From Pleurocapsa sp. PCC 7327 (GTDB lineage: Bacteria > Cyanobacteriota > Cyanobacteriia > Cyanobacteriales > Microcystaceae), in the NCBI RefSeq assembly GCF_000317025.1, contig NC_019689.1:4046024-4110023 (forward strand): a stretch of 64,000 nt of DNA, given 5' to 3'. The position numbers and the translations under genes were made by a program. Numbering within the stretch: the first letter of the stretch is position 1; every line of letters starts with the position of its first letter. This document shows, piece after piece, positions 1 to 64,000 of this stretch. Below the pieces are notes generated by a model that was not told the DNA's origin, did not search any database, and saw nothing but the letters and a program-made list of their open reading frames with translations.

Positions 1-49
1 GATCTGCTTGTGTAACCTCGTAAGATAAGTTACCTACAAAAATAGACAT
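1..49 (-). CDS. RRM-type RNA-binding protein, N-terminus only
   Basis: The first 16 codons of a minus-strand gene leave the window at base 1. They read MSIFVGNLSYEVTQAD, the typical start of the small cyanobacterial Rbp proteins: one RRM whose first beta strand carries RNP2 (here IFVGNL). These proteins bind RNA and are often cold-induced. A strong ribosome binding site (AGGAGA) lies 6 bases upstream of the ATG at 47-49. The rest of the RRM and any glycine-rich tail lie outside, so the subtype cannot be named. Confidence 0.8.
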   Translation of the reverse strand, partial: MSIFVGNLSYEVTQAD

Positions 50-270
50 AGATTGTCTCCTAGATCGGAAGGTGTGTAGAGATTGAGATTTCGGAGAGAA
101 TCCTGCCAAGACTAAATCAGAAAAACCTGTCAATACTAATAACAAACTCTGCTACCGATATTTTTCTCAATTGATATTATCATCATAGCACTAAATTTTT
201 GTTTTGCTCCTGAGCGTAAACATCAAGAATTTTCTGGCGTAAATCAATCGAATTACAATCCAGGCTCTAA

Positions 271-458
271 GAGGACATCCCAAAAGTCCATTTTGTCATT
301 TCCAGTGCAGTAAAACGTAACGAAGAATCTCTGTTTGGAGTTGGTCTACTCAGATGTTTCGCTTCGCGATCGCTACGCTCAACATGACGAAGTGCTTTTC
401 AGGCTCCGCCGTCTCGCGGCGGAGTACCTTGCACCTTCTATACTTCTGGGACAACCTC
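271..458 (-). mobile_element. MITE copy A (complete)
   Basis: A 188-bp non-coding element with imperfect inverted ends, GAGGACATCCCAAAAGT on the left and the complement of GAGGTTGTCCCAGAAGT on the right. Both sides are flanked by TAA, a likely target duplication. Its interior matches the copy at 44512-44673 read in reverse, plus an extra hairpin (CTCCGCCG / CGGCGGAG) near 405-425. No reading frame is present, so it would need a transposase supplied in trans. Confidence 0.75.
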
Positions 459-465
459 TAAACAA

Positions 466-678
466 CGTACTTGGCAACTAGAAAAAGCAAAAGAAATTTT
501 GCTTGGCTAGCGATCGCTCCAAACTCCAATCGTACTGGCACGTAATTTAGGCAGAACGGGACAATCTATTGAGGTAAAAACTCTCGCTCGGTTAACCAAA
601 GAAGATGTCAACTTGCAAACAAAAGTTAAGCGATCGAAGCGCCCAAAAACTTCGAGGCAAGATTTTATATCGTTTTGA
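466..678 (+). pseudogene. Decayed C-terminal fragment resembling precorrin-3B C17-methyltransferase (CobJ)
   Basis: Frame 1 reads RTWQLEKAKEILLG, an in-frame TAG at 508-510 that lies just before a HIP1-like site, then TPIVLARNLGRTGQSIEVKT and a basic tail to TGA at 676-678. The pattern RxWQLxKAxEILL...QTPxVxxRNLGRxGxxxxxxTL is the end of the CobJ/CbiH family of cobalamin-pathway methyltransferases. Everything upstream is missing: the fragment begins 7 bases after the right end of MITE copy A. No start codon or ribosome binding site is seen. The assignment rests on family memory, so it is moderately sure. Confidence 0.5.
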
Positions 679-680
679 TA

Positions 681-2078
681 TTATACGGCTTGGGAAAACC
701 GATCGCTTTGCTGAGTCCTAAGATAGATATCGAACACGGATGCAATGTTTCTAATCAGCAACCGTCCCGCCGGAGTCACTCGAATGAGATCGCCTCTGAG
801 TTCGAGCAACCCGTCTGCCTCTAGCAAGCGTAAATTATACCGTTCTTTCAAGAAATACTCTTTCCAGTCGAGGTCAAAGCCGAGATGATATTTGTCTTCA
901 ATATCATCTGGTGAAAGCTGAAATTGACACATTAACTCCATAATCGCGGTTCGACGAATGATGTCGTCTCGACTGAGAGTGACTCCCCTTTCGATTGGTA
1001 ATTCTTGTGCGTCGATCGCTCGATCGTATCGCTTTAACCGTTTATGGTTTTGCACGTAAACATCTTGCAACATACTAATGGAAGTCATGCCAAAACCAAG
1101 TAAATCGGATTCTGGCTGGGTGGTGTATCCTTGAAAGTTGCGATGCAATTGCCCGTTTCGCTGGGCGATCGCTAGTTCGTCATTGGGTTTGGCAAAATGA
1201 TCCATGCCAATGAATACGTAACCATTCCCAGTCAATTCCTCAATGGTCATTTTGAGAATATTCAGCTTTTCGGCAGACTGTGGCAAAGCTTCTTGAGGAA
1301 TGCGCCGTTGAATGGGTTTCATCCAAGGCACGTAAGCAAAATTAAAGACGGCAATGCGATCGGGATCGAGGTCAATCGTCTTACGAACCGTGTCCTTAAA
1401 TGTCTCTAAGGTTTGATAGGGTAACCCATAGATTAAATCGACGTTGACACTCTCAAATCCTGCTGAACGAATCCAATCCATTGCCCCAAACAACATTGCT
1501 TCTGGTTGAATGCGGTTGACGGCTTGTTGCACTCTGGGATTAAAGTCTTGAATCCCGAAACTAATGCGGTTAAATCCTAAGTTTCTTAAAAAGAGGATAT
1601 AGTCTTTGTCTAAAAAACGAGGATTAACCTCGATGGAAACTTCGGCGTTGGGAGCGAATTGAAAATATTGATTCAATGTCGTCCAAAGGGCTTCAATCTG
1701 TTTCAAGGAAAGGTAATTGGGCGTACCGCCACCCCAATGAAGTTGGCAAACTTGGCGATCGCGATCCACGAGAGTGGCCATTTGTTGAATATGGCGACTG
1801 ATGTAATTGAGATAAAGCTCCGCTATCTGCTTGCGTTGGGTAATAACCGTATTGCAACCACAGAAATAGCAGGCGGTCTCGCAAAAGGGAATATGACAGT
1901 AAAGCGATAGAGGTGTCTTTTTGCGATTCCCCACAGCGATCGCCGCTCTAAAATCAATTTCTTCAAAGGCTTCTTTCAGTTCCGTTGCGGGTGGGTAGCT
2001 AGTATATCGCGGCAAGGGGCGATCGTATTTTCTCAGTAAATTTGGCTCGAATTCGACGACTTGGGATAGCAGTTTCAT
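681..2078 (-). CDS. hemN: Oxygen-independent coproporphyrinogen III oxidase
   Basis: This radical-SAM enzyme converts coproporphyrinogen III to protoporphyrinogen IX without O2, in the heme and chlorophyll pathway. At 465 aa it has the usual HemN length. The cluster-binding motif CHIPFCETACYFCGC lies at residues 61-75 (C66, C70 and C73 as CxxxCxxC), followed by the glycine-rich SAM motif GGGTPNYLS near 116 and a HemN C-terminal domain. It is the last gene of a minus-strand group downstream of heme oxygenase (6-bp gap) and hemF. In Synechocystis a similar cluster is induced under low oxygen. Here hemN sits beside the O2-dependent isoenzyme HemF. Confidence 0.93.
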   Translation of the reverse strand: MKLLSQVVEFEPNLLRKYDRPLPRYTSYPPATELKEAFEEIDFRAAIAVGNRKKTPLSLYCHIPFCETACYFCGCNTVITQRKQIAELYLNYISRHIQQMATLVDRDRQVCQLHWGGGTPNYLSLKQIEALWTTLNQYFQFAPNAEVSIEVNPRFLDKDYILFLRNLGFNRISFGIQDFNPRVQQAVNRIQPEAMLFGAMDWIRSAGFESVNVDLIYGLPYQTLETFKDTVRKTIDLDPDRIAVFNFAYVPWMKPIQRRIPQEALPQSAEKLNILKMTIEELTGNGYVFIGMDHFAKPNDELAIAQRNGQLHRNFQGYTTQPESDLLGFGMTSISMLQDVYVQNHKRLKRYDRAIDAQELPIERGVTLSRDDIIRRTAIMELMCQFQLSPDDIEDKYHLGFDLDWKEYFLKERYNLRLLEADGLLELRGDLIRVTPAGRLLIRNIASVFDIYLRTQQSDRFSQAV

Positions 2079-2084
2079 GTTCTC

Positions 2085-2837
2085 CTATTCGGCTTTAACA
2101 AGTTCAACTGATGTATTACCCGGCGAACGCTCCGTACTACCTGGCTTGTCTTGACGGGTGAGTAGCTCGAAAATGCGATCGCCAATAGCAGCTTTCACCT
2201 CCGGTTCTAGTTCGCGAACCACGTCGCGATTCAGTTCAAAGGCATAGTTTGCCTCGTCCACAATCTTTTGAGCTAAAGTATCATCAACGGGTAAGGAATC
2301 TAAAGTATCGCGGTATTTCTCCTTAAAAGCGCGTTTTGCTGCGACGGTTGGCAGGCGATCGAATTCATAAAATGCCGTTCCCTCGCCTGCTGGCAAATTC
2401 ATCGCCGAACGGACAATATTTTTCAATGCCTGACCACCAGAAAGATCGCCCATATACCTAACATAGGCATGGGCGATGAGAAGTACGGGTTCCGTTTTAG
2501 CAACCTGACGAATGCGAGCAACATAATCTTGACCGACTTGAGAGGGAGCAATTTGCTCTCGCCAGTTTTCGCCGTAGTAAAAAGCCAAGTCTTTCTCCAG
2601 ATTTTCTTTGCGATTCAGTTCGGGGAAATAAAGCAAACCGACGACAGGATGATGGCGATGGCGATGGAACTCTTCTTCTATGGCGCTGTAGACGAAATAC
2701 AAATTGGCGATGAGCTTGCGGAAGGGTTCTTTTTCGACAATGCCTTTGAGAAAACATTTCATAAAGGCTGTATTTTCCGCCATTGTATGAGACTGTTTCG
2801 TTCCTTCCCGTAACTTGTTGGCTAAATGACTACTCAT
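2085..2837 (-). CDS. Heme oxygenase (biliverdin-forming)
   Basis: It opens heme to biliverdin IXalpha using O2 and ferredoxin, the first step towards phycobilins. The 250-aa protein shows the proximal-heme His region TKQSHTMAEN (H17) and the distal-helix signature YMGDLSGGQ. The ATG at 2835-2837 was chosen because it is preceded by GAGGAA and matches the family N-terminus; the frame is open further upstream but without a good start. The context, between hemF and hemN and near acsF, matches the low-oxygen isoform (HO2) cluster of Synechocystis, but the isoform cannot be decided from sequence alone. Its N-terminal 13 residues recur on the neighbouring HemF. Confidence 0.92.
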   Translation of the reverse strand: MSSHLANKLREGTKQSHTMAENTAFMKCFLKGIVEKEPFRKLIANLYFVYSAIEEEFHRHRHHPVVGLLYFPELNRKENLEKDLAFYYGENWREQIAPSQVGQDYVARIRQVAKTEPVLLIAHAYVRYMGDLSGGQALKNIVRSAMNLPAGEGTAFYEFDRLPTVAAKRAFKEKYRDTLDSLPVDDTLAQKIVDEANYAFELNRDVVRELEPEVKAAIGDRIFELLTRQDKPGSTERSPGNTSVELVKAE

Positions 2838-2949
2838 AGTAAATTCCTCATGGCTAAAGAAAGATGGATGTAGCGATCGCGCTCTTATATCAAGTCCGAG
2901 CAAACAGTTATGAATAACTGGTAAACACTTGGACGCACGAAAAGCGAAT

Positions 2950-3996
2950 TTAAATCGACCAGTCTTCAACAGACCAATTGACCCAATCTTGGGGTTTGAG
3001 AAAGACTTCGTACAGTTGTGCTTCCGGCGTTCCGGGTTGGGGTTGGTAATTATATTCCCATCGCGCTAGCGGCGGCAGGGACATCAAAATCGATTCCGTT
3101 CGTCCGTTGGTTTGCAAGCCAAAAACCGTGCCGCGATCGTAAACGAGATTAAACTCTACATAGCGTCCCCGACGGTAAAGTTGGAACTGACGCTCGCGAT
3201 CGCTATACTGGGTGTCTTGCCGCCGCTCTACAATTGGCAGATAGGCTGGCAAAAAAGCGCGACCGCAACTTTGAACGAAAGCAAATAGCTCCTCCCAACT
3301 GCGAGGAATCGTCCCAACTTGACGGCTATAAATAGCTGCCTCACCCTCTGGGTCGGGTCCGCAATAGAGCTTCCCGCGAGCATCCTGATAATCAAAAAAG
3401 ATACCTCCAACTCCTCGCGCTTCCTGGCGGTGTTTTAAGTAAAAATATTCATCGCACCAGCGTTTAAAAGCGGGATAGTATTCGAGGTGGTGAGCGTCAC
3501 AAGCGTTCTTAATCGTAGAATGGAAGTGAATGACATCCTCGACAAAGGGATAGTAAGGCGTTAAATCTACGCCACCCCCAAACCACCAAATCGGTCCTGC
3601 CTCAAAGTAGCGGTAGTTGAGATGTACGGTGGGAACGTAGGGATTTCGGGGGTGGAGAACCATCGAAGTTCCGGTGGCATAGAAGTTATGTCCTGCCGCC
3701 TCTGGACGCTGAGCGAGAATAGAAGCGGGAAGACTATCTCCCCAAACCTCAGAAAAGTTTACCCCGCCTTGTTCAAATACTCGACCGTCTCGAATAACGC
3801 GGGTACGTCCGCCCCCACCTTCTGCTCGTTCCCAGTTATCTTCTTGAAAGCGTGCTTTACCGTCGAGTTGCTGTAGCGCTTGGCAGATTTCGTCTTGTAA
3901 GTCCTGTACGAACTGCTTGGCTTTCTGACGAGAATAGGCAGAAGGATATGCTGGTGGGGTTTGTTCCCTAAGTTGATTGGCTAAATGACTGTTCAT
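2950..3996 (-). CDS. hemF: Oxygen-dependent coproporphyrinogen III oxidase
   Basis: HemF performs the same step as HemN but with O2 and no iron-sulfur cluster. The 348-aa protein carries the family blocks [41 protein letters not shown] and the region around the conserved substrate-binding His residues. It ends 113 bp upstream of the heme oxygenase start. Oddity: the N-terminal leader [13 protein letters not shown] is not the usual HemF start and is 10/13 identical to the start of the adjacent heme oxygenase (MSSHLANKLREGT). This suggests the 5' end was replaced by, or fused to, a duplicated heme-oxygenase start. Confidence 0.93.
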
Positions 3997-4093
3997 TTTT
4001 CTATTTCTGTTTAGTTTTTACGCTTAATAACCATCGCTTAATAACTATATAGATATATAGACTTTAATCCAATCTAGATTTTTCAAAACTTAA

Positions 4094-4109
4094 TAATTGG
4101 AGTCAATTA
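4094..4109. promoter_or_regulatory. Candidate operator in the hemF/acsF divergent promoter
   Basis: The 164-bp gap between the divergent hemF and acsF genes is AT-rich and contains the inverted repeat TAATTG-N4-CAATTA. A second, weaker near-palindrome (CTATATAGATATATAG) lies near 4044-4059. In Synechocystis the comparable chlAII-ho2-hemN cluster is activated by the MarR-type regulator ChlR, so a shared control site here is expected. Which repeat is bound, if any, is inference. Confidence 0.35.
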
Positions 4110-4160
4110 CACTTTTATATTTATAATTTCATATAGCTATTTAGTTAAGTAATTGCACTT

Positions 4161-5237
4161 ATGGTCAATACCTTATCAAAACCCGCCACAGAAGAACCCA
4201 AGTCCAATCCTCAAGCCCTTATTCAGGAAACAATTCTCGCGCCTCGGTTTTATACGACAGACTTTGAAGCCGCAGCCAACTTCGATCTTTCCCTTCAGGA
4301 AACCGCGCTCAAGGCGATGCTAGATGAGATGCGAACTGACTACAACCGCCGCCATTTCGTTCGCGATGAAGCATTTGAGCAAACTTGGGACGATCTTGAC
4401 GAAGAAACGCGCAACTCTTTTATCGATTACCTGGAACGCTCCTGTGTCTCAGAATTTTCTGGTTTTCTGCTGTTCAAAGAGTTATCTCGCTCTCTCAAAC
4501 AGCGCAATCCCCTGCTGGCAGAAATTTTTCACCTGATGGCGCGGGATGAGGCTCGTCATGCGGGATTCCTCAATAAGGCGATGGGTGACTTTAACCGCTC
4601 TTTAGACTTAGCACGACTGACCAAAACTCGTACCTATACGTTCTTTCCGCTGGAGTGGGTGATTTATACGGTTTACCTGTCCGAAAAAATTGGCTACTGG
4701 CGCTACATTATTATTTACCGTCACCTAGAAAAGCATCCAGAGCATCAGTTTTATCCATTATTTCGTTATTTTGAGAGTTGGTGTCAGGATGAAAATCGTC
4801 ACGGAGATATTTTCAAGGCACTGCTGCGATCGCAACCCAAACTTTGGAACAATTGGAAAGCTAGACTCTGGAGCCGATTTTTCCTATTATCCGTCTTTGC
4901 CACCCACAGTCTAACCGTCCAAGAACGAGCAGGCTTCTATCATTCACTAGGACTCGACGCGACCGAGTTTGACGAGCAAGTGATTCGCAAAACCAATGAA
5001 ACTGCGGCACGAGCATTCCCCGCTGTCTTAAATGTTGACCATCCTGAATTTTTCCCGCGCATGCAACGGTGTGCAAAGCGAAATCTTAAACTAAAAGCGA
5101 TTAGCGAGAATAACTTCCCTAAGGTAGTTAAGTTTTTGCAAAAACTTCCTTTATTAGGAGGAATTTTCTGGGATTTGTTTCGTCTTTACCTGATTAAACC
5201 CATTGATGCTGAAGCTTTGCGGGGAACGGTGCGTTGA
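4161..5237 (+). CDS. acsF: Mg-protoporphyrin IX monomethyl ester oxidative cyclase (aerobic)
   Basis: This diiron enzyme builds the isocyclic E ring of chlorophyll using O2. The 358-aa protein has the ferritin-like diiron ligands seen as FKELSR, the motif ARDEARHAGF and ENRHGD, matching the AcsF/ChlA family over its whole length. It starts with an ATG at 4161 and is divergent from hemF. Cyanobacteria often carry two copies: one aerobic, and one (ChlAII) for micro-oxic conditions grouped with ho2 and hemN. The neighbourhood points to the ChlAII type. It is followed by IS605 debris, so it may mark a former cluster boundary. Confidence 0.93.
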   Translation: MVNTLSKPATEEPKSNPQALIQETILAPRFYTTDFEAAANFDLSLQETALKAMLDEMRTDYNRRHFVRDEAFEQTWDDLDEETRNSFIDYLERSCVSEFSGFLLFKELSRSLKQRNPLLAEIFHLMARDEARHAGFLNKAMGDFNRSLDLARLTKTRTYTFFPLEWVIYTVYLSEKIGYWRYIIIYRHLEKHPEHQFYPLFRYFESWCQDENRHGDIFKALLRSQPKLWNNWKARLWSRFFLLSVFATHSLTVQERAGFYHSLGLDATEFDEQVIRKTNETAARAFPAVLNVDHPEFFPRMQRCAKRNLKLKAISENNFPKVVKFLQKLPLLGGIFWDLFRLYLIKPIDAEALRGTVR

Positions 5238-5332
5238 AAACATAAGATAGGCTCTTATTTAACTTTACGAGCCGTGATGGGTAAAGCCCCTGAATTCTAT
5301 TCAGGGGATATAAGCGAACAGGATGAATTTAT

Positions 5333-5734
5333 TCATCCATGATGGGGGTCATTAATGTATTCCAAAACTTTCTGAGTACTAATTTTTCCAGTCGTATCAA
5401 ACATATAAGAGTGCGTCCACAAGCTAGGCAATCTTAACAATTCTGGAAACTCTTGTCTTAGTATTCGTGACGATCTCCCCTTAAAAGCTTTAACTACTTG
5501 AGAGATTGAATGATGCGGATCGTATTCAACTAATAAATGGATGTAAGCTGGAGCAACTTCTAATGCCTTGATAATCCATTTCTTGTCATTGGCAACAGAC
5601 TGGAATATCTCAATACATCGAAGCTTCAAGGGTTCATTGCTAGCAAAAACCCTTCTACGTCTACACGGTATCCAAACCAAATGAACAGTAGCTAATCCAA
5701 CAGCGTGATTGTAGTGATTATCAACAGTTCTCAT
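5333..5734 (-). CDS. tnpA: IS200/IS605 TnpA (Y1 transposase), catalytic motif altered
   Basis: The 133-aa protein aligns along the family: VHLVWIPCRRRRVF near the start, a central VAPAYIHLLVEYDP, the FKGRSS block, LWTHSYMFDTTG, and a C-terminal tyrosine helix (KVLEYINDP) holding the nucleophile. The active site normally has an HUH pair (His-x-His, usually DHVH). Here it reads AYIH, so the first His is a Tyr and metal binding should fail. The protein is otherwise full length. It is probably inactive or a very recent casualty. Confidence 0.85.
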   Translation of the reverse strand: MRTVDNHYNHAVGLATVHLVWIPCRRRRVFASNEPLKLRCIEIFQSVANDKKWIIKALEVAPAYIHLLVEYDPHHSISQVVKAFKGRSSRILRQEFPELLRLPSLWTHSYMFDTTGKISTQKVLEYINDPHHG

Positions 5735-5780
5735 GTAGATGATTATTGATTATCTACATAACTAATGGTATCATACCCCT

Positions 5781-5958
5781 ATGAAGACACTGAAGTTTAG
5801 AGCTTCTATCAACACAAGCGGAACAGATACCTTAAGCGAATGATTAATGCGGCTGGGGGAATCTACAACCATTGTATTGCTCTCCACAAACGCTACTACC
5901 CTATGTGGGGCAAGCACTTAAACTGCTCAAAACTTCAGTCTCATATTGGAATGGCACT
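5781..5958 (+). pseudogene. tnpB fragment (IS605), frameshifted and truncated
   Basis: An ATG at 5781 opens MKTLKFR. After a one-base frame change the reading continues as FYQHKRNRYLKRM, then GGIYNHCIALHKRYYPMWGK, the N-terminal region of TnpB RNA-guided nucleases. The reading stops where the IS4-type element begins. No RuvC or zinc-finger part remains, so this is only a start. Confidence 0.75.
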
Positions 5959-7530
5959 AAGATAAGGGGAACGCCTTGCGCAATCAACATCGCAGACTTT
6001 GTAAGTGCTGAAGTTAGAATGCGTCGCGCGTGCAATGACGATCCAAAATGTTTTCAATTGGGAGAAAAAGCTTTCAAGCCCGTAAAATACTTTTTTGGAA
6101 CTTGAAAGCCAATTGGAATAATAATATTGTGACAAATCGTGTCAGAATTCTTCAAGAAAAATTTAGGCAGAGTCTGGGACTACCGTTTGAGAATTTATTG
6201 CCGTCATGGGAGATTCAAAAAGTTATCGATGAATTAAAAGTTAAATATCGTCGGCGATTATTTGACCCAATAGTAACTCTGTGGACTTTTCTCTCTCAGG
6301 TTTTAGATGTTGACAAAAGTTGCCACAATGCAGTGAGCCGAGTGATTGCTTATTTAGCTAATCAAAGAGTAGAAATTCCTAGCTCGGATACGAGTGCTTA
6401 TTGTCAAGCACGGTCTAGATTACCAGAAAATCTCTTAGAAAAACTTTTTGGTTCTACGGCACAAAGTTTAGAAGAAAAAGTGACAACCCAATATTTGTGG
6501 TGCGCTCGCCATGTAAAAGTGATAGATGGAGCTAGCGTGTCGATGCCTGATACGATTGAAAATCAGAAATCTTACCCTCAACCGAGTAGTCAAAAACTAG
6601 GGTGTGGTTTTCCAATCGCGAAAATTGGTGTGAGATTTAGCCTCGCTACGGGTGCGGCTATTGCTTTAGTCATCGATGTTCTCAACACTCACGCTCTGAA
6701 ATTAGCCAGAAAATTGTATCAATTTCTCAAGCCTAATGACATACTTTTAGGCGATCGCGCTTTTTGTGCCTATGCGGATTTGGTGACTCTAATGAACCTT
6801 AAGTGTGATGCAGTATTCCGTAAACATCAGTCCCGCCAGATGTCCATGCGTAGAGGAAAACTTTTTGGAGACTGTGACAAACTTGTAATTTGGCATAAAC
6901 CTAAAAAATGCCCCAATGGATTAAGTGAAGAGGAATTTTTGGCTCTGCCTGAAACTTTGATTGTCCGAGAAATTTCTTACTACATTTTTATTCCTGGATT
7001 TCGGACTTCATCTGTTAGCTTAATCACAACTTTACTGGATACAGAAACTTATCCTACATTAGAACTTGTTAAACTTTACGATTGCCGATGGGATGTTGAA
7101 GTAAATTTAAAACATCTGAAAACTACTTTGGGCATGGAAGTTTTACGAGGTAAAACTCCCGCTATGGTAGGTAAAGAACTTTATGTTTATTTGCTTGCCT
7201 ACAATTTGTTACGTACCTTAATGTGGGAATCTGGTACGACTTACGGTGTGCCACCAGTACGCTTATCATTACAAGGAACTCGTCATCACTTGCATAATTT
7301 TATTCCTCAATTATTAGCTGCTTCATCCGCACAACTTCATCAAATTTATCGGACTTTACTAAAAGTTGTTGTTCACAAGTCGGTGAGCGATCGCCCCGGC
7401 AGAAGTGAACCAAGAGTTCGTAAACGTCGCCCTAAAGCTTATCCTTTGATGAAGCAGCCTAGACATCAGTACGCCGAACAATGGCAAACTGCTTGAATGA
7501 TAAGTGTTTCCACTTATCTTAGTGCCATTC
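5949..7530 (+). mobile_element. IS4-family insertion sequence, complete
   Basis: The terminal inverted repeats are clear: GAATGGCACTAAGATAAG at 5949-5966, and its exact complement ending at 7530; after one mismatch the match continues with GGAA. One intact transposase lies between. The flanks are unrelated (tnpB on the left, an ABC transporter on the right) and no target duplication is evident. The element therefore probably sits at a deletion or recombination junction. Confidence 0.88.
6048..7496 (+). CDS. IS4-family DDE transposase
   Basis: A 482-aa transposase (440-aa core if the GTG at 6129 is the true start, giving VTNRVRILQEKFRQ). The three catalytic positions of the IS4 DDE family are visible: Asp in KVIDGASVSM, Asp in LLGDRAFCAY, and the Y/R-x-E block around DCRWDVEVNLKHLKTTLGM. 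It has an N-terminal DUF4372-like region and a basic C-terminus. The frame is intact and bounded by matching inverted repeats, so it may be active. Confidence 0.9.
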   Translation: MFSIGRKSFQARKILFWNLKANWNNNIVTNRVRILQEKFRQSLGLPFENLLPSWEIQKVIDELKVKYRRRLFDPIVTLWTFLSQVLDVDKSCHNAVSRVIAYLANQRVEIPSSDTSAYCQARSRLPENLLEKLFGSTAQSLEEKVTTQYLWCARHVKVIDGASVSMPDTIENQKSYPQPSSQKLGCGFPIAKIGVRFSLATGAAIALVIDVLNTHALKLARKLYQFLKPNDILLGDRAFCAYADLVTLMNLKCDAVFRKHQSRQMSMRRGKLFGDCDKLVIWHKPKKCPNGLSEEEFLALPETLIVREISYYIFIPGFRTSSVSLITTLLDTETYPTLELVKLYDCRWDVEVNLKHLKTTLGMEVLRGKTPAMVGKELYVYLLAYNLLRTLMWESGTTYGVPPVRLSLQGTRHHLHNFIPQLLAASSAQLHQIYRTLLKVVVHKSVSDRPGRSEPRVRKRRPKAYPLMKQPRHQYAEQWQTA

Positions 7531-7531
7531 G

Positions 7532-8161
7532 GGTAAAGTCATTGCGCCGATCGGCAAATCTGGCTGTGGGAAAAGTACGCTAGTCAAATTAATTGCGGCT
7601 TTGTACGCGCCAAAATCTGGCAATATTCGCTTCGGGATTTATAATCAGCAAGACCTCTCCTTAGACTGTTTGCGGCAACAAGTGGTGTTAGTTCCCCAAG
7701 ACGTTCACTTTTGGGGTCGTTCGATCGTGGAAAACTTTCGCTTGGGATCTCCTTACCTGACGTTCGAGCAGATTGTCAAAGCTTGTCAGATTACTGGGGC
7801 AGATGAATTTATCAGTCAATTACCGGAGAAATACCAAACCGTTTTAGGGGAATTTGGTGCCAATCTCTCTGGCGGACAGCGGCAACGGCTAGCGATCGCG
7901 AAGGCGATTGTCAATGACCCGCCTATCCTGATTTTAGATGAATCGACTGGCGCTCTCGATCCGGTCAGCGAAGCAGAAGTGCTAAATAACTTATTGCGCC
8001 AAAGGCAGGGCAAAACCACCATTCTCATTTCTCACCGCCCCAGAGTCATGCAACGAGCCGATTGGATTGTCATGCTCGATCGCGGTCGCTTAAAACTACA
8101 AGGGTCAGTGGAGGCGTTATGTCAACAAACGGGAGATCACCTGGATTTCCTGATTCCTTGA
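7532..8161 (+). pseudogene. Type I secretion ABC transporter, C-terminal ATPase domain only
   Basis: Reading opens directly after the IS right end with GKVIAPIGKSGCGKSTLVK (Walker A), followed by a Q-loop (VPQDVHFWGRSI), the signature LSGGQRQRLAI, Walker B (ILILDEST) and the H-loop (ISHRP). This is the nucleotide-binding domain of an HlyB/peptidase-type ABC exporter. The membrane and any peptidase domains (normally 400 or more residues) are gone. A TTG at 7601 could start a short protein, but it would lack Walker A. The HlyD partner follows 23 bp later, so the pair was a type I secretion system now cut by the IS. Confidence 0.85.
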
Positions 8162-8184
8162 AGATTTCAGGAGTCAAAAGCGAG

Positions 8185-9762
8185 ATGGCTAGTTTACCTA
8201 AGCAATTAGAGAACGGGAAGAGGACGGAACGAGAAAGACCGGGAGAAAATCAAGCCTCTAGTTCCTCTCCTCCGACTGCTTCGCCGCTTTCTGTTTTGCC
8301 GTCAGTGAGAGAAAATGAATTTCTGCCATCGGTCAGTCGTTGGATGACCTTGGGAGGGCTTTTTATGGTCGCTACGGTGGGGATAGCCCTTGTCTTGGCT
8401 GGAGCGATCGAATACAAAGTTACCGTTAAAGCGCGGGCTACTATCCGTCCTGCTGGCGAATTGCGTTTGGTTCAAGCTGCCACCGAGGGATTGGTGAAGG
8501 ACATTTGGGTGCAAGAGAATCAACCCGTCAAAAAAGGAGATGTCATTGTTACTCTGGATGATTCCCGCCTGCAAACTCAAAAAAGCCAATTGCAGAGTCA
8601 GAACCAACAAGCTATCTTACAACTGACTCAACTTAATGCCCAAATCCGAGCGATCGATACTCAGATTTTTGCAGAAACCAATCGAGCCAATCGTGCTGTA
8701 GCTTCTGCTCAAGCAGAACTAAGCCGCAGGCAGAGAGAGTATCGAGACCGGCAAATTAGCACTCTGACCGAAGTCCAAGAAGCTCAAGCCAACTTCAAAT
8801 CGTCCCAGAATGAATGGCAAAGAGCGCGGGCGGAGTTAAAGTCAGCTGAGGCGAATTTAAGATCGGCTGAAGCTTCTTTAAAAGTAGCCCGCAAGAGGCG
8901 CGCTCGCTATGAGAAAGTCGCCCGCGCAGGAGCTTTGTCTCAGGATCGATTAGAGGAAGCTCAAATCGCTGTCGCACAGCAAGAACAAGCGGTTGAGATC
9001 CAAAAAGCCACGATTGAGGCTCAAAAACAAACGATAGAACAGCGACAACAAGCAGTTAGAGCCTCTATTGCCAGACTGCAACGCGCCAAAACGACCCTCA
9101 ATCCTACTCAGGCAGAAGTCGCGATCGCCTCCGAACGGGTGGCTCAAGAAAAAGCTACGGGCGAAGCCGCCAGCGCTGCCTTGAGGAGAGAACGAGAAGC
9201 TCTGCTCCAGCAACGAATTGCCATTCAAAAACAGCTAGAACGGGACGAACGTCAACTCGAACAGATAGAAATCGACCTCAGAAACATGACGATTAGTGCG
9301 ACAGCAGACGGGATCGTTGCTAGGCTAAATTTACGCAACTCCGGTCAAACCGTGCGTTCTGGGCAGGAAATCGTTCAACTCGTTCCCCAAAATACTCCCT
9401 TGGCGATCAAAGCTGCTGTGTCGCCATCTGACATTAGCAGCGTCAAAGTTGGTCAGCAGGTGCAAATGCAGGTCTCTGCCTGCCCCTATCCAGATTACGG
9501 CACTCTCCCAGGTACGGTCAGCAAAATTTCCCCCGACACCATCAAATCTTCAGAGGTTAGTGGCAGCAATCCCGCTACCACGGTCAACCAGAGAACCGCT
9601 TTCTACAGGGTGATGATTGAGCCTAAAAGCCTGGTTCTTGGAAAAGGCAAAAACAAATGTACCATCCAATTAGGGATGGAGGGTAGAGCGGATATTATTT
9701 CTAGAGAAGAACCTTTTCTCCAATTCCTACTGAGGAAAGCAAGACTGCTTGTGGACGTTTAA
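8185..9762 (+). CDS. HlyD-family membrane fusion (adaptor) protein
   Basis: This periplasmic adaptor of type I secretion links an inner-membrane ABC exporter to the outer-membrane channel. The 525-aa protein has a Ser/Pro-rich cytoplasmic N-terminus, one membrane helix at about residues 54-75, a split lipoyl/barrel-sandwich part (LRLVQAATEGLVKDIWV and the later TADGIVARLN), a very long Ala/Gln/Glu coiled-coil hairpin (about 130-390) and a beta-barrel end. The start at 8185 (AGGAG upstream) lies just after the ABC stop. An ATG at 8119 preceded by GGAGG is an alternative that overlaps the ABC gene. The protein is intact, but its ATPase partner is broken. Confidence 0.88.
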   Translation: MASLPKQLENGKRTERERPGENQASSSSPPTASPLSVLPSVRENEFLPSVSRWMTLGGLFMVATVGIALVLAGAIEYKVTVKARATIRPAGELRLVQAATEGLVKDIWVQENQPVKKGDVIVTLDDSRLQTQKSQLQSQNQQAILQLTQLNAQIRAIDTQIFAETNRANRAVASAQAELSRRQREYRDRQISTLTEVQEAQANFKSSQNEWQRARAELKSAEANLRSAEASLKVARKRRARYEKVARAGALSQDRLEEAQIAVAQQEQAVEIQKATIEAQKQTIEQRQQAVRASIARLQRAKTTLNPTQAEVAIASERVAQEKATGEAASAALRREREALLQQRIAIQKQLERDERQLEQIEIDLRNMTISATADGIVARLNLRNSGQTVRSGQEIVQLVPQNTPLAIKAAVSPSDISSVKVGQQVQMQVSACPYPDYGTLPGTVSKISPDTIKSSEVSGSNPATTVNQRTAFYRVMIEPKSLVLGKGKNKCTIQLGMEGRADIISREEPFLQFLLRKARLLVDV

Positions 9763-9780
9763 AGTGCGATCGGGTTTTCG

Positions 9781-10467
9781 CTATCGCGTTCTCTTCGTAC
9801 CGGGAAGCCTCTTGTCCGAGGGAGCTTGGGAGATAGCATTAGGAGATAGCTGCTGTCGTCCGTTGCGAATCACCTGCAACATTTCGCCAAGCTGGTGTTC
9901 GATATTACTCAGGACGCGATCGGCATATTCGTCGGCACCATTTTGGATCTCCGCACATTCGGCTTGCGTCCGCTTCAACATTTCCTGAAATTCTTGCTGG
10001 GCTGCGCGGCGCATTTGCTCGATTTCAGCAAAAGTCTGTCGTTGCAAGGCTTCGCACTCTTGCTGAACTTGCTGTCGGATTTGATGGGCTTCCCCTTGTG
10101 CCCGTTGCACAATTGCCATCTCATCCTCAATTTGTGCTGCCCGTTGGTGAGCCGATTGAATGATCTGTTGTGCGTACTCTTCTGCTTCCGATAAAATTTC
10201 CTGCCTCTGCTGAAGGATTTCCATCGCTTTCTCAAAGGCTTCAGGCAAATTCATTCTCACCAAATCTAATTGATTTAGCAATCTATCCTCATCTACCAAC
10301 GTTCGACGACTCATAGGAACGCGAGGACTATCAAGAATTATCTCTTCGAGTCGGTCGAGTTCTCGTTGAAGATCGAAATCCATAGCACGACCGGGCTTAG
10401 ACATATTAATCTGTTCGAGTGGACCGTCTTTAGATGAATTACCTGAAGATAGATCTGAGCGAAACAT
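9781..10467 (-). CDS. DivIVA-like coiled-coil protein
   Basis: The 228-aa, Gln/Glu/Ala-rich protein has a conserved N-terminal block (LDRLEEIILDSPRVPMSRRT, then VDEDRLLNQLDLVRMNLPEAF) followed by one long coiled coil (about 70-200). The block resembles cyanobacterial DivIVA/Cdv3-type or ATP-synthase-b-like proteins that act in cell division or membrane curvature. It precedes coaD on the same strand (gap about 30 bp upstream of the coaD stop), and the two may be co-transcribed. The start is uncertain: ATG at 10467, or in-frame ATGs at 10404 and 10383. The convergent HlyD gene ends 18 bp away. Confidence 0.72.
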   Translation of the reverse strand: MFRSDLSSGNSSKDGPLEQINMSKPGRAMDFDLQRELDRLEEIILDSPRVPMSRRTLVDEDRLLNQLDLVRMNLPEAFEKAMEILQQRQEILSEAEEYAQQIIQSAHQRAAQIEDEMAIVQRAQGEAHQIRQQVQQECEALQRQTFAEIEQMRRAAQQEFQEMLKRTQAECAEIQNGADEYADRVLSNIEHQLGEMLQVIRNGRQQLSPNAISQAPSDKRLPGTKRTR

Positions 10468-10523
10468 AAAATGATAAATATTTTTCTTTAACAATAGCTT
10501 ATCAATGAATTTAGAATCTCTTT

Positions 10524-10997
10524 TTAAGAGTAATATTGATAAATGTCTCTGGCGACATTCTCTGGAACTAGGTGAGCGACGGAACCGCCAAATTTAGCAA
10601 TTTCTTTAACAATACTGCTACTCAAAAAACTGTACTCTTTAGCCGTTGCTAAAAACACCGTTTCGATTTCATCTCGCAATGTTTTGTTGGTGTGAGCCAT
10701 CTGTAATTCTTTTTCAAAGTCGGAAAGCACTCGCAGTCCTCGCAAGAGAACTCTAGCGTTACGCAATTTAGCATACTCCACTGTCAGCCCGAGAAAACTA
10801 TCAACTTCTACATTCGGAAGATGTTGAGTACAGTGACGAATTTGTTCGAGTCGTTTCTCTACTGAAAACATTGGTTGCTTGCTAGTATTACACAACACAG
10901 CAACGATAACCCTCTCAAATAGTTGTCCCGCTCTTTCGATGAGATCGAGATGACCCAAAGTAATCGGATCGAAGCTACCAGGATAAATTGCAATCAC
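10524..10997 (-). CDS. coaD: Phosphopantetheine adenylyltransferase
   Basis: This enzyme transfers AMP from ATP to 4'-phosphopantetheine, the fourth step of coenzyme A synthesis. At 157 aa it is a standard-length nucleotidyltransferase. It has the motif [16 protein letters not shown] at residues 5-20 (the T/HxGH nucleotide site) and the C-terminal [12 protein letters not shown] block corresponding to ISSTxVR. It starts at the ATG at 10997 and lies upstream of the DivIVA-like gene on the same strand. Confidence 0.95.
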
Positions 10998-11107
10998 GAG
11001 TCAATTATATATTCCAAATTTGTCTGAGAGTTATTATTCTCTGTTTGCTCGCCTAAAAGCAAGCCCTAATTGTAGACTATTCTTTAGAGATAAAGTCTAA
11101 AGAAACT

Positions 11108-11290
11108 ATGAACCCTGGAAAACTTCTCGTACTTGCCGCTATAGCGATTATCGTCCTCAAGTTCGTTGCCTCCCTATTCGGCAAAGGAGATCTCCTTATC
11201 TTAAATAGATTGGTTACTGTTCTACTCGCTCTGTTCGTTACCGTTGAGCTTGTTAAGTTAGGGCAAATCCTCTGGGAAAGATTTGTTTAA
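11108..11290 (+). CDS. Small two-helix membrane protein, unknown
   Basis: A 60-aa frame with two hydrophobic stretches (LVLAAIAIIVLKFVASLF and LVTVLLALFVTVELVKLG) separated by a short polar loop around GKGDLLILNR. An ATG at 11108 follows AAAGAAAC, a weak ribosome site. It is divergent from coaD. No family is recognised. It could be a genuine small membrane protein or chance; the absence of stops and the clean two-helix pattern favour a gene. Confidence 0.5.
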   Translation: MNPGKLLVLAAIAIIVLKFVASLFGKGDLLILNRLVTVLLALFVTVELVKLGQILWERFV

Positions 11291-11425
11291 GCATAAAATT
11301 AGAAGCAGGTAGTCCAAACTAATAACTCTTTTGCCTATCTAACATTGACAAGAAAGAGATAGGTTATTGTTTAAACTTGTCAGTTTTTGCTCTAGACATT
11401 TTGTTGTTCTATTGAGAGTTAGTTA

Positions 11426-11466
11426 ATTAAAAAAAGGAACGTACTTTAATCAATCGCTCGTTCCTT
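11426..11466 (-). terminator. Rho-independent terminator of the HNH gene
   Basis: On the minus strand, AAGGAACG (11459-11466) pairs with CGTTCCTT (11434-11441) and is followed by a run of seven T. The stem starts at the stop codon of the HNH endonuclease gene. A longer weak stem further upstream on the plus strand (CCTATCT...AGATAGG, about 11333-11365) may terminate the small membrane gene. Confidence 0.7.
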
Positions 11467-11968
11467 AACTAATTCCTCCTATTACATATTTTTGCCACTC
11501 TTGATTGAGATTGCCCCTAGTGTGTTTGACAATTTCAAAGTGAAGGCTACTGTAAGGTTTTCGCGGTTGATGCCTCAGATGCATGCCTGCTTCTTTTGGG
11601 GTGCGATTGCCTTTTTTGACATTGCAACGCACACAAGCCGTTACTAAATTTTCCCAGGTATCTCCACCACCGCGCGAGCGCGGGATCACATGATCTAGGG
11701 TTAATTGCTCTCCTTTGTAATTACAGTATTGACAACTGTGACGATCTCGTTCGAGAATATTGCGGCGGGTTAGGGGAATTTCTTTGTAGGGAACGCGAAC
11801 GTAATGTCGCAGTCGAATGACAGAAGGAAGCGGAAAGTTGGCATACACTTGTTGACCGTTATGTTCTAACTGCTCTGCTTTGCCTTTGAGTAATAAAACG
11901 ACCGCCCTTCGCCAACTGGTGATATTGAGCGGTTCGTATGAGGCATTTAACACCAGAACCTTGCCCAT
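11465..11968 (-). CDS. HNH endonuclease family protein
   Basis: The 167-aa protein begins [20 protein letters not shown], the usual start of this widespread cyanobacterial HNH family. It holds a zinc-type HNH module: CQYC, then [20 protein letters not shown] with the catalytic His and Asn, then [13 protein letters not shown]. The frame is open 46 codons further upstream, but the ATG at 11966-11968 gives the family N-terminus. Its natural substrate is not known. The 320 bp between it and the next gene hold no recognisable feature. Confidence 0.88.
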
Positions 11969-12288
11969 CGATATCGAAGAGTAAATAATTTTATCCCAGA
12001 TGGTAGCATACTTGACTTTAGACTGTCTGCTATGGCAAGCAAGAAAAAGGCAATCTTCGCAATTATTTCCCCGATCGCGAATTGATAATTGAAAATTGTG
12101 CTTCAAAAACTGGGTTTTTCATAATCATGTTCCCTTGGTTTTTCTCGATTGGCTTTTCGATCTATTCCCTAAGTTAGATCGACGCGCAAAATTTTTCTTT
12201 GAGTTTCTTTCGTCTAATAGATGCATAACCTAGGAGAAACTTGTTCAAATAGCAATGAAGTTACACAAAAGATCGGGATAAAAAGTAA

Positions 12289-13058
12289 ATGCCTGAAGAA
12301 TACCCAACAGAACGCACGATTACCGCCGTTTTTAAACAAGAAAGCCAGATTAATGACGTAATTAAGCGTTTGTTAGACAGAGGAGTGTCCCGCGACCATA
12401 TCTCCGTTATGGGCAGAAATTTTCAGTCCCAAACGCGCATTACTGGCTTTATCACCAAAAAAGATGTCATTCTCAGCGGACTCAAAAATGGAGCTATTTT
12501 CGGGTCTTTATTTGGTTCTTTTCTGAGTCTGCTAACAGGAGTTGGAGTCCTATTTATCCCCTTCGTCGGTTCGGTAGTTGCCGCAGGTCCGATTAGCTCG
12601 ATTTTACTGGGAGCGGCAAGCGGCGCGATCGCTGGAAGTGCAGGAGCTGGCTTAGCATCAGCACTCGCTACCCTCGGCATGCCACAAGACAAGGCAGCTA
12701 TTTATGAAACCCGTCTAAAAGCCGGAGATTTTATCGTCATAGTGGAAGTTCCTGCCGATAAATCCGGGGAATTTCAACTCTTACTCGAAAGCGCTGGCGG
12801 AGAGGAAATTCACACCACCAATGCTCCCTTATCTCGTGTTTGTCGCGGTCGTTGTGGGGCAGCCCAGAAGACTTATCGCCCGAAGTTCGCTCCCATCTCT
12901 CACCAGCTGCTCAGAAAATCTTTATCGAGCGCTACAACGCCGTTTGTGATGAGACCAATGACGAAATCCAGGCAGAGCATGCCGCTTGGGACAAGATTCG
13001 CCAAGAATATGAGGAAGACGAAAACGGCATTTGGTCTAAGGCTAAAGTAGCAGTTTAA
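12289..13058 (+). pseudogene. Stress-type membrane protein fused to ChaB domain, frameshifted
   Basis: Frame 1 from 12289 encodes an N-terminal general-stress-like domain ([20 protein letters not shown]), a Gly/Ala-rich hydrophobic centre (about 65-130) and the following beta segment ([15 protein letters not shown]). Near residue 185 (about 12830-12858) homology stops in frame 1 and resumes in frame 3 as [20 protein letters not shown]...[21 protein letters not shown], a ChaB domain ending at 13058. In other cyanobacteria these parts form one protein of about 250 aa. A single-base indel, for example in the GGGG near 12855, would restore it. It may be a true mutation or a sequence error. Confidence 0.72.
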
Positions 13059-13097
13059 TCTTCCTCTTAGGGTTTGGCATTGCCAAACCCGTACCTC

Positions 13098-13174
13098 GTC
13101 CATTGAAATGGACTGTGTATAATAGTCCTCTTGAAGAAGACTTGGGCTGTTAGCTTGGGATTTGAATCCCAAGC
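13098..13174 (+). repeat. Double-hairpin repeat, copy 1
   Basis: Hairpin I is AGTCCTCT-TGA-AGAAGACT (13124-13142, one mismatch). The linker TGGGCTGTTA follows, then hairpin II GCTTGGGATT-TG-AATCCCAAGC (13153-13174, 10 perfect pairs). A further hairpin, GTCCATT-GA-AATGGAC (13098-13113), lies just upstream. The architecture matches the copies near 17939, 24742 and 57403. It sits between the ChaB-type gene and the next stress-type gene. Confidence 0.7.
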
Positions 13175-13335
13175 GAGTCTAAGGTCGGGCGGGGGGTTCG
13201 CAGTGCGCAATTTTTCGAGAGTACGAGCAAGTACCGATCATCGTAATTGCGAATTGCCTTTGCATCACCTACTAGCAAACCCGAAGGGTAACTGATAAAT
13301 TGTAGTTATCCCCTCATCGCAACCGATTGAGAACG

Positions 13336-13842
13336 ATGAACTATCTGATTGCCGTACTACCCGATCGCACTAAGGCAGAAGCTGCCTACACCGCACTCGA
13401 AAAAGCTGGCATTCCCACCGAGCAACTAACGATTCTCGGTCAAGGCTACAAAACGGCAGACGAATTCGGTTTAATCGATCCTAAAGAGCAAGCCAAGAAA
13501 CGAGCTATCCTGATGGCATACTGGCTAGTTCCCTTCGGTTTTGCTGCGGGTTATGTATTTAATCTGATTACTGGTTTGGATACCTTTGACTGGGCAGGAG
13601 AACCGGGCAACCACATTTTAGGCGGACTTGCAGGCGCAATTGCGGGCGCAATGGGAAGCATCTTCGTTGGCGGTGGCGTTGGTTTGTCATCCGGTAGCGG
13701 TGATGCCCTCTCTTACCGCAATCGCCTCAATGCAGGTAAATATATTATCGTGGTGAAAGGATCGGAAACGATTAAAAATCAAGCAACTGCTATTCTCCGC
13801 GAGTTTGAGCCAGAAAATCTCCAAGGTTACAAAGAATCTTGA
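13336..13842 (+). CDS. Conserved cyanobacterial glycine-rich stress-type membrane protein
   Basis: The 168-aa protein starts MNYLIAVLPDRTKAEAAYTA, an N-terminal fold like that of the neighbour at 12289 (a short beta-alpha domain typical of general stress proteins). Two hydrophobic segments follow: AILMAYWLVPFGFAAGYVFN, and a Gly/Ala run near 95-120 resembling glycine-zipper membrane helices. The end again has a beta segment (YIIVVKGSE). The ATG at 13336 was chosen; an in-frame TTG lies 9 bp earlier. The molecular function is unknown. Its similarity to the previous gene suggests an old tandem duplication. Confidence 0.78.
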   Translation: MNYLIAVLPDRTKAEAAYTALEKAGIPTEQLTILGQGYKTADEFGLIDPKEQAKKRAILMAYWLVPFGFAAGYVFNLITGLDTFDWAGEPGNHILGGLAGAIAGAMGSIFVGGGVGLSSGSGDALSYRNRLNAGKYIIVVKGSETIKNQATAILREFEPENLQGYKES

Positions 13843-13844
13843 GA

Positions 13845-13915
13845 TTGGTCATTGGTCATCGATCGTCGGTCATTAGCCTTAAATTAGCCTTAAATTAAGG
13901 GACGAATGACAAAGG
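13845..13915. repeat. Short tandem repeat tract (STRR type, TCATTGG)
   Basis: Degenerate copies of TCATTGG and related units (TTGGTCATTGGTCATCG...) and a duplicated TAGCCTTAAAT occupy the gap before the S4 gene. Such heptamer-like repeats are typical of cyanobacterial intergenic DNA. Confidence 0.6.
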
Positions 13916-13921
13916 TAAAAT

Positions 13922-14701
13922 ATGCTGCCAAGAGAAGAATTATTAAAAGGGGTCGAGAATCGAGAAGAAATTGCTCGCATCGTCGATAAAGCCGAACAAG
14001 CTCTCAGAACCTGGGAAGTGGCTTTAACGGACTTTCTCTCGCCCCCCGTTTTGGCAGAAGCGCAGCAAATTTTTGGACGTTTGACCGAAATCGAGTATAT
14101 TGCTTGGGGAGGCTATCCGCAGGCAGAACGCCAGCGAATCGGAATGGCGCGATCGGACATTCCACTGGATCTTTCGCAAATTCAAATAACTGCTCTCGAT
14201 ATTGCAGGAAATTTCCTCTTCGATCCCGCCAATCATCGAGATTTTTTAGGCGCGATTTTAGGAACTGGAATCGTCCGCGATAAGGTAGGAGACATTATCG
14301 TTTTAGGAGAAAGAGGCGCACAAGTTCTCGTCGTGCCAGAAATAGCAGAATTTTTGGAAACATCTTTAGTGCAAGTGCGTTCCGTGCCCGTCAAGACTCA
14401 GCGCATCGATTTGAGCGAACTTAAGGTATGTCCGCCTCAGAAAAAAGAGATAACAACGGTTGAAGCTTCGATGCGACTAGATGCGATCGCTTCGGCAGGA
14501 TTTGGGATGTCTCGCAGCAAGATGGCAGACGCGATCGCGGCGGGAGAGGTTAGAGTCAATTGGAAAGAGGTGACACAAGCTAGCTATACGGTCAAAATGG
14601 GAGACTTAATCTCGGTGCGGGGGAAAGGGCGCTTGCAAGTCAATGAAGTCGATCTCACCAAAAAACAACGCTATCGCGTGCAACTAACCCGTTTTATTTA
14701 G
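13922..14701 (+). CDS. Photosystem II S4-domain protein
   Basis: The 259-aa protein belongs to the cyanobacterial and plastid family named photosystem II S4-domain protein (YlmH-like). The N-terminal and middle parts (MLPREELLKGVENREEIARI; WGGYPQAERQRIGM; GAILGTGIVRDKVGDIIV) form the YlmH-type fold. The C-terminus (about 185-250; RLDAIASAGFGMSRSKMADA) is an S4 RNA-binding domain. YlmH relatives act in division or ribosome rescue; the exact cyanobacterial role is not settled. It ends one base before the convergent P-type ATPase stop. Confidence 0.88.
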   Translation: MLPREELLKGVENREEIARIVDKAEQALRTWEVALTDFLSPPVLAEAQQIFGRLTEIEYIAWGGYPQAERQRIGMARSDIPLDLSQIQITALDIAGNFLFDPANHRDFLGAILGTGIVRDKVGDIIVLGERGAQVLVVPEIAEFLETSLVQVRSVPVKTQRIDLSELKVCPPQKKEITTVEASMRLDAIASAGFGMSRSKMADAIAAGEVRVNWKEVTQASYTVKMGDLISVRGKGRLQVNEVDLTKKQRYRVQLTRFI

Positions 14702-14702
14702 C

Positions 14703-17420
14703 TTAAACCGCGATTCTTCTAAACTTTCTATTCTTAAAAAGTTTCCAGATTTGAATAATTAATAATGGAATTGTACTCATTCCCAAAATTAATCCCCATT
14801 GCTCTAAACTGGGAGGATCGATTAGTAGTACTTGTGCTATGAAGGGAACATAGACAGCTATGAGAATCAGTCCCGTACAAATCAGTAGCGCTAACCAAAT
14901 AAAGCGATTTTGAGTTATCTCATTGCGGAACAAACGAGAGTCGCTATCGCGCATATTGAAGACGTGCCAAAGTCTTGTAAAAGCTAGGGTAAGGAATGAG
15001 ATCGTAACCGCCCTGCGTTCCTCCAAACCCAACACCCTAAGAGAGAAAATAAATACGCCGAGAATGGTAGCAGCGATAATAATTCCGTAACCCGCGATCG
15101 CGCCCCAGTGACGGCGAGTTAAAATTGGCTCGTGACTGGGACGAGGAGGATGCTTCATTTGTTGGGGATTACCCTCTCCAACTCCCAAGGCTAGGGCAGG
15201 GAAAACATCGTTAACCGCATTGATAAAAAGAATTTGCAAGGGAAATAAAGGTAAAGGCAGGTTAGCGATAGAAGCTACGGCTACGGCAATAATTTGTCCG
15301 GTATTGCCAGAAAGCAAATAGAGGGTAAACTTGCGGATGTTGGCAAAAATTGCCCGTCCCTGTTCGATCGCGGCAACGATGGTGGAGAAGGCATCGTCCT
15401 GAAGCACCATATCTGCTGCTTCGCGGGCTACTTGTGTACCGCGCTTGCCCATGGCAATGCCGATGTCTGCTTTTTTCAAAGCTGGAGCATCGTTAACCCC
15501 ATCTCCCGTCATGGCAACTACCGCACCTGCTTGTTGGTGAATGGCAATCAAGTTGAGCTTTTGTTCGGGACTGACGCGGGCAAAAATCGGAACTTGTCGA
15601 AGTTGAAGTTTTTCTTGGTCGGATAACTCGTCTGGATTTTTCAATTCTTTGCCCAGTCTCGCTTCTGCTTCTTGCTCGCTGGTCAAACCTACCGCTAATC
15701 CAATCTGTCGAGCGGTGATCGGTTGGTCTCCCGTCAGCATAATTACTCGAATTCCCGCTTGCTGACATTCTTTAATCGCAGCTTTGGCATCCTGTCGCGG
15801 GGGATCTAGGAGTCCCAAAATGCCGAGGAATGTCAGTTGCTCGTAAGCAGGGGCATCGGGATTATCGACGGTTTTCTCTGCCAAAGCCAGAATCCGCAAC
15901 CCATCTCGCGCCATGCGATCGCCTCGTTCTTGCCAGTAGTCGCGGTCTTGTTGGCTCATCGGTTGGGATCCCTCTGGCGTTAGCTTGTGGGTGCAGGCGG
16001 GAAGGACGGACTCCGAGGCACCTTTGACGGCAAAGTGATAACCATCTCCAGCTTTGTGAATGGTCGCCATCATTTTCGTCTCCGACTCAAATGCCACCTC
16101 GCGCACTTCGGGAAACTCACTGAGCAGTTCCTCTTTGTGAATTCCGGCTTTTGCCCCAGCGACTAACAGCGCCACTTCCATCGGATCGCCGATCGCATTG
16201 TCGTTGCTGCTTTCGGGTAAGTGAGCGTTATTGCACAGAACGCCTACTTCTAAAGCCGAACGCAAGATCTTCTCTTTTAACGGATCGATTTTCCTGCCTT
16301 GGCGGGTAAACTCTCCTTTCGCTTCAAGGGCTTCTCCAGTAACCTGTACTTCTCCCGATTCGAGGACAATCTGGGTAACAGTCATGCGGTTTTCGGTGAG
16401 AGTACCCGTTTTATCGGTGCAAATGATGCTCGTCGCCCCCAACGTTTCCACCGCCGAGAGGCGATTGATCAGGGCGTTGCGCTTCGCCATGCGCCACATT
16501 CCCCGCGCCAAAGCTACGGTAGCGACGATTGGCAGTCCTTCTGGAACGGCGCCCACTGCCAGGGCGACCGCCGTTACTATCATTAAATACAAATCTTTGC
16601 CGCCGAGAATCCCCGCGATCGCGACCAACACTACAATAATCGCAGTTACCCAAATCAGGTTTTGACCCAATTTATCCAGCCGTTTTTCTAAGGGGGTGAT
16701 TTCTTCTTTTGCTGAGGCTGTCAGGGAGGAGATATGACCCAACTCCGTGTTCATTCCCGTGGCTACAACTACCCCTTCTCCAGTCCCTCTAGTAATTGCC
16801 GTCCCCTTGAACAACATGTTGGTGCGTTCTGCCAAGGGTAAATCTCTCTCTAAAGTGTCTGCGGTTTTACTGACGGGAACCGATTCGCCTGTCAATGCAG
16901 ATTCATCGGCTTGTAATTTAGAAGCTTCTAGGATGCGCAGATCGGCAGGAACTAAATCGCCGCCTTCAAAGACAACGATATCTCCGAGAACTATTTCTTC
17001 AGAGGGGATTTCCTGCACTCTGCCATCCCTGCGCACTTTGGCATAAGTGCGACTGAGTCGCTGCAAAGACTCCATCGAATTGACAGCTTTCACCTCTGTC
17101 ACAAACCCAATACCGGCATTGAGGAGGATGGCAATCAAAATCGCAATTCCCTCAACCCACTCTTGAAAAGAAAACGAGAGAATTGCCGCTACTGCTAGCA
17201 AGCCAACGATCGGGCTTTTAAACTGCTCGAGCGCAATTTGCCAATTACTGCGACGCTTTAGCTGCTGCAAGCGATTCCAACCATATTGCTGTCGTCTTCT
17301 CTCGATTTCGGATGCTGGCAGTCCGCGATCGCGATCGACTGACAAGATTTTGAGAACATCTGTTATTGCATGGGAACTAGCTTCTACGGAATCTAATAAA
17401 TCTATGTTTGCGTTAGTCAT
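14703..17420 (-). CDS. P-type cation-transporting ATPase (Ca2+/PMR1-like, type II)
   Basis: The 905-aa pump has the cation-ATPase N-terminal domain, the actuator motif TGES (177-180), the membrane motif PEGLP (293-297) typical of SERCA/PMR1 calcium pumps, the phosphorylation site DKTGTLT with D336, the nucleotide-binding domain, the hinge TGDGVNDAPA and six C-terminal helices. PEGLP argues for Ca2+ (or Mn2+) rather than a heavy-metal pump; cyanobacterial relatives are called PacL or Pma1. The substrate is inferred, not shown. It is monocistronic and convergent with the S4 gene. Confidence 0.92.
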   Translation of the reverse strand: MTNANIDLLDSVEASSHAITDVLKILSVDRDRGLPASEIERRRQQYGWNRLQQLKRRSNWQIALEQFKSPIVGLLAVAAILSFSFQEWVEGIAILIAILLNAGIGFVTEVKAVNSMESLQRLSRTYAKVRRDGRVQEIPSEEIVLGDIVVFEGGDLVPADLRILEASKLQADESALTGESVPVSKTADTLERDLPLAERTNMLFKGTAITRGTGEGVVVATGMNTELGHISSLTASAKEEITPLEKRLDKLGQNLIWVTAIIVVLVAIAGILGGKDLYLMIVTAVALAVGAVPEGLPIVATVALARGMWRMAKRNALINRLSAVETLGATSIICTDKTGTLTENRMTVTQIVLESGEVQVTGEALEAKGEFTRQGRKIDPLKEKILRSALEVGVLCNNAHLPESSNDNAIGDPMEVALLVAGAKAGIHKEELLSEFPEVREVAFESETKMMATIHKAGDGYHFAVKGASESVLPACTHKLTPEGSQPMSQQDRDYWQERGDRMARDGLRILALAEKTVDNPDAPAYEQLTFLGILGLLDPPRQDAKAAIKECQQAGIRVIMLTGDQPITARQIGLAVGLTSEQEAEARLGKELKNPDELSDQEKLQLRQVPIFARVSPEQKLNLIAIHQQAGAVVAMTGDGVNDAPALKKADIGIAMGKRGTQVAREAADMVLQDDAFSTIVAAIEQGRAIFANIRKFTLYLLSGNTGQIIAVAVASIANLPLPLFPLQILFINAVNDVFPALALGVGEGNPQQMKHPPRPSHEPILTRRHWGAIAGYGIIIAATILGVFIFSLRVLGLEERRAVTISFLTLAFTRLWHVFNMRDSDSRLFRNEITQNRFIWLALLICTGLILIAVYVPFIAQVLLIDPPSLEQWGLILGMSTIPLLIIQIWKLFKNRKFRRIAV

Positions 17421-17938
17421 GTTCTCAATTTCCGATCGATCGGTTCGACATCGGCAATGCTTTTTATACTAAAGCGAGTTCATCAATTTATCCTCTGCCT
17501 TATTGTAGATTTATTCCTTCGGTATCGGTTAGATTTTGGTTCAAAATCTTTACAATTTAAGGCTTCTTCCGACAGGAATTCAATTGGATGAACGGGACAT
17601 TTAAGAAGATAATCCCTGGTACAATAAATGCAGTCGGAACAGGGAATTTGATGCTTTTTTAGCTAGTTGATATTTATTTTGCAAATTTTCCAACTTTTCC
17701 ATACCAAAAACTAAGAAGAGATGAAACATGATTATTTTTTCTATATTAAACTCAATTTATTTTTGGGAGTTTTAAAAATAGGGAATTGTAAATTAATATT
17801 TATCGATAATGATCGCTGACCACTTTTCATATCTTGCATCAGTATGTTATTGTTAAAACCTCCTGATAACAGTAGGCAGAGTTATTTCATTCTGACTTGA
17901 TTTCGCCAATAAATTTATTTCTTAAAACCCAAATATCA

Positions 17939-17987
17939 AGTCCTATAAGGCGGACTTTAGCTTCTTGGACAGGGAATTTCTTCTCTG
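17939..17987 (+). repeat. Double-hairpin repeat, copy 2
   Basis: AGTCC...GGACT (17939-17956), linker TTAGCTTCTTGGA, then CAGGGAA-TTTC-TTCTCTG (17970-17987). It has the same order and linker pattern as copy 1 but different stem sequences. It is the only structure I can support in the AT-rich region 17421-18284 between the P-type ATPase and the PRC-barrel gene; no gene is visible there. Confidence 0.55.
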
Positions 17988-18284
17988 GCTGCTAGAATGA
18001 AATCTCCTTGTAACAGCAAGTCGAGTCCGGAATTAAACTCCTTTCTGAAGCTAGTCTCTTTCACCCCTTCTGCCTTACGGAGTAAATATCTCCATCAACC
18101 TTTCTATCTAAAGATAAAATCAATTTTTTTAGTGACCCAATTTGCTCAAAATCTATATAATTAGTCAGAGCGAGTTCAATCGTTAATCTATCTCATTAGT
18201 TAGATGAAGAAAATTCCTGCGATCGCTAAGTTAGAAATATCAACTTTGCAAAAAAGAATAAGAAGAATTCAGGGAGAAAATTCC

Positions 18285-19673
18285 ATGGCATTAAGAAAAA
18301 TTGGCGATTTATATCCTAACTATAAAGAGGATATTTTTGGCGGCGATGATATCAAGAATTTTTCGGTTTACAGCGACAACGACAAAAAAATTGGTTCGGT
18401 TCAGGATCTCCTCGTCGATGAAGGAGGACGATTCCGTTATTTAGTCATAAATACGGGTTTTTTGGGCTTAGGAAAAAAAGTTTTACTTCCTGTAGGTTCA
18501 GCCAAGATCGATTACAGTCGCGAGCGAGTTTATGCATCAGGCTTTACTAAAGAGCAGGCAGAAAACTTGCCCGAATATAACGACAATATGACCGTTGACT
18601 ACGACTACGAAGAAAGGGTCAGACATTCCTACAGAAGACCAACTACTGCAACTGCTGGCGTTGCTGGAACTGCTACCTCAGCTTACGATCGCAGCAGCTA
18701 CAGTTACGATCGCGATCCCGAATTGTATCAAATGAGCGATCGCGAACACGGACGGTTCGGACAATACCAAAATCGTCTGATGTCTTTCAAAGATCGCTTC
18801 CGGTTCGGTAACAGAACGGGAAATAATCATCTGTACAAGATTGGCGATCTGTACCCAAACTATAAAGAAGACATCTTTGACGACGACGATATCAAAGGCT
18901 ATTCAGTCTACAGCGACACAGATGAACGAGTTGGTGGCGTTTACGATATTCTCGTTGATGGAACGGGTTATTTTCGTTACTTTGTAGTTAATACAGGCTT
19001 CTTAGGCATTGGCAAGAAGATCTTGCTACCGATTGGCAGGACGAGAATCGATCGCGATCGCAATCGTATCTATGCAGCAGGTTTTACTAAAGAGCAAGCA
19101 GAAAACTTGCCCGAATATAACGACGATATGACCGTTGACTACGACTACGAAGAAAGAGTCAGAAATTCCTACAGAAGACCAACTACTGCAACTGCTGGCG
19201 TTGCTGGAACTGCTGCCTCGGCTTACGATCGCGATGCCGACCTCTACAATATGAACGAACAAAATCATCAACAGCTCAAGCTGTATGAGGAGCGTTTGAT
19301 TGCCAATAAACACCGTTTCAATACTGGTACGGTAACAGTTGGCAAGCGGGTAGAAACCGATACCGCACGGGTTTCTGTTCCAGTAGAAAAAGAGCGCGTC
19401 GTTATCGAACGCAAAGAACCCACGAGTACAACTCCAGTCAATTCTGATGCTACTGCTTTCAAAGAAGGCGAAGTTGCTCGGATGGAAGTCTATGAAGAAA
19501 CAGCCGACGTGCAAAAACAAGCCTATGTCCGCGAAGAAGTCAACATCAGAAAAGAAACCGATCGCGAAACTGTAGAAATGCAAGATACAGTGCGTCGCGA
19601 AGAACTGGAAGTTGATGCTGACGGAAACCCAATTATTCGCTCGGATAGCGAAAACCGTCGCGATCGCATCTAA
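18285..19673 (+). CDS. Tandem PRC-barrel plus DUF2382 protein
   Basis: The 462-aa protein has two nearly identical PRC-barrel units (starting KIGDLYPNYKEDIF, about residues 4-110 and 187-290), each followed by the same linker ending RRPTTATAGVAGTA. The C-terminal DUF2382 (YsnF/AvaK) domain (about 345-440, RVSVPVEKERVVIER and later EEVNIRKETDRETVEM) follows. PRC/DUF2382 proteins are stress-associated and linked to surface or membrane stability. The ATG at 18285 (GGGAG upstream) matches the repeat start; the frame is open to an ATG at 18204. The near identity of the two units suggests a recent internal duplication. Confidence 0.85.
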   Translation: MALRKIGDLYPNYKEDIFGGDDIKNFSVYSDNDKKIGSVQDLLVDEGGRFRYLVINTGFLGLGKKVLLPVGSAKIDYSRERVYASGFTKEQAENLPEYNDNMTVDYDYEERVRHSYRRPTTATAGVAGTATSAYDRSSYSYDRDPELYQMSDREHGRFGQYQNRLMSFKDRFRFGNRTGNNHLYKIGDLYPNYKEDIFDDDDIKGYSVYSDTDERVGGVYDILVDGTGYFRYFVVNTGFLGIGKKILLPIGRTRIDRDRNRIYAAGFTKEQAENLPEYNDDMTVDYDYEERVRNSYRRPTTATAGVAGTAASAYDRDADLYNMNEQNHQQLKLYEERLIANKHRFNTGTVTVGKRVETDTARVSVPVEKERVVIERKEPTSTTPVNSDATAFKEGEVARMEVYEETADVQKQAYVREEVNIRKETDRETVEMQDTVRREELEVDADGNPIIRSDSENRRDRI

Positions 19674-19683
19674 AAGATTGAGG

Positions 19684-19733
19684 TCTACTCACTTTTACTA
19701 AGTAGAAGAAAGCTCCGCCTTACAATGGCGGAG
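19684..19733 (+). repeat. Two hairpins after the PRC-barrel gene (possible terminator or divergent double-hairpin copy 5)
   Basis: TCTACT...AGTAGA (19684-19706), then CTCCGCC-TTACAAT-GGCGGAG (19713-19733), begin 11 bp after the stop at 19673. The second stem is strong, but no T run follows. The spacing and the AAAGCT linker resemble the double-hairpin family. Confidence 0.5.
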
Positions 19734-19839
19734 TTCTCTAAAATCGTTCAAAGTTCACCAGAAAAGAGGAAATTAATATTACTAGGAAATCTGCGATCGG
19801 GAATTGGCTTAAAACCGTAGTTGCTGAGGAAATATTAAA

Positions 19840-20337
19840 ATGAGTGAAGTTAAACAAACCCCTATGGCAAACGATCGCTTCGATAAAAAACAAGAGGCAA
19901 CAGAAGACTTGTCGGTTTCCTTATTGGAAGAGAAATTACTGGTTAATCGCAACAAACGAAAAGTTGGTGAAGTAGTCATTCGCAAACAAATCGAAACTCG
20001 TTTTGTGCAAGTTCCAGTTCGATGGGAAAAATTAATTGTCGAACAAATTGGAGCTGAAAATGAAAATAAACAACTTGCAGAAATCGATCTCGGACATGGA
20101 GAGGTTACTGGAGTCGATCTCAAACAACTGCCTGCTCCTGATTCGAGTTACACGGTTAGGGGTGAATTTGTCTCGCTGAAGGCGGCTAGCAATCTTCTAG
20201 AAGCGATCGCTCTAAGATCGCCACATGGATGTTCTAAAGTCAGAATAGAAATAATAGTCAGCGATCGCGAAAAACAAGCAGTCTATCAGGAAACGATCGA
20301 TCGTTGTTCGGTAAAAAAGTTAAATAATGGGAAATAG
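19840..20337 (+). CDS. DUF2382-type (YsnF-like) stress protein
   Basis: The 165-aa soluble protein contains LSVSLLEEKLLVNRNKRKVG then EVVIRKQIETRFVQVPV, a paired-strand pattern of the DUF2382/YsnF domain also present at the C-terminus of the upstream PRC-barrel protein. The last 60 residues (VSLKAASNLLEAIALRS...KVRIEIIVSDREKQAV) look like a small ferredoxin-like fold. It follows the PRC gene on the same strand with a 166-bp gap that holds a strong hairpin, so it is probably a separate unit. The exact role is unknown. Confidence 0.75.
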   Translation: MSEVKQTPMANDRFDKKQEATEDLSVSLLEEKLLVNRNKRKVGEVVIRKQIETRFVQVPVRWEKLIVEQIGAENENKQLAEIDLGHGEVTGVDLKQLPAPDSSYTVRGEFVSLKAASNLLEAIALRSPHGCSKVRIEIIVSDREKQAVYQETIDRCSVKKLNNGK

Positions 20338-20376
20338 CCTAAATTTCATTGACTAAAAAAGCTCGCTCATCTCATT

Positions 20377-21078
20377 CTAACGCCTACGACGCTTGACAGA
20401 ACTAGCTCTACGGCGAGGGGACGGAGCATCTTCGCCAGAACCACCTAACTCGCGACTGACTTGTAGAAAGACATCTCGCCGTAAATAAGGATATTCGCCT
20501 ATCCAAAGATCGTTTTTGGGGAGATAGACATCGGTAATCTTGTCAATTCTATATAAATCGGGTTGCTTTGATAAAACCAACATCTCAGCAACTTGACCGG
20601 GGGTAATTCCTTTATGAATGCGACGCAAAGGCGCTTGCACGGTAGCGCGAAATCCCTCATTATCTCCTACTTCTAGGTTAATTCGTTTCTCCTTATTTTC
20701 GATAATAACTAACTCGCCCCGTTTGTTAACTGTTTCTTCCTCGCCAATGAGTTCTTCAGTAATGTATACATCTAGTACCTGACCTCGCCAAAAACCGCTA
20801 TAGGGATAGCGACGGTAAGAATTGTTGCGCACGCTTGCCCAATAAACCGGACTCCACAACCAATACAAACCTGCAATGATATCCAGAATCAGTTTAATGG
20901 CAAGCCATCCCTCGCCAAAAAGTTTTCCCAATAACCAAAATGTCGTCAAAGCAACCATAGAAATCAATAGCCGCCTGATAAAGTCCGATGGCTTTCCCCA
21001 GTAATAGGCATACTGAGGTCCTGTAGCAATCAAAGGAATAATTTCTTCAAAGGTTTGACGAGTAAGGGGTACTAACAT
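20377..21078 (-). CDS. Conserved cyanobacterial membrane protein
   Basis: The 233-aa protein has two hydrophobic segments (about 36-80; ISMVALTTFWLLGKLFG and LDIIAGLYWLWSPVYWA), a soluble beta-rich C-terminal half and a very basic tail (RRRASSVKRRRR). It matches a family widespread in cyanobacteria, sometimes labelled phosphate ABC transporter permease in databases. I see no permease signature, so that label looks wrong. It stands alone, convergent with the DUF2382 gene. The function is unknown. Confidence 0.75.
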   Translation of the reverse strand: MLVPLTRQTFEEIIPLIATGPQYAYYWGKPSDFIRRLLISMVALTTFWLLGKLFGEGWLAIKLILDIIAGLYWLWSPVYWASVRNNSYRRYPYSGFWRGQVLDVYITEELIGEEETVNKRGELVIIENKEKRINLEVGDNEGFRATVQAPLRRIHKGITPGQVAEMLVLSKQPDLYRIDKITDVYLPKNDLWIGEYPYLRRDVFLQVSRELGGSGEDAPSPRRRASSVKRRRR

Positions 21079-21185
21079 GAATTTTGTCTTTTCCAGACTC
21101 GGTTACCAAGATAAGGCAAGGCTATTTCCAGCATATCTGTTAGACACCAGCTTTTCCAAGCTTAACAAAGATAAAATGCTTTTAA

Positions 21186-21430
21186 GAGGACATCTGAACA
21201 GTCCATTTTGTCATTCTGAGTGCAGTAGAACGTAACAAAGAATCTCTGTCTGGAGTTGGTATACTAGATGGATTTTCGAGTGAGTGGAATACAGGATTTT
21301 TTCTTTTTCTCCTTTCCCCCAACCGACAAAAATTTTGTCTCTCATCTAATCTGAAAAGTGCTATAAGATATTTCGCTTCGAGATCGCTACGCTCAACATG
21401 TCATTCTGAACGAAGCGTTAGCGAAGAGAA
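21186..21430 (-). mobile_element. MITE copy B, truncated and disrupted
   Basis: The left end GAGGACATCTGAACAGTCC is preceded by TAA and followed by the family interior (GCAGTAGAACGTAACAAAGA). About 90 bp of unrelated AT-rich sequence then intervenes before the block CGAGATCGCTACGCTCAACA resumes. No right inverted end is found. An IS lies 46 bp further on. Confidence 0.6.
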
Positions 21431-21476
21431 GAATCTCCAAAAGGTATGTTGTTGTGAATCAATACTACGTTTCTCT

Positions 21477-22419
21477 GTACAGGACAAAAAAATGAGAGTA
21501 GAGGTTGCAATAGGTGACAGAAAAAGGGTCTCATAGAAAGTTACCACACAATCGTTGAACCCCTATGAACCAAGTTAACCTACTGCGAGACAGTTTGAAA
21601 CCCCTTCTCCCATGGCACGGTGCTCGACTCAATTTTCTGGCTTTGTTTTTAATTGCCCTCATCAGAGTTAAAACAATAAATTTGGTAGAGTTAGCGGTAG
21701 GGTTTAGGAGCGAGGCGAAAACTGGTTCAAACTATCAGCGATTACAACGGTTTTTCAAAAAATTCGACCTTGATTATTCTTTGATTGCTAAATTGATTGT
21801 TGCCTTAAGGAAAATTCCGCAGCCTTGGGTATTAAGCATTGACCGCACAGAATGGTCGTTTGGGCCAACTCGTTTTCATATCTTTAGGCTGGGAATCTTG
21901 CATCAAGGAGTAGCTGATCCGATAGTTTGGACGATGCTGTCGAAGAAAGGCAACTCTAACAGTGATGAGCGGATGGATTTAGTCGATAAGTTTCGGGAAA
22001 TATTCCCCGATGCCAAAATTGATTATCTATGTGGAGATAGAGAGTTTATCGGCCAAGAATGGTTAATTAATTATTATCTCGGATGACTCGCCCACCACAG
22101 CTATTACTGACTATGGTAAGCGTTGGAGCGTTGAAACTTTATTTGGGATGTTGAAAACCAGAGGCTTTGGTCTCGAATCGACTCATTTGACTGACTCACA
22201 GCGTTTAAGTAAACTGTTAGCTTTGATGAGTTTGGCTTGATGTTGGGCTATTAAAACCGGAGATTGGTTATCGTCTCATCGTCCTCTCAAGGTTAAGAAA
22301 CATGGACGACAGCAAGCTAGCGTTTTTCGTTATGGCTTTGATTATCTTCGCTCTATTTTCACTGATTTGGATTTGAAATCCGACGACTTTCTCTACTCTT
22401 TACAATTTTTGTCCTGTAC
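21477..22419 (+). mobile_element. Degenerate IS (IS4-type transposase)
   Basis: The ends are inverted: GTACAGGACAAAAA at 21477-21490, and TTTTTGTCCTGTAC ending at 22419; further in, AGAGTAGAG on the left pairs with CTCTACTCT on the right. The outer GTAC may itself be a 4-bp target duplication. At 943 bp it is shorter than its transposase family needs, because the gene inside carries a deletion. Confidence 0.85.
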
Positions 22420-22423
22420 TTAG
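21565..22423 (+). pseudogene. IS4-type transposase, internal deletion, frame change and stop
   Basis: Frame 1 (21565-22086) carries the N-terminal DNA-binding part, the first catalytic Asp (VLSIDRTEWSFG) and the second (LCGDREFIGQEWL), then stops. From about 22079 frame 2 continues with TTAITDYGKRWSVETLFGML (catalytic Glu) and later LLALMSLA, a TGA, then CWAIKTGDW to TAG at 22421-22423. Roughly 60 residues normally found between the second Asp and the Glu are missing. It is non-functional. Confidence 0.85.
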
Positions 22424-22520
22424 CAGAATGACATTTACTGTAGTTAGGTACTTTAGAGATTCTTTGCTTCGCTCAGAATGACATTTTACGTTGTTCTTGG
22501 TTATAAAAAAGAGTTTTTGA

Positions 22521-23351
22521 CTACAATATCTTTTCTAATCCATAGACTAGGGATTTGAGTTGCGTTACTTTGCGGATGGCGAGGAGAACTCCAGGCATAT
22601 AGCAAGCTCGATCCATCGTATCGTGGCGCAGGGTATAAATTTGACCGGGGGCGCCAAAAATGACTTCCTGATGGGCAATCAAACCGGGAAGGCGAACGCT
22701 GTGGATGCGAATGTTTTCTCCAGTTAATCCACCTCTTGCACCTGTAATCGTTTCGGTCTCTTTAACTGAAGTAGGATTGTAAGTTTTACCTAACTCGGAG
22801 AGCATTTCGACGGTTTTAATCGCGGTTCCGCTGGGGGCATCTGCTTTTTGATTGTGGTGCAGTTCGATGATTTCTACGTGGTCGAAGTATTGAGAAGCTT
22901 GGATGGCAGCTTGTTGCAGTAAAACTACACCAATACAAAAATTGGGGATAATTAAGCAACCCGTACTGGCTTTTTCGGCAAAATCCGCGAGATCCTGAAT
23001 TTGCTCTGGCGTGAGTCCGGTAGTTCCTACGACGGGACGAATTCCATAGGCGATCGCGCTGCGCACGCTATCATAAACGCTATTGGGATGGGTAAAATCT
23101 ACCATTACCCCTTGTACTTTCTCCTGGGTGGCAAGTACTAAGACACTCTGTAAGTCATCAACGATCGGCACTTCTAACTCGCCGCATCCTGCGACTTTTC
23201 CAGCATCTTGCCCCCGATAGTCGGGATTGCGGTCTACCGCCCCGACTAAGATCATATCCTCAGCATTAGCAACGGCTTTGATAACCTCGCGACCCATTTT
23301 GCCTGCCGCACCGTTGACGACGACGGGGATAGGAGATTCATTTGCCATCAT
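22521..23351 (-). CDS. dapB: 4-hydroxy-tetrahydrodipicolinate reductase
   Basis: It reduces the DapA product with NAD(P)H on the way to lysine and diaminopimelate for peptidoglycan. The 276-aa protein has the Rossmann motif [13 protein letters not shown] at residues 10-22, [11 protein letters not shown], the catalytic region [17 protein letters not shown] (the conserved HHxxKxDAPSGT) and the C-terminal dimer part. The start is taken at the ATG at 23351 with AGGA upstream; the frame is open to 23399. The gene is divergent from the ZIP/cNMP gene with a short 64-bp gap that must hold both promoters. Confidence 0.95.
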
Positions 23352-23415
23352 TGTTTGAGATATCCTTTTGTTATGAACATGAGCGCGAAAAATTGACACC
23401 CACTCCAGTCATCTT

Positions 23416-24684
23416 ATGGCGATCGCTGCATTCTTACAAGGCGTATTAGGTGCTTCCAGTTTAGCAATCGGGGCTTGCGTTGGCGTTAGTTGGCAACCCA
23501 AGCAAGCGTTTTCTGCTGCGATTATGGCGTTTGGCAGTGGAACTTTGATTTCTGCGATCGCGTTTGAAATTACGCCAAAAGTGTACCGAGAGAATGGGTT
23601 TCTCCCCCTCGCGCTCGGATTTGCAATCGGCGGGATCTTATTTACCAGTTTAAGTCAATATATCGACGAGCATGGGGGATTTTTGCGAAAACCCGCTTCG
23701 AGTCGTCGCTACTTGTTGGAACATCAAGCAGAAGAAACGGATGTTTTGAAACGAATCGCTCGCGTCGAGGTGATGCAGCACCTTCCTGGATCGGAAAAAG
23801 AAGCTCTAGCGGCTCTTTTGAGTCCTACCTACGCTCAACCGGGAGATATATTATGCCGAGAGGGAGATCCGGGAGATTACTTCTACATGATTGTATCGGG
23901 AGAAGCAGAAGTTCGTAAGGGACGCTCGGTTCTAACGACTTTGGGCGAGGGAGAAATTTTTGGAGAGATGTCGCTGCTAACTGGAGAAGCGCGATCGGCT
24001 ACTGTAGTGGCTCGCACGCCAATGGAATTATATCAATTAAATCAAGAAAATTTCGGTCGAGTCTTAATGCGCTCTCCTCATCTCGCTTGGGCGTTGAGTC
24101 GTACTTTGGCGCGTCGCTTGCGCATCTCAAACGAGTCACAAGTCGCAGCAGAACGCCATTTAGAGCGTTGGCGACAACAGTTGATGGAACAGGTAGAACT
24201 CGATCGCTTGCTACGAGAAGATCCCGCGACGATCGCCGGATTGGTCAAGCGTTCTGCCCCTATAGCCATTCTCATCGGTACGTTATTGGACAATATCCCC
24301 GAAGCAACTGCGATTGGTATGAATGCTGGAAACAGTCAAATCGGCTGGTCGTTTCTGCTGGCGGTGTTTATTTCTAATTTTCCCGAAGCTTTATCGAGTG
24401 CGGCGGGAATGCGCCAAGCAGGAACCTCTAAGCATCAAATTCTCGCTCTCTGGATAGGGGTAGTTATTTTGAGTGGATTTGTCGCGATCGCAGGGTATTT
24501 TTTAGAAAATAGCATTTCCGATGTATTCGTTGCGATCGCAGAAGCCATTGCAGGCGGCGCAATTCTAGCGATGCTGGCTAGTACCATGATGCCTGAAGCC
24601 TTCGAGTTAGGCGGCAGTTCGGTGTCTTATTCCACCATTGCCGGGTTTTTGCTGGGTTTTGCGATCGCATCGATTGGGTTTTGA
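23416..24684 (+). CDS. ZIP-like metal transporter with inserted cyclic-nucleotide-binding domain
   Basis: The 422-aa protein has three predicted helices (about 1-80), a cNMP-binding domain (about 120-235; GDILCREGDPGDYFYMIVSG, then GEIFGEMSLLTGEARSAT, the phosphate-binding cassette), a polar helical linker (about 236-275) and five further helices (about 280-422). DNIPEATAIGM at 292-302 resembles the HNIPEG metal motif of ZIP transporters, and FPEALSSAAGM lies in the next helix. The sensor thus sits in the loop between helices 3 and 4 of a ZIP fold. Metal transport gated by cAMP or cGMP is inference. No neighbour clarifies the substrate. Confidence 0.8.
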   Translation: MAIAAFLQGVLGASSLAIGACVGVSWQPKQAFSAAIMAFGSGTLISAIAFEITPKVYRENGFLPLALGFAIGGILFTSLSQYIDEHGGFLRKPASSRRYLLEHQAEETDVLKRIARVEVMQHLPGSEKEALAALLSPTYAQPGDILCREGDPGDYFYMIVSGEAEVRKGRSVLTTLGEGEIFGEMSLLTGEARSATVVARTPMELYQLNQENFGRVLMRSPHLAWALSRTLARRLRISNESQVAAERHLERWRQQLMEQVELDRLLREDPATIAGLVKRSAPIAILIGTLLDNIPEATAIGMNAGNSQIGWSFLLAVFISNFPEALSSAAGMRQAGTSKHQILALWIGVVILSGFVAIAGYFLENSISDVFVAIAEAIAGGAILAMLASTMMPEAFELGGSSVSYSTIAGFLLGFAIASIGF

Positions 24685-24741
24685 GATTTGCCGATCGGCA
24701 GAAAAAAATCTAGCAAAATAGTATATGCTGGCTCAGTTATT

Positions 24742-24799
24742 GGTTCGCGAGCTGAGATCTCGCACCTTTGGCAAAAGCTCAACTCTATTAAAATAGACT
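24742..24799 (-). repeat. Double-hairpin repeat, copy 3
   Basis: Read on the minus strand: hairpin I AGTCTATT-TT-AATAGAGT (one mismatch), linker TGAGCTTTTGCCAAA, hairpin II with GCGAG/CTCGC plus outer GGT/ACC pairs. It lies in the 163-bp gap before uvrA. Confidence 0.6.
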
Positions 24800-24847
24800 G
24801 AAATTCCTATCGGGTCTTCTTTATTAGCCAGGAAATTAATTACAATC

Positions 24848-27766
24848 ATGGCTCAGTCCCAAGCAAATCGAAATCAAAATACTATCCGCATCCGCGGCGC
24901 AAGGCAACACAATCTCAAAAATATCGATCTAGAGATTCCCCGCGATAAACTGATCGTCTTCACGGGGGTTTCTGGTTCTGGAAAATCTTCTCTGGCGTTT
25001 GATACGATTTTTGCCGAGGGACAGCGACGCTATGTTGAATCCCTCAGTGCCTATGCGCGTCAGTTTCTCGGACAATTGGATAAACCCGATGTAGATGCGA
25101 TCGAGGGGTTAAGTCCTGCCATTTCCATCGATCAAAAATCCACTTCTCATAACCCGCGTTCTACGGTTGGAACGGTTACGGAGATTTATGATTATCTAAG
25201 ACTGTTATTTGGTCGTGCGGGAGAACCTCACTGTCCGATTTGCGATCGCAATATTGCCCCGCAAACCATCGATGAAATGAGCGATCGCGTCATGGAACTT
25301 CCCGATCGCACCCGCTTTCAGATTCTTGCTCCCGTCGTTCGCGGCAAAAAAGGAACGCACAAGCAATTGTTATCGAGTTTAGCCTCTCAGGGATTCGTGC
25401 GCGTCAGGGTTGATGGAGAGGTGAGGGAACTTGCCGATGCGATTGAATTGGATAAAAATCATAAACACGATATTGAAATCGTTGTCGATCGCTTAATTAA
25501 AAAATCTGGTATCGAAGAACGTCTAGCCGACTCTCTGGCAACTTGTCTCAAAAATTCTAGCGGCGTTGCCGTTATCGAATTGTTAAACGATCCTCCGTCT
25601 ACAGAGACAGCAACAGAATCAAATAACGGTAAAAAACCCCAACCCAAGACACAAGAAATTATCTTTTCAGAAAACTTTGCCTGTCCCGAACATGGGGCAG
25701 TTATGGAAGAATTATCCCCTAGATTATTTTCCTTTAACTCTCCCTATGGCGCTTGTCCCCACTGTCACGGATTGGGAAGTTTGCGAACTTTCTCGCCAGA
25801 ATTAGTCATTCCCGATCCCACACAGCCAGTTTACGCCGCGATCGCGCCTTGGTCGGATAAAGATAATTCCTATTACCTTTCTCTAATCTACAGCATCGGA
25901 CAAGCCTATGGATTTGAATTACAAACTCCCTGGAATCTACTCACACCCGAACAGCAACACGTCCTTCTCTATGGCAGTGAAGAACCGATCTATTTTGAAG
26001 ATGATTCCCGCTTTCGAAAAGGCAAGGGATACTATCGCAATTTTGCTGGCATTCTTGCCATGCTCGAGCGCAATTATCAAGAAACCAGTTCGGATGTTAT
26101 CAAACAAAAATTAGAGAAATATATCATCAATCAACCCTGTGATGTTTGTCAGGGGAAAAGACTCAAACCCGAAGCCCTTTCAGTTAGATTAGGACAATAT
26201 CGAATTACCGATTTAACCAACGTCCCCATTCGAGAATGTTTGGAAAGGATCGATCGCTTACAATTAACCCCCAGACAAGCCATCATTGGCGATTTAGCAC
26301 TGAGAGAAATTAAAGCGAGATTGCAATTTTTAATCGATGTTGGTTTAGATTATTTAACCCTAGACCGTGCCGCCATGACCCTTTCGGGTGGAGAAGCGCA
26401 AAGAATTCGTTTAGCAACTCAAATTGGAGCGGGATTGACGGGAGTACTTTATGTCTTAGACGAACCCAGCATTGGATTGCATCAGCGAGACAATGGACGC
26501 TTATTAAATACTTTGAAAAAATTGCGAGATTTGGGCAATACCTTAATCGTTGTCGAACACGATGAAGAAACGATTCATAGTGCAGATTATCTCATCGATA
26601 TTGGACCCAAAGCAGGGATTCATGGAGGAGAAATTGTCTGTCAGGGGGATTTAAAAACTTTACTCCAAACTGAAGCTTCTTTAACGGGAGCATATTTATC
26701 GGGAAGACAAGTTATAGAAACTCCTGAAATCAGAAGAGAAGGAAATGGATTTTCTTTATTTCTCAAAAATTGTCACCTTAATAACCTCAAACATATCGAT
26801 GTCGAAATTCCCCTCGGTAAATTAGTTAGTATTACTGGGGTTTCTGGTTCCGGAAAGTCTACCTTGGTCAACGAACTTTTATATCCTGCCTTACAACATC
26901 ATCTCACCCGTCAAGTTCCTTTTCCTAAAAAATTGGGAGAAATTAAAGGACTTGATGCTATTGATAAAGTCATTGTTATCGATCAATCTCCGATTGGGAG
27001 AACACCTCGTTCTAATCCGGCAACTTATACTGGAGTTTTTGATGTTATTCGCGATATTTTTGCCGAAACAATTGAAGCAAAAACAAGGGGTTATAAACCC
27101 GGACAATTTTCTTTTAATGTCAAAGGAGGACGATGCGAAGCCTGTGGCGGACAGGGAGTGAATGTTATTGAAATGAATTTTCTCCCCGATGTGTACGTGC
27201 AATGCGATATATGTAAAGGCGCAAGATATAACCGAGAAACTTTGCAAGTGAAATATAAAGGAAAATCCATTGCCGATGTTTTAGATATGACAGTTGAGGA
27301 AGCTTTAGATGTTTTTCAAAATATTCCCAGAGCTTTAAATCGTTTGCAAACATTAGTCGATGTCGGATTGGGTTATATTAAGCTAGGACAACCTGCTCCT
27401 ACTTTATCTGGCGGAGAAGCACAACGGGTAAAATTAGCCTCGGAATTATCTCGTCGCGCCACAGGAAAAACCCTTTATTTAATTGACGAACCGACGACGG
27501 GTTTATCCTTTTATGATGTTCATCATTTATTAAACGTATTGCAACGTTTAGTAGACAAAGGGAATTCGATTTTGGTCATCGAACACAATTTAGATGTGAT
27601 TCGTTGTGCAGATTGGGTAATCGATTTAGGACCAGAAGGCGGCGACAGAGGCGGAGAAATTATTGCAGTTGGAACGCCAGAAGAAGTGGCAGAAAATCCT
27701 AATTCATACACGGGTCAGTATTTAAAGCAGGTGTTAAAGCAGCATCCACCGAAAGCGATCGCTTGA
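24848..27766 (+). CDS. uvrA: Excinuclease ABC subunit A
   Basis: UvrA is the damage sensor of nucleotide excision repair; it works as an ATPase dimer with UvrB. The 972-aa protein has two ABC units. Unit I has Walker [10 protein letters not shown] near residue 38, the CPICDRN zinc site, and the signature [16 protein letters not shown]. Unit II has GVSGSGKST near 660, the [10 protein letters not shown]...[10 protein letters not shown] zinc finger, [16 protein letters not shown], and the Walker B region LIDEPTTGL. Full length with an ATG at 24848. It stands alone. Confidence 0.96.
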
Positions 27767-27786
27767 AAAAATAGCTTTTAGCTGAC

Positions 27787-27850
27787 AGGTTGTCCCAAAA
27801 GTATAAAATGCGTCATGTTGAGCGTAGCGATCGCGAAGCGAAACATCTCC
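27787..27850 (+). mobile_element. MITE copy C, one end only
   Basis: GGTTGTCCCAAAAGTATA then GCGTCATGTTGAGCGTAGCG and AAGCGAAACATCT: the left half of the family, cut off at about 27850. No second inverted end is present. Confidence 0.6.
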
Positions 27851-27920
27851 CAATTAGTAATTCGCAATTAGTCAGCAGCTCTGTGTGCGATCGCGGAATC
27901 CATAAAGTTTGTACGGACGG

Positions 27921-27988
27921 GTAGGGGCAGGTTTGATAAAAAAGAATAAGAATAAAATCTAAAAGTAATTAGCTAAACCTGCCCCTAC
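27921..27988. repeat. 68-bp inverted-repeat element
   Basis: GTAGGGGCAGGTTT (27921-27934) is perfectly repeated in inverse at 27975-27988 around an AT-rich 40-bp centre. The GGGGCAGGTTT core is a familiar cyanobacterial intergenic palindrome and may be a small MITE. It has no coding content. Confidence 0.6.
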
Positions 27989-28027
27989 AATAACCAATCG
28001 AATATATTTTACGCCACAAAGATTAAT

Positions 28028-28119
28028 TAAATTTCTACTTATTTCTACTATTTTCCACTTTATTATTCGGTTAAATATACAACTGACTAATAATTTCTAT
28101 TTAATCTGGGACTGACATG
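28028..28119 (+). promoter_or_regulatory. Upstream motif shared by two secreted-protein genes (copy 1)
   Basis: The pyrimidine-rich AATTTCTACTTATTTCTACT, then ATTTTCCACTT, then TGGGACTGACAT (28107-28118) recur almost identically at 32768-32814, also upstream of a secreted-protein gene. The two blocks are 46 bp apart here but nearly adjacent there. It may be a shared control region or a repeat. Confidence 0.4.
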
Positions 28120-28305
28120 TAAACTCTTTACTAATACTGTTAAGTTACGGCAGTTATGATTGCTAGTAATATTCCAAAATCATTAGAAGATGTTTGAGTT
28201 AAATCAACAACAGTTAACTCAAATAACCTGCAAGAAGAGCTATATTTTTCAGTTCTAAAAGCTCTGATTTTTAAACAATACTCTCAATTTTTGGAGATTG
28301 TAAAG

Positions 28306-28722
28306 ATGAATAGACTTTTATTTTTCAGTAGTATGTTTCTGCTTAGCTTTGGTTCAAATTTGCCCGCGATCGCACAAGAAATTACATCAATAGCTTCTGT
28401 AGATCAAACGGTTCTTATCGCTCGTGCTGACAGAGTTTATCTTACAGAAGATGAGGATGGCAATCCCTGCCTTGAAGATAAATATGGCAATAGAGTTTCC
28501 CTTAGAGAAGATAAAGATGGCACCTACTTTAAGGATGAGGATGGCAATCGCGTTTATCTTGAAGAAGATGATGATGGCGACACCTATTTTGAGGATGAGG
28601 ATGGCGATCGCGTTTATGTTGAAGAAGATAAGGATTTTGGCAGATCGTCCATCGATCGCGATCGCAACATTGAAGTCGAAGAAAATGAGGATGGCAGAGA
28701 TATATATATCGAGACAAGATAA
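28306..28722 (+). CDS. Secreted Asp/Glu-rich repeat protein
   Basis: The 138-aa protein has a signal peptide (MNRLLFFSSMFLLSFGSNLP, cut near AIAQ). A very acidic body follows, made of three repeats of about 20 residues, each beginning RV(Y/S)L and containing E-D-x-D-G-(N/D/T) runs such as YFEDEDGDRVYVEED. DxDG loops suggest Ca2+ binding, but no canonical EF-hand is complete. The ATG at 28306 has GGAG 10 bp upstream. The repeats are also near-identical in DNA, pointing to recent expansion. The function is unknown; a cell-surface calcium binder is the simplest guess. Confidence 0.72.
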   Translation: MNRLLFFSSMFLLSFGSNLPAIAQEITSIASVDQTVLIARADRVYLTEDEDGNPCLEDKYGNRVSLREDKDGTYFKDEDGNRVYLEEDDDGDTYFEDEDGDRVYVEEDKDFGRSSIDRDRNIEVEENEDGRDIYIETR

Positions 28723-28751
28723 TGTCTCAGCTATCTTATATTAAATCTCTA

Positions 28752-28775
28752 AGGGGTGGTTCGCGAACTACCCCT
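28752..28775. terminator. Hairpin between convergent genes
   Basis: AGGGGTgGTT-CGCG-AACtACCCCT forms a strong stem 29 bp after the Asp-rich protein gene, facing the convergent membrane protein gene. No T run follows, so termination is only likely. Confidence 0.4.
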
Positions 28776-28842
28776 ACTAATCTGGGGTAAGATCGACTGC
28801 AATCGCAAGTATTAGCTAGCAAAAATTTTAAAAATCTCTCGC

Positions 28843-30756
28843 TCAAAGTTCAGTCGAAGTTTCCAACTTAACTTTAGTACCCAAAGATAAATTTACCTGC
28901 TTTCTTAATTCAGAAGATTTAGGAATAAATTGCACTTTTCCTGCTCCAGGAATGACAGTTTCTTTAGCAGGATTTCCCAAGCGATCATAAAATTCATTTA
29001 AGCATTTTTCTGGAAATCGTTCTATATACAAATTAATACCAGCAAAGTCATTAAACTTGAAAAAATCTGTCAAGAAAGACCACTCAGCCTCATTAAAGCA
29101 GCGCGATTGACGAGATTGTGTATTATCTGGAAAGAATAGCTTATCCCAACCTGCCTCAAGATAGGGTTTAACCTGACTGGGATATAAGCGACCAAAATAC
29201 TGTCCCATAACTTTTTTTTCATGAAACCTTCGCAGTGCAAAAACTCCACTGTTGTAGCCGTAATATGGGCATATACCAGGTCTAGCACCGCTTCCTGCAA
29301 TACAGAAAAACAAATCTAAAACCGCTTCCCCTGGCTGTTTTTTAATATATTCCATGTAAGTGAAAAAACTTTGGTCGAGTGATGCAGGTTTATAATCCAG
29401 TCTGTAGGAGTAAGCAGTGTACAGTTCGATAGAGGCAACTAAAATAAGAAAACCTGCGAGTAATTGCCTCTGACGAAAATGCAGCCAATCAAAGTTGATA
29501 TGTAAAGCAAAAATACTGAGTATGACTGGATAAATAAAAGTACTGCGGCCGCCGACGCGATTGAAAGCATACCAAGGAAATATTTTCAGAGTCGGAAACA
29601 GTAATGGATGATAAAAAAGGCAAAGTAAAAAGACAATTAGTAGAGGAATAAAAATTGTAATTTGTCTGCGAGCTTGCCACAATCCTAAAGTTCCAAGAAT
29701 GACTAAAAACCAACCAGGGCTACTGTCGCCTACGCTTTCTGGTACATCCGAAAAAAATTGTTGATAGTCCATTCCTGGATTAATAAAAGGAAAAAATGGA
29801 ACTAATAACCTTAGAGGATTAGCCCAAAAGGTATCAAAAGAGATGTCAGTAAAATCAAAACTTTTAGCTTCTTTTCCAATCTGAAATGCTAGGGAAAAAT
29901 AAAAATAGGCAGTCAGAAGCGTTAAACTTAATAAAACCAAGCAGGTACGAGGGTAGGATCGAAAATCATTTTTATAAGTTTTTAATGCCCTCTGAATTCC
30001 TTGAATTAATTTCAGTTCTCTTTTCAAATATCTATTAGTTATTAAGACGGCAATAAACAATAGAGAAACTGTAAAAGACATAAGCGAAAAGCCAGCCATA
30101 TATCCCAAATCGTGTCCAAACGATAAAAATAACAGGCAGGCTCTTACTAAAATAAGTCTAAGAGATAAATGTTGTTTGAAAACGATTCTTTTAACAATAA
30201 GAAAGTCAGCAATTAAACTCAAAACTATCCAATGAATAACAGCATATTGTAGATGATGGGGATATTTATTAATCGCGTAGAAATTTCCGAAGGAAACGAT
30301 AAATCCTATTCCGGCAGAACGAGCAAAACCATAATCTCGAAGCAGTAAAGCAAAAGTCCCTATCGCATTAATTAATACCGTTAATAAATAATAAATTTGC
30401 AACCAGGGACCAGTACCAAAAAATGAATATAAAATCGCATAAAAATAATCTTTTTCTAACGACCAAGGTTGAAAGACACTGTTCGTTCCATAGGGATAGA
30501 AAGATTGATTGTTGAAGAGATCGAGTTGAGGAAAAGGAGCAAAGCTTAAATTTTTAGCTAAATAGTAGCCTGTATATTCTTGAAGATCTACATAGTCATA
30601 ATTGAGCCAACCGAAAGATCCTATGCCTACCCAACCAGTTAAAGGATAGGAAAAATCTTGAATAACGATAGAACTAAAAGCAAAAGAAATAAGTATGAAT
30701 AGTATAATTATTGAAATACATTTGGAAGCGAATTTCTGGTTTCTAACTACTTTCAT
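28843..30756 (-). CDS. Large integral membrane protein, likely GT-C type glycosyltransferase
   Basis: The 637-aa protein has about 12 predicted helices and a soluble C-terminal part of about 170 residues. The first luminal loop (residues 30-100) is acidic and aromatic (LQEYTGYYLAKNLSFAPFPQ), as expected for GT-C enzymes that use polyprenyl-phosphate sugars, but no certain catalytic motif can be named. It is the last gene of an operon: its ATG lies 2 bp after the methyltransferase stop (TGAGGATG). A GT2 that could make the lipid-linked sugar donor is encoded upstream, which supports a glycan role. Confidence 0.72.
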   Translation of the reverse strand: MKVVRNQKFASKCISIIILFILISFAFSSIVIQDFSYPLTGWVGIGSFGWLNYDYVDLQEYTGYYLAKNLSFAPFPQLDLFNNQSFYPYGTNSVFQPWSLEKDYFYAILYSFFGTGPWLQIYYLLTVLINAIGTFALLLRDYGFARSAGIGFIVSFGNFYAINKYPHHLQYAVIHWIVLSLIADFLIVKRIVFKQHLSLRLILVRACLLFLSFGHDLGYMAGFSLMSFTVSLLFIAVLITNRYLKRELKLIQGIQRALKTYKNDFRSYPRTCLVLLSLTLLTAYFYFSLAFQIGKEAKSFDFTDISFDTFWANPLRLLVPFFPFINPGMDYQQFFSDVPESVGDSSPGWFLVILGTLGLWQARRQITIFIPLLIVFLLCLFYHPLLFPTLKIFPWYAFNRVGGRSTFIYPVILSIFALHINFDWLHFRQRQLLAGFLILVASIELYTAYSYRLDYKPASLDQSFFTYMEYIKKQPGEAVLDLFFCIAGSGARPGICPYYGYNSGVFALRRFHEKKVMGQYFGRLYPSQVKPYLEAGWDKLFFPDNTQSRQSRCFNEAEWSFLTDFFKFNDFAGINLYIERFPEKCLNEFYDRLGNPAKETVIPGAGKVQFIPKSSELRKQVNLSLGTKVKLETSTEL

Positions 30757-30758
30757 CC

Positions 30759-31466
30759 TCAAAACTTTTTCCTGCCGACTAGAAGAACCGATTTGCCAAA
30801 ACTATAGCCTATAATGGGATCTAGCTTTCTAGATATGGGAACCATAAATCGATCCCAAACTTTTATTTGTTTCAAAGTTGGCTGGCTTTGTTTGAGTACC
30901 AATTTATTTCCCAAACTCGCTAGCAAGCCAACACAATCTAAATAGTTAAGTTTAATAATTTCTATATCGTCTGGTAAGACTGCCTTGAGAGTTTGTTTAT
31001 TATAGCGACGGTAATGTCCTATTGCAGTATCAAATGGGGTAAATAACCATTGATGAGCTGGTGCTACAATAATTAAATTTCCATCGGGTTTTAGATGTCG
31101 AGAAGCTTTAATGACTTCTTCGCGATCGCGTTTGATATGCTCTAAAACATCCAGGTATAAAATAGCATCAAATAGTTGCTCCTCGTGCAAACTATCAATC
31201 TTTCCGTTACTAGCAAAACAGTCAATTATGTTATTCGATCGAATCGAATTTTCTAAATCTTGAAATAGTTGAGTATCCGGTTCTAAACAGAGCCATTTTT
31301 GATACTGAGATCGACAGAGTAAACGAGTATTGCTTCCGATCCCCGCACCGACTTCTAAAACGTCACCTTTTATATATCGTCTTAATAAAACCCTTAAATA
31401 GTCCTTCCAATTCTTGGCTTGAGCAAAAAGTTCTAACTCGGTTCCGACATAGATAAACTGACTCAT
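30759..31466 (-). CDS. Class I SAM-dependent methyltransferase
   Basis: The 235-aa protein carries motif I (DVLEVGAGIGSNTRLL) at about residues 35-50, an acidic loop after beta 2 (CLEPD), FDAILYLDVLEHIKRDREEV (motifs II/III) and GNLIIVAPAHQWLFTPFD. It resembles the small methyltransferases of polysaccharide and lipid-sugar clusters. The ATG at 31466 overlaps the stop of the upstream GT2 as ATGA, so translation is probably coupled. An in-frame start 6 codons earlier is possible. The substrate is unknown. Confidence 0.85.
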   Translation of the reverse strand: MSQFIYVGTELELFAQAKNWKDYLRVLLRRYIKGDVLEVGAGIGSNTRLLCRSQYQKWLCLEPDTQLFQDLENSIRSNNIIDCFASNGKIDSLHEEQLFDAILYLDVLEHIKRDREEVIKASRHLKPDGNLIIVAPAHQWLFTPFDTAIGHYRRYNKQTLKAVLPDDIEIIKLNYLDCVGLLASLGNKLVLKQSQPTLKQIKVWDRFMVPISRKLDPIIGYSFGKSVLLVGRKKF

Positions 31467-32596
31467 GGTTTTAATTGAAAGCACTCCTCAACATAATATT
31501 TATAGTCGCGCATTGGGATAAAACCTAAATTATTGCGTGTTGATAAAATTATCATGCTGAATACGGTACCCAATATAACCAGTTGCAACAAAGAAACAAC
31601 CAGCAATCCTGATACATAAGTTGCCCAGCCTGGAATTGCCCACTTGGTCAAAAATTTAACTAGAAAAACCAAACATAATACTATTAAAAACAGAATTAAC
31701 AAAACAATAATAGATAATAATATTCTTGTCCCCACTACATCTCCATACACGGCAATAGAACTTAAACCATGTGTCACTAATGACACTAAGTTCATCTTAG
31801 GTTTTCCGGCTAGTCGCCTTGCGCGAGGGATATTTACTTCAAGGTAAGGCAGTCGAGAACGATAAATCCCCGATGAGTAATGATTCCAAATTTCTGAAAT
31901 TGCTACTATATTTTTTAATAAAGAAGCTGGTAATAAGCTAAAGTTGCCGACATTAATTTCTCTGCCTATTAACAATCGATAAACAGTTTTATAAATCCAA
32001 TAGAAGAACTTAAATGTGTTACCTTCAGAACGCTGACTTCGTCTGGCAAAAATAATTTTATTATTTCCTGTATCGTCGGATACACTCAATAAGCGGTTGA
32101 TTGCCAAAGGACTATCTTCACCATCTCCATCCATGACCACAACTAAATCGCAATTTATATTGTGATAGAGATAAGATAAGCCTATCGCTATAGCTCTTTG
32201 ATGACCGAGATTGCGACGAAGCCGAAGGACGTTAACCTTTCGTATCTGACGATATTGTTGACAAATTAGCGATTCTGGAATTGGCTGGGTTGAGTAGTCA
32301 TCAACGATTAAAATTTCTATTTCGATCGCTTGAGCTAAAATAATTTCATCTATGAGTAACAAAAGCTTCTCTAAAGGTTGCCAGTCGTTAAACGAGGGAA
32401 TAACAACTACTAGCTTTCTCTTCTGGTGAAATTCGGCTTGATGCGATCGCTCTTGGGTTGACAGTTCATCGAGTTGGGAGTCTAGTAGCTTTAAATTCCC
32501 GACTATTTCCTCAACCAACATTTTGACGCTGGCTGGAGTTTTTTCCCAATCTTGGGGCGTAATTTGCTGACGAAGGGATATTTGCTGTTTCTTCAT
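31463..32596 (-). CDS. Family 2 glycosyltransferase with C-terminal membrane helices (GtrB/DPM-like)
   Basis: The 377-aa protein has a 60-residue polar leader, then a GT-A fold: VVVIPSFNDWQPLEKLLLLI, the nucleotide-sugar DD (ILIVDDYST), RNLGHQRAIAIGLSY, and the DXD-type metal site VVMDGDGEDSP. Two C-terminal helices (about 290-355) anchor it. This layout is that of polyprenyl-phosphate glycosyltransferases that load a sugar on a lipid carrier for GT-C enzymes, two of which lie in this window. It is the first gene of the three-gene operon. Confidence 0.88.
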   Translation of the reverse strand: MKKQQISLRQQITPQDWEKTPASVKMLVEEIVGNLKLLDSQLDELSTQERSHQAEFHQKRKLVVVIPSFNDWQPLEKLLLLIDEIILAQAIEIEILIVDDYSTQPIPESLICQQYRQIRKVNVLRLRRNLGHQRAIAIGLSYLYHNINCDLVVVMDGDGEDSPLAINRLLSVSDDTGNNKIIFARRSQRSEGNTFKFFYWIYKTVYRLLIGREINVGNFSLLPASLLKNIVAISEIWNHYSSGIYRSRLPYLEVNIPRARRLAGKPKMNLVSLVTHGLSSIAVYGDVVGTRILLSIIVLLILFLIVLCLVFLVKFLTKWAIPGWATYVSGLLVVSLLQLVILGTVFSMIILSTRNNLGFIPMRDYKYYVEECFQLKP

Positions 32597-32767
32597 ACTG
32601 GTTTAAGCTTCCAGATAAGGAGCAATTTCCACGTCAATCCTTATTATTTTCTCTGGTTGGCATAATCTAGTTTGCCTAGTAGGATAGCTAAAGCCAAACC
32701 ACCATGCAACTATTTTTTCTACGGGGCTAGAATTAAAGGAAATTATATTATATTAATTTATTTTTTT

Positions 32768-32814
32768 AATTTCTACTTACTTCTACTATTTTCCACTTGA
32801 TTTGGGACTGACAT
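32768..32814 (+). promoter_or_regulatory. Upstream motif shared by two secreted-protein genes (copy 2)
   Basis: AATTTCTACTTACTTCTACT, ATTTTCCACTT and TGGGACTGACAT lie 62-108 bp before the PEP-CTERM-type gene at 32876. See the matching copy at 28028-28119. Confidence 0.4.
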
Positions 32815-32875
32815 ACTCTAGCTAGACTTTTACGCTTCAATTAAAGAATTAATAATCAACTGGATTGGGTCAGAA

Positions 32876-33757
32876 ATGCCAAAGCAAGTTAGTCAAATCG
32901 GTTTTATAGGTGCCACAGTAGTTGGATTAACCTGTTTGATGACTCCAGCTAACTCGGCAACGATTCAAACTAGCACGCAAAAAGCTTTGGTAGTTGGCGA
33001 AAATAACCGAGTGACTCAACTCAGTCAGCAAACGAGTCTCGATCTATTCTTTTTCGATCTTCATCTAGATAGGAAAAGTTTCTTAGACGAAAGTCCGATT
33101 AAAAATTTTATTAACTCTGAAATACTCGAATTTATCAATGATTTCGGCGAAAATATTTTAGAAATCGACCAATCTATCAGTCAAATAGCTCGTCTTTCTG
33201 GCAACAATAATCGAGTGACTCAAATCAGCGCTCAAAATATCTTCGATGTTTTCTTTTTAGATCCCGAATTGAGAGTAACTATGGGGGAAAATACCACCTA
33301 TACTTTACCAGTTTTTGATATTAGCCAAATTTTAAGCGATCGCGTTGCAGCCCAACTCCCGGATATCGAGCAATCCGTTATTCAAGAAGCTAATGTCTTT
33401 GGGAGTGATAACCAAGTCAGACAAGTTAACGCTCAAACTGTTATTGACTTCTTCTTAATCGACATTAAATTTAGTGCGCAGCTAGTCGATATCGTAGTTC
33501 GTAGAACTGATGATAATTTGGATAACTTAGTTAATTTTGAACTCTATAATTTTCTCGACGATCTCGAAACTTTACTTCCTTTTCAAGAATTACCAGATAG
33601 CTTTTTCCAAGATAATAACCCCATCGTATTAGAAAATAGAAACTATAGTATTAACGAGGTACAATCGATTACCGTCCCAGAATCCAGCTCTGTATTCGCT
33701 TTATTAAGCTTAACTGCCATAGGATTGGGTTCGGCGATACTTCGCAAATACAAGTAA
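32876..33757 (+). CDS. Secreted PEP-CTERM-like repeat protein
   Basis: The 293-aa protein has a signal peptide (to about residue 28, PANSA). Three spaced copies of a motif G-x-(N/D)-N-(R/Q)-V-x-Q-(L/I/V)-x-x-Q-x-x-(L/F/I)-D-x-F-F begin at residues 41, 109 and 176, a regular period of 67-68. The C-terminus reads VPESSSVFALLSLTAIGLGS and ends AILRKYK, a PEP-CTERM-like sorting signal (motif, helix, basic tail). Exosortase would anchor or release it at the surface. The NNRVTQ units recall repeat units of surface or curli-like proteins, but no family is certain. A shared motif lies upstream. Confidence 0.75.
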   Translation: MPKQVSQIGFIGATVVGLTCLMTPANSATIQTSTQKALVVGENNRVTQLSQQTSLDLFFFDLHLDRKSFLDESPIKNFINSEILEFINDFGENILEIDQSISQIARLSGNNNRVTQISAQNIFDVFFLDPELRVTMGENTTYTLPVFDISQILSDRVAAQLPDIEQSVIQEANVFGSDNQVRQVNAQTVIDFFLIDIKFSAQLVDIVVRRTDDNLDNLVNFELYNFLDDLETLLPFQELPDSFFQDNNPIVLENRNYSINEVQSITVPESSSVFALLSLTAIGLGSAILRKYK

Positions 33758-33794
33758 CTCTTTGCTATCTCTCTTTGCGCCTTTGCGCGAGATT

Positions 33795-34019
33795 TCACTC
33801 CTCGTAATCCGTATAAATTTCAACGTCCAATGTCTCCTCATCCACTTGTACGTAAAGAACATTAGGACGACAGCAAACCTGACAATCTTCTACGTAAGAT
33901 TGCTGCATTCCGGCACTCAAATCTACAAAAGTCGAATTGGATTCGCCACAGAAGGCACAAAAGTATTCTGTCGTTGTTTGCCTTTTGTAAAAATTTTCCG
34001 ATCGATTAAGAAGAGACAA
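33795..34019 (-). CDS. CPXCG-type cysteine-rich protein
   Basis: The 74-aa protein has the pairs CAFCGE (residues 21-26) and CQVCCRPN (46-53), a four-cysteine zinc-ribbon arrangement, with a conserved FVDLSAG between them and an acidic tail. This is the small CPXCG family found widely in proteobacteria and cyanobacteria. The function is unknown. It is convergent with the PEP-CTERM-type gene and lies downstream of psbX on the same strand. Confidence 0.85.
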   Translation of the reverse strand: MSLLNRSENFYKRQTTTEYFCAFCGESNSTFVDLSAGMQQSYVEDCQVCCRPNVLYVQVDEETLDVEIYTDYEE

Positions 34020-34120
34020 AGAAGATACTAGATTTGACGGAGACAGGAAAAAATTTTTCCTTGTCTGGCTTGTCTTCTCTATCTTCCTTGTCTCTTAAAA
34101 AAATAGAGTGAGAAGTCTTT

Positions 34121-34243
34121 CTAGACTTTACGGTCGATCTTATCCTTCTGACTGATAAAGATCAGTCCAACCGTTACTGGAATGACGACAATAACAGCAC
34201 CCCAGACGAGGCTCCAGAGAAAATTAGCTAACGACGGAGTCAT
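34121..34243 (-). CDS. psbX: Photosystem II protein PsbX
   Basis: A 40-residue one-helix protein, [20 protein letters not shown] then [20 protein letters not shown]. It matches cyanobacterial PsbX from start to end: a short luminal start, a single membrane helix and a stromal QKD tail. PsbX sits near cytochrome b559 and the QB exchange channel of photosystem II. It is too short for usual gene callers. The ATG is at 34241-34243 and the TAG at 34121-34123. Confidence 0.95.
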
Positions 34244-34412
34244 AAACCTTATATCCCTTTTTTATTTTTGATACGCTTCGTTACCCATTCTATAGGGTTT
34301 TTTAAACATTTCTCAGATTTTGCTAGCGTTCGATCGCGCTTGGCTCGCAATCGAACTCAAGCATGGCTGCAATGACCTTACAATAATTATGCGATCGCAC
34401 TTGAGAATTCCC

Positions 34413-35456
34413 ATGACACAAACTACTACCATTGACTGGTCTAACTTACTGCAACAGTTGCTCGACAGACAATCCCTCTCCCAAACTCAAGCCGCGCAAT
34501 TAATGCAAGGTTGGCTCAAGGAAGAAATTCCACCCGTGCTATCGGGAGCCATTTTAGCCGCTATCCAAGCTAAAGGCGTTTCTGCCGACGAATTGACGGG
34601 TATGGCGCAAGTCTTGCAGGCGCAATCTTTACAGCAAGCTCCGATTCAACATGCCCAACCCGTCATCGATACCTGTGGCACGGGAGGAGATGGGGCATCG
34701 ACCTTTAATATTTCTACTGCCGTTGCTTTCGTTGCGGCTGCGGCTGGGGTAAAAGTCGCCAAGCACGGAAATCGCTCCGCATCGAGTAAAGTAGGCTCGG
34801 CTGATGTTTTAGAATATTTGGGGGTCAATTTATCCGCACCGTCAGAGAAAGTAGAAGCCGCTCTCTCGGAAGTAGGAATTACCTTTTTATATGCTCCCGG
34901 CTGGCATCCGGCGATGAAGAGCGTTGCTCCCTTGCGACGGACGCTAAAAGTACGAACGGCGTTCAATCTCCTCGGACCGTTAGTCAATCCTCTACGTCCC
35001 ACCGGACAAGTGATTGGAGTCTACGACGCGCAATTTTTAGAGCCGATGGCTCACGCCCTAAAACAATTGGGAACGCCCAAAGCCATTATTCTCCACGGCA
35101 GGGAAAAGCTAGACGAGGCGGGATTGAGCGATGTAACCGATCTAGCATTACTGAGCGATCGCAAAGTGGAATTGAGTCAATTGCAGCCCGAAGTTTTGGG
35201 ATTAACCCCCGCACCGATTGAGGCTTTAAGAGGGGGAAATGTGCAAGACAATGCAGAGATTCTGCGGAACGTCCTCCAAGGAGGCGGCACGCAGGCACAG
35301 CAAGATGCAGTGGCGTTGAATGCCTCGCTTGCGCTTCAAGTTGGCGAAGTTGTTTTCTTTGAAGATCGTCGTCAAGGCGTAGAAAAGGCAAAGGAAATTC
35401 TCAGAAGCGGTGCTGCTTGGTCGAAGTTAGAGGAGTTGGTTCGGTTTCTGCGCTAA
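34413..35456 (+). CDS. trpD: Anthranilate phosphoribosyltransferase
   Basis: It joins anthranilate to PRPP, the second step of tryptophan synthesis. The 347-aa protein shows the PRPP-binding [15 protein letters not shown], the [20 protein letters not shown] block and [13 protein letters not shown]. The start is set at the ATG at 34413 ([14 protein letters not shown]); the frame is open to 34320 but that extension has no family match. Its stop overlaps by 4 bp the end of a convergent MATE pseudogene. Confidence 0.94.
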
Positions 35457-36105
35457 TTATCCGTACTTGAGGTAAGTTGGTAGAAGCGCCAGACAAAAGC
35501 CCCAGCTGCGACTGCCACGCCGATGGACGGACTGTCCTATCCACAGTCCAATGCCGCTCAAACCGAGGTGAAATCCCAACACATAGCCGCCGCTCAATCC
35601 AATTCCCCAGAAGGTCAGGAAGCTCAACAACGTCGGCACGCGAGTATCTTGGAGTCCGTACAGTGCGCCCATCGCTATCTTTTGCACGCCATCTACCAAT
35701 TGAGCCAAAGCCGCAACGACGAGCATAGGCATTGCCAGCTTTAGTACGTTAGCATTTTCTGGGTTGCTAAGATCCAAATATAGCCCGATCGCTTGCTGGG
35801 GAAAAGCTAGCAGCGCGATCGACATTATTATCATAAACCCCACCCCAATGCCGATCCCGACATATCCCGCCCGTCGTGCCCCCTTGAGGTCTTGCCGTCC
35901 GAACCATTGACCGACGCGGGCGGTGCGGCAAACGACATTCCCAGAGGTACCATGAAGATGACGATGGCGGTTTGCAACACGATTTGGTGCGCTGCCAGCA
36001 CGTCGGTTCCCAGAATGCCCATCAGATAGGTAACAGTCGTAAATCGCCCCGTTTCCAAGGCAGCAAAAACGCCCATCGGTAAAAGCTTATCACAAGAGTC
36101 ATCTC
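35453..36105 (-). pseudogene. MATE-family efflux transporter, truncated and frameshifted
   Basis: Only the second half of a MATE transporter remains: TYLMGILGTDVLAAHQIVLQ, VPLGMSFA, then after a one-base deletion near 35940 ARVGQWFGRQDLKGARRAGY, GVGFMIIMSIALLAFP and later TFWGIGLSGGYVLGFHLGLSG. A second frame change near 35525 is needed for the conserved end (GVAVAAGAFVWRFYQL) to reach TAG at 35453-35455. About 240 N-terminal residues are absent. It is non-functional. Confidence 0.85.
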
Positions 36106-36253
36106 TAAGAATTTGGTTTCGTGCGATCGCGCTCGGCAGCTACCAGATTCGATTACTATTATGTTAATTGCGATACGCACGATTAACTCGACTGCGGTAG
36201 AATCCGATCGCGTCTCCCACACGATACCCTAAAATGTTTCTCTCAAGCTCCCA

Positions 36254-37408
36254 ATGAATGGAGACATCCTATCTCAATTAACTGCTTCTAGTGGTTATAT
36301 CGTTTTTCTTGTAACTTCTGCCGGACTGTATAGCCTATTTGCTCTCGGACTCAATTTGCAATGGGGTTTAACGGGACTGATTAACTTCGGTCACGTGGCT
36401 TTTATGACCGTTGGAGCCTATACCACTGCGCTGTTGACTCTTCAAGGCGTTCCTTTAATTATTGCCGCGATCGCTGGCGCTGGACTAGCTGCTTTACTCG
36501 GACTGGCGATCGGTACTTCTACGCTACGATTGCGGGAAGACTACCTAGCTATCGTCACGATCGGGGTTTCAGAACTTTTGCGCCTGGTGGTACTCAATGA
36601 AGAGTGGCTGACTAGAGGGTCTTTTGGGGTACAGCGCTATCCTCTGCCATTGAATGTTCGCTTTAATCCCATCGGCGAGCTACTCTTAATTGGGATCTTA
36701 ACCCTGTTGGCTATCTTTGCTGGATGGCAACTGTGGCAAGGTTTAAGGCGGCAGTGGAATGAAAGTCAATTAATCAAAGACAAAAGACCGACAAAACGAG
36801 TTAGTCTCATTATTTGGGGCATTATTGCCACGGCTTTAATCTTGGTTATTTATGTTAATGGCGTCATCGCGCTCTCTAACTACACCTACAAAGCTGGATT
36901 GATGCTACTGGTGTTGCTGGTTTTAGCGCTAGTTTATAATGCCCTAGAATTTTTAGCGCGATCACCTTGGGGGCGAATTCTCAAAGCTATCCGAGAAGAC
37001 GAAGAAATTCCCAGAGCCTTGGGCAAAAATGTCTTTTGGTATAAACTACAAGCATTTATGTTAGGCGGCGCGATCGCTGGTATAGCAGGTGCCTTTTTTG
37101 CTTGGCAGCTGACCACTATTTATCCGACCAATTTTGAACCGCTACTGACTTTTAATGCCTGGATTATAGTCGTATTAGGTGGGGCTGGCAGTAACGCAGG
37201 CACCCTATTAGGAGCAGTAATTTTCTGGGCATACGATACCCTGACTCGCTTTCTGCTTCCCCAAATAGGCATTCAAATAGGCATTACTAACGAAGCTCAA
37301 TTGGGAGGCTTGCGAATAATGATTATTGGTTTAATTCTCATGATGCTCATGATTTGGCGACCGCAAGGTATTCTAGGGAAAAAAGAGGAACTTACATTGG
37401 GTCGGTAA
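36254..37408 (+). CDS. livM: Branched-chain/neutral amino acid ABC transporter permease (LivM type)
   Basis: The 384-aa inner-membrane permease has about 10 helices. The LivM signature ALGLNLQWGLTGLINFGHVA lies at about 31-50 and the ATPase-coupling loop SPWGRILKAIREDEEIPRAL at about 239-258. In cyanobacteria such permeases belong to the Nat-type N-I system for neutral amino acids, whose genes are usually scattered. The ATPase gene follows 45 bp later on the same strand; no binding-protein or LivH gene is present here. An inverted repeat (GTTAAT...ATTAAC, about 36161-36185) lies upstream. Confidence 0.9.
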   Translation: MNGDILSQLTASSGYIVFLVTSAGLYSLFALGLNLQWGLTGLINFGHVAFMTVGAYTTALLTLQGVPLIIAAIAGAGLAALLGLAIGTSTLRLREDYLAIVTIGVSELLRLVVLNEEWLTRGSFGVQRYPLPLNVRFNPIGELLLIGILTLLAIFAGWQLWQGLRRQWNESQLIKDKRPTKRVSLIIWGIIATALILVIYVNGVIALSNYTYKAGLMLLVLLVLALVYNALEFLARSPWGRILKAIREDEEIPRALGKNVFWYKLQAFMLGGAIAGIAGAFFAWQLTTIYPTNFEPLLTFNAWIIVVLGGAGSNAGTLLGAVIFWAYDTLTRFLLPQIGIQIGITNEAQLGGLRIMIIGLILMMLMIWRPQGILGKKEELTLGR

Positions 37409-37453
37409 TTAGTTAGTAGTTAGTGGTTAGTGGCAAGCAAGAACAATTGACAA

Positions 37454-38236
37454 ATGGCAAATGAAGAACAACCAACTACCAATAACATACTTTCAGCGAC
37501 TGGATTAAGCAAAAGTTTTGGCGGGCTGAGAGCGGTCAATGAGGCTAAAATCTGCGTTAAGAAGGGAACGATTACGGGACTGATCGGACCGAATGGGGCA
37601 GGAAAAACCACATTATTCAACCTGCTGTCGAATTTTATTCGTCCCGATAAGGGAGAAGTGATTTTTGATGGCGAGCCCATCCATCATTTACAACCCTATC
37701 AAATTGCCTTACAAGGCTGCGTTCGTACCTTCCAAGTCGCACGGGTTCTCTCTCGGTTGACCGTGCTAGAAAATATGCTATTGGCAACTCAAAAACAAAC
37801 TGGAGAGAATTTTATTCAGCTTTGGTTTCAACGAGGACAAGTCAGACAGGAAGAAAGAGAAAATAAAGAACGGGCAATGGAAATTCTCGAATCTGTCGGA
37901 CTGGCGGCTAAAGCGCAAGATTATGCGGGGGCATTATCGGGAGGACAGCGAAAGCTGCTGGAAATGGCAAGGGCTTTAATGACCCGTCCCAAACTAATTT
38001 TATTGGACGAACCCGCAGCAGGGGTGAATCCCACGCTCATCGGTCAGATTTGCGAGCATATAATGAATTGGAACAAACAGGGAATCTCATTCCTGATTAT
38101 CGAACACAATATGGATGTAATTATGTCCCTGTGCAACCACGTCTGGGTGTTGGCAGAAGGAACGAATCTCGCTGACGGAACGCCAGAGGAAATTCAAACG
38201 AATCCAGAGGTACTGGAGGCTTATTTAGGGGAATAA
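37454..38236 (+). CDS. livG: Branched-chain/neutral amino acid ABC transporter ATPase (LivG type)
   Basis: The 260-aa ATPase has Walker A GPNGAGKTT (about 48-56), a Q-loop (RTFQVARVL), the signature LSGGQRKLLEMARALM, Walker B (LILLDEPAAGVNP) and the H-loop IIEHNMDVIM: the LivG pattern. It drives the LivM permease encoded just upstream. The N-terminal 11 residues (MANEEQPTTNN) are not part of the fold. The DNA there (ACCAACTACCAATAAC) looks like an STRR repeat, so the start codon may have been supplied by a repeat. A decayed piece of its 3' end is duplicated downstream. Confidence 0.92.
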   Translation: MANEEQPTTNNILSATGLSKSFGGLRAVNEAKICVKKGTITGLIGPNGAGKTTLFNLLSNFIRPDKGEVIFDGEPIHHLQPYQIALQGCVRTFQVARVLSRLTVLENMLLATQKQTGENFIQLWFQRGQVRQEERENKERAMEILESVGLAAKAQDYAGALSGGQRKLLEMARALMTRPKLILLDEPAAGVNPTLIGQICEHIMNWNKQGISFLIIEHNMDVIMSLCNHVWVLAEGTNLADGTPEEIQTNPEVLEAYLGE

Positions 38237-38321
38237 TACTCGCGCAGAGGCGCTCCAGACGCAGAAAAGTATACTAAAGGACAGTATTTTTTCTGAACTC
38301 CGAATTTAGAACTCACGTGAT

Positions 38322-38375
38322 ATTATGTCCCTGTGCAACCATTTTTAAGCGCTTGCGAGGGAACTAATCTTGCTA
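38322..38375 (+). pseudogene. Decayed duplicate of the livG 3' end
   Basis: ATTATGTCCCTGTGCAACCA at 38322-38341 is an exact 20-base copy of the livG segment at about 38122-38141. Weaker similarity (GAGGGAACTAATCTTGCT versus GAAGGAACGAATCTCGCT) continues for some 30 bp. Stops interrupt it. It is probably what is left of a tandem second copy. Confidence 0.6.
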
Positions 38376-38443
38376 ATAAGCGCTAAAGAAAATATGAAGG
38401 TATTTGTTAATTCTCGTTTGCCATAAGAAAATAGGGTTTGCAT

Positions 38444-40102
38444 ATGGCAAAATCTAAAATCCAGCAATTGCTTGCCGAGCGCGATCGCGATAGTTCCCAG
38501 AGATCTCCAAAAAAGATTTCTCCTCTGCTTGAATATATATCGATTTTTTTCTTAATTTTCGGTATCTTCGTTCGCCTCATTCAATACGTCAGCAATCGCT
38601 CTCTTTGGGATGATGAGGCAGCACTGGCAATCAATATCGTCAACCGTTCTTATCTAGAATTACTCAGTCCTTTGGAGCGCAATCAAGCAGCACCACCAGG
38701 ATTTCTCTGGATAGAAAAGCTGTCCATTCAACTCTTTGGCAACAACGAGTATGCGCTCAGGCTGTTTCCTTTTATCGCTAGCATTGTTTCGCTGTTTGCC
38801 TTCTACCAGTTTACCCGGCGCTATATCTCCGCGCTTGCCGCTCCCATTGCAATCGCGCTATTTGCCTGTCTGAGCTACAATCTCTACTACGCCACAGAAG
38901 TCAAGCAGTATGGCAGCGATGTGATGTTAGCGCTGCTTTTTTTCTTAATTCTCATTCCCCTTCGCCAGCAAATTCTTAAAGCAAGACAGATTCTGTTGCT
39001 CAGTCTGGTGGGAGCAATTGGGATTTGGCTCTCCCATCCATCGATTTTCGTCCTATCGGGAATAGAATTGAGTTCTCTGCTGACTGCTCCTGCGCAGAAA
39101 AAACTGAGCATTATCCTCAATCGATTGCCAGTGTATCTCGTTTGGCTGTCGATTTTTGGCGTGCTGTATTTTTTGACAATTAGCGGCGCCATGCAGAATG
39201 AAGCGCTACAAGGTTCTTGGGGTGCCAGCTATCCCGATTCTCTTTTCGAGCTGGTATGGTTGTTCGATGCTTTTGGCAGATTGTTCTATACTCCGTTAGG
39301 TTTTGTCAGCATCACCGATGGAGTCGCTATGTTCGCCTTTGTGTGCGGATGTGTTGCTTACTATCGAATTAATAGAACTAATTTACTCTTTATAACTTCT
39401 CCATTCCTAACAACTTTGTTAGGGAGTTATCTGCACAAATATCCTTTTCGCGATCGCTTGATTCTTTTTCTCATACCATTTGCGATCGCTATTATTGCCG
39501 AAGGCGTTGTTTTTTTACTCGCTCAATTCCAAGGGCGGCGTAAATATTTCGCTATTTTAGGAATTATCGTTGCGATCGCTTTGCTTGCTCCTCCTGCACT
39601 CCAAGCGAGTCAACTGGTTATTCGTCCAGCCCTTAAAGAAGAGATTAAAGGGGCGATCGAATATGTCAAGTCTCGTCAGCAGCCAGAAGATAGTTTTTAT
39701 ATTTATACTAGGGCGCAGAATGCCTTTACTTACTATGCCGAGAAATATGGCTATTTCAAAGGAGATTACGTTATCGGAGTGCGAGTCTTGCCTAACGATG
39801 GCAAAGGAACGCAGGAAGAATGGAAGCAATACAAGCGCGAAATCGAGCGCTTTCGAGGCAAACGACGCGTTTGGCTACTCTATCGGGCAAACGATCGGGA
39901 ACGTCAGGAAATCACCTCATATCTAAATCAAATCGGTCAGCAAATCGATTATTTCAGTCAGCCTGGTATATTTGTCTATTTGTACGACTTTAGTCGATCG
40001 TCTTTGCAATCTAGTAAGACTGGTATATTTGTCTATTTGTGCGACTTTAGTCGATCGCCTTTGCAATCTGGTAAGAGTAATGACGCTAATTTTAACCAAT
40101 GA
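38444..40102 (+). CDS. Glycosyltransferase family 39-like membrane protein
   Basis: The 552-aa protein has about 11 helices. The first loop contains NRSLWDDEAALAINIVNRSY with the acidic pair (D-E) expected for the GT39/ArnT-type catalytic site, followed by LERNQAAPPGFLW and later YYATEVKQYGSD. Such enzymes move sugars from polyprenyl phosphate to lipids or proteins outside the membrane. The C-terminal 40 residues are made by a 19-codon duplication (IFVYLYDFSRSSLQSS, then IFVYLCDFSRSPLQSG), which pushes the stop 23 bp into surE. The ATG at 38444 was chosen. Confidence 0.82.
   Translation: MAKSKIQQLLAERDRDSSQRSPKKISPLLEYISIFFLIFGIFVRLIQYVSNRSLWDDEAALAINIVNRSYLELLSPLERNQAAPPGFLWIEKLSIQLFGNNEYALRLFPFIASIVSLFAFYQFTRRYISALAAPIAIALFACLSYNLYYATEVKQYGSDVMLALLFFLILIPLRQQILKARQILLLSLVGAIGIWLSHPSIFVLSGIELSSLLTAPAQKKLSIILNRLPVYLVWLSIFGVLYFLTISGAMQNEALQGSWGASYPDSLFELVWLFDAFGRLFYTPLGFVSITDGVAMFAFVCGCVAYYRINRTNLLFITSPFLTTLLGSYLHKYPFRDRLILFLIPFAIAIIAEGVVFLLAQFQGRRKYFAILGIIVAIALLAPPALQASQLVIRPALKEEIKGAIEYVKSRQQPEDSFYIYTRAQNAFTYYAEKYGYFKGDYVIGVRVLPNDGKGTQEEWKQYKREIERFRGKRRVWLLYRANDRERQEITSYLNQIGQQIDYFSQPGIFVYLYDFSRSSLQSSKTGIFVYLCDFSRSPLQSGKSNDANFNQ
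39963..40076 (+). repeat. 57-bp in-frame tandem duplication
   Basis: The segment starting CTGGTATATTTGTCTATTTG at 39963 repeats at 40020 with few differences (TACGAC/TGCGAC, CGTCTT/CGCCTT, CTAG/CTGG). The unit is 57 bp, so the GT39 frame is kept. It ends against the surE start codon. Confidence 0.85.
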
Positions 40103-40757
40103 CGACGGAATCGATGCCCCCGGCATTCGGGCACTGCAAAAAGCTTTAAACGGTCGAGGCATTATCGTTGCGCCAAAAGATCATTTATCCGGTTGCGGAC
40201 ATAAAGTTACCACCACGCGACCAATTCATCTGCAAAAGCGATCCGATAGCGAATATGCAGTCGATGGAACGCCTGCCGATTGCACTCGTTTAGCTATTAC
40301 CCATATTGCCCCAGAAACGAAGTGGGTATTATCTGGCATTAACGCAGGCGGGAATTTGGGGATCGATACTTATATTTCGGGAACGGTTGCTGCGGTGAGA
40401 GAAGCGGCAATCCACGGCATCCCTGGAATTGCTATCTCCCACTGGATTAGAAGACCGCTAATCGTCGATTGGGATCTTGCCTCGGTTTGGACGGCGAAAG
40501 TGTTGGCAGAGTTATTCAATCGTCCCATTCCCCCCAAAAGTTTCTGGAATGTCAATTTGCCTCATATCGAACCCAATTCCCCCGAACCAGAAATTGTGTT
40601 TTGCGAACCGAGTACGCAACCTTTACCCCTTAAATATCGCATCGAGGGCGATTTATTTTATTACGAGGGAGAATATTCTAAACGCGATCGCGCTACTGGA
40701 ACCGATGTCGATGTTTGTTTTTCTGGTAAGATTGCCGTGACGTTGATTCAACTTTGA
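40080..40757 (+). CDS. surE: 5'-nucleotidase SurE
   Basis: This metal-dependent phosphatase acts on nucleoside 5'-monophosphates and is a stationary-phase survival protein. The 225-aa protein has the metal site LTNDDGIDAPGI at about residues 5-16, the SGCGHKVT block, the VDGTPADCTRL motif, and the SGINAGGNLGIDTYISGTVA block. The ATG at 40080 is chosen because it gives the invariant N-terminus. It overlaps the lengthened GT39 gene by 23 bp. The same strand and tight overlap suggest co-expression. Confidence 0.93.
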   Translation: MTLILTNDDGIDAPGIRALQKALNGRGIIVAPKDHLSGCGHKVTTTRPIHLQKRSDSEYAVDGTPADCTRLAITHIAPETKWVLSGINAGGNLGIDTYISGTVAAVREAAIHGIPGIAISHWIRRPLIVDWDLASVWTAKVLAELFNRPIPPKSFWNVNLPHIEPNSPEPEIVFCEPSTQPLPLKYRIEGDLFYYEGEYSKRDRATGTDVDVCFSGKIAVTLIQL

Positions 40758-40821
40758 ATCTAGTTTTTATTTAATACATTTGAGCGTTCGTATAGTCTTT
40801 TTTTTAGAAGAGAAAATAACC

Positions 40822-41079
40822 TCAGATCGTGAAATTTTCCTTTCTGCGCGACCAGGTATCGGTGTCTAGATACTTAATTGGTTCTGGTTTACCTACTCCT
40901 TTGAATGGGTCTTTCATAACCGCTTCAACTAAATCGAGGATTTTGTAGGCTTTCTGTTTATCGGTTTTGTACCACCAACCAAGATCTTCTCGAAAACGCT
41001 CTGAAAAGACTGGAAAACGAGAAACCTGCTGAATATTCTGGTCAAATGGCGAGTTCTGCTTTTTCTTTCTTTCTTTCAA
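40822..41079 (-). pseudogene. YoeB/RelE-type toxin, C-terminus lost
   Basis: The protein reads FPVFSERFREDLGWWYKTDK, VEAVMKDPFKGVGKPEPIKY, LDTDTWSRR: a clear YoeB/Txe mRNA-interferase core. It then ends RKENFTI, where the family continues with EHRLVYxV...ARYHY, which holds the catalytic His and Tyr. Remnants in another frame (HDLRLF) hint at an indel. The ATG at 41079 overlaps the antitoxin by 38 bp. The toxin is expected to be dead. Confidence 0.75.
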
Positions 41080-41365
41080 TGTCTAATTCGGAGCATAATT
41101 CATCAATCGTGTGAGGAAGGGGAGATTCGGTTGCATCCCATTTTTTTGACTCCTCTAGCGTATCTAATAGACGACGGGCATTGGCTGGCGATCGCAGCAA
41201 ATAAACAGTCTCTAATAGACTAGATAGTTCGTCGGCTGCCAATAAAGCGATATCCTTATGACCGCGACGTTTAATCACGGCAATCGTGTTTTCATTTTCG
41301 ATTTGGTCGAGTAAGGTAGCTAAATTTTCCCGTGCCTGAGTATAGCTGGTTTGAAGCGCAAACAT
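41042..41365 (-). CDS. YefM/Phd-type antitoxin
   Basis: The 107-aa protein begins MFALQTSYTQARENLATLLD and continues through NENTIAVIKRRGHKDIALLA, the Phd/YefM DNA-binding fold, followed by a longer disordered C-terminus (LPHTIDELCSELDIERKKEK) that would wrap the toxin. It is the first gene of the toxin-antitoxin pair, and its toxin is truncated. It could still repress its own promoter or neutralise relatives elsewhere. Orphaned antitoxins of this type are common in cyanobacteria. Confidence 0.82.
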   Translation of the reverse strand: MFALQTSYTQARENLATLLDQIENENTIAVIKRRGHKDIALLAADELSSLLETVYLLRSPANARRLLDTLEESKKWDATESPLPHTIDELCSELDIERKKEKAELAI

Positions 41366-41497
41366 TTCGTTGAATTACTGGACAGTTATTCCGTACATAT
41401 ACTCTAACACTTTTGGGCACAGAGAAAATCAATCGAACCGACTAGCGATCGCAAACAGCTACAAATGCGCGATTTGCATTAAAAGAATTCATAAGCA

Positions 41498-41511
41498 GTA
41501 ATAGATGGCAC
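41498..41511 (+). promoter_or_regulatory. Possible NtcA site upstream of narB
   Basis: GTA-N8-CAC differs by one base from the NtcA consensus GTA-N8-TAC and lies about 112 bp before the narB start in an AT-rich leader. NtcA control of narB is known in cyanobacteria, but this site is weak and no clear -10 box is spaced correctly. Confidence 0.25.
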
Positions 41512-41622
41512 AAATTGTATTGAAAATTACAGTTTATTAAGAAAAATATCAAGACCATCTAGTAAAAGCGCCAGAAAGAAAGTCTTCGTTATCTTGCCAT
41601 ACGAGCGAAAATCTCAAGTTCT

Positions 41623-43896
41623 ATGACTGACTCAGTAAAAACCCTCTGTCCCTATTGCGGTGTTGGATGCGGATTAGAAGTTTCTCCGCCTGCTGCTGCG
41701 GGACGCGCGACTCATCGAGATAGTCAAGGAAACCCGATTTGGAAAGTGGTCGGCGATCGCTCTCACCCCTCCTCTCAAGGCATGGTTTGCGTCAAAGGGG
41801 CAACCATTAGCGAATCGCTAGACAAAGATCGCCTCAAATATCCCATGATGAGGGACTCTTTATCCGATCCCTTTCGTCGAGTCAGTTGGGATGAAGCCTT
41901 AGATCGCATCGTCGCTCGCATCCGAACCGTTATCGCTACGCAAGGTTCCGATGGCATTTGCTTGTATGGTTCCGGTCAATTTCAAACCGAAGACTACTAC
42001 GTCGCCCAGAAACTGATCAAAGGCTGTTTGGGCACCAATAACTTTGATGCCAACTCCCGCCTTTGCATGTCCTCCGCCGCGGCGGGTTATATTCAAAGCT
42101 TCGGTTCTGACGGATCTCCCTGTTGTTATGACGACTTGGAATTGACCGACTGTGCCTTTCTTATTGGCACCAATACCGCCGAATGTCACCCCATCGTTTT
42201 CAACCGCTTGCACAAACATATCAAGCGCGATCGCAAAGCCAAACTGATCGTCGTCGATCCCCGCCGAACGAAAACCGCAGAAGCAGCCGATCTCCATCTC
42301 GCCATCAATCCCGGCACCGATATCGACTTGCTCAACGGCATCGCCCACCTGCTGATGCGTTGGGACAAAATTGACACTCTCTTTATTGATGAATGTACCA
42401 AAGATTTTCCCGCCTACGCGGAAGTCATCAACCACTATTCTCCCGAATTAGTTGCCCGCAAGTGCGGCATCCGCATCGACCATCTAGAACAAGCGGCGCG
42501 TTATTGGGCAGAATCGGAACGAGTTCTCTCTCTGTGGTCGATGGGAGTCAATCAGTCTTCTGAAGGAACGGCTAAAGTTCGCACCATTATTAATCTACAC
42601 CTGATGACCGCCAATATCGGCAAACCGGGCGCGGGACCCTTTTCTCTCACCGGACAGCCAAACGCAATGGGAGGACGGGAAGCAGGCGGACTCGCCCATA
42701 TTCTCCCCGGTTATCGATCGGTCACAAATTCCCAACATCGCGCCGAAGTGGAACGACTCTGGCAACTTCCCGCCGGACGAATTTCCCCCAATCCAGGTCG
42801 AGATGCTTGGAGTATGATAACGGGTTTGGAAACGGGCGAAGTGGGCTTACTGTGGATTGCGGCAACCAATCCAGCCGTCAGCATGCCGGATTTAGAACGC
42901 ACGAAAGCTGCGCTACTGAAGTCGCCCTTGACCGTCTATCAGGATGCCTATTACCCGACAGAAACGGCAGCTTATGCCCATATTTTATTGCCGGCGGCGC
43001 AATGGGGCGAGAAAACGGGAACGATGACCAATTCCGAACGGGTAGTAACGTTGTGTCCGCAGTTCCGTCTCCGTCCGGGAGAAGCCAAAGCCGACTGGGA
43101 AATCTTTGCAGAAGTGGGGCGTCGCTTGGGGTTTGTCGAACAGTTTAACTTTCCCGATTCGGCTGCGGTACATCGGGAATTCGTGCAAGCAACCCGCAAT
43201 CGTCCCTGCGATATGACGGGAATTAGCTACGATCGCTTGCAGCAAGAAGGCCCCATTCAATGGCCCTGTCCCTTGGACGGAGGGGGAGAAAATACTTCTA
43301 CTCAACAATCTGGAATTCTCTCTCATTTATTTAAGGGGAAGGAGGAAAAACCAAAAGGCAAGCGACTTTATACGAATTGGCGATTTAATACTCCCGACGG
43401 ACGGGCGAGGTTTGCTGCTTATCATTCCAAGGGATTGGCGGAACCAACCGACGAAGCTTATCCTTTTGTCTTGACGACGGGGAGATTATACGGTCATTGG
43501 CATACTCAAACTCGCACGGGACGAATTGAGAAAATTACTAAGATGCATCCCAATCCCTTTGTTGAAATTAACCCCCGCGATGCAGAAAAATTAGGGATAA
43601 AGGATGGGGATTGGATCGAAGTGCGATCGCGTCGCGGCAAGGCACGTTTTCCCGCTAAAGTTACCAAAGCGATCGCACCTGGTACGGTTTTCGTTCCTAT
43701 GCACTGGGGCGCACTCTGGGCAGAGAATGCAGAGGCTAATAGCCTCACCCACCCAAAAGCTTGTCCCGATTCTCTCGAACCAGAATTAAAAGCTTGTGCG
43801 GTTCAATTAGTGCCTATTGCGGCTATCTCCGAAGCTGGTACCGAAAAACCCGTCCAAATCTCGTCAGTACCAGAATACGTATCCTCACCTAGCTGA
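41623..43896 (+). CDS. narB: Ferredoxin-nitrate reductase
   Basis: It reduces nitrate to nitrite with ferredoxin in nitrate assimilation. The 757-aa molybdopterin (bis-MGD) enzyme has the 4Fe-4S ligands in [11 protein letters not shown] (C9, C12, C16) plus C56 in GMVCVKGA. The family blocks [31 protein letters not shown] and [15 protein letters not shown] follow, with the molydopterin dinucleotide-binding domain at the end. nirA and nitrate transport genes are not nearby. The nitrate reductase associated protein follows 44 bp later, separated by an STRR tract. Confidence 0.95.
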
Positions 43897-43945
43897 ATGA
43901 CTAGAATAACAAATGACGAAGAACGAATGACCAATGACCAATGAC
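43897..43945 (+). repeat. STRR tract (ATGACCA) between narB and the next gene
   Basis: Degenerate units AATGAC(C)A run from the narB stop to the next start (ACGAATGACCAATGACCAAT), and the start codon at 43941 follows as the last AATG of the tract. Confidence 0.6.
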
Positions 43946-44393
43946 TGATTTTTTTCAATTCGAGGCAGATTTTGTCGATTCCTTGCGCTGTATTCCCATG
44001 CAAGTGAGAATGAAACTCGATACTTGTGGAGTAAAACTCAAGCTATTTCATTGGAACCAGTTCAGTCAAGAAGAACGACAAACCCTTGTTGCTTTGCCAT
44101 GCACAACTGTTGAAGAAAGTCAAGTCTATCGAGACTATTTACAAAACCTCGTCAAAGAAAAAACGGGCAAACCTGCTGGCGAACTCGCGATCGAGCCCCA
44201 TCCACCTTGGCTGGATGCTTCGACGGTGCCTGCCCAAACTCAGGAAAAAGCCGCAGAATTCGGCATCGCGATTACGGCACAGCAGTGGGAAAATCTCACT
44301 CCCGCCCAGCGTTTTGCCCTTATTAAACTCAGCCGTCCCGGTCATGAAAATCAAAATTTTTTTCCAGCGCTAAAAGAATTTAAACTTGCATAA
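43941..44393 (+). CDS. Nitrate reductase associated protein
   Basis: The 150-aa soluble protein belongs to the cyanobacterial nitrate reductase associated family, found next to narB. Recognisable blocks are FQFEADFVDSLRCIPMQVRM, KLDTCGVKLKL and the C-terminal WENLTPAQRFALIKLSRPGH. The biochemical role is unknown; a chaperone or maturation role for NarB is inferred from gene linkage. It is probably co-transcribed with narB. Its start codon is embedded in a repeat tract, so the true N-terminus is slightly uncertain. Confidence 0.88.
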   Translation: MTDFFQFEADFVDSLRCIPMQVRMKLDTCGVKLKLFHWNQFSQEERQTLVALPCTTVEESQVYRDYLQNLVKEKTGKPAGELAIEPHPPWLDASTVPAQTQEKAAEFGIAITAQQWENLTPAQRFALIKLSRPGHENQNFFPALKEFKLA

Positions 44394-44511
44394 TTAGCGC
44401 TCGCTGAGTGGGAGCGAGTCGATCTAAGAATGCTGTCCTTAAAAAAAGTATAAGCCTAGAGCAGTTTTCCACGATGATAATGCGACAATACCCAGATGAC
44501 CTCTCATCTAA

Positions 44512-44673
44512 CAGGTTGTCTGAAAAGTATAGAATGTCGAAGATACTCCGCCAAGTCATGTTGAGCGTAGCGATCGCGAAGCGAAACATCTTAGCCTACC
44601 CACTCCAAACAAAGATTCTTCGTTACGTTCTCCTGCACTCAGGATGACAAAATGGACTTTTCAGATGTCCTCT
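44512..44673 (+). mobile_element. MITE copy D (complete)
   Basis: A 162-bp element with ends CAGGTTGTCTGAAAAGTATA and the complement of GAGGACATCTGAAAAGTCC, flanked on both sides by TAA. The interior includes TCATGTTGAGCGTAGCGATC, AAGCGAAACATCT and AAAGATTCTTCGTTACGTTC. It has no coding capacity. It lies 33 bp before the aminotransferase start, so it may influence that promoter. Confidence 0.78.
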
Positions 44674-44705
44674 AAGGTCTGTAAAACATCTGGGGGATAA
44701 AATTT

Positions 44706-45869
44706 ATGAAACTATCATCGCGAGTCGGTCAAGTAACGCCATCCCTAACATTAGCGATCGATTCCAAAGCCAAGGCAATGAAGGCGGAGGGAATTGATGT
44801 CTGTAGTTTTAGTGCGGGAGAGCCAGATTTTGACACGCCACAACACGTTAAGGAAGCCGCCAAACTGGGGCTAGACCAAGGAAAAACTAAGTATGGGCCT
44901 GCATCTGGAGAACCAAAACTCAGAGCGGCGATCGCCAAAAAGCTATACGAAGACAATCATTTAAATTATCAAGCAGAAAATATTATTGTCACCAATGGCG
45001 GCAAACATTCTCTGTTCAATTTGATGCTCGCCTTAATCGAACCAGGCGATGAGGTCATTATTCCAGCCCCCTATTGGCTGAGCTATCCTGAGATGGTGAA
45101 GATAGCAAGCGGTACGCCAGTTATTGTCGATACGCCTGAAGAAAACCAATACAAGATTACTCCCGACCAACTCCGTCAAGCCATTACTCCTCGGACAAAA
45201 CTATTTGTCCTCAACTCCCCTTCTAACCCAACGGGAATAGTTTACACGCCCGATGAAATTCGCGCTCTAGCTGAGGTTATTGTAGAACGCGACATCCTCG
45301 TTGTCTCCGACGAAATCTATGAAAAGATTCTCTACGACGGTGCAGAACATTTGAGTATTGGTGCTGTTAGCGAAGAAGCTTTTAAGCGGACAATTATTAG
45401 CAACGGTTTCGCCAAAGCTTATTCTATGACGGGCTGGCGCGTCGGCTATCTAGCGGGACCACTAGAGCTAATTAAAGCCACAATTACCATTCAAAGTCAC
45501 AGTACTTCTAATGTTTGTACCTTTGCGCAATACGGCGCGATCGCGGCTTTAGAAGGCTCTCAGGATTGCGTGCAACAAATGCTCGCTGCTTTTGCCAAAC
45601 GGCGACAGTATATGTTAGAGCGCATCAGTGCCATTCCCAACCTCAGTTGTCCCAAACCCAATGGCGCTTTTTACGTCTTTATAGACATTAGCCAAACGGG
45701 AATGGCTTCCATCGATTTCTGTAAAGCCTTACTGGAAGAGCATCAAGTAGCCGCCGTTCCTGGTATTGCCTTTGGCGCAGATCGATGCATCCGTCTTTCC
45801 TATGCCACCGATATGACTACTATCGAGAAAGGATTGGACAGACTCGATAAGTTTGTGCGATCGCTCTGA
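44706..45869 (+). CDS. aspC: PLP-dependent aspartate aminotransferase (class I, Ib type)
   Basis: The 387-aa fold-type I aminotransferase moves amino groups between aspartate and 2-oxoglutarate or related acids. Family blocks seen: [61 protein letters not shown], and the PLP lysine in [20 protein letters not shown]. Prephenate aminotransferase activity is known in some Ib members, so this could also serve tyrosine/phenylalanine synthesis. It is monocistronic. A MITE ends 33 bp upstream. Confidence 0.92.
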
Positions 45870-45870
45870 A

Positions 45871-45946
45871 GGGAGGAGTGTGGGGAGAGGAGGAGACGGG
45901 GAGCGGTGGGAGACAATTAACCACTAACCACTAACTACCAACCATT
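45871..45946. repeat. Purine tract plus STRR heptamers
   Basis: A G/A-rich strand (GGAGGAGACGGGGAGCGG) leads into GACAATTAACCACTAACCAC and TAACTACCAACC. The same composite recurs at 62385-62451, and its complement (TTAGTAGTTAGTGGTTAGTG) at 37413-37432. Confidence 0.65.
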
Positions 45947-45947
45947 C

Positions 45948-46601
45948 TTACCGCCCCAAATCGTGCATAGCATTGATAACAGCGGCGCACTTTTCTGTCA
46001 CTTGCTGTAATTCTTCTCGTTTGGTCGAGGATGGGGAAGCGATTAACTCCCCGATTCTAACTGTGACGGGTACGGGGTAGGGAAAAGGCGAACCTTTGCG
46101 TAAGATTTTCTCAGTGCCCCACAAACTTACGGGTAAGAGAGGGACTTGCGCTTTAGCCGCGATCAGCGCTGCTCCTCGTCTAGGATTAGTAATACGACCG
46201 TCAGGAGTTCGAGTCCCTGTCAAAAAAATCCCCGCTATCCAACCTCCTTCTAGGGCAGTGAGTGCCGCTTGGATGGCATCGCGATCGCTCGTTGCCCGTT
46301 TGACGGGATAAGCTCCATATAATTCGATCGCCTGCTTAAATACAGGAATTTTAAATAATTCTTCTTTTGCCATATAGGCTACCGGACGGCGCAGACAGTT
46401 TGATACGATTGGCGGATCGAAATAACTGCCGTGGTTGCAGACGGCAACTAGAGCACCTTTTTGAGGAACATTTTCTGTCCCATAAATACGAACCCGAAAA
46501 TAAACGTGCAGCATGGGACTAACGACCGACCACTTGAATAAGTGATAGAGCACTAAATTAGTAAAGGGTTCTCGTTCTCTGGGTTGATTGTCATTAGTCA
46601 T
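45948..46601 (-). CDS. plsC: 1-acyl-sn-glycerol-3-phosphate acyltransferase family protein
   Basis: This membrane-associated enzyme acylates lysophosphatidic acid to phosphatidic acid. The 217-aa protein has the acyltransferase block CNHGSYFDPPIV (NHxxxxD) near residues 50-61, the GIFLTGTRTPDGR motif that stands in for the usual FPEGTRS, and VPLLPVSLWG. The replacement of FPEGTR by FLTGTRT is a mild deviation seen in some cyanobacterial members. The first residues (MTNDNQPRE) are encoded by an STRR-like ATGACTAATGACAATCAA. It lies downstream of rsmI on the same strand (14-bp gap). Confidence 0.88.
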   Translation of the reverse strand: MTNDNQPREREPFTNLVLYHLFKWSVVSPMLHVYFRVRIYGTENVPQKGALVAVCNHGSYFDPPIVSNCLRRPVAYMAKEELFKIPVFKQAIELYGAYPVKRATSDRDAIQAALTALEGGWIAGIFLTGTRTPDGRITNPRRGAALIAAKAQVPLLPVSLWGTEKILRKGSPFPYPVPVTVRIGELIASPSSTKREELQQVTEKCAAVINAMHDLGR

Positions 46602-46615
46602 TTGATGAAAGGATT

Positions 46616-47458
46616 TTAGATTTCTAAGTCATAAATCTGGCGACGCGGGATATTGGTGAGTTGGGCTAACTGACGGCTGGCTTGCGATCGCGTCATTCCT
46701 TGCTCGATTAGGCGTCGCAGTTCGGTTTTGAGTTCCTCTTCCGATAAAATGAGATTTTCTTGCGTTTGAGTCCCTGCGACGACAAGGGTAAATTCTCCTT
46801 TCGGTTCGCGGTTAGTCGTATAGAGTGCGATCGCATCTCGAATTGTCCCTCGCCAAAATTCTTCATGTACTTTGGTTAATTCTCGTGCCAATACGATTTG
46901 TCTATTTTCCCCTAAAACGCTGGCTAGATCGCTTAGAGTTTCAAGCAAGCGATGGGGAGCTTCGTATAAAATTAGAGTACGAGTTTCATGTTTCAAAAAA
47001 TTGAGGCGATCGCGCCTTTCTTTTCCTTTTATAGGTAGAAACCCTTCAAAAACAAAGCGATCGGTTGGCAAACCCGATGCCGCTAACGCAGTCACCGCTG
47101 CCGTGACTCCCGGAATGGGAATGACCGAGATGCCAGCATCGATGCAAGCTTTCACCAATTCGTAACCCGGATCGGAAATTCCTGGCATTCCCGCATCCGT
47201 TACTAGAGCAATTGTTTCTCCTTTTTGGAGACGAGCTAATAATTCTTCCTGACGCGATCGCTTATTGTGTTCGTAATAGCTAATCTGTGGGGCAGCAATC
47301 TGAAAATGTTGTAATAATTTTCCCGTGTGGCGAGTATCTTCAGCCGCAATTAAATCTACTGCTTGTAAAATTCCTATTGCCCGAAAGGTGATATCTTCCA
47401 GATTTCCTATCGGCGTTCCGACTAGATATAGCGTTCCCGGTTTTAAGTCTTTTGACAT
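46616..47458 (-). CDS. rsmI: 16S rRNA (cytidine-1402-2'-O)-methyltransferase
   Basis: RsmI methylates the ribose of C1402 in the decoding centre of 16S rRNA. The 280-aa protein has the tetrapyrrole-methylase-like fold: GTLYLVGTPIGNLEDITFRA at residues 8-27, LIAAEDTRHTGKLL, TDAGMPGISDPGYELV, PGVTAAVTALAASGLPTDRF and YEAPHRLLETL. It is full length. It is followed by plsC, with which it is probably co-transcribed. Confidence 0.94.
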   Translation of the reverse strand: MSKDLKPGTLYLVGTPIGNLEDITFRAIGILQAVDLIAAEDTRHTGKLLQHFQIAAPQISYYEHNKRSRQEELLARLQKGETIALVTDAGMPGISDPGYELVKACIDAGISVIPIPGVTAAVTALAASGLPTDRFVFEGFLPIKGKERRDRLNFLKHETRTLILYEAPHRLLETLSDLASVLGENRQIVLARELTKVHEEFWRGTIRDAIALYTTNREPKGEFTLVVAGTQTQENLILSEEELKTELRRLIEQGMTRSQASRQLAQLTNIPRRQIYDLEI

Positions 47459-47511
47459 TCAAATTCTTGATGGCGACAACTTGACTACGATCGCCATTAA
47501 CAATTTTAATT

Positions 47512-47525
47512 AGGACTTACGCATT
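47512..47525. repeat. TTAGGACTTACGCA repeat
   Basis: This 14-mer followed by TTGACAAAG is a frequent dispersed sequence in cyanobacterial genomes, often at IS or MITE ends. Only one copy is seen here. The rest of 47459-47724 holds no gene; I see nothing else in it. Confidence 0.35.
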
Positions 47526-47724
47526 GACAAAGTGGTATAATAGGTCTTTGAAAAACAAGTGTCGTCTACACGCGGGGAGCGAATAATTAGAGAAATCAGC
47601 TAGCCTTCAACCGCACCATTTTTGTTATCAAACTCAAACCAGGTCGGATGCTGTAGATTAGCCCAAACCCTTAGCCCAAACCCATGGATAATTTTAGCAT
47701 GATAGCGTAAATCTAGTAGCTTCT

Positions 47725-48648
47725 GTGGTAAGGGATAACCGCTCTGAGGTTCGCAAAGTTTTAATTCTTACCCTGCTTCTCAATCTTTTCGTTATGGGAC
47801 TCAAAGCAGTGGTAGGATTTCAGGCGAATTCATTGAGTTTGCAAGCAGATGCCTTACACAGCGTCACCGATAGTGCAAATAACATTCTCGGTTTAATTGC
47901 CAGTCGCTTGTCCTCTCCAATTCCCGATCGCGATCATCCCTACGGACATCAAAAATATGAAGCACTAGGCGCATTGGGAATCGCCGCTTTTTTAGGAATT
48001 GCTTGTTTTGAAATCCTTAAAAGCGCAACCGAACGAATTTTGGAGGGAGGAAGTCCCGTTCGCATTGCTGGCGCCGAATTATCGCTACTGATCGTCGTGT
48101 TGGGGGTGAATATTTTTGTGGCTTTTTACGAACGGAAAATCGGCAGGAAAGTCGGAAGTCCGATTTTGATTGCCGATGCTTACCACACCATGAGCGACAT
48201 CTGGGTGACGATTACGGTTATGGCTGGATTGGTCGGCGTTTGGCAAGGACGGGTGTTAAATTTACCGCAACTGCAATGGCTAGACGTAATTTTGTCTTTC
48301 CCCGTCGCTTTGTTGGTATTTTACAGCGGTTGGACGGTATTAAAGGCAAACGTGCCTTGGTTGGTAGATGAAATGGCGATCGCGCCCGAAGCAATCCATC
48401 AAATCGTCATGGAGGTTCCCGGCGTTATCAATTGCCATGATATAGCCTCCAGAGGATTGTTGGGACGACAAATATTTATAGAAATGCACTTAGTTGTAGA
48501 GGCAACCGATGTGGAAAACGCCCATAAAATTACAGAAGAAGTAGAAATTCGCTTGGCAGAACAATTTAGTCCCGTGCGAGTAATCATCCATGTAGAACCT
48601 CCCGATTATCAGCACGATCGCATTACTTTTGAGTCAGAAGACTCTTAA
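47725..48648 (+). CDS. Cation diffusion facilitator (CDF) metal exporter
   Basis: The 307-aa antiporter has six helices and a C-terminal cytoplasmic domain (about 205-290). The two metal-site helices show DALHSVTD (about 38-45) and DAYHTMSD (about 152-159), the DxxHxxxD pattern of CDF proteins. Zn2+, Mn2+, Fe2+ or Cd2+ are all possible. Reading starts at GTG 47725; no ATG fits. It lies 0.8 kb upstream of the zinc-type island, but a structural boundary (DnaA boxes and a pseudogene) separates them. Confidence 0.88.
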   Translation: MVRDNRSEVRKVLILTLLLNLFVMGLKAVVGFQANSLSLQADALHSVTDSANNILGLIASRLSSPIPDRDHPYGHQKYEALGALGIAAFLGIACFEILKSATERILEGGSPVRIAGAELSLLIVVLGVNIFVAFYERKIGRKVGSPILIADAYHTMSDIWVTITVMAGLVGVWQGRVLNLPQLQWLDVILSFPVALLVFYSGWTVLKANVPWLVDEMAIAPEAIHQIVMEVPGVINCHDIASRGLLGRQIFIEMHLVVEATDVENAHKITEEVEIRLAEQFSPVRVIIHVEPPDYQHDRITFESEDS

Positions 48649-48661
48649 TTGCGCGATCGTT

Positions 48662-48712
48662 TTTTCCACAGATAAGTGCAATTTTCCACAGATTGCCGCT
48701 AAGTTTTCCACA
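48662..48712 (+). other. Cluster of three DnaA boxes
   Basis: TTTTCCACA occurs exactly at 48662-48670, 48682-48690 and 48704-48712, all in the same orientation and each extended to TTTTCCACAGA, with spacings of 20 and 22 bp, near two helical turns. TTTTCCACA is the cyanobacterial DnaA box. AT-rich DNA follows (48713-48760). Neither dnaA nor dnaN is in the window. It may be an origin, a DnaA titration site or chance. Confidence 0.5.
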
Positions 48713-48860
48713 GAAAATAAAGAAACGATTATTACCGAGTTATCTCAATTTAAAAAATGTTGGCGACAGACTATAGCAGTTTTCAGTTTGGACACTTGAG
48801 ATGGAGCGATGAGTTAAACAACAAGATACACGAGTTCTGCAATGTAGCTCTCTAGCGAAA

Positions 48861-49410
48861 CTACTCCTCGTGTAACGCGATCGCGCTTTGGCATTTTCTT
48901 TTGATCGCCAGGGTTGTTATCTTGGAGAAGAATACTGCTGTCTTGTTTGAAAACCCCATATTCTGCATCGTCCCGATCCACTGGTCGCGCGGAGTTTCCA
49001 TTCCTTTGACTGGTTTTTGTAAAGCTTTGGCAAATGCTTGTGCAACATCGAGCACAAAATATCTTTCTGGTCCTTCGATGTTGTATCATCCTGTATTCTC
49101 TATTGGCTCTGTCATCAAACGCGCTGCCAACTGACCAATATCGCGCGGAGCGACCATCGACAAGACAAAATCGGTTGGAAAGAAGGTATTGATTCCGCCA
49201 TTGTGTTTAATGTTTTGTAGAGAAAAGTCCCAATTACTCATGTAGTAGGCAGCACGAATGATACTAGATGGTATGGACTGAGCAGCGAGTTGCTGCTCCA
49301 TTTCGTAAAGCACTCCAAAATCGCCAATTTGAGAACCGAGTTGCGCTCCATAATGAGAAGCGCAATGTTGTACTCAAGCAGCTTGATGACCCCGTTCACC
49401 CGCCCTTCTG
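48861..49410 (-). pseudogene. NmrA-type NAD(P)-binding protein, decayed
   Basis: On the minus strand, GAQLGSQIGDFGVLYEMEQQ, IRAAYYMSNWDFSLQNIKHN, TDFVLSMVAPRDIGQLAARL and then, after an in-frame TGA at about 49094, YNIEGPERYFVLDVAQAFAK can be read. This is the middle and end of an NmrA/SDR-like protein. The N-terminal Rossmann start is missing, and a further stop (near 49375) interrupts the upstream part. It borders the palindrome of the zinc island. Confidence 0.7.
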
Positions 49411-49426
49411 GATAAACGTATCGCGC

Positions 49427-49455
49427 TTTATTATAATGATAATCATTATAATAAA
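49427..49455. promoter_or_regulatory. Zur/Fur-type operator, box 1
   Basis: A perfect 29-bp palindrome (14+1+14) centred on base 49441, core AATGATAATCATT. It contains TGATAATCATTATAA, one mismatch from the 7-1-7 pattern TGATAAT-N-ATTATCA used by Fur-family repressors. It lies 58 bp before the first COG0523 gene. The genes controlled (COG0523, thrS) favour Zur over Fur. Confidence 0.8.
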
Positions 49456-49512
49456 AATACTCTACCAAAAAAGTTAGCGAAAATAAATAATTGTTACTCA
49501 GGAACTAATTCT

Positions 49513-50508
49513 ATGAATCGATTACTGATTCGAGAACAGCCAAATTGGGGAATACCCGTTACGATTATCACTGGTTTTTTAGGCAGTGGCAAAACCACCT
49601 TACTCAATCAAATCCTCCAAAATAAACAGGATTTAAAAGTTGCAGTCTTAGTGAATGAATTTGGAGATATTAGTATCGATTCTCAACTTCTCGTCTCTTA
49701 CGATGACGATATGGTGGAATTGAGTAATGGCTGTATTTGTTGCACCATCAATGATGGATTGATTGAAGCAGTCTATCGGATTTTGGAACGCGATGAGAAG
49801 GTCGATTATCTGGTCATTGAAACAACGGGAATTGCCGATCCTCTACCGATTATTTTGACCTTTGTCGGAACAGAATTTCGCGATTCAACTCGTTTGGATT
49901 CTATTATTACAGTGGTCGATGCCGATTTGTTTGATGCCGACCATTTTAACAGTGAAGCGGCAATGAGTCAGATTGCTTACGCCGATATAGTTTTACTCAA
50001 CAAAATCGATCTGGTTACCCCAGAAAAACTAGCAGAGTTAGAATCTCAAATCAAAACTTTTAAACAAGGAGCGAGAATTTTACAGACTCAATATTGTCAA
50101 GTACCACTAGGACTCATTTTGGACGTAGGATTAACACCCATTGAAGCTTATAAAAACGAGGAAGAATCCGATCGTTATCACGACCATAAATATCATTCCC
50201 ATCACTTAGAAAATGATGGATTTGTTTCAATGTCTTTTACCAGCGATCGCCCCTTTGATGTTTACAAGTTTCAGAAGTTTTTAACCGAACAAATACCAAA
50301 TGAAGTATTTCGAGCTAAAGGAATTATTTGGTTTGATGGAAGTGAACTGCGTCATGTTTTTCAATTAAGCGGTCCTCGCTACGATATGAAATCCGATCGT
50401 TGGACAGGTTTGCCGTCTAACCAGTTAGTTTTTATCGGTCGTCATTTAGATACCGATAAAATTCGACACTCATTAAATGACTGCTTAGTTGCTTCTGTTG
50501 CTGTTTAA
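49513..50508 (+). CDS. COG0523 (CobW-like) GTPase with His-rich loop, putative zinc metallochaperone
   Basis: The 331-aa G3E GTPase has Walker A GFLGSGKTT (21-29), the metal motif CICC (74-77), VIETTG (101-106), NKID (163-166), a His-rich loop YHDHKYHSHH (222-231) and a CobW C-terminal domain. COG0523 proteins insert or deliver metals; members under Zur control act in zinc shortage. The His loop adds a metal-holding site that the second paralogue at 53900 lacks. It is preceded by operator box 1 and followed by thrS after 69 bp. Confidence 0.9.
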   Translation: MNRLLIREQPNWGIPVTIITGFLGSGKTTLLNQILQNKQDLKVAVLVNEFGDISIDSQLLVSYDDDMVELSNGCICCTINDGLIEAVYRILERDEKVDYLVIETTGIADPLPIILTFVGTEFRDSTRLDSIITVVDADLFDADHFNSEAAMSQIAYADIVLLNKIDLVTPEKLAELESQIKTFKQGARILQTQYCQVPLGLILDVGLTPIEAYKNEEESDRYHDHKYHSHHLENDGFVSMSFTSDRPFDVYKFQKFLTEQIPNEVFRAKGIIWFDGSELRHVFQLSGPRYDMKSDRWTGLPSNQLVFIGRHLDTDKIRHSLNDCLVASVAV

Positions 50509-50577
50509 TCACTAATGAGTTAAAAGTCGCGATCGCAACTTTTGATCAAACAATCATTATTATCAAAAATACTCGAT

Positions 50578-52464
50578 ATGGTCAGTCAGTCAACCCAATC
50601 TCAAAGCGACAATCCCCTGCAAGTTTCCAATCTGCAAAAATTAGATCGCATTCGCCACACTTGCGCCCATATCATGGCAATGGCAGTACAAATCTTATTT
50701 CCAGAGACAAAAGTTACCATTGGACCGACTACAGATACGGGTTTTTATTATGATTTCGAGCGCCCGCAACCTTTTACTCCTGAAGATTTAATCAAAATTA
50801 CCAAACAAATGCGCTTAATTATTAAAGCTAATTTGCCGATTATTCGGGAAGAGGTAGCTAGGGAAGAAATTAAAGTCGAAATCGAACAGCTAGGCGAACC
50901 CTACAAACTAGAGATTTTAGACAGCATTCCTGAAGGAGAAACTATTACTCGTTACTATATCGGTAGTCCTGACGGTGGTAGATTGCCTAATATCGGAGAA
51001 AAGCTGAAAGCTGCCTTACCAGAACCTTCTTTAATTAAACCCGTCAAAATTCCTGCTACTGTATCTTGGTGGGATTTGTGCGCAGGACCTCATGTTAAAA
51101 CTACAGGAGAGATTAACCCAGATGCTTTTGCCTTAGAAAGCGTGGCTGGTGCATACTGGCGCGGAGATGAAACCAAAGCCCAACTACAACGCATCTACGG
51201 TACTGCTTGGGAAACTCCCGAACAGTTAGAAGCTTATTTACAAAAAAAAGAAGAAGCCAAACGCAGAGATCATCGCAAACTAGGCAAGGAGTTAAAACTG
51301 TTTAGCATTCAAGAAGATGCTGGTGGTGGTTTGGTATTTTGGCATCCTCGCGGTGCAACTATGCGCTGCATCATTGAAGATTATTGGCGTAAGGCACATT
51401 TAGATGCAGGTTATGAACTTCTCTATACACCTCACATTGCCAATTTAGAATTATGGAAAACATCGGGTCATGTTGATTTTTATCGGGAAAATATGTTTGA
51501 CTCGATGAAGATTGAGGAACAGGCTTATCAAATCAAGCCAATGAACTGTCCGTTTCACGTTCTTATCTATAAAAATGACCTCCATTCCTATCGAGAATTA
51601 CCTTTGCGTTGGGCGGAATTAGGAACTGTATATCGTTATGAACGTTCTGGTGTCTTGCATGGTTTAATGCGGGTGCGGGGCTTTACTCAAGATGATGCCC
51701 ATATTTTCTGTTTATCCACACAAATTGCAGGGGAAATTCTCAGTATTCTTAATTTAACGGAAAAAATTCTTTCGGATTTTGGTTTTAAAGACTATGAAGT
51801 CAATCTCTCTACTCGCCCAGATAAGTCAGTCGGTACAGATGAAGGTTGGGAATTGGCGACTAATGCTTTAGTAGAAGCTTTGAAGACAAAGGGGTGGGAT
51901 TACCTGGAAGATAAGGGTGGTGGTGCTTTCTATGGTCCAAAGATCGATATTAAAATTCAAGATGCTATTGGACGTACTTGGCAATGTTCGACTATCCAGG
52001 TAGATTTTAATTTACCAGAACGCTTCGATCTCGAATATGTAGCAGCTAATGGTTCTCGTCAACGTCCCATTATGATTCATCGGGCAATTTTTGGGTCTTT
52101 AGAGCGTTTTTACGGGATTTTAATCGAAAACTATGCAGGAGATTTTCCTTTATGGTTAGCACCGATTCAAATACGTTTATTACCAGTGAGTGAAACACAA
52201 AGAGAGTATGCTGAATCTGTTGCTGCTAATTTCAAACAAGCTGGTTATCGGGTAGAAATAGACTGCACGGGGGAACGTTTGGGTAAACAAATCCGCAATG
52301 CTGAGTTAGAAAAGATTCCTGTGGTAGCAGTGGTTGGTAAACAGGAAGTAGCCGAGCAAACTTTAAGCATTCGTACTAGAAAAGAAGGCGATCTCGGTGT
52401 CATGACTGTCGACGAGCTACAAAGGCGAATGCAAGGGGCAATAGAAGCAAAAACAACTATTTAA
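50578..52464 (+). CDS. thrS: Threonyl-tRNA synthetase, probably the Zur-regulated second copy
   Basis: The 628-aa class II synthetase lacks the N-terminal TGS domain, as in other cyanobacterial ThrRS. It keeps the editing domain residues H27xxxH31 and C168xxxH172 (DLCAGPH), and the catalytic zinc ligands C324 (MNCPFH), H375 (DDAHIF) and H501 (MIHRAI). So it still looks zinc-dependent. In Anabaena a second thrS is induced by zinc shortage through Zur; the position behind box 1 and a COG0523 gene suggests the same here. The ATG at 50578 was chosen over an upstream TTG. A second genomic copy cannot be checked. Confidence 0.92.
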   Translation: MVSQSTQSQSDNPLQVSNLQKLDRIRHTCAHIMAMAVQILFPETKVTIGPTTDTGFYYDFERPQPFTPEDLIKITKQMRLIIKANLPIIREEVAREEIKVEIEQLGEPYKLEILDSIPEGETITRYYIGSPDGGRLPNIGEKLKAALPEPSLIKPVKIPATVSWWDLCAGPHVKTTGEINPDAFALESVAGAYWRGDETKAQLQRIYGTAWETPEQLEAYLQKKEEAKRRDHRKLGKELKLFSIQEDAGGGLVFWHPRGATMRCIIEDYWRKAHLDAGYELLYTPHIANLELWKTSGHVDFYRENMFDSMKIEEQAYQIKPMNCPFHVLIYKNDLHSYRELPLRWAELGTVYRYERSGVLHGLMRVRGFTQDDAHIFCLSTQIAGEILSILNLTEKILSDFGFKDYEVNLSTRPDKSVGTDEGWELATNALVEALKTKGWDYLEDKGGGAFYGPKIDIKIQDAIGRTWQCSTIQVDFNLPERFDLEYVAANGSRQRPIMIHRAIFGSLERFYGILIENYAGDFPLWLAPIQIRLLPVSETQREYAESVAANFKQAGYRVEIDCTGERLGKQIRNAELEKIPVVAVVGKQEVAEQTLSIRTRKEGDLGVMTVDELQRRMQGAIEAKTTI

Positions 52465-52480
52465 TAGTGAGGAGATAGCT

Positions 52481-52603
52481 ATGATAAATCGCGAAGTATC
52501 TTGGTATTTTGCTTTAAAACTGCTGTGTCAACAATTAACTTCCGCGATCGCTTTTTCTTTACTCCTTGCTTGGGTTAGTTGGTTTCTTACTATCGGTAGT
52601 TAA
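52481..52603 (+). CDS. 40-residue membrane peptide downstream of thrS
   Basis: An ATG with a strong ribosome site (GAGGAG, 6 bases away) starts 17 bp after the thrS stop. It encodes MINREVSWYFALKLLCQQLT followed by SAIAFSLLLAWVSWFLTIGS: a polar-aromatic start and one membrane helix. The good ribosome site, position inside the zinc-type unit and absence of overlap argue for a real gene. No family is recognised. It may be an accessory subunit of a membrane process or a regulator; this is speculation. Confidence 0.6.
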   Translation: MINREVSWYFALKLLCQQLTSAIAFSLLLAWVSWFLTIGS

Positions 52604-52642
52604 TGATGATGTATTAAACTCCAAACGTGACAAACGATGCTA

Positions 52643-52663
52643 TAATAATGATAATCATTATTA
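52643..52663. promoter_or_regulatory. Zur/Fur-type operator, box 2
   Basis: A perfect 21-bp palindrome (10+1+10) centred on 52653, sharing the core AATAATGATAATCATTATT with box 1 in its inner 13 bases. It lies 109 bp before the folE start and should head the folE-hisI-COG0523 unit. Confidence 0.78.
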
Positions 52664-52771
52664 AAAATGGAGTGCCGATCGCGTCGGTGCAAACCACTTG
52701 TCAAAAGTTAGCTTTATAACAGTTATTCCTCTGCATTCCTACCTAATTTTTTGTTGTTTAGATTCATCTAT

Positions 52772-53428
52772 ATGACCTTATCTAAGTCCGAACCTACTGC
52801 AATCAAATCGACTAAAAGTTCCTTCCCCAATCTGACTACCGAACATCAATCTCTTGTTTCAGAAGAGGATATGATCCAGGCGGTACGGACTTTACTGTTA
52901 GGATTAGGAGAAGATCCAGATCGCGAAGGGTTAAAAGATACTCCCAAACGAGTCGTTAAAGCCTTACAATTCCTGACGTCAGGGTATCATCAATCTCTCG
53001 ATGAATTGCTTAACGGAGCAGTTTTTCATGAAGATACCGACGAGATGGTATTGGTGCGAGATATCGATCTTTTCAGTTCCTGCGAACATCATATCCTACC
53101 CATTTTAGGTCGCGCTCACGTCGCCTATATTCCTGATGGAAAAGTAATGGGACTCTCAAAAATCGCGCGCATTTGTGAAATGTATGCCAGACGCTTGCAA
53201 GTGCAAGAAAGATTAACCGCACAAATTGCCGATGCCATACAAGGATTATTAAAACCAAAAGGCGTGGCGGTTGTTATCGAAGCAACTCATATGTGTATGG
53301 TGATGCGGGGAGTACAAAAACCCGGTTCTTGGACTTCTACCAGTGCCGTGAGGGGAGTCTTTGCAGAAGATGCGAAAACTCGTCAAGAATTTATGAGTTT
53401 AATTTGTCATAATCCTACCTTTCATTAA
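52772..53428 (+). CDS. folE: GTP cyclohydrolase I (zinc-dependent type)
   Basis: It converts GTP to dihydroneopterin triphosphate, the first step of folate and pterin synthesis. The 218-aa protein has the zinc ligands C104 and H107 (SSCEHHILP) and C175 (THMCMVMRG), plus [20 protein letters not shown]. It is thus the zinc-requiring IA type, not the zinc-independent FolE2. FolE copies beside COG0523 genes are a known Zur-regulon feature, thought to keep folate synthesis going by extra enzyme or by metal delivery. The ATG at 52772 is used. Confidence 0.93.
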
Positions 53429-53456
53429 CTAAATTCCAAGTTAAACAGCGTGCCAT

Positions 53457-53490
53457 AAGTAGGGATGAGTTATTTCTCATCTCTACTTTT
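53457..53490 (+). terminator. Hairpin with short T run between folE and hisI
   Basis: GTAGGGATGAG (53459-53469) pairs with CTCATCTCTAC (53476-53486; one G-T pair), loop TTATTT, followed by TTTT. It lies just before the hisI ribosome site (CGGAG). It may be a partial terminator or mRNA-stability element that sets folE above hisI. Confidence 0.5.
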
Positions 53491-53504
53491 CCGGAGATAA
53501 AAAC

Positions 53505-53861
53505 ATGAATCAAGATTTTCTTTGGATTGAACGATTAAAATTTAACGAGCAAGGATTAATTCCTGCCATTGCTCAAGATTATCGAGATGGCGCTATCTTG
53601 ATGATGGCATGGATGAATAGAGAATCAATTCAGCAAACTTTGATGACAGGAGAAGTATATTATTGGAGTCGCTCTCGACAAGAATTATGGCACAAAGGGG
53701 CAACTTCCGGACATATTCAGAAAGTGAAAGAATTTTATTATGATTGCGATGCTGATACCTTGTTATTAAAAATCAAACAGATTGGAGATATTGCCTGTCA
53801 TACGGGTAAAAGAAGTTGTTTTTTTAATTTGGTTCCTATCAATTCGTTTCATCAGATCTAG
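53505..53861 (+). CDS. hisI: Phosphoribosyl-AMP cyclohydrolase
   Basis: It opens the purine ring of phosphoribosyl-AMP in histidine synthesis; it needs Zn2+ and Mg2+. The 118-aa stand-alone HisI (no HisE domain) has the metal residues D80, C81, D82, D84 (YYDCDADTL) and the zinc cysteines C98 and C105 (ACHTGKRSC). A HisI copy next to COG0523 and folE is unusual for a plain histidine gene and typical of zinc-limitation sets. It is third in the inferred box 2 unit, following folE after a hairpin. Confidence 0.92.
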
Positions 53862-53899
53862 GTTAATTTTTATGAGCTAATTTCTTCAAATCTAATAAT

Positions 53900-54913
53900 A
53901 TGAATAGTCTCAATATCTCTCTTTCCGATTCTCTGCCTACTCTTCCCAAAAGGGGAATGCCAGTAACTATTATCACTGGTTTCTTGGGCAGTGGCAAAAC
54001 AACTTTGCTCAATCATATTCTAGAAAATAGACAAGGGTTGAAAGTTGCTGTTTTAGTCAATGAATTTGGCGATATTAATATCGATTCTCAACTTCTAGTT
54101 TCAACGGAAGAAGATATGTTGGAGTTGAGCAATGGTTGTATCTGCTGTACGATTAATGATGGTTTAATCGAGGCAGTCTATCAAATTTTAGAAAGAGAAG
54201 ATAAAATCGATTATTTGATTATTGAAACGACAGGATTAGCCGATCCTTTTCCGATTATTTTGACTTTTATAGCTACTGAGTTAAAGTTTTTAACCCATCT
54301 GGATTCGATTATTACGTTGGTCGATTCGGAAATTTTTACTCCCGAACATTTTGAGAGTGATATCGCTCTTCGTCAGATCAAATATGGCGACATTATCATT
54401 CTCAATAAATTAGATAGAGTTGATGAGAGAAAAATCAAAGAGTTAGAAGATTTTGTTCGAGGTAATAAAGAAGGGGTGAGAATTTTTCATAGTCAATATG
54501 GGAAGGTTCCGCTAACATTACTTTTGGGAGTAGGATTAACTCAAGAAGATATTTATATCAGTCAAATTAGAAAATTTCGGCGCGATCGCGAATCTTCTGG
54601 TTATCATATAGAAAATGATGGATTTGTAGCAGTTTCTTTTGAGAGCGATCGTCCTTTTGATTTACAGAAATTCGAGAACTTTATTGTCGAGCAAATGCCT
54701 TATACTGTCTTTCGAGCTAAGGGAATTCTTTGGTTTGAAGAAAGCAAATTGAGACATATTTTTCAGCTTAGCGGCAATCGTTACGAACTCGAAGCAGATG
54801 AATGGCAAACGCAACCTAAAAATCAGCTGGTTTTGATCGGTCGGAATTTAGATACTACGCTCATTCACGAGCAACTAAAAACCTGCTTGATTTCTCATTC
54901 TACTGACGATTAA
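53900..54913 (+). CDS. Second COG0523 (CobW-like) GTPase, no His-rich loop
   Basis: The 337-aa paralogue of the GTPase at 49513 shares long identical blocks (PVTIITGFLGSGKTTLLN, VAVLVNEFGDI, LSNGCICCTINDGLIEAVY). Walker A is at 27-35 and CICC at 80-83. Where the first copy has a histidine cluster this one reads RRDRESSGYHIENDG, with one His. The two may differ in metal holding or client enzymes: this one is grouped with folE and hisI, the other with thrS. It ends the box 2 unit. A tRNA gene follows on the other strand. Confidence 0.9.
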   Translation: MNSLNISLSDSLPTLPKRGMPVTIITGFLGSGKTTLLNHILENRQGLKVAVLVNEFGDINIDSQLLVSTEEDMLELSNGCICCTINDGLIEAVYQILEREDKIDYLIIETTGLADPFPIILTFIATELKFLTHLDSIITLVDSEIFTPEHFESDIALRQIKYGDIIILNKLDRVDERKIKELEDFVRGNKEGVRIFHSQYGKVPLTLLLGVGLTQEDIYISQIRKFRRDRESSGYHIENDGFVAVSFESDRPFDLQKFENFIVEQMPYTVFRAKGILWFEESKLRHIFQLSGNRYELEADEWQTQPKNQLVLIGRNLDTTLIHEQLKTCLISHSTDD

Positions 54914-54996
54914 ACTTTTTCTGCTCGGAACCTAACTTTTGGTTTCGCTTTTTTTGCTGTTAGGATAAATTTTTTTGAATTCCTCGATCTCCAAAA

Positions 54997-55068
54997 AGCC
55001 AGTTGCGGGATTTGAACCCGCGACCCTCGCATTACGAGTGCGATGCTCTACCACTGAGCTAAACTGGC
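54997..55068 (-). tRNA. tRNA-Thr (anticodon CGU)
   Basis: A 72-nt cloverleaf: acceptor GCCAGTT/AACTGGC, D arm TAGCTCAGTGGTAGAGC, anticodon stem TCGCA/TGCGA with loop CTCGTAA (anticodon CGT), T arm GCGGGTTCAAATCCCGC, discriminator T. It reads ACG codons. CCA is not encoded. It lies 2.5 kb from a threonyl-tRNA synthetase gene. Confidence 0.95.
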
Positions 55069-55093
55069 ATAGGGCAAAGTGAAAATTACAAAT

Positions 55094-55127
55094 CGATGCT
55101 CTATCACCGAGCTACTTCGACACTGCC
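55094..55127 (-). pseudogene. tRNA 5'-half remnant
   Basis: CGATGCTCTATCACCGAGCT is close to the D-arm end of the neighbouring tRNA-Thr (CGATGCTCTACCACTGAGCT). The acceptor side has decayed, and no anticodon or T arm is present. It is probably left from a partial duplication or an integration event at the tRNA. Confidence 0.55.
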
Positions 55128-55184
55128 AAGGTTATAGTATAACGCAGAAGTTAAACAATATACTATTCGGCGAACTAAAAAAAC

Positions 55185-55472
55185 ATGAAGAATTCACGGC
55201 TAGACCAGCGCAGTAGTAAGGCGACAAACTCCCTTAAGCAGCGCGATCCCCAAAAATATGCGCGATTGATGGCTGAAGCGCAAGCTCCCTACAAAGGGTT
55301 AAGAGCGTTTATCTATCTAGCTTTTGGGTCTTCTGGTTTGATTGGCGCTCTAGTTTTTCTCGCTCAGTTAGCAGCAGGAAAGGATGTGACTTCAGCTTTA
55401 CCCAATTTTGCGTTGCAAGTTGGCTTAGTTGCTTTGATGGTCTGGTTATTTCGCTGGGAAAAAGATAACTGA
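55185..55472 (+). CDS. DUF3493 domain membrane protein
   Basis: The 95-aa protein has a basic polar start (MKNSRLDQRSSKATNSLKQR), then YKGLRAFIYLAFGSSGLIGA and a second helix ending LMVWLFRWEKD. This is the DUF3493 family of cyanobacteria and plants, related to the low-PSII-accumulation 3 protein of Arabidopsis. A role in photosystem II assembly is inferred from that relation. It has its own ATG 56 bp after the tRNA remnant and is followed by argS on the same strand. Confidence 0.85.
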   Translation: MKNSRLDQRSSKATNSLKQRDPQKYARLMAEAQAPYKGLRAFIYLAFGSSGLIGALVFLAQLAAGKDVTSALPNFALQVGLVALMVWLFRWEKDN

Positions 55473-55521
55473 GGTTTGTTATTCGTCCTTTGAGCTTTGT
55501 GTAGTATAATATATTACTAAT

Positions 55522-57282
55522 ATGAATTCTATTATCGAACAGCTAAATAATCGTTTTAGCGAAACATTAGTTGCAGTTTTTGGTTCTAATTTGGCAGGAG
55601 TCGATCCGCTGATTTTTCCTGCCAGCAATCCTAAATTTGGCGATTATCAGTCTAATATTGCACTATCTCTAGCCAAGCAATTAGGTCAACAACCGCGAGC
55701 GATCGCGCAACAATTAGTCGATAATTTAAAACTTGCCGATCTCTGCGAAAACCCAACAATTGCAGGTCCTGGTTTTATTAACCTTACCCTCAAACCAGCT
55801 TACCTAGAAACTCAGCTTAATTCCCTTCAAAAAGACTTTCGTTTAGGAGTAGAAAAAGCAAAACAATCCCAGCGAGTTATTGTTGACTTCTCCAGTCCAA
55901 ATATTGCCAAAGAAATGCACGTCGGACACCTGCGTTCTACGATTATTGGAGACTGTATCGCTCGCATTCTCGAATTTCGAGGACATGATGTATTGCGTCT
56001 CAATCATGTAGGCGATTGGGGAACCCAATTTGGCATGTTAATTGCTTATTTAAGAGAAGTCTTTCCCGATGCTTTAACGACGGCAGATGTACTAGATATA
56101 GGAGACTTGGTAGCGTTTTACAAACAAGCCAAAATTCGCTTTGATGAGGATGAAAATTTTCGGGAAGTAGCTAGACAAGAAGTTGTCAAGTTACAAGCAG
56201 GCACAGAAGATAGCCGACATGCGTGGCAATTACTATGCGATCAATCTCGTCGCGAATTTCAAGTTATCTACGATCTCCTCGATATTAAACTAACCGAACG
56301 AGGAGAATCTTTTTATAATCCTTTGCTACCTGAAGTTGTTGAAGATTTAGATAAGCAAGGTTTGTTAAAAGAAGATGCAGGAGCAAAGTGCGTTTTTCTC
56401 GAAGGATTTATCAATAAAGAAGGTCAGCCGCTACCTTTAATCGTCCAGAAATCCGATGGTGGTTACAATTATGCGACCACTGATTTAGCAGCTATTAAAT
56501 ATCGCGTGCAACAAGATGGCGCGGAAAGAATTATTTATGTTACCGATGCCGGACAATCCCATCACTTTTCTCAAGTTTTTCAAGTAGCAAAACGTGCTGG
56601 ATTTCTGCCGGATAATGTAGAAGTCGTTCACGTTCCTTTTGGCTTAGTTTTAGGAGAAGATGGGAGAAAGCTAAAAACTCGTTCTGGAGATACAATCAAA
56701 TTAAAAGATTTATTAGATGAAGCAGTCGATCGCGCTCGTAAAGATTTGGAACAAAGATTAGAACAAGAAAATCGAAAAGAATCAAAAGAATTTATCGATC
56801 GCGTTGCTCAAGTAGTCGGAATTAGTGCAGTAAAATATGCCGATTTAAGTCAGAATCGCACGAGTAATTATATTTTTAGTTATGACAAAATGCTTTCCCT
56901 TCAAGGAAATACAGCTCCTTACATGCTTTATGCCTATGCCAGGGTAAAAAGTATTGGTCGGGAAGGAAATATTGATTTTGAAAGCATAGCAGGAGATTCT
57001 AAAGTTATCTTAGAACACGAAACCGAGTTAGCTTTAGCAAAAGCGATTCTACAGTTAACTGAAGTGATTAAGTATGTAGAAAGAGATTTGATGCCTAATC
57101 GTCTGTGTGAATATTTGTATGAGGAAGTGAGCAAAAAATTTAACAGATTTTATGAAAATTGTCCCGTTCTTAAAGCAGAAGAACCTATACGGACATCTCG
57201 ATTGATTTTGTGCGATTTAACGGCACGAACTTTGAAATTAGGGTTATCCTTATTGGGAATTCCAGTATTAGAACGGATGTAA
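55522..57282 (+). CDS. argS: Arginyl-tRNA synthetase
   Basis: The 586-aa class I synthetase has an N-terminal tRNA-recognition domain (about 1-110; [20 protein letters not shown]), the HIGH-type motif [17 protein letters not shown] (about 119-135; here HVGH), the block [20 protein letters not shown] in place of KMSKS (usual for ArgRS), and the DALR anticodon-binding domain with YAYARVKSI. Full length with an ATG at 55522. Confidence 0.95.
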
Positions 57283-57321
57283 GATAAACTCAGTCAGCGA
57301 TGTTCTCTCGCTGCCTCATAA

Positions 57322-57523
57322 TAGAATGTCATGTTGAGCGTAACGATCGTGAAGCGAAACATCTGAGTATACTAAGAGCTTGCAGCAGGAGCGATAACCG
57401 CCGGGGAATTCATTCTCCGTCTCATAGATTAAGTCCATTTCAATGGACTAAAATCCAAACAGAGATTCTTCGTTACGTTCTACTACACTCAGAATGACAA
57501 ATTGGACTTTTGGGATGTCCTCT
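57322..57523 (+). mobile_element. MITE copy E carrying a double-hairpin repeat
   Basis: The family interior (GTCATGTTGAGCGTAACGAT, AAGCGAAACATCTGAGTA) and the right end (complement of GAGGACATCCCAAAAGTCC) are present; the left inverted end is lost. The middle, 57371-57450, is replaced by or has received a double-hairpin element. Thus one mobile repeat appears to be nested in another. Confidence 0.68.
57403..57449 (-). repeat. Double-hairpin repeat, copy 4 (inside MITE E)
   Basis: On the minus strand: AGTCCATT-GA-AATGGACT (8 perfect pairs), linker TAATCTATGAGAC, then GGAGAAT-GA-ATTCCCC (one G-T pair). The design is the same as at 13124, 17939 and 24742. Confidence 0.65.
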
Positions 57524-57526
57524 TAG

Positions 57527-57727
57527 CTATCGTTTCGTAAGTACGTTTACAGACTTGCAGACAAAGCTGTTTGTATTTTCGCAACTTTGGCGAAATGGCA
57601 TCAGCTTTAGTGTAAGGTAATTAACAGTTTGCTCGGATGGTTTTGAACTAACGGTCGGTCTGCCGATTTGTAATGACAGATAAAGCAAAACAGTAGAAGT
57701 AAAAGCAAGTAATAATCTTTCCCACAT
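57527..57727 (-). CDS. Hypothetical 66-aa protein, doubtful
   Basis: The frame MWERLLLAFTSTVLLYLSLQ... has a signal-like hydrophobic start and a basic C-terminus (KSVNVLTKR). No family, no clear ribosome site and no partner are seen. It lies in the 0.6-kb gap between argS and the isochorismatase gene, next to a MITE. It may be chance; nothing else is visible in 57728-57944. Confidence 0.22.
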   Translation of the reverse strand: MWERLLLAFTSTVLLYLSLQIGRPTVSSKPSEQTVNYLTLKLMPFRQSCENTNSFVCKSVNVLTKR

Positions 57728-57944
57728 CTCACACCACCAAAATTAGAAGACTTGCTTAGTTCCCTCTTCGTTGCGTTTCGCCTCTCTTTGAAGAGGAGAA
57801 TTTAAACTTTAGAATAAATCTAGGTCTGCCAAACGGTAAACGTCTCTGTGACAGTATTTAAATTGGCGCAGACGCGCCTCTTACCATAAAAAAAGAACTT
57901 TGTCAAGTACTCGTAATAATCTCTTCGGTAAATCTTGTAGACCT

Positions 57945-58985
57945 ATGACGACTATAACTCCCACTCAACTCCCTATCCCTTCCTTTTTCGATCGCAAAAA
58001 AGTCGGTGAAGTTTGGCGAGTTCCCTACCAACAGAGGGCAGCAGAAGCTAAAGCTTGGGCAAAACAGCACAATATTAAACCGGCTGCGGAGGATAAAACT
58101 CGCGTTAGTTTAGTATTAATTGACGTGCAAAATACCTTTTGTATTCCGGAATTCGAACTATTTGTCGGCGGGCGATCCGGTAAGGGTGCAGTTGAGGATA
58201 ATATCCGTTTGTGCGAGTTTATTTATCACAATCTAGATGTCATTACAGAAATTGCCGCGACGATGGATACGCATACCGCTATGCAAATTTTCCATCCCAT
58301 TTTTTGGATAAATGATACGGGAGAACATCCGATTCCGGCGGCAACGACGATAAGTCTTGAAGATCTTGAAAAAGGCTTGTGGAAGGTTAATCCAGCTGTT
58401 GCTGCTAGTATTGCTGGCGGCGATTATTCGACATTACAAAAACACGCACTGCATTATGTTAAAAAACTGAGCGAAGCCGGAAAATATCTCCTAACAGTAT
58501 GGCCCTATCACTCCATGTTAGGAGGGATCGGTCATGCCTTAGTTTCTGCTGTAGAAGAAGCCATCTTTTTCCACAATATTGCTAGAAATAGTCAAACTAT
58601 TTTTGAGATCAAAGGAAACAATCCTCTAACAGAAAATTATTCGGTATTGCGCCCAGAAGTTTTAGAAGGTGCAGACGGAGTTGCGATCGCGTTCAAAAAT
58701 ACTCGTTTTCTAGAAAAATTACTCAACTTTGAGGCAATTATCATTGCAGGGCAAGCTAAAAGTCACTGCGTTGCTTGGACGATTGACGACCTATTAACGG
58801 AAATTTTGGCACGAGATCCCAGCTTAGCTAAAAAAGTTTATTTACTAGAAGATTGTACCTCTCCCGTCGTCGTTCCCGGTGTTATCGATTTTACCGAACA
58901 AGCCGATGCTGCCTTCCAACGCTTTGCCAAGGCAGGAATGAAAATTGTCAGCTCTACAGACGCGATCGCGAATTTCCTGAATTAA
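57945..58985 (+). CDS. Isochorismatase-fold cysteine hydrolase
   Basis: The 346-aa protein is longer than the usual 180-220 aa. The fold is seen in [20 protein letters not shown] (catalytic Asp), [18 protein letters not shown], and [19 protein letters not shown], where the conserved Cys is the nucleophile. Nicotinamidase-like deamidases share this layout, but no substrate can be named. The ATG at 57945 was chosen; the frame is open to 57900. It is convergent with queA, with an 10-bp gap. Confidence 0.8.
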
Positions 58986-58995
58986 TAGCATCAAA

Positions 58996-60117
58996 TTACT
59001 GATTACTGATAGTAGCTGCTGGCAAAATTAACATCGCATCGCCAAAGGAATAAAATCGATACCTCTCCTGTACGGCTTCGCGATACAAAGCCAAAACGCG
59101 ATCGCGGCCAATTAGCGCACTCAGTAAAATTAATAAACTAGAGCGGGGCAGATGGAAATTAGTAATCATTCCCTCTACTATTCGCCAGCGATAGCCGGGA
59201 TAAATAAATAAATCCGTCTTCCCGCAAAATGGACGTAAAAACTCTCCACCAGCTTTTTCGGTTTCCTGGGCAGCGCCTTCTAACGCTCGTGCTACTGTTG
59301 TCCCGACAGCAATAATTCTCCCGCCCTTAGCTTTGGTTTCCTTTATCTTCTCCACCGTCGCTTCAGGAACCTCTAGCCATTCCTGATGCATGACGTGTTG
59401 GGTAATATCTTCAACTTCTATGGGACGAAACGTGCCAACGCCGACGTGAAGCGTTATATAAGCTTTTTGAATGCCTTTCTCTTCCAGGCGTTGAAACAGT
59501 TCTTCGGTAAAATGCAATCCCGCCGTCGGTGCCGCAACCGAACCGGCTTGTTGGGCATAAATGGTTTGATATTGGTCGGGTAAGGCTTGAGAGTGTGTCA
59601 CGTAGGGAGGAAAAGGAATTTGACCGAATTTATCTAATAAATCCCACAAAGATTGACCGGGGGGCAGCTCAAACTCTAACAATCTTCCGCTCGTCGCTTC
59701 ATCCCTAGCGATGACCTTTGCCTTGAGAAAAACCCCTTCTGGTAGCTCTCCTGAGGCGGGATGAAACAAAATTTTCGTTCCTATTTTGAAACGCTTGCCC
59801 GGTTTGACTAGCGCCAGCCAACAATTCTTTTGTGTTTCTTCTAAGAGTAGGATCTCGACAGGAGAACCAGTCGATTTGTGTCCATAGAGTCGTGCGGGGA
59901 TGACGCGAGTGTTGTTGAGAACCAGTAAATCTCTGGGTTGCAGCCAGTCTGGTAAATCGCGAAAAATGCTGTGAACGTGGGTTGTAGGGGAGTTAACCAC
60001 TAACAAGCGCGAATTATCTCTAGGCACTACTGGATTTTGGGCAATTAACTCCGTTGGTAGCTCATAGTCGTAGTCCGACAATAATTGATTGGCGGTTTGT
60101 TCTGTGGGATCGGTCAT
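58996..60117 (-). CDS. queA: S-adenosylmethionine:tRNA ribosyltransferase-isomerase
   Basis: QueA transfers the ribosyl part of SAM to preQ1 in tRNA, the penultimate step of queuosine synthesis. The 373-aa protein shows [73 protein letters not shown] and [17 protein letters not shown]: all QueA blocks. The start is at ATG 60117, although the frame opens 9 codons earlier in a repeat-like sequence. It is divergent from the next gene. Confidence 0.95.
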
Positions 60118-60286
60118 TGCTTCTCGTTCATTGTTGACTAACAATAAATAATTAACAATAAATAATAAAATTGGGTAATTTCCCCCATTGTAAATCGAGT
60201 GGATCGGGGGGTTTTCCCCTAGAAAATAGAAGATGTTTCTTGCAACACTAAAGATAAGGCATCTACGAGGGGAGCTGGCGGCAAGT

Positions 60287-60676
60287 ATGGATTACGTCTA
60301 TTTTTTAGCTAACGCTAGCCTGACATTGCGAGTTATAGAGTATCTTCGCACGATGAATTATCAGTCTGCTTGTTCGATGACGGTGATTCATCAGATTAAC
60401 GGTTGGATTGTCAGAATTAAGTTCAAGCAACCTCTTTCGCCCTACGAGCACGGAAATTTTCGGGCGTTTATGAATGAATTGGGCATTCCCTACCAACCAG
60501 AAATTCGCATCCAAATGGTCTTTTGGAGTTTAGATACCGCTCAATCGACCGTTGACGTAATGCGTCGCTATCAAGTCGCGATCGTTTCCCACGGTACTCC
60601 AGATACGAGCGATATCGAAGCGTTTCGCGAACAGTTCACCAATGGTTTGGGATATTGCCCGGAAACTTTGGCTTAG
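60287..60676 (+). CDS. Conserved cyanobacterial protein, unknown
   Basis: The 129-aa soluble protein starts [20 protein letters not shown] and contains [20 protein letters not shown] and [20 protein letters not shown]. The ATG at 60287 has GGGAG upstream; the frame is open to 60233. It looks like an intact conserved gene but I do not recognise a family with known function. The neighbouring permease gene starts 54 bp later on the same strand, so the two may be co-expressed. Confidence 0.7.
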
Positions 60677-60730
60677 GAAATCAACCCGATTATTAATTTT
60701 ATCTGCGATCGCGCCGCTAGGGTATATCTT

Positions 60731-61948
60731 TTGAATATTTTAGAAAGTCTCAAAATGGCATCCTCGACGCTAGTTGCTAATAAACTTCGTAGCGGCTTGA
60801 CGATGCTTGGAATTGTGATTGGCAACGCTTCGGTGATTGCGATGATAGGCGTGGGACAGGGAGCGCAAAAACTGGCAGCCGAACAATTTGAATCGCTCGG
60901 ACCCAACGTGCTTTTCGTCGTTCCAGGTTCCGAGCAAGCGCGTCGCACGCAATTTAATTTGCCAAAAACGCTAGTATTGGCAGATGCAGAAGCGATCGCC
61001 ACTCAAGTGCCGACAGTCAAAGCAGTCGCTCCCCAAATCAATCAAACAGCGGTAATGAGCTATCGCGATCGCAATGCCAACGATACGGTTATTGGCACGA
61101 CCCCCGCATTTTTAAGCGTCAGAAGCTTCAAAATCGATCGCGGACGATTTATTAACGAAATCGATATTAAGCGCAACACTCGCGTCGTTGTTCTGGGTTC
61201 GGAATTGTCTGAAAAACTCTTTGGCGATCGCGATCCGATTGGCAAACGGATCAGAATCAGAAATGTTACGTTTGAAGTCATCGGTTTGATGAAAGCCAAA
61301 GGCTCTTTCATTGGAGACAATCAGGATAGAAAAGCCTTTATTCCCCTCACAACCATGGCAAATCAAATTGTCGGACAGACATCTCCCTACGGTCTAGAAG
61401 TGAGTTGGATTAACGTAACGGCTAAAGACGAACAAAGCATTCGCGCCGCTAAGTTTCAGATCGAAAATTTACTGCGATTGCGCCACAAAATTACCGACGA
61501 GGACGATTTCGGCGTTCAAACCCAAAAAGATATTTTAACCATCGTCGGTACGATAACGACCGGACTAACGTTCCTGTTGGCAGCGATCGCGGGAATTTCT
61601 CTAATCGTCGGCGGCATCGGCGTGATGAATATCATGCTAGTTTCCGTGACGGAACGAACTCAAGAAATTGGACTGCGCAAAGCGATCGGAGCCAGGGAAG
61701 GAGATATTCTCGTCCAGTTTCTCATCGAAGCGGTGATTGTCTCGGCAGCTGGAGGAATTTTAGGAATCTTGATTGGCATTGGCGCAGTTACGCTGACAGG
61801 AGCCGTATCTCCTCTCAAACCTAGCGTCTCGCCAACCGCTATTTTGCTATCAGTCGGGGTTTCTGGCGGCATTGGTCTATTCTTTGGCGTGGTTCCCGCC
61901 CAAAGAGCAGCAAAACTCGATCCCATCGTGGCATTGAGAAGCATTTGA
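60731..61948 (+). CDS. ABC transporter permease, MacB/FtsX family
   Basis: The 405-aa permease has the MacB layout: one N-terminal helix after ASSTLVANKLRSGLTMLGIV (about 10-29), a periplasmic MacB core domain (about 50-270, DRGRFINEIDIKRNTRVVVL), then three C-terminal FtsX helices with GGIGVMNIMLVSVTERTQEI and LRKAIGA. Such permeases export lipids, peptides or glycolipids (DevC in heterocyst formers). No ATPase or adaptor gene is adjacent, so the partners must be elsewhere. Reading begins at TTG 60731. Confidence 0.9.
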   Translation: MNILESLKMASSTLVANKLRSGLTMLGIVIGNASVIAMIGVGQGAQKLAAEQFESLGPNVLFVVPGSEQARRTQFNLPKTLVLADAEAIATQVPTVKAVAPQINQTAVMSYRDRNANDTVIGTTPAFLSVRSFKIDRGRFINEIDIKRNTRVVVLGSELSEKLFGDRDPIGKRIRIRNVTFEVIGLMKAKGSFIGDNQDRKAFIPLTTMANQIVGQTSPYGLEVSWINVTAKDEQSIRAAKFQIENLLRLRHKITDEDDFGVQTQKDILTIVGTITTGLTFLLAAIAGISLIVGGIGVMNIMLVSVTERTQEIGLRKAIGAREGDILVQFLIEAVIVSAAGGILGILIGIGAVTLTGAVSPLKPSVSPTAILLSVGVSGGIGLFFGVVPAQRAAKLDPIVALRSI

Positions 61949-62000
61949 TAGATTAGCATAGAAATATTGACGCTAGCGATTAGCGACCCAGGAGACTACC

Positions 62001-62381
62001 GTGAATGACAATTTTCCAAAACTATTATGGTTAAATGATTCGGGGTTAAGCTGCTTGCTGACCCTACTGCTATTGGGTTTGTTGTTAGGGTCAGTTGGGT
62101 TGGGCTGGATAGTAAATAGCTTCTTGATTCTGTTAGCCCTGCTGCTGTTTTTGCCCATCGTTGCTTTTTGGGGGTTTCGTTGGTGGGTAAAAAGCAATCT
62201 GGTTGAAGACAAATGCCCGGTATGCAATTATGAATTTACTGGATTTAATCGCACCGAATGCCGATGCCCCAACTGCGGCGAACCTCTCAAAGTCGAAGCG
62301 GGTCGCTTTCAGCGCTTGACTCCGCCGGGAACGATCGATGTAGAAGCTATAGAAGTCTCGGCACAACAGCTAGAAGATTAG
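62001..62381 (+). CDS. Membrane protein with zinc-ribbon tail, unknown
   Basis: The 126-aa protein (GTG start) has two hydrophobic stretches (LLTLLLLGLLLGSVGLGWIV and LILLALLLFLPIVAFWGFRW) and a C-terminal zinc ribbon CPVC-x12-CPNC near residues 73-92. The acidic tail ends TIDVEAIEVSAQQLED. It resembles small membrane-anchored zinc-ribbon proteins of cyanobacteria with no assigned role. It follows the MacB-type permease by 52 bp and could belong to the same unit. Confidence 0.72.
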   Translation: MNDNFPKLLWLNDSGLSCLLTLLLLGLLLGSVGLGWIVNSFLILLALLLFLPIVAFWGFRWWVKSNLVEDKCPVCNYEFTGFNRTECRCPNCGEPLKVEAGRFQRLTPPGTIDVEAIEVSAQQLED

Positions 62382-62384
62382 GAG

Positions 62385-62451
62385 AAGAGAGTTGGGAGAG
62401 TGGGAGACGAGGAGACGGGGAGACAAAGGAGACAATTAACTACTAACCACT
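62385..62451. repeat. Purine tract plus STRR heptamers (second copy)
   Basis: GAGACGAGGAGACGGGGAGA then GACAATTAACTACTAACCAC, closely matching 45871-45946. The remaining 62452-62807 holds no gene. Its last 60 bp carry the psaC leader with AAGGAG at about 62794. Confidence 0.65.
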
Positions 62452-62750
62452 GTACGGGCGAGTTTATCTAAAAACGCTAGAAATTTACCTACACTTACTG
62501 CAAAAAACCCATCCCTACGACTAACACCATTTCTAAAAAAGAACGCTACAGATGCTCAAGGAAAAAGCCTTACATCCAGAGCTGCTAACTAATTGCGAAC
62601 CGACGCGGACTCCCACGAAGTGGAGAAGCATCGGCGAATTGGTACGATCCCCAATCCTTTCATCCTTCCATCAAACAACTGCTTTCTGTTACAGAATTTG
62701 AAGTTCTACTATCTTTTGTATGAGGAAATTCAGTCCCTGGGGTAAACTAG

Positions 62751-63053
<303 letters not shown>

Positions 63054-63115
63054 GAAAAACGCGGTTTAAGCGTGTAGATTCTCAGTACATTGCAAATGCC
63101 TTTAACATCCTAAAA

Positions 63116-63144
63116 AAAGAGAGAGCGTTTGGCTCTCTCTTTTG
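63116..63144. terminator. Bidirectional terminator between psaC and tal
   Basis: AAAAGAGAGAGC-GTTTG-GCTCTCTCTTTT: 12 perfect pairs with a 5-nt loop, A run on one side and T run on the other. It serves both convergent genes. Confidence 0.9.
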
Positions 63145-63161
63145 TGTTAGTCAAATCTCTA

Positions 63162-64000
63162 CTAACTGACCAAACAAACTGCCGCACCCAGTCCTGCCAT
63201 CATTTCTTCTGCGGTGATCTGACCGTCGCGATCGACATCTAACGCATCGAATACGACATCGGTTCCCGCCCATTCTTCGCGGGTAATATATCCATCCCCA
63301 TCTAAATCGTAGATGCGGAAAAGATCGGCGGTGGTCGTACAAATATCGGCTTGACCTTCAAGGCGGGCTAAGCGATCGGCTAGTAGCGTCTCTAAGACTT
63401 CTAACGCTTTGGTAAACCCTGCAATGCCTTCGGCTAGTTTTTCTGATGCCATGCGGTCTTCGGCGTGCATCTTGTCAAAGGTTTCTTTGTCCATAGAAAT
63501 CTTCTCAATGTCTGCTTTCGCTGCCAGTTGGGGGTCTAATTTGCGAGGCAATTCTCCCTGGGTCGATTGCAATTCATTTAGTAAAGCTGGAGAAATGGTC
63601 AGCAAATCGCAACCTGCTAGTTCGGTAATCTCGCCAAGATTGCGGAAGCTTGCTCCCATGACCTCGGTATGGTAACCGAATTTTTTGTAGTAGTTATAAA
63701 TTTTGGTGACGGATAGCACGCCGGGATCTTCGGCGGGGGGATAGCTATCGCGTCCCGTTTCTTTTTTGTACCAGTCTAAAATTCGTCCGACAAAGGGAGA
63801 GATTAAAGTAACTCCTGCTTCCGCACAAGCGATCGCCTGATGGATGCCGAACAGCAGCGTTAAATTGCAGTGAATTCCCTCTTTTTCTAAGACTTCAGCC
63901 GCTTTGATGCCTTCCCAAGTGGAGGCAATTTTAATCAAAACGCGATCGCGCTTGATGTCCGCTGCTTCGTACTGAGAGATGAGGTAGCGAGCCTTGGCGA
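63162..64000 (-). CDS. tal: Transaldolase with C-terminal EF-hand pair, N-terminus outside window
   Basis: This enzyme of the pentose phosphate pathway moves a dihydroxyacetone unit from sedoheptulose 7-phosphate. The visible 279 C-terminal residues include the Schiff-base lysine region [42 protein letters not shown], the block [10 protein letters not shown] and, after residue 200 of the visible part, two EF-hand loops: [13 protein letters not shown] and [13 protein letters not shown]. An EF-hand tail on transaldolase is known in cyanobacteria. The frame is open to the window edge; the start lies beyond base 64000. Confidence 0.93.

Follow-up and report, generated by a model that had tools for sequence, protein, structure and literature searches.

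Organisation of the island

The island spans positions 49513-54913 of the window (the whole stretch of DNA that was analysed, 64,000 nucleotides) and holds six genes on the + strand: COG0523-A, thrS2, an ORF of 40 aa, folE2, hisI2 and COG0523-B. The first-pass annotation had divided these genes into two units, each behind a palindrome, and ORF coordinates and family scans agree with this division. Box 1 heads COG0523-A, thrS and the 40-aa ORF, and box 2 heads folE, hisI and COG0523-B.

48756..52640, no strand: variable segment with a gene remnant, box 1, COG0523-A, thrS2 and the 40-aa ORF, delimited by comparison with the congener G002
49409..49437, + strand: promoter-like site TGGATA-17-TATAAT, 10/12, consensus match only; its -10 overlaps box 1
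49431..49451, no strand: box 1, Zur-type palindrome TTATAATGATAATCATTATAA, 16/16 fixed consensus bases
49513..50508, + strand: COG0523-A GTPase with Walker A, GCICC and a short His stretch, HDHKYHSHH
50545..50568, no strand: thrS2-proximal site, 11/16, read as decayed
50578..52464, + strand: thrS2, threonyl-tRNA synthetase of the T2 type with a long editing-domain insert; ligands C324, H375, H501
52481..52603, + strand: 40-aa ORF; homologue of a FeoB-like GTPase-permease over the last 34 residues of the latter
52627..52655, + strand: promoter-like site GTGACA-17-GATAAT, 10/12, consensus match only; its -10 lies inside box 2
52643..52663, no strand: box 2, Zur-type palindrome TAATAATGATAATCATTATTA, 16/16 fixed consensus bases
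52772..53428, + strand: folE2, zinc-type GTP cyclohydrolase I; C104, H107, C175
53505..53861, + strand: hisI2, phosphoribosyl-AMP cyclohydrolase without HisE; C81, C98, C105
53900..54913, + strand: COG0523-B GTPase with Walker A and GCICC, no His stretch
54926..54947, + strand: terminator-like hairpin 3' of the box 2 unit (after COG0523-B), consensus match only

The start of thrS2 is the ATG at 50578, with an alternative TTG at 50542 in the open frame; for folE2, a TTG at 52751 is also in the open frame. Pfam and NCBIfam confirmed the families of five of the six genes, all but the 40-aa ORF. Both GTPases carry the cobW and CobW_C domains, Walker A and the CxCC motif, and both score below the NCBIfam equivalogue cut-offs: COG0523-A reaches 220 of 600 bits for ZigA and 200 of 332 bits for CobW, and COG0523-B 203 and 194 bits, respectively. 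The folE2 product is of type IA (zinc), with a GTP_cyclohydroI domain and the zinc ligands, and that of hisI2 has a PRA-CH domain and three ligand cysteines.

Zur-type boxes and a Zur-like regulator

The cyanobacterial Zur consensus TNANAATGATNATCATTNTNA fixes 16 bases (PMC9337993). Both boxes fit it at every fixed base, which, at the level of sequence, bears out the proposal that the island belongs to a Zur regulon. In a shuffle control for both boxes against this consensus, none of 100 shuffles matched at up to one mismatch. In the genome of 4,986,817 bases (one contig), the 17-base core ATAATGATAATCATTAT has exactly two occurrences, both in the island, and within the window it has four strand-wise matches at up to two mismatches, against 0.03 expected. 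Perfect consensus sites number three genome-wide: box 1, box 2, and one ahead of a DsrE-like gene and a paralogue of cysS. When up to three mismatches are allowed, 58 consensus matches per strand are found in the genome against 47 for a control pattern read backwards, so the genome-wide signal is limited to sites with two or fewer mismatches; the looser limit applied to upstream stretches of relatives, 13/16, had separate controls. In the stretches fetched for the two znuA genes of this genome there is no strong box, the best having 13 of 17 core bases at one gene, and none with at least 13 at the other.

Box 1 lies 61 bases upstream of COG0523-A and box 2 108 bases upstream of folE2. Promoter-like sites were observed 21 times against 14.8 expected, and the two that coincide with the boxes are therefore weak on their own. 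No + strand terminator is predicted upstream of box 2, so that transcription could read through from box 1. Directly before thrS2, the only candidate box is the proximal site with its 11/16 matches, which is read as decayed because the nearest relatives keep a box of 13-16/16 at the matching place. Control of thrS2 would come from box 1, upstream of COG0523-A.

Three genes of the FUR family are present in the genome. Of their products, the one compared with the PDB (L034) has SynZur (7NE9) as its best match, with an E value of 1.4e-29, and by this similarity a Zur-like regulator is encoded in the genome.

Second copies and zinc ligands

It had been proposed that thrS, folE and hisI of the island are dedicated second copies. 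A genome search found another copy of each elsewhere, so these are not the only ones: the other thrS is 57% identical to thrS2, the other folE 71% identical to folE2, and the other hisI, 73% identical to hisI2, is a hisIE fusion. The island gene encodes the cyclohydrolase domain alone, which corrects its earlier description as a plain "hisI". Three further COG0523 genes are present in the genome, one of which, behind a 14/16 box, appears frame-broken.

All three island enzymes keep their zinc ligands in alignments, as had been claimed (residues as listed above). Those of ThrRS are present in 81 of 81 rows of an alignment to E. coli ThrRS and relatives, in which the rows represent 79 usable proteins from 80 loci together with the T1 and T2 proteins of this genome. 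For FolE and HisI, the ligands are named after those of the known structures.

The second threonyl-tRNA synthetase

The editing region of thrS2 has 48 residues versus 14 in the T1 protein of the same genome, and the 6- and 3-residue inserts of T1 are lacking; the other thrS copy bears the T1 signature. Thus, the editing-domain insert (a) is present and the two T1 inserts (b and c) are absent, and the assignment to the T2 type, as in Anabaena, holds. The Anabaena T2 enzyme also has the editing-domain insert and lacks both of the T1 inserts, the 6-residue and the 3-residue one; it is induced by low zinc, proofreads poorly and is aided in this by T1, and zinc was the sole supporter of its activity among the metals surveyed (PMC4787780). 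Where T2 is the sole ThrRS, this insert is described as short or absent (PMC4787780). The editing motifs are conserved in the aligned ThrRS sequences: C..H is present in 81 of 81, and HxxxH in 80 of 81, the remaining row having a gap.

Relatives of thrS2 were sampled as the best 80 of 577 confirmed loci from a contig scan, a set that is best-scoring and hence not random. The 6-residue insert of T1 is missing from all 79 usable proteins of this set. Sufficient upstream sequence for a box scan was available at 76 of the 80 loci, and a box of at least 13/16 lies within 500 bases upstream in 59 of these 76, against 76 of 1,389 random stretches from the same loci, some of which contain other boxes. 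The presence of a box differs strongly between the insert classes: within 250 bases, it was found at 58 of 59 scannable long-insert loci and at 1 of 17 short-insert loci among the best 80 of 577, the exceptions being L092 and L050. At T1 loci, a box was found in 0 of 28. In this sample, the long editing-domain insert and the Zur-type box go together. This tie is not stated in the portions of PMC4787780 that were available, and it would be in line with the view that cells put up with a poorly proofreading synthetase only while need switches it on.

A tRNA-Thr(CGT) gene at 54997-55068 was considered as a partner of thrS2. None of the 80 thrS2 loci, which vary in length, contains a tRNA-Thr gene, and its position next to the island is therefore taken as coincidence.

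COG0523 GTPases and their neighbours

Neighbouring genes differ between the two insert classes. Among 61 long-insert loci, 35 have a COG0523 gene of the A, B or D type (nine have two or more), and folE2 occurs in 22, hisI2 in 9, cysS2 in 6, a DsrE-like gene in 6 and a close hemB in 11. Among 18 short-insert loci, COG0523 occurs in one, and folE2, hisI2, cysS2, the DsrE-like gene and a close hemB in none; one further locus (L116) belongs to neither class, and all of these counts are lower bounds, as many contigs are short.

The most constant link among the neighbours is that of COG0523 with folE2. In 23 of 23 folE2-bearing loci among the best 80 of 577, the gene immediately upstream of folE2, 18-356 bases away, is a COG0523 gene. 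By analogy, this link agrees with that of ZagA and FolE in Bacillus subtilis, in which ZagA sustains FolE (as cited in PMC13339975; the precedent is also cited in PMC10882993). If direct zinc delivery occurs, FolE is the likeliest client.

The pairing of each GTPase with its island neighbours, as first annotated, stands in part. It stands for COG0523-B within the genus: this gene directly follows folE2 in G001 and on contig C14 of G003, and hisI2 in G002 and on contig C181 of G003, that is, in four of four congeneric copies. Outside the genus the pairing does not hold, and COG0523-A is found beside thrS2 only in this genome; its 86% counterpart in the congener G003 precedes folE2. In the congeners, the place of COG0523-B after folE2 or hisI2 does not vary.

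A tree of 54 COG0523 proteins, which covers lineages other than the congeners and excludes L043 (A) and L099 (<270 aa) and L041 (A, in two pieces through a frame break), points in the same direction. The COG0523-B clade (support 100/99) includes Microcystis genes just downstream of thrS2, together with genes of other lineages that are divergent from thrS2 or kilobases away. COG0523-A groups with the gene before folE2 in L044, with weak support (81/98) and a long branch. The three COG0523 proteins whose genes, in other lineages, are flanked by folE2 and hisI2 constitute a separate clade. AU tests rejected a clade of COG0523-B with these hisI2-adjacent proteins (p 0.016) and a clade of COG0523-A with COG0523-B (p 0.003), for groups that were named only after the tree had been viewed. 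Since partners differ between lineages, in the tree as in the neighbourhoods, the assignment of one GTPase to one client on the basis of the operon was rejected as an unsafe guide.

A connection with zinc uptake is found in two other neighbourhoods. In G003, a perfect box separates znuA from divergent znuC/znuB-like genes, the transporters being named from their ORFs alone, and znuA is followed by COG0523-A, folE2, hisI2, COG0523-B, an 84-aa ORF, DUF1636, DsrE and cysS2, with no thrS2. In the annotated record of plasmid A of T. variabilis, zinc ABC genes and hemB stand beside thrS, DUF1636, a COG0523 GTPase gene and hisI. The znuA operon and the zinc ABC genes therefore tie the genes of the island to zinc uptake independently of the box.

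A probable role in zinc limitation and its alternatives

The boxes, the second copies, the kept ligands and the T2 signature together support well the reading of the island as a response to zinc limitation, which the first-pass annotation had put forward. With enough zinc, Zur would occupy both boxes, over the -10 regions, and both units would be off; when zinc falls, Zur would leave the boxes and both units would be made. By analogy with Anabaena, the second ThrRS, of the T2 kind, would be dimeric and active at low zinc, and as it would proofread poorly, the housekeeping T1 would edit for it. The cell would also make second copies of two cyclohydrolases, the zinc-type enzyme for GTP and a PRA enzyme that lacks HisE, and the two COG0523 GTPases would help to place scarce zinc where it is needed. 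Zur binding, induction and the division of labour between T2 and T1 are what known relatives would lead one to expect. For Zur control of the island and a role in zinc starvation, a probability of about 0.82 seems appropriate, a figure that excludes the delivery step by the GTPases. Direct delivery of zinc by COG0523-A and COG0523-B to their operon partners is a proposal with about even odds.

A serious competitor, with somewhat less than an even chance, keeps Zur control and assumes that these enzymes are not loaded by COG0523-A or COG0523-B: additional copies would raise the number of enzyme molecules, so that some of them acquire zinc, and the GTPases would serve other clients or buffer zinc. 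It differs from the zinc-delivery account in the delivery step alone, and the two confidences overlap. Extra copy number is offered as an alternative where ligands are kept (Haas 2009, PMC2770081), and the interaction with T2 was sought in Anabaena and not found, as all reported attempts to show binding of T2 to the co-transcribed COG0523 failed (Rubio 2015, PMC4787780). The change of GTPase partner genes between lineages also speaks for this alternative. It is opposed by the support of FolE by ZagA in B. subtilis (PMC13339975). The constant position of COG0523 upstream of folE2 and the location of COG0523-B beside folE2 or hisI2 in every congeneric copy likewise argue against it.

It is very improbable that the boxes respond to iron via Fur rather than to zinc via Zur. 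Their core resembles the classic Fur box, and three FUR-family genes would leave room for such a regulator; against this, the boxes fit the Zur consensus at every fixed base, and such boxes, in this genome and in relatives, precede genes for zinc enzymes, COG0523 proteins and znu-like transporters, among others.

In the other island of this genome, CysS keeps its zinc ligands and HemB is Asp-type, and for this reason kept-zinc and zinc-free enzymes may both occur within the regulon; the HemB type counts in favour of zinc-free replacement. That the paralogues studied here are themselves zinc-free replacements using another metal is likewise very improbable, for although other Zur regulons hold FolE_IB and HemB2 (PMC10882993, PMC2770081), ThrRS, FolE and HisI retain their zinc ligands, and zinc alone supported the Anabaena T2 among the metals surveyed (PMC4787780).

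With zinc limitation as the preferred reading, the island offers a compact test bed for the question of whether Zur-controlled COG0523 GTPases deliver zinc to adjacent paralogues: within 5.5 kb, it combines two GTPases with three candidate clients that have housekeeping twins.

Assembly and variability

The closest congener, G002, matches the source genome at ~96% on both flanks of the variable segment (48756-52640), which is missing there, with 219 unmatched bases instead; a perfect box in G002 precedes an unbroken folE2-hisI2-COG0523-B unit. Hence, the source genome and G002 have the box 2 unit in common, and it is the box 1 unit that varies. T2 was found in 10 of the 58 genomes searched, the source genome included, and is missing from all three congeners; in a search with COG0523-B as the query, COG0523-A was found in G003 but in neither G001 nor G002. 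Within the genus, the box 1 unit is therefore not fixed; it may have been gained here or repeatedly lost in the congeners. Stand-alone hisI2 at an identity of at least 76% was found in 4 of 58 genomes, with broken pieces in a fifth.

An identity of 86-89% to thrS of other families had suggested horizontal gain of thrS2. This argument was rejected, since T2 is generally more conserved than T1 and its high identity is therefore no sign of transfer: in five of six genome pairs T2 is the more conserved (for instance, 90.9% for T2 and 81.6% for T1 between G037 and G025), the pair G025-G029 being the exception. At megablast sensitivity, no plasmid copy of the whole island was found, and part of thrS alone was matched in 2 of 72,556 plasmid records. 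Inspection by eye found no mobile element among the ORFs of the variable segment, the first part of which is a gene remnant 81% identical to the sequence of a congener.

The 40-aa ORF

Pfam gave no hit for the 40-aa ORF. A permissive search of the fetched loci gave five matches with E<0.001 besides the ORF itself, all at the C-terminus of one protein type, which is 510-547 aa long in four loci and split by a frame break in the fifth (L094). The copy in L095 exceeds the cut-offs for Gate (56.8 bits, cut-off 29.6) and MMR_HSR1 (41.9, cut-off 21.9), and with 20.1 bits it falls under the cut-off of 27 for FeoB_N; the protein is therefore named "FeoB-like" only. The 40-aa ORF aligns with a score of 70, whereas the highest score among 1,000 shuffled versions of the peptide was 48. 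From these matches, the ORF would be a remnant or small derivative of a FeoB-like permease.

Each of the five FeoB-like genes in thrS2 loci follows a gene for an FAD-dependent oxidoreductase, and a box of 15-16/16 lies within 1,600 bases upstream of the permease in four of the five loci, the best in the remaining one (L052) reaching 10. A literature search for a Zur-linked transporter of this kind found no paper with the term "FeoB-like" among the matches listed (8 of 45), which is weak evidence of absence. It is conceivable, albeit unlikely, that in some cyanobacteria a Zur-controlled FeoB-like GTPase-permease serves as an additional importer of zinc, with the 40-aa membrane peptide as its retained, translated C-terminal piece, and that in parallel the COG0523 proteins of the island are primarily FolE chaperones shuffled among neighbours, T2 keeping its zinc by other means.

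Relation to known systems

The system is of a known kind: Zur control of thrS2, folE2, hemB2 and COG0523 genes is tabulated for Anabaena (PMC6103462). The present arrangement, the association of insert and box, the switching of partner genes and the derivation of the small ORF were not found in those portions of the cited literature that were available.

The thrS2 operon of Anabaena sp. PCC 7120 shares with the island a T2-type thrS, a COG0523 gene and control by Zur (FurB), which for the island is the predicted regulator (PMC4787780, PMC6103462). The COG0523 gene co-transcribed with thrS2 there is all4722 (PMC4787780), and the table of the Zur (FurB) regulon lists hemB2, thrS2, folE2 and three COG0523 genes (PMC6103462). 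Unlike in Anabaena, COG0523-A precedes thrS2 in the island and the thrS2-proximal site reaches just 11/16, folE2-hisI2-COG0523-B stand under their own box, and hisI2 is present, whereas the Anabaena row of the regulon table has no hisI (PMC6103462).

Proteobacterial Zur-regulated clusters resemble the island in having HisI, CysRS and ThrRS paralogues with kept ligands beside COG0523 (Haas 2009, PMC2770081). The examples given there include the zinc-independent FolE2, whereas the FolE of the island is of the zinc type.

On plasmid A of Trichormus variabilis ATCC 29413, at about 250.8-258.9 kb, thrS, a COG0523 GTPase gene and a stand-alone hisI lie in a row as in the island. In contrast to the island, there is no folE in the 19 kb shown, DUF1636 and methyltransferase genes are interspersed, and the genes lie on a plasmid, which is typed as conjugative. 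The znuA operon on contig C181 of G003 shares COG0523-A, folE2, hisI2 and COG0523-B with the island at 82-96% identity, and differs in having a single box, with all genes downstream of znuA, in lacking thrS2, and in that the N-terminal frame of its COG0523-B is broken.

Further zinc-type loci

A second zinc-type island, recognised by its gene content and boxes, lies elsewhere in the same genome (G000). It comprises a cysS paralogue, two DsrE-like genes, an FAD/NAD oxidoreductase gene, a gene for a DUF4198 exported protein and an Asp-type hemB gene, together with three predicted Zur-type boxes scoring 16/16, 15/16 and 15/16. A further COG0523 gene has a 14/16 box upstream, and its frame seems to be broken close to the C-terminal part. 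In the congener (G003), gene order and box define a znuA-linked set: a single perfect box is followed by znuA and then by COG0523-folE2-hisI2-COG0523, in which the frame of COG0523-B is broken at the N-terminal part. The similar island on a plasmid carries thrS, COG0523, hisI, hemB and zinc ABC genes; because this plasmid is typed conjugative, zinc islands of this kind may be mobile.

Loci outside the window (fetched loci, L)
L022 3076-9713 (G000:C1 3191075-3197712), second zinc-type island
L023 4925-5940 (G000:C1 4965924-4966939), further COG0523 gene
L178 379-8863 (G003:C181), znuA-linked zinc genes of the congener
L178 10793-11392, ~200-aa membrane protein near that znuA operon
L025 3125-3739, ~200-aa membrane protein; predicted weak box upstream (13/16; 15/17 core bases)
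L095 7998-9641, FeoB-like GTPase-permease
L234 (NC_007410.1 245777-264983), plasmid-borne zinc island

The two ~200-aa membrane proteins, judged alike by eye, had no Pfam match above the cut-off. The 40-aa ORF of the island (52481-52603) resembles the C-terminus of the FeoB-like GTPase-permease in five loci (L095, L052, L070, L076 and L094). In these, the permease gene is preceded by an FAD oxidoreductase gene and, in four of the five, by an upstream Zur-type box, and the permease is a candidate further zinc importer.

Other genes of the window

681-5237, hemN-like, heme oxygenase, hemF-like and diiron cyclase-like genes
48795-49353, minus strand, gene remnant
54997-55068, tRNA-Thr(CGT) gene

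The tRNA-Thr gene directly follows the island; no tRNA-Thr gene was found in the 80 thrS2 loci, which are the best of 577 confirmed loci and vary in length. The remnant is 81% identical in DNA sequence to positions 351-910 of L179, from a congener that has an open 168-aa ORF there. From gene names given by eye, the cluster at 681-5237 reads as a set for low-oxygen tetrapyrrole synthesis.
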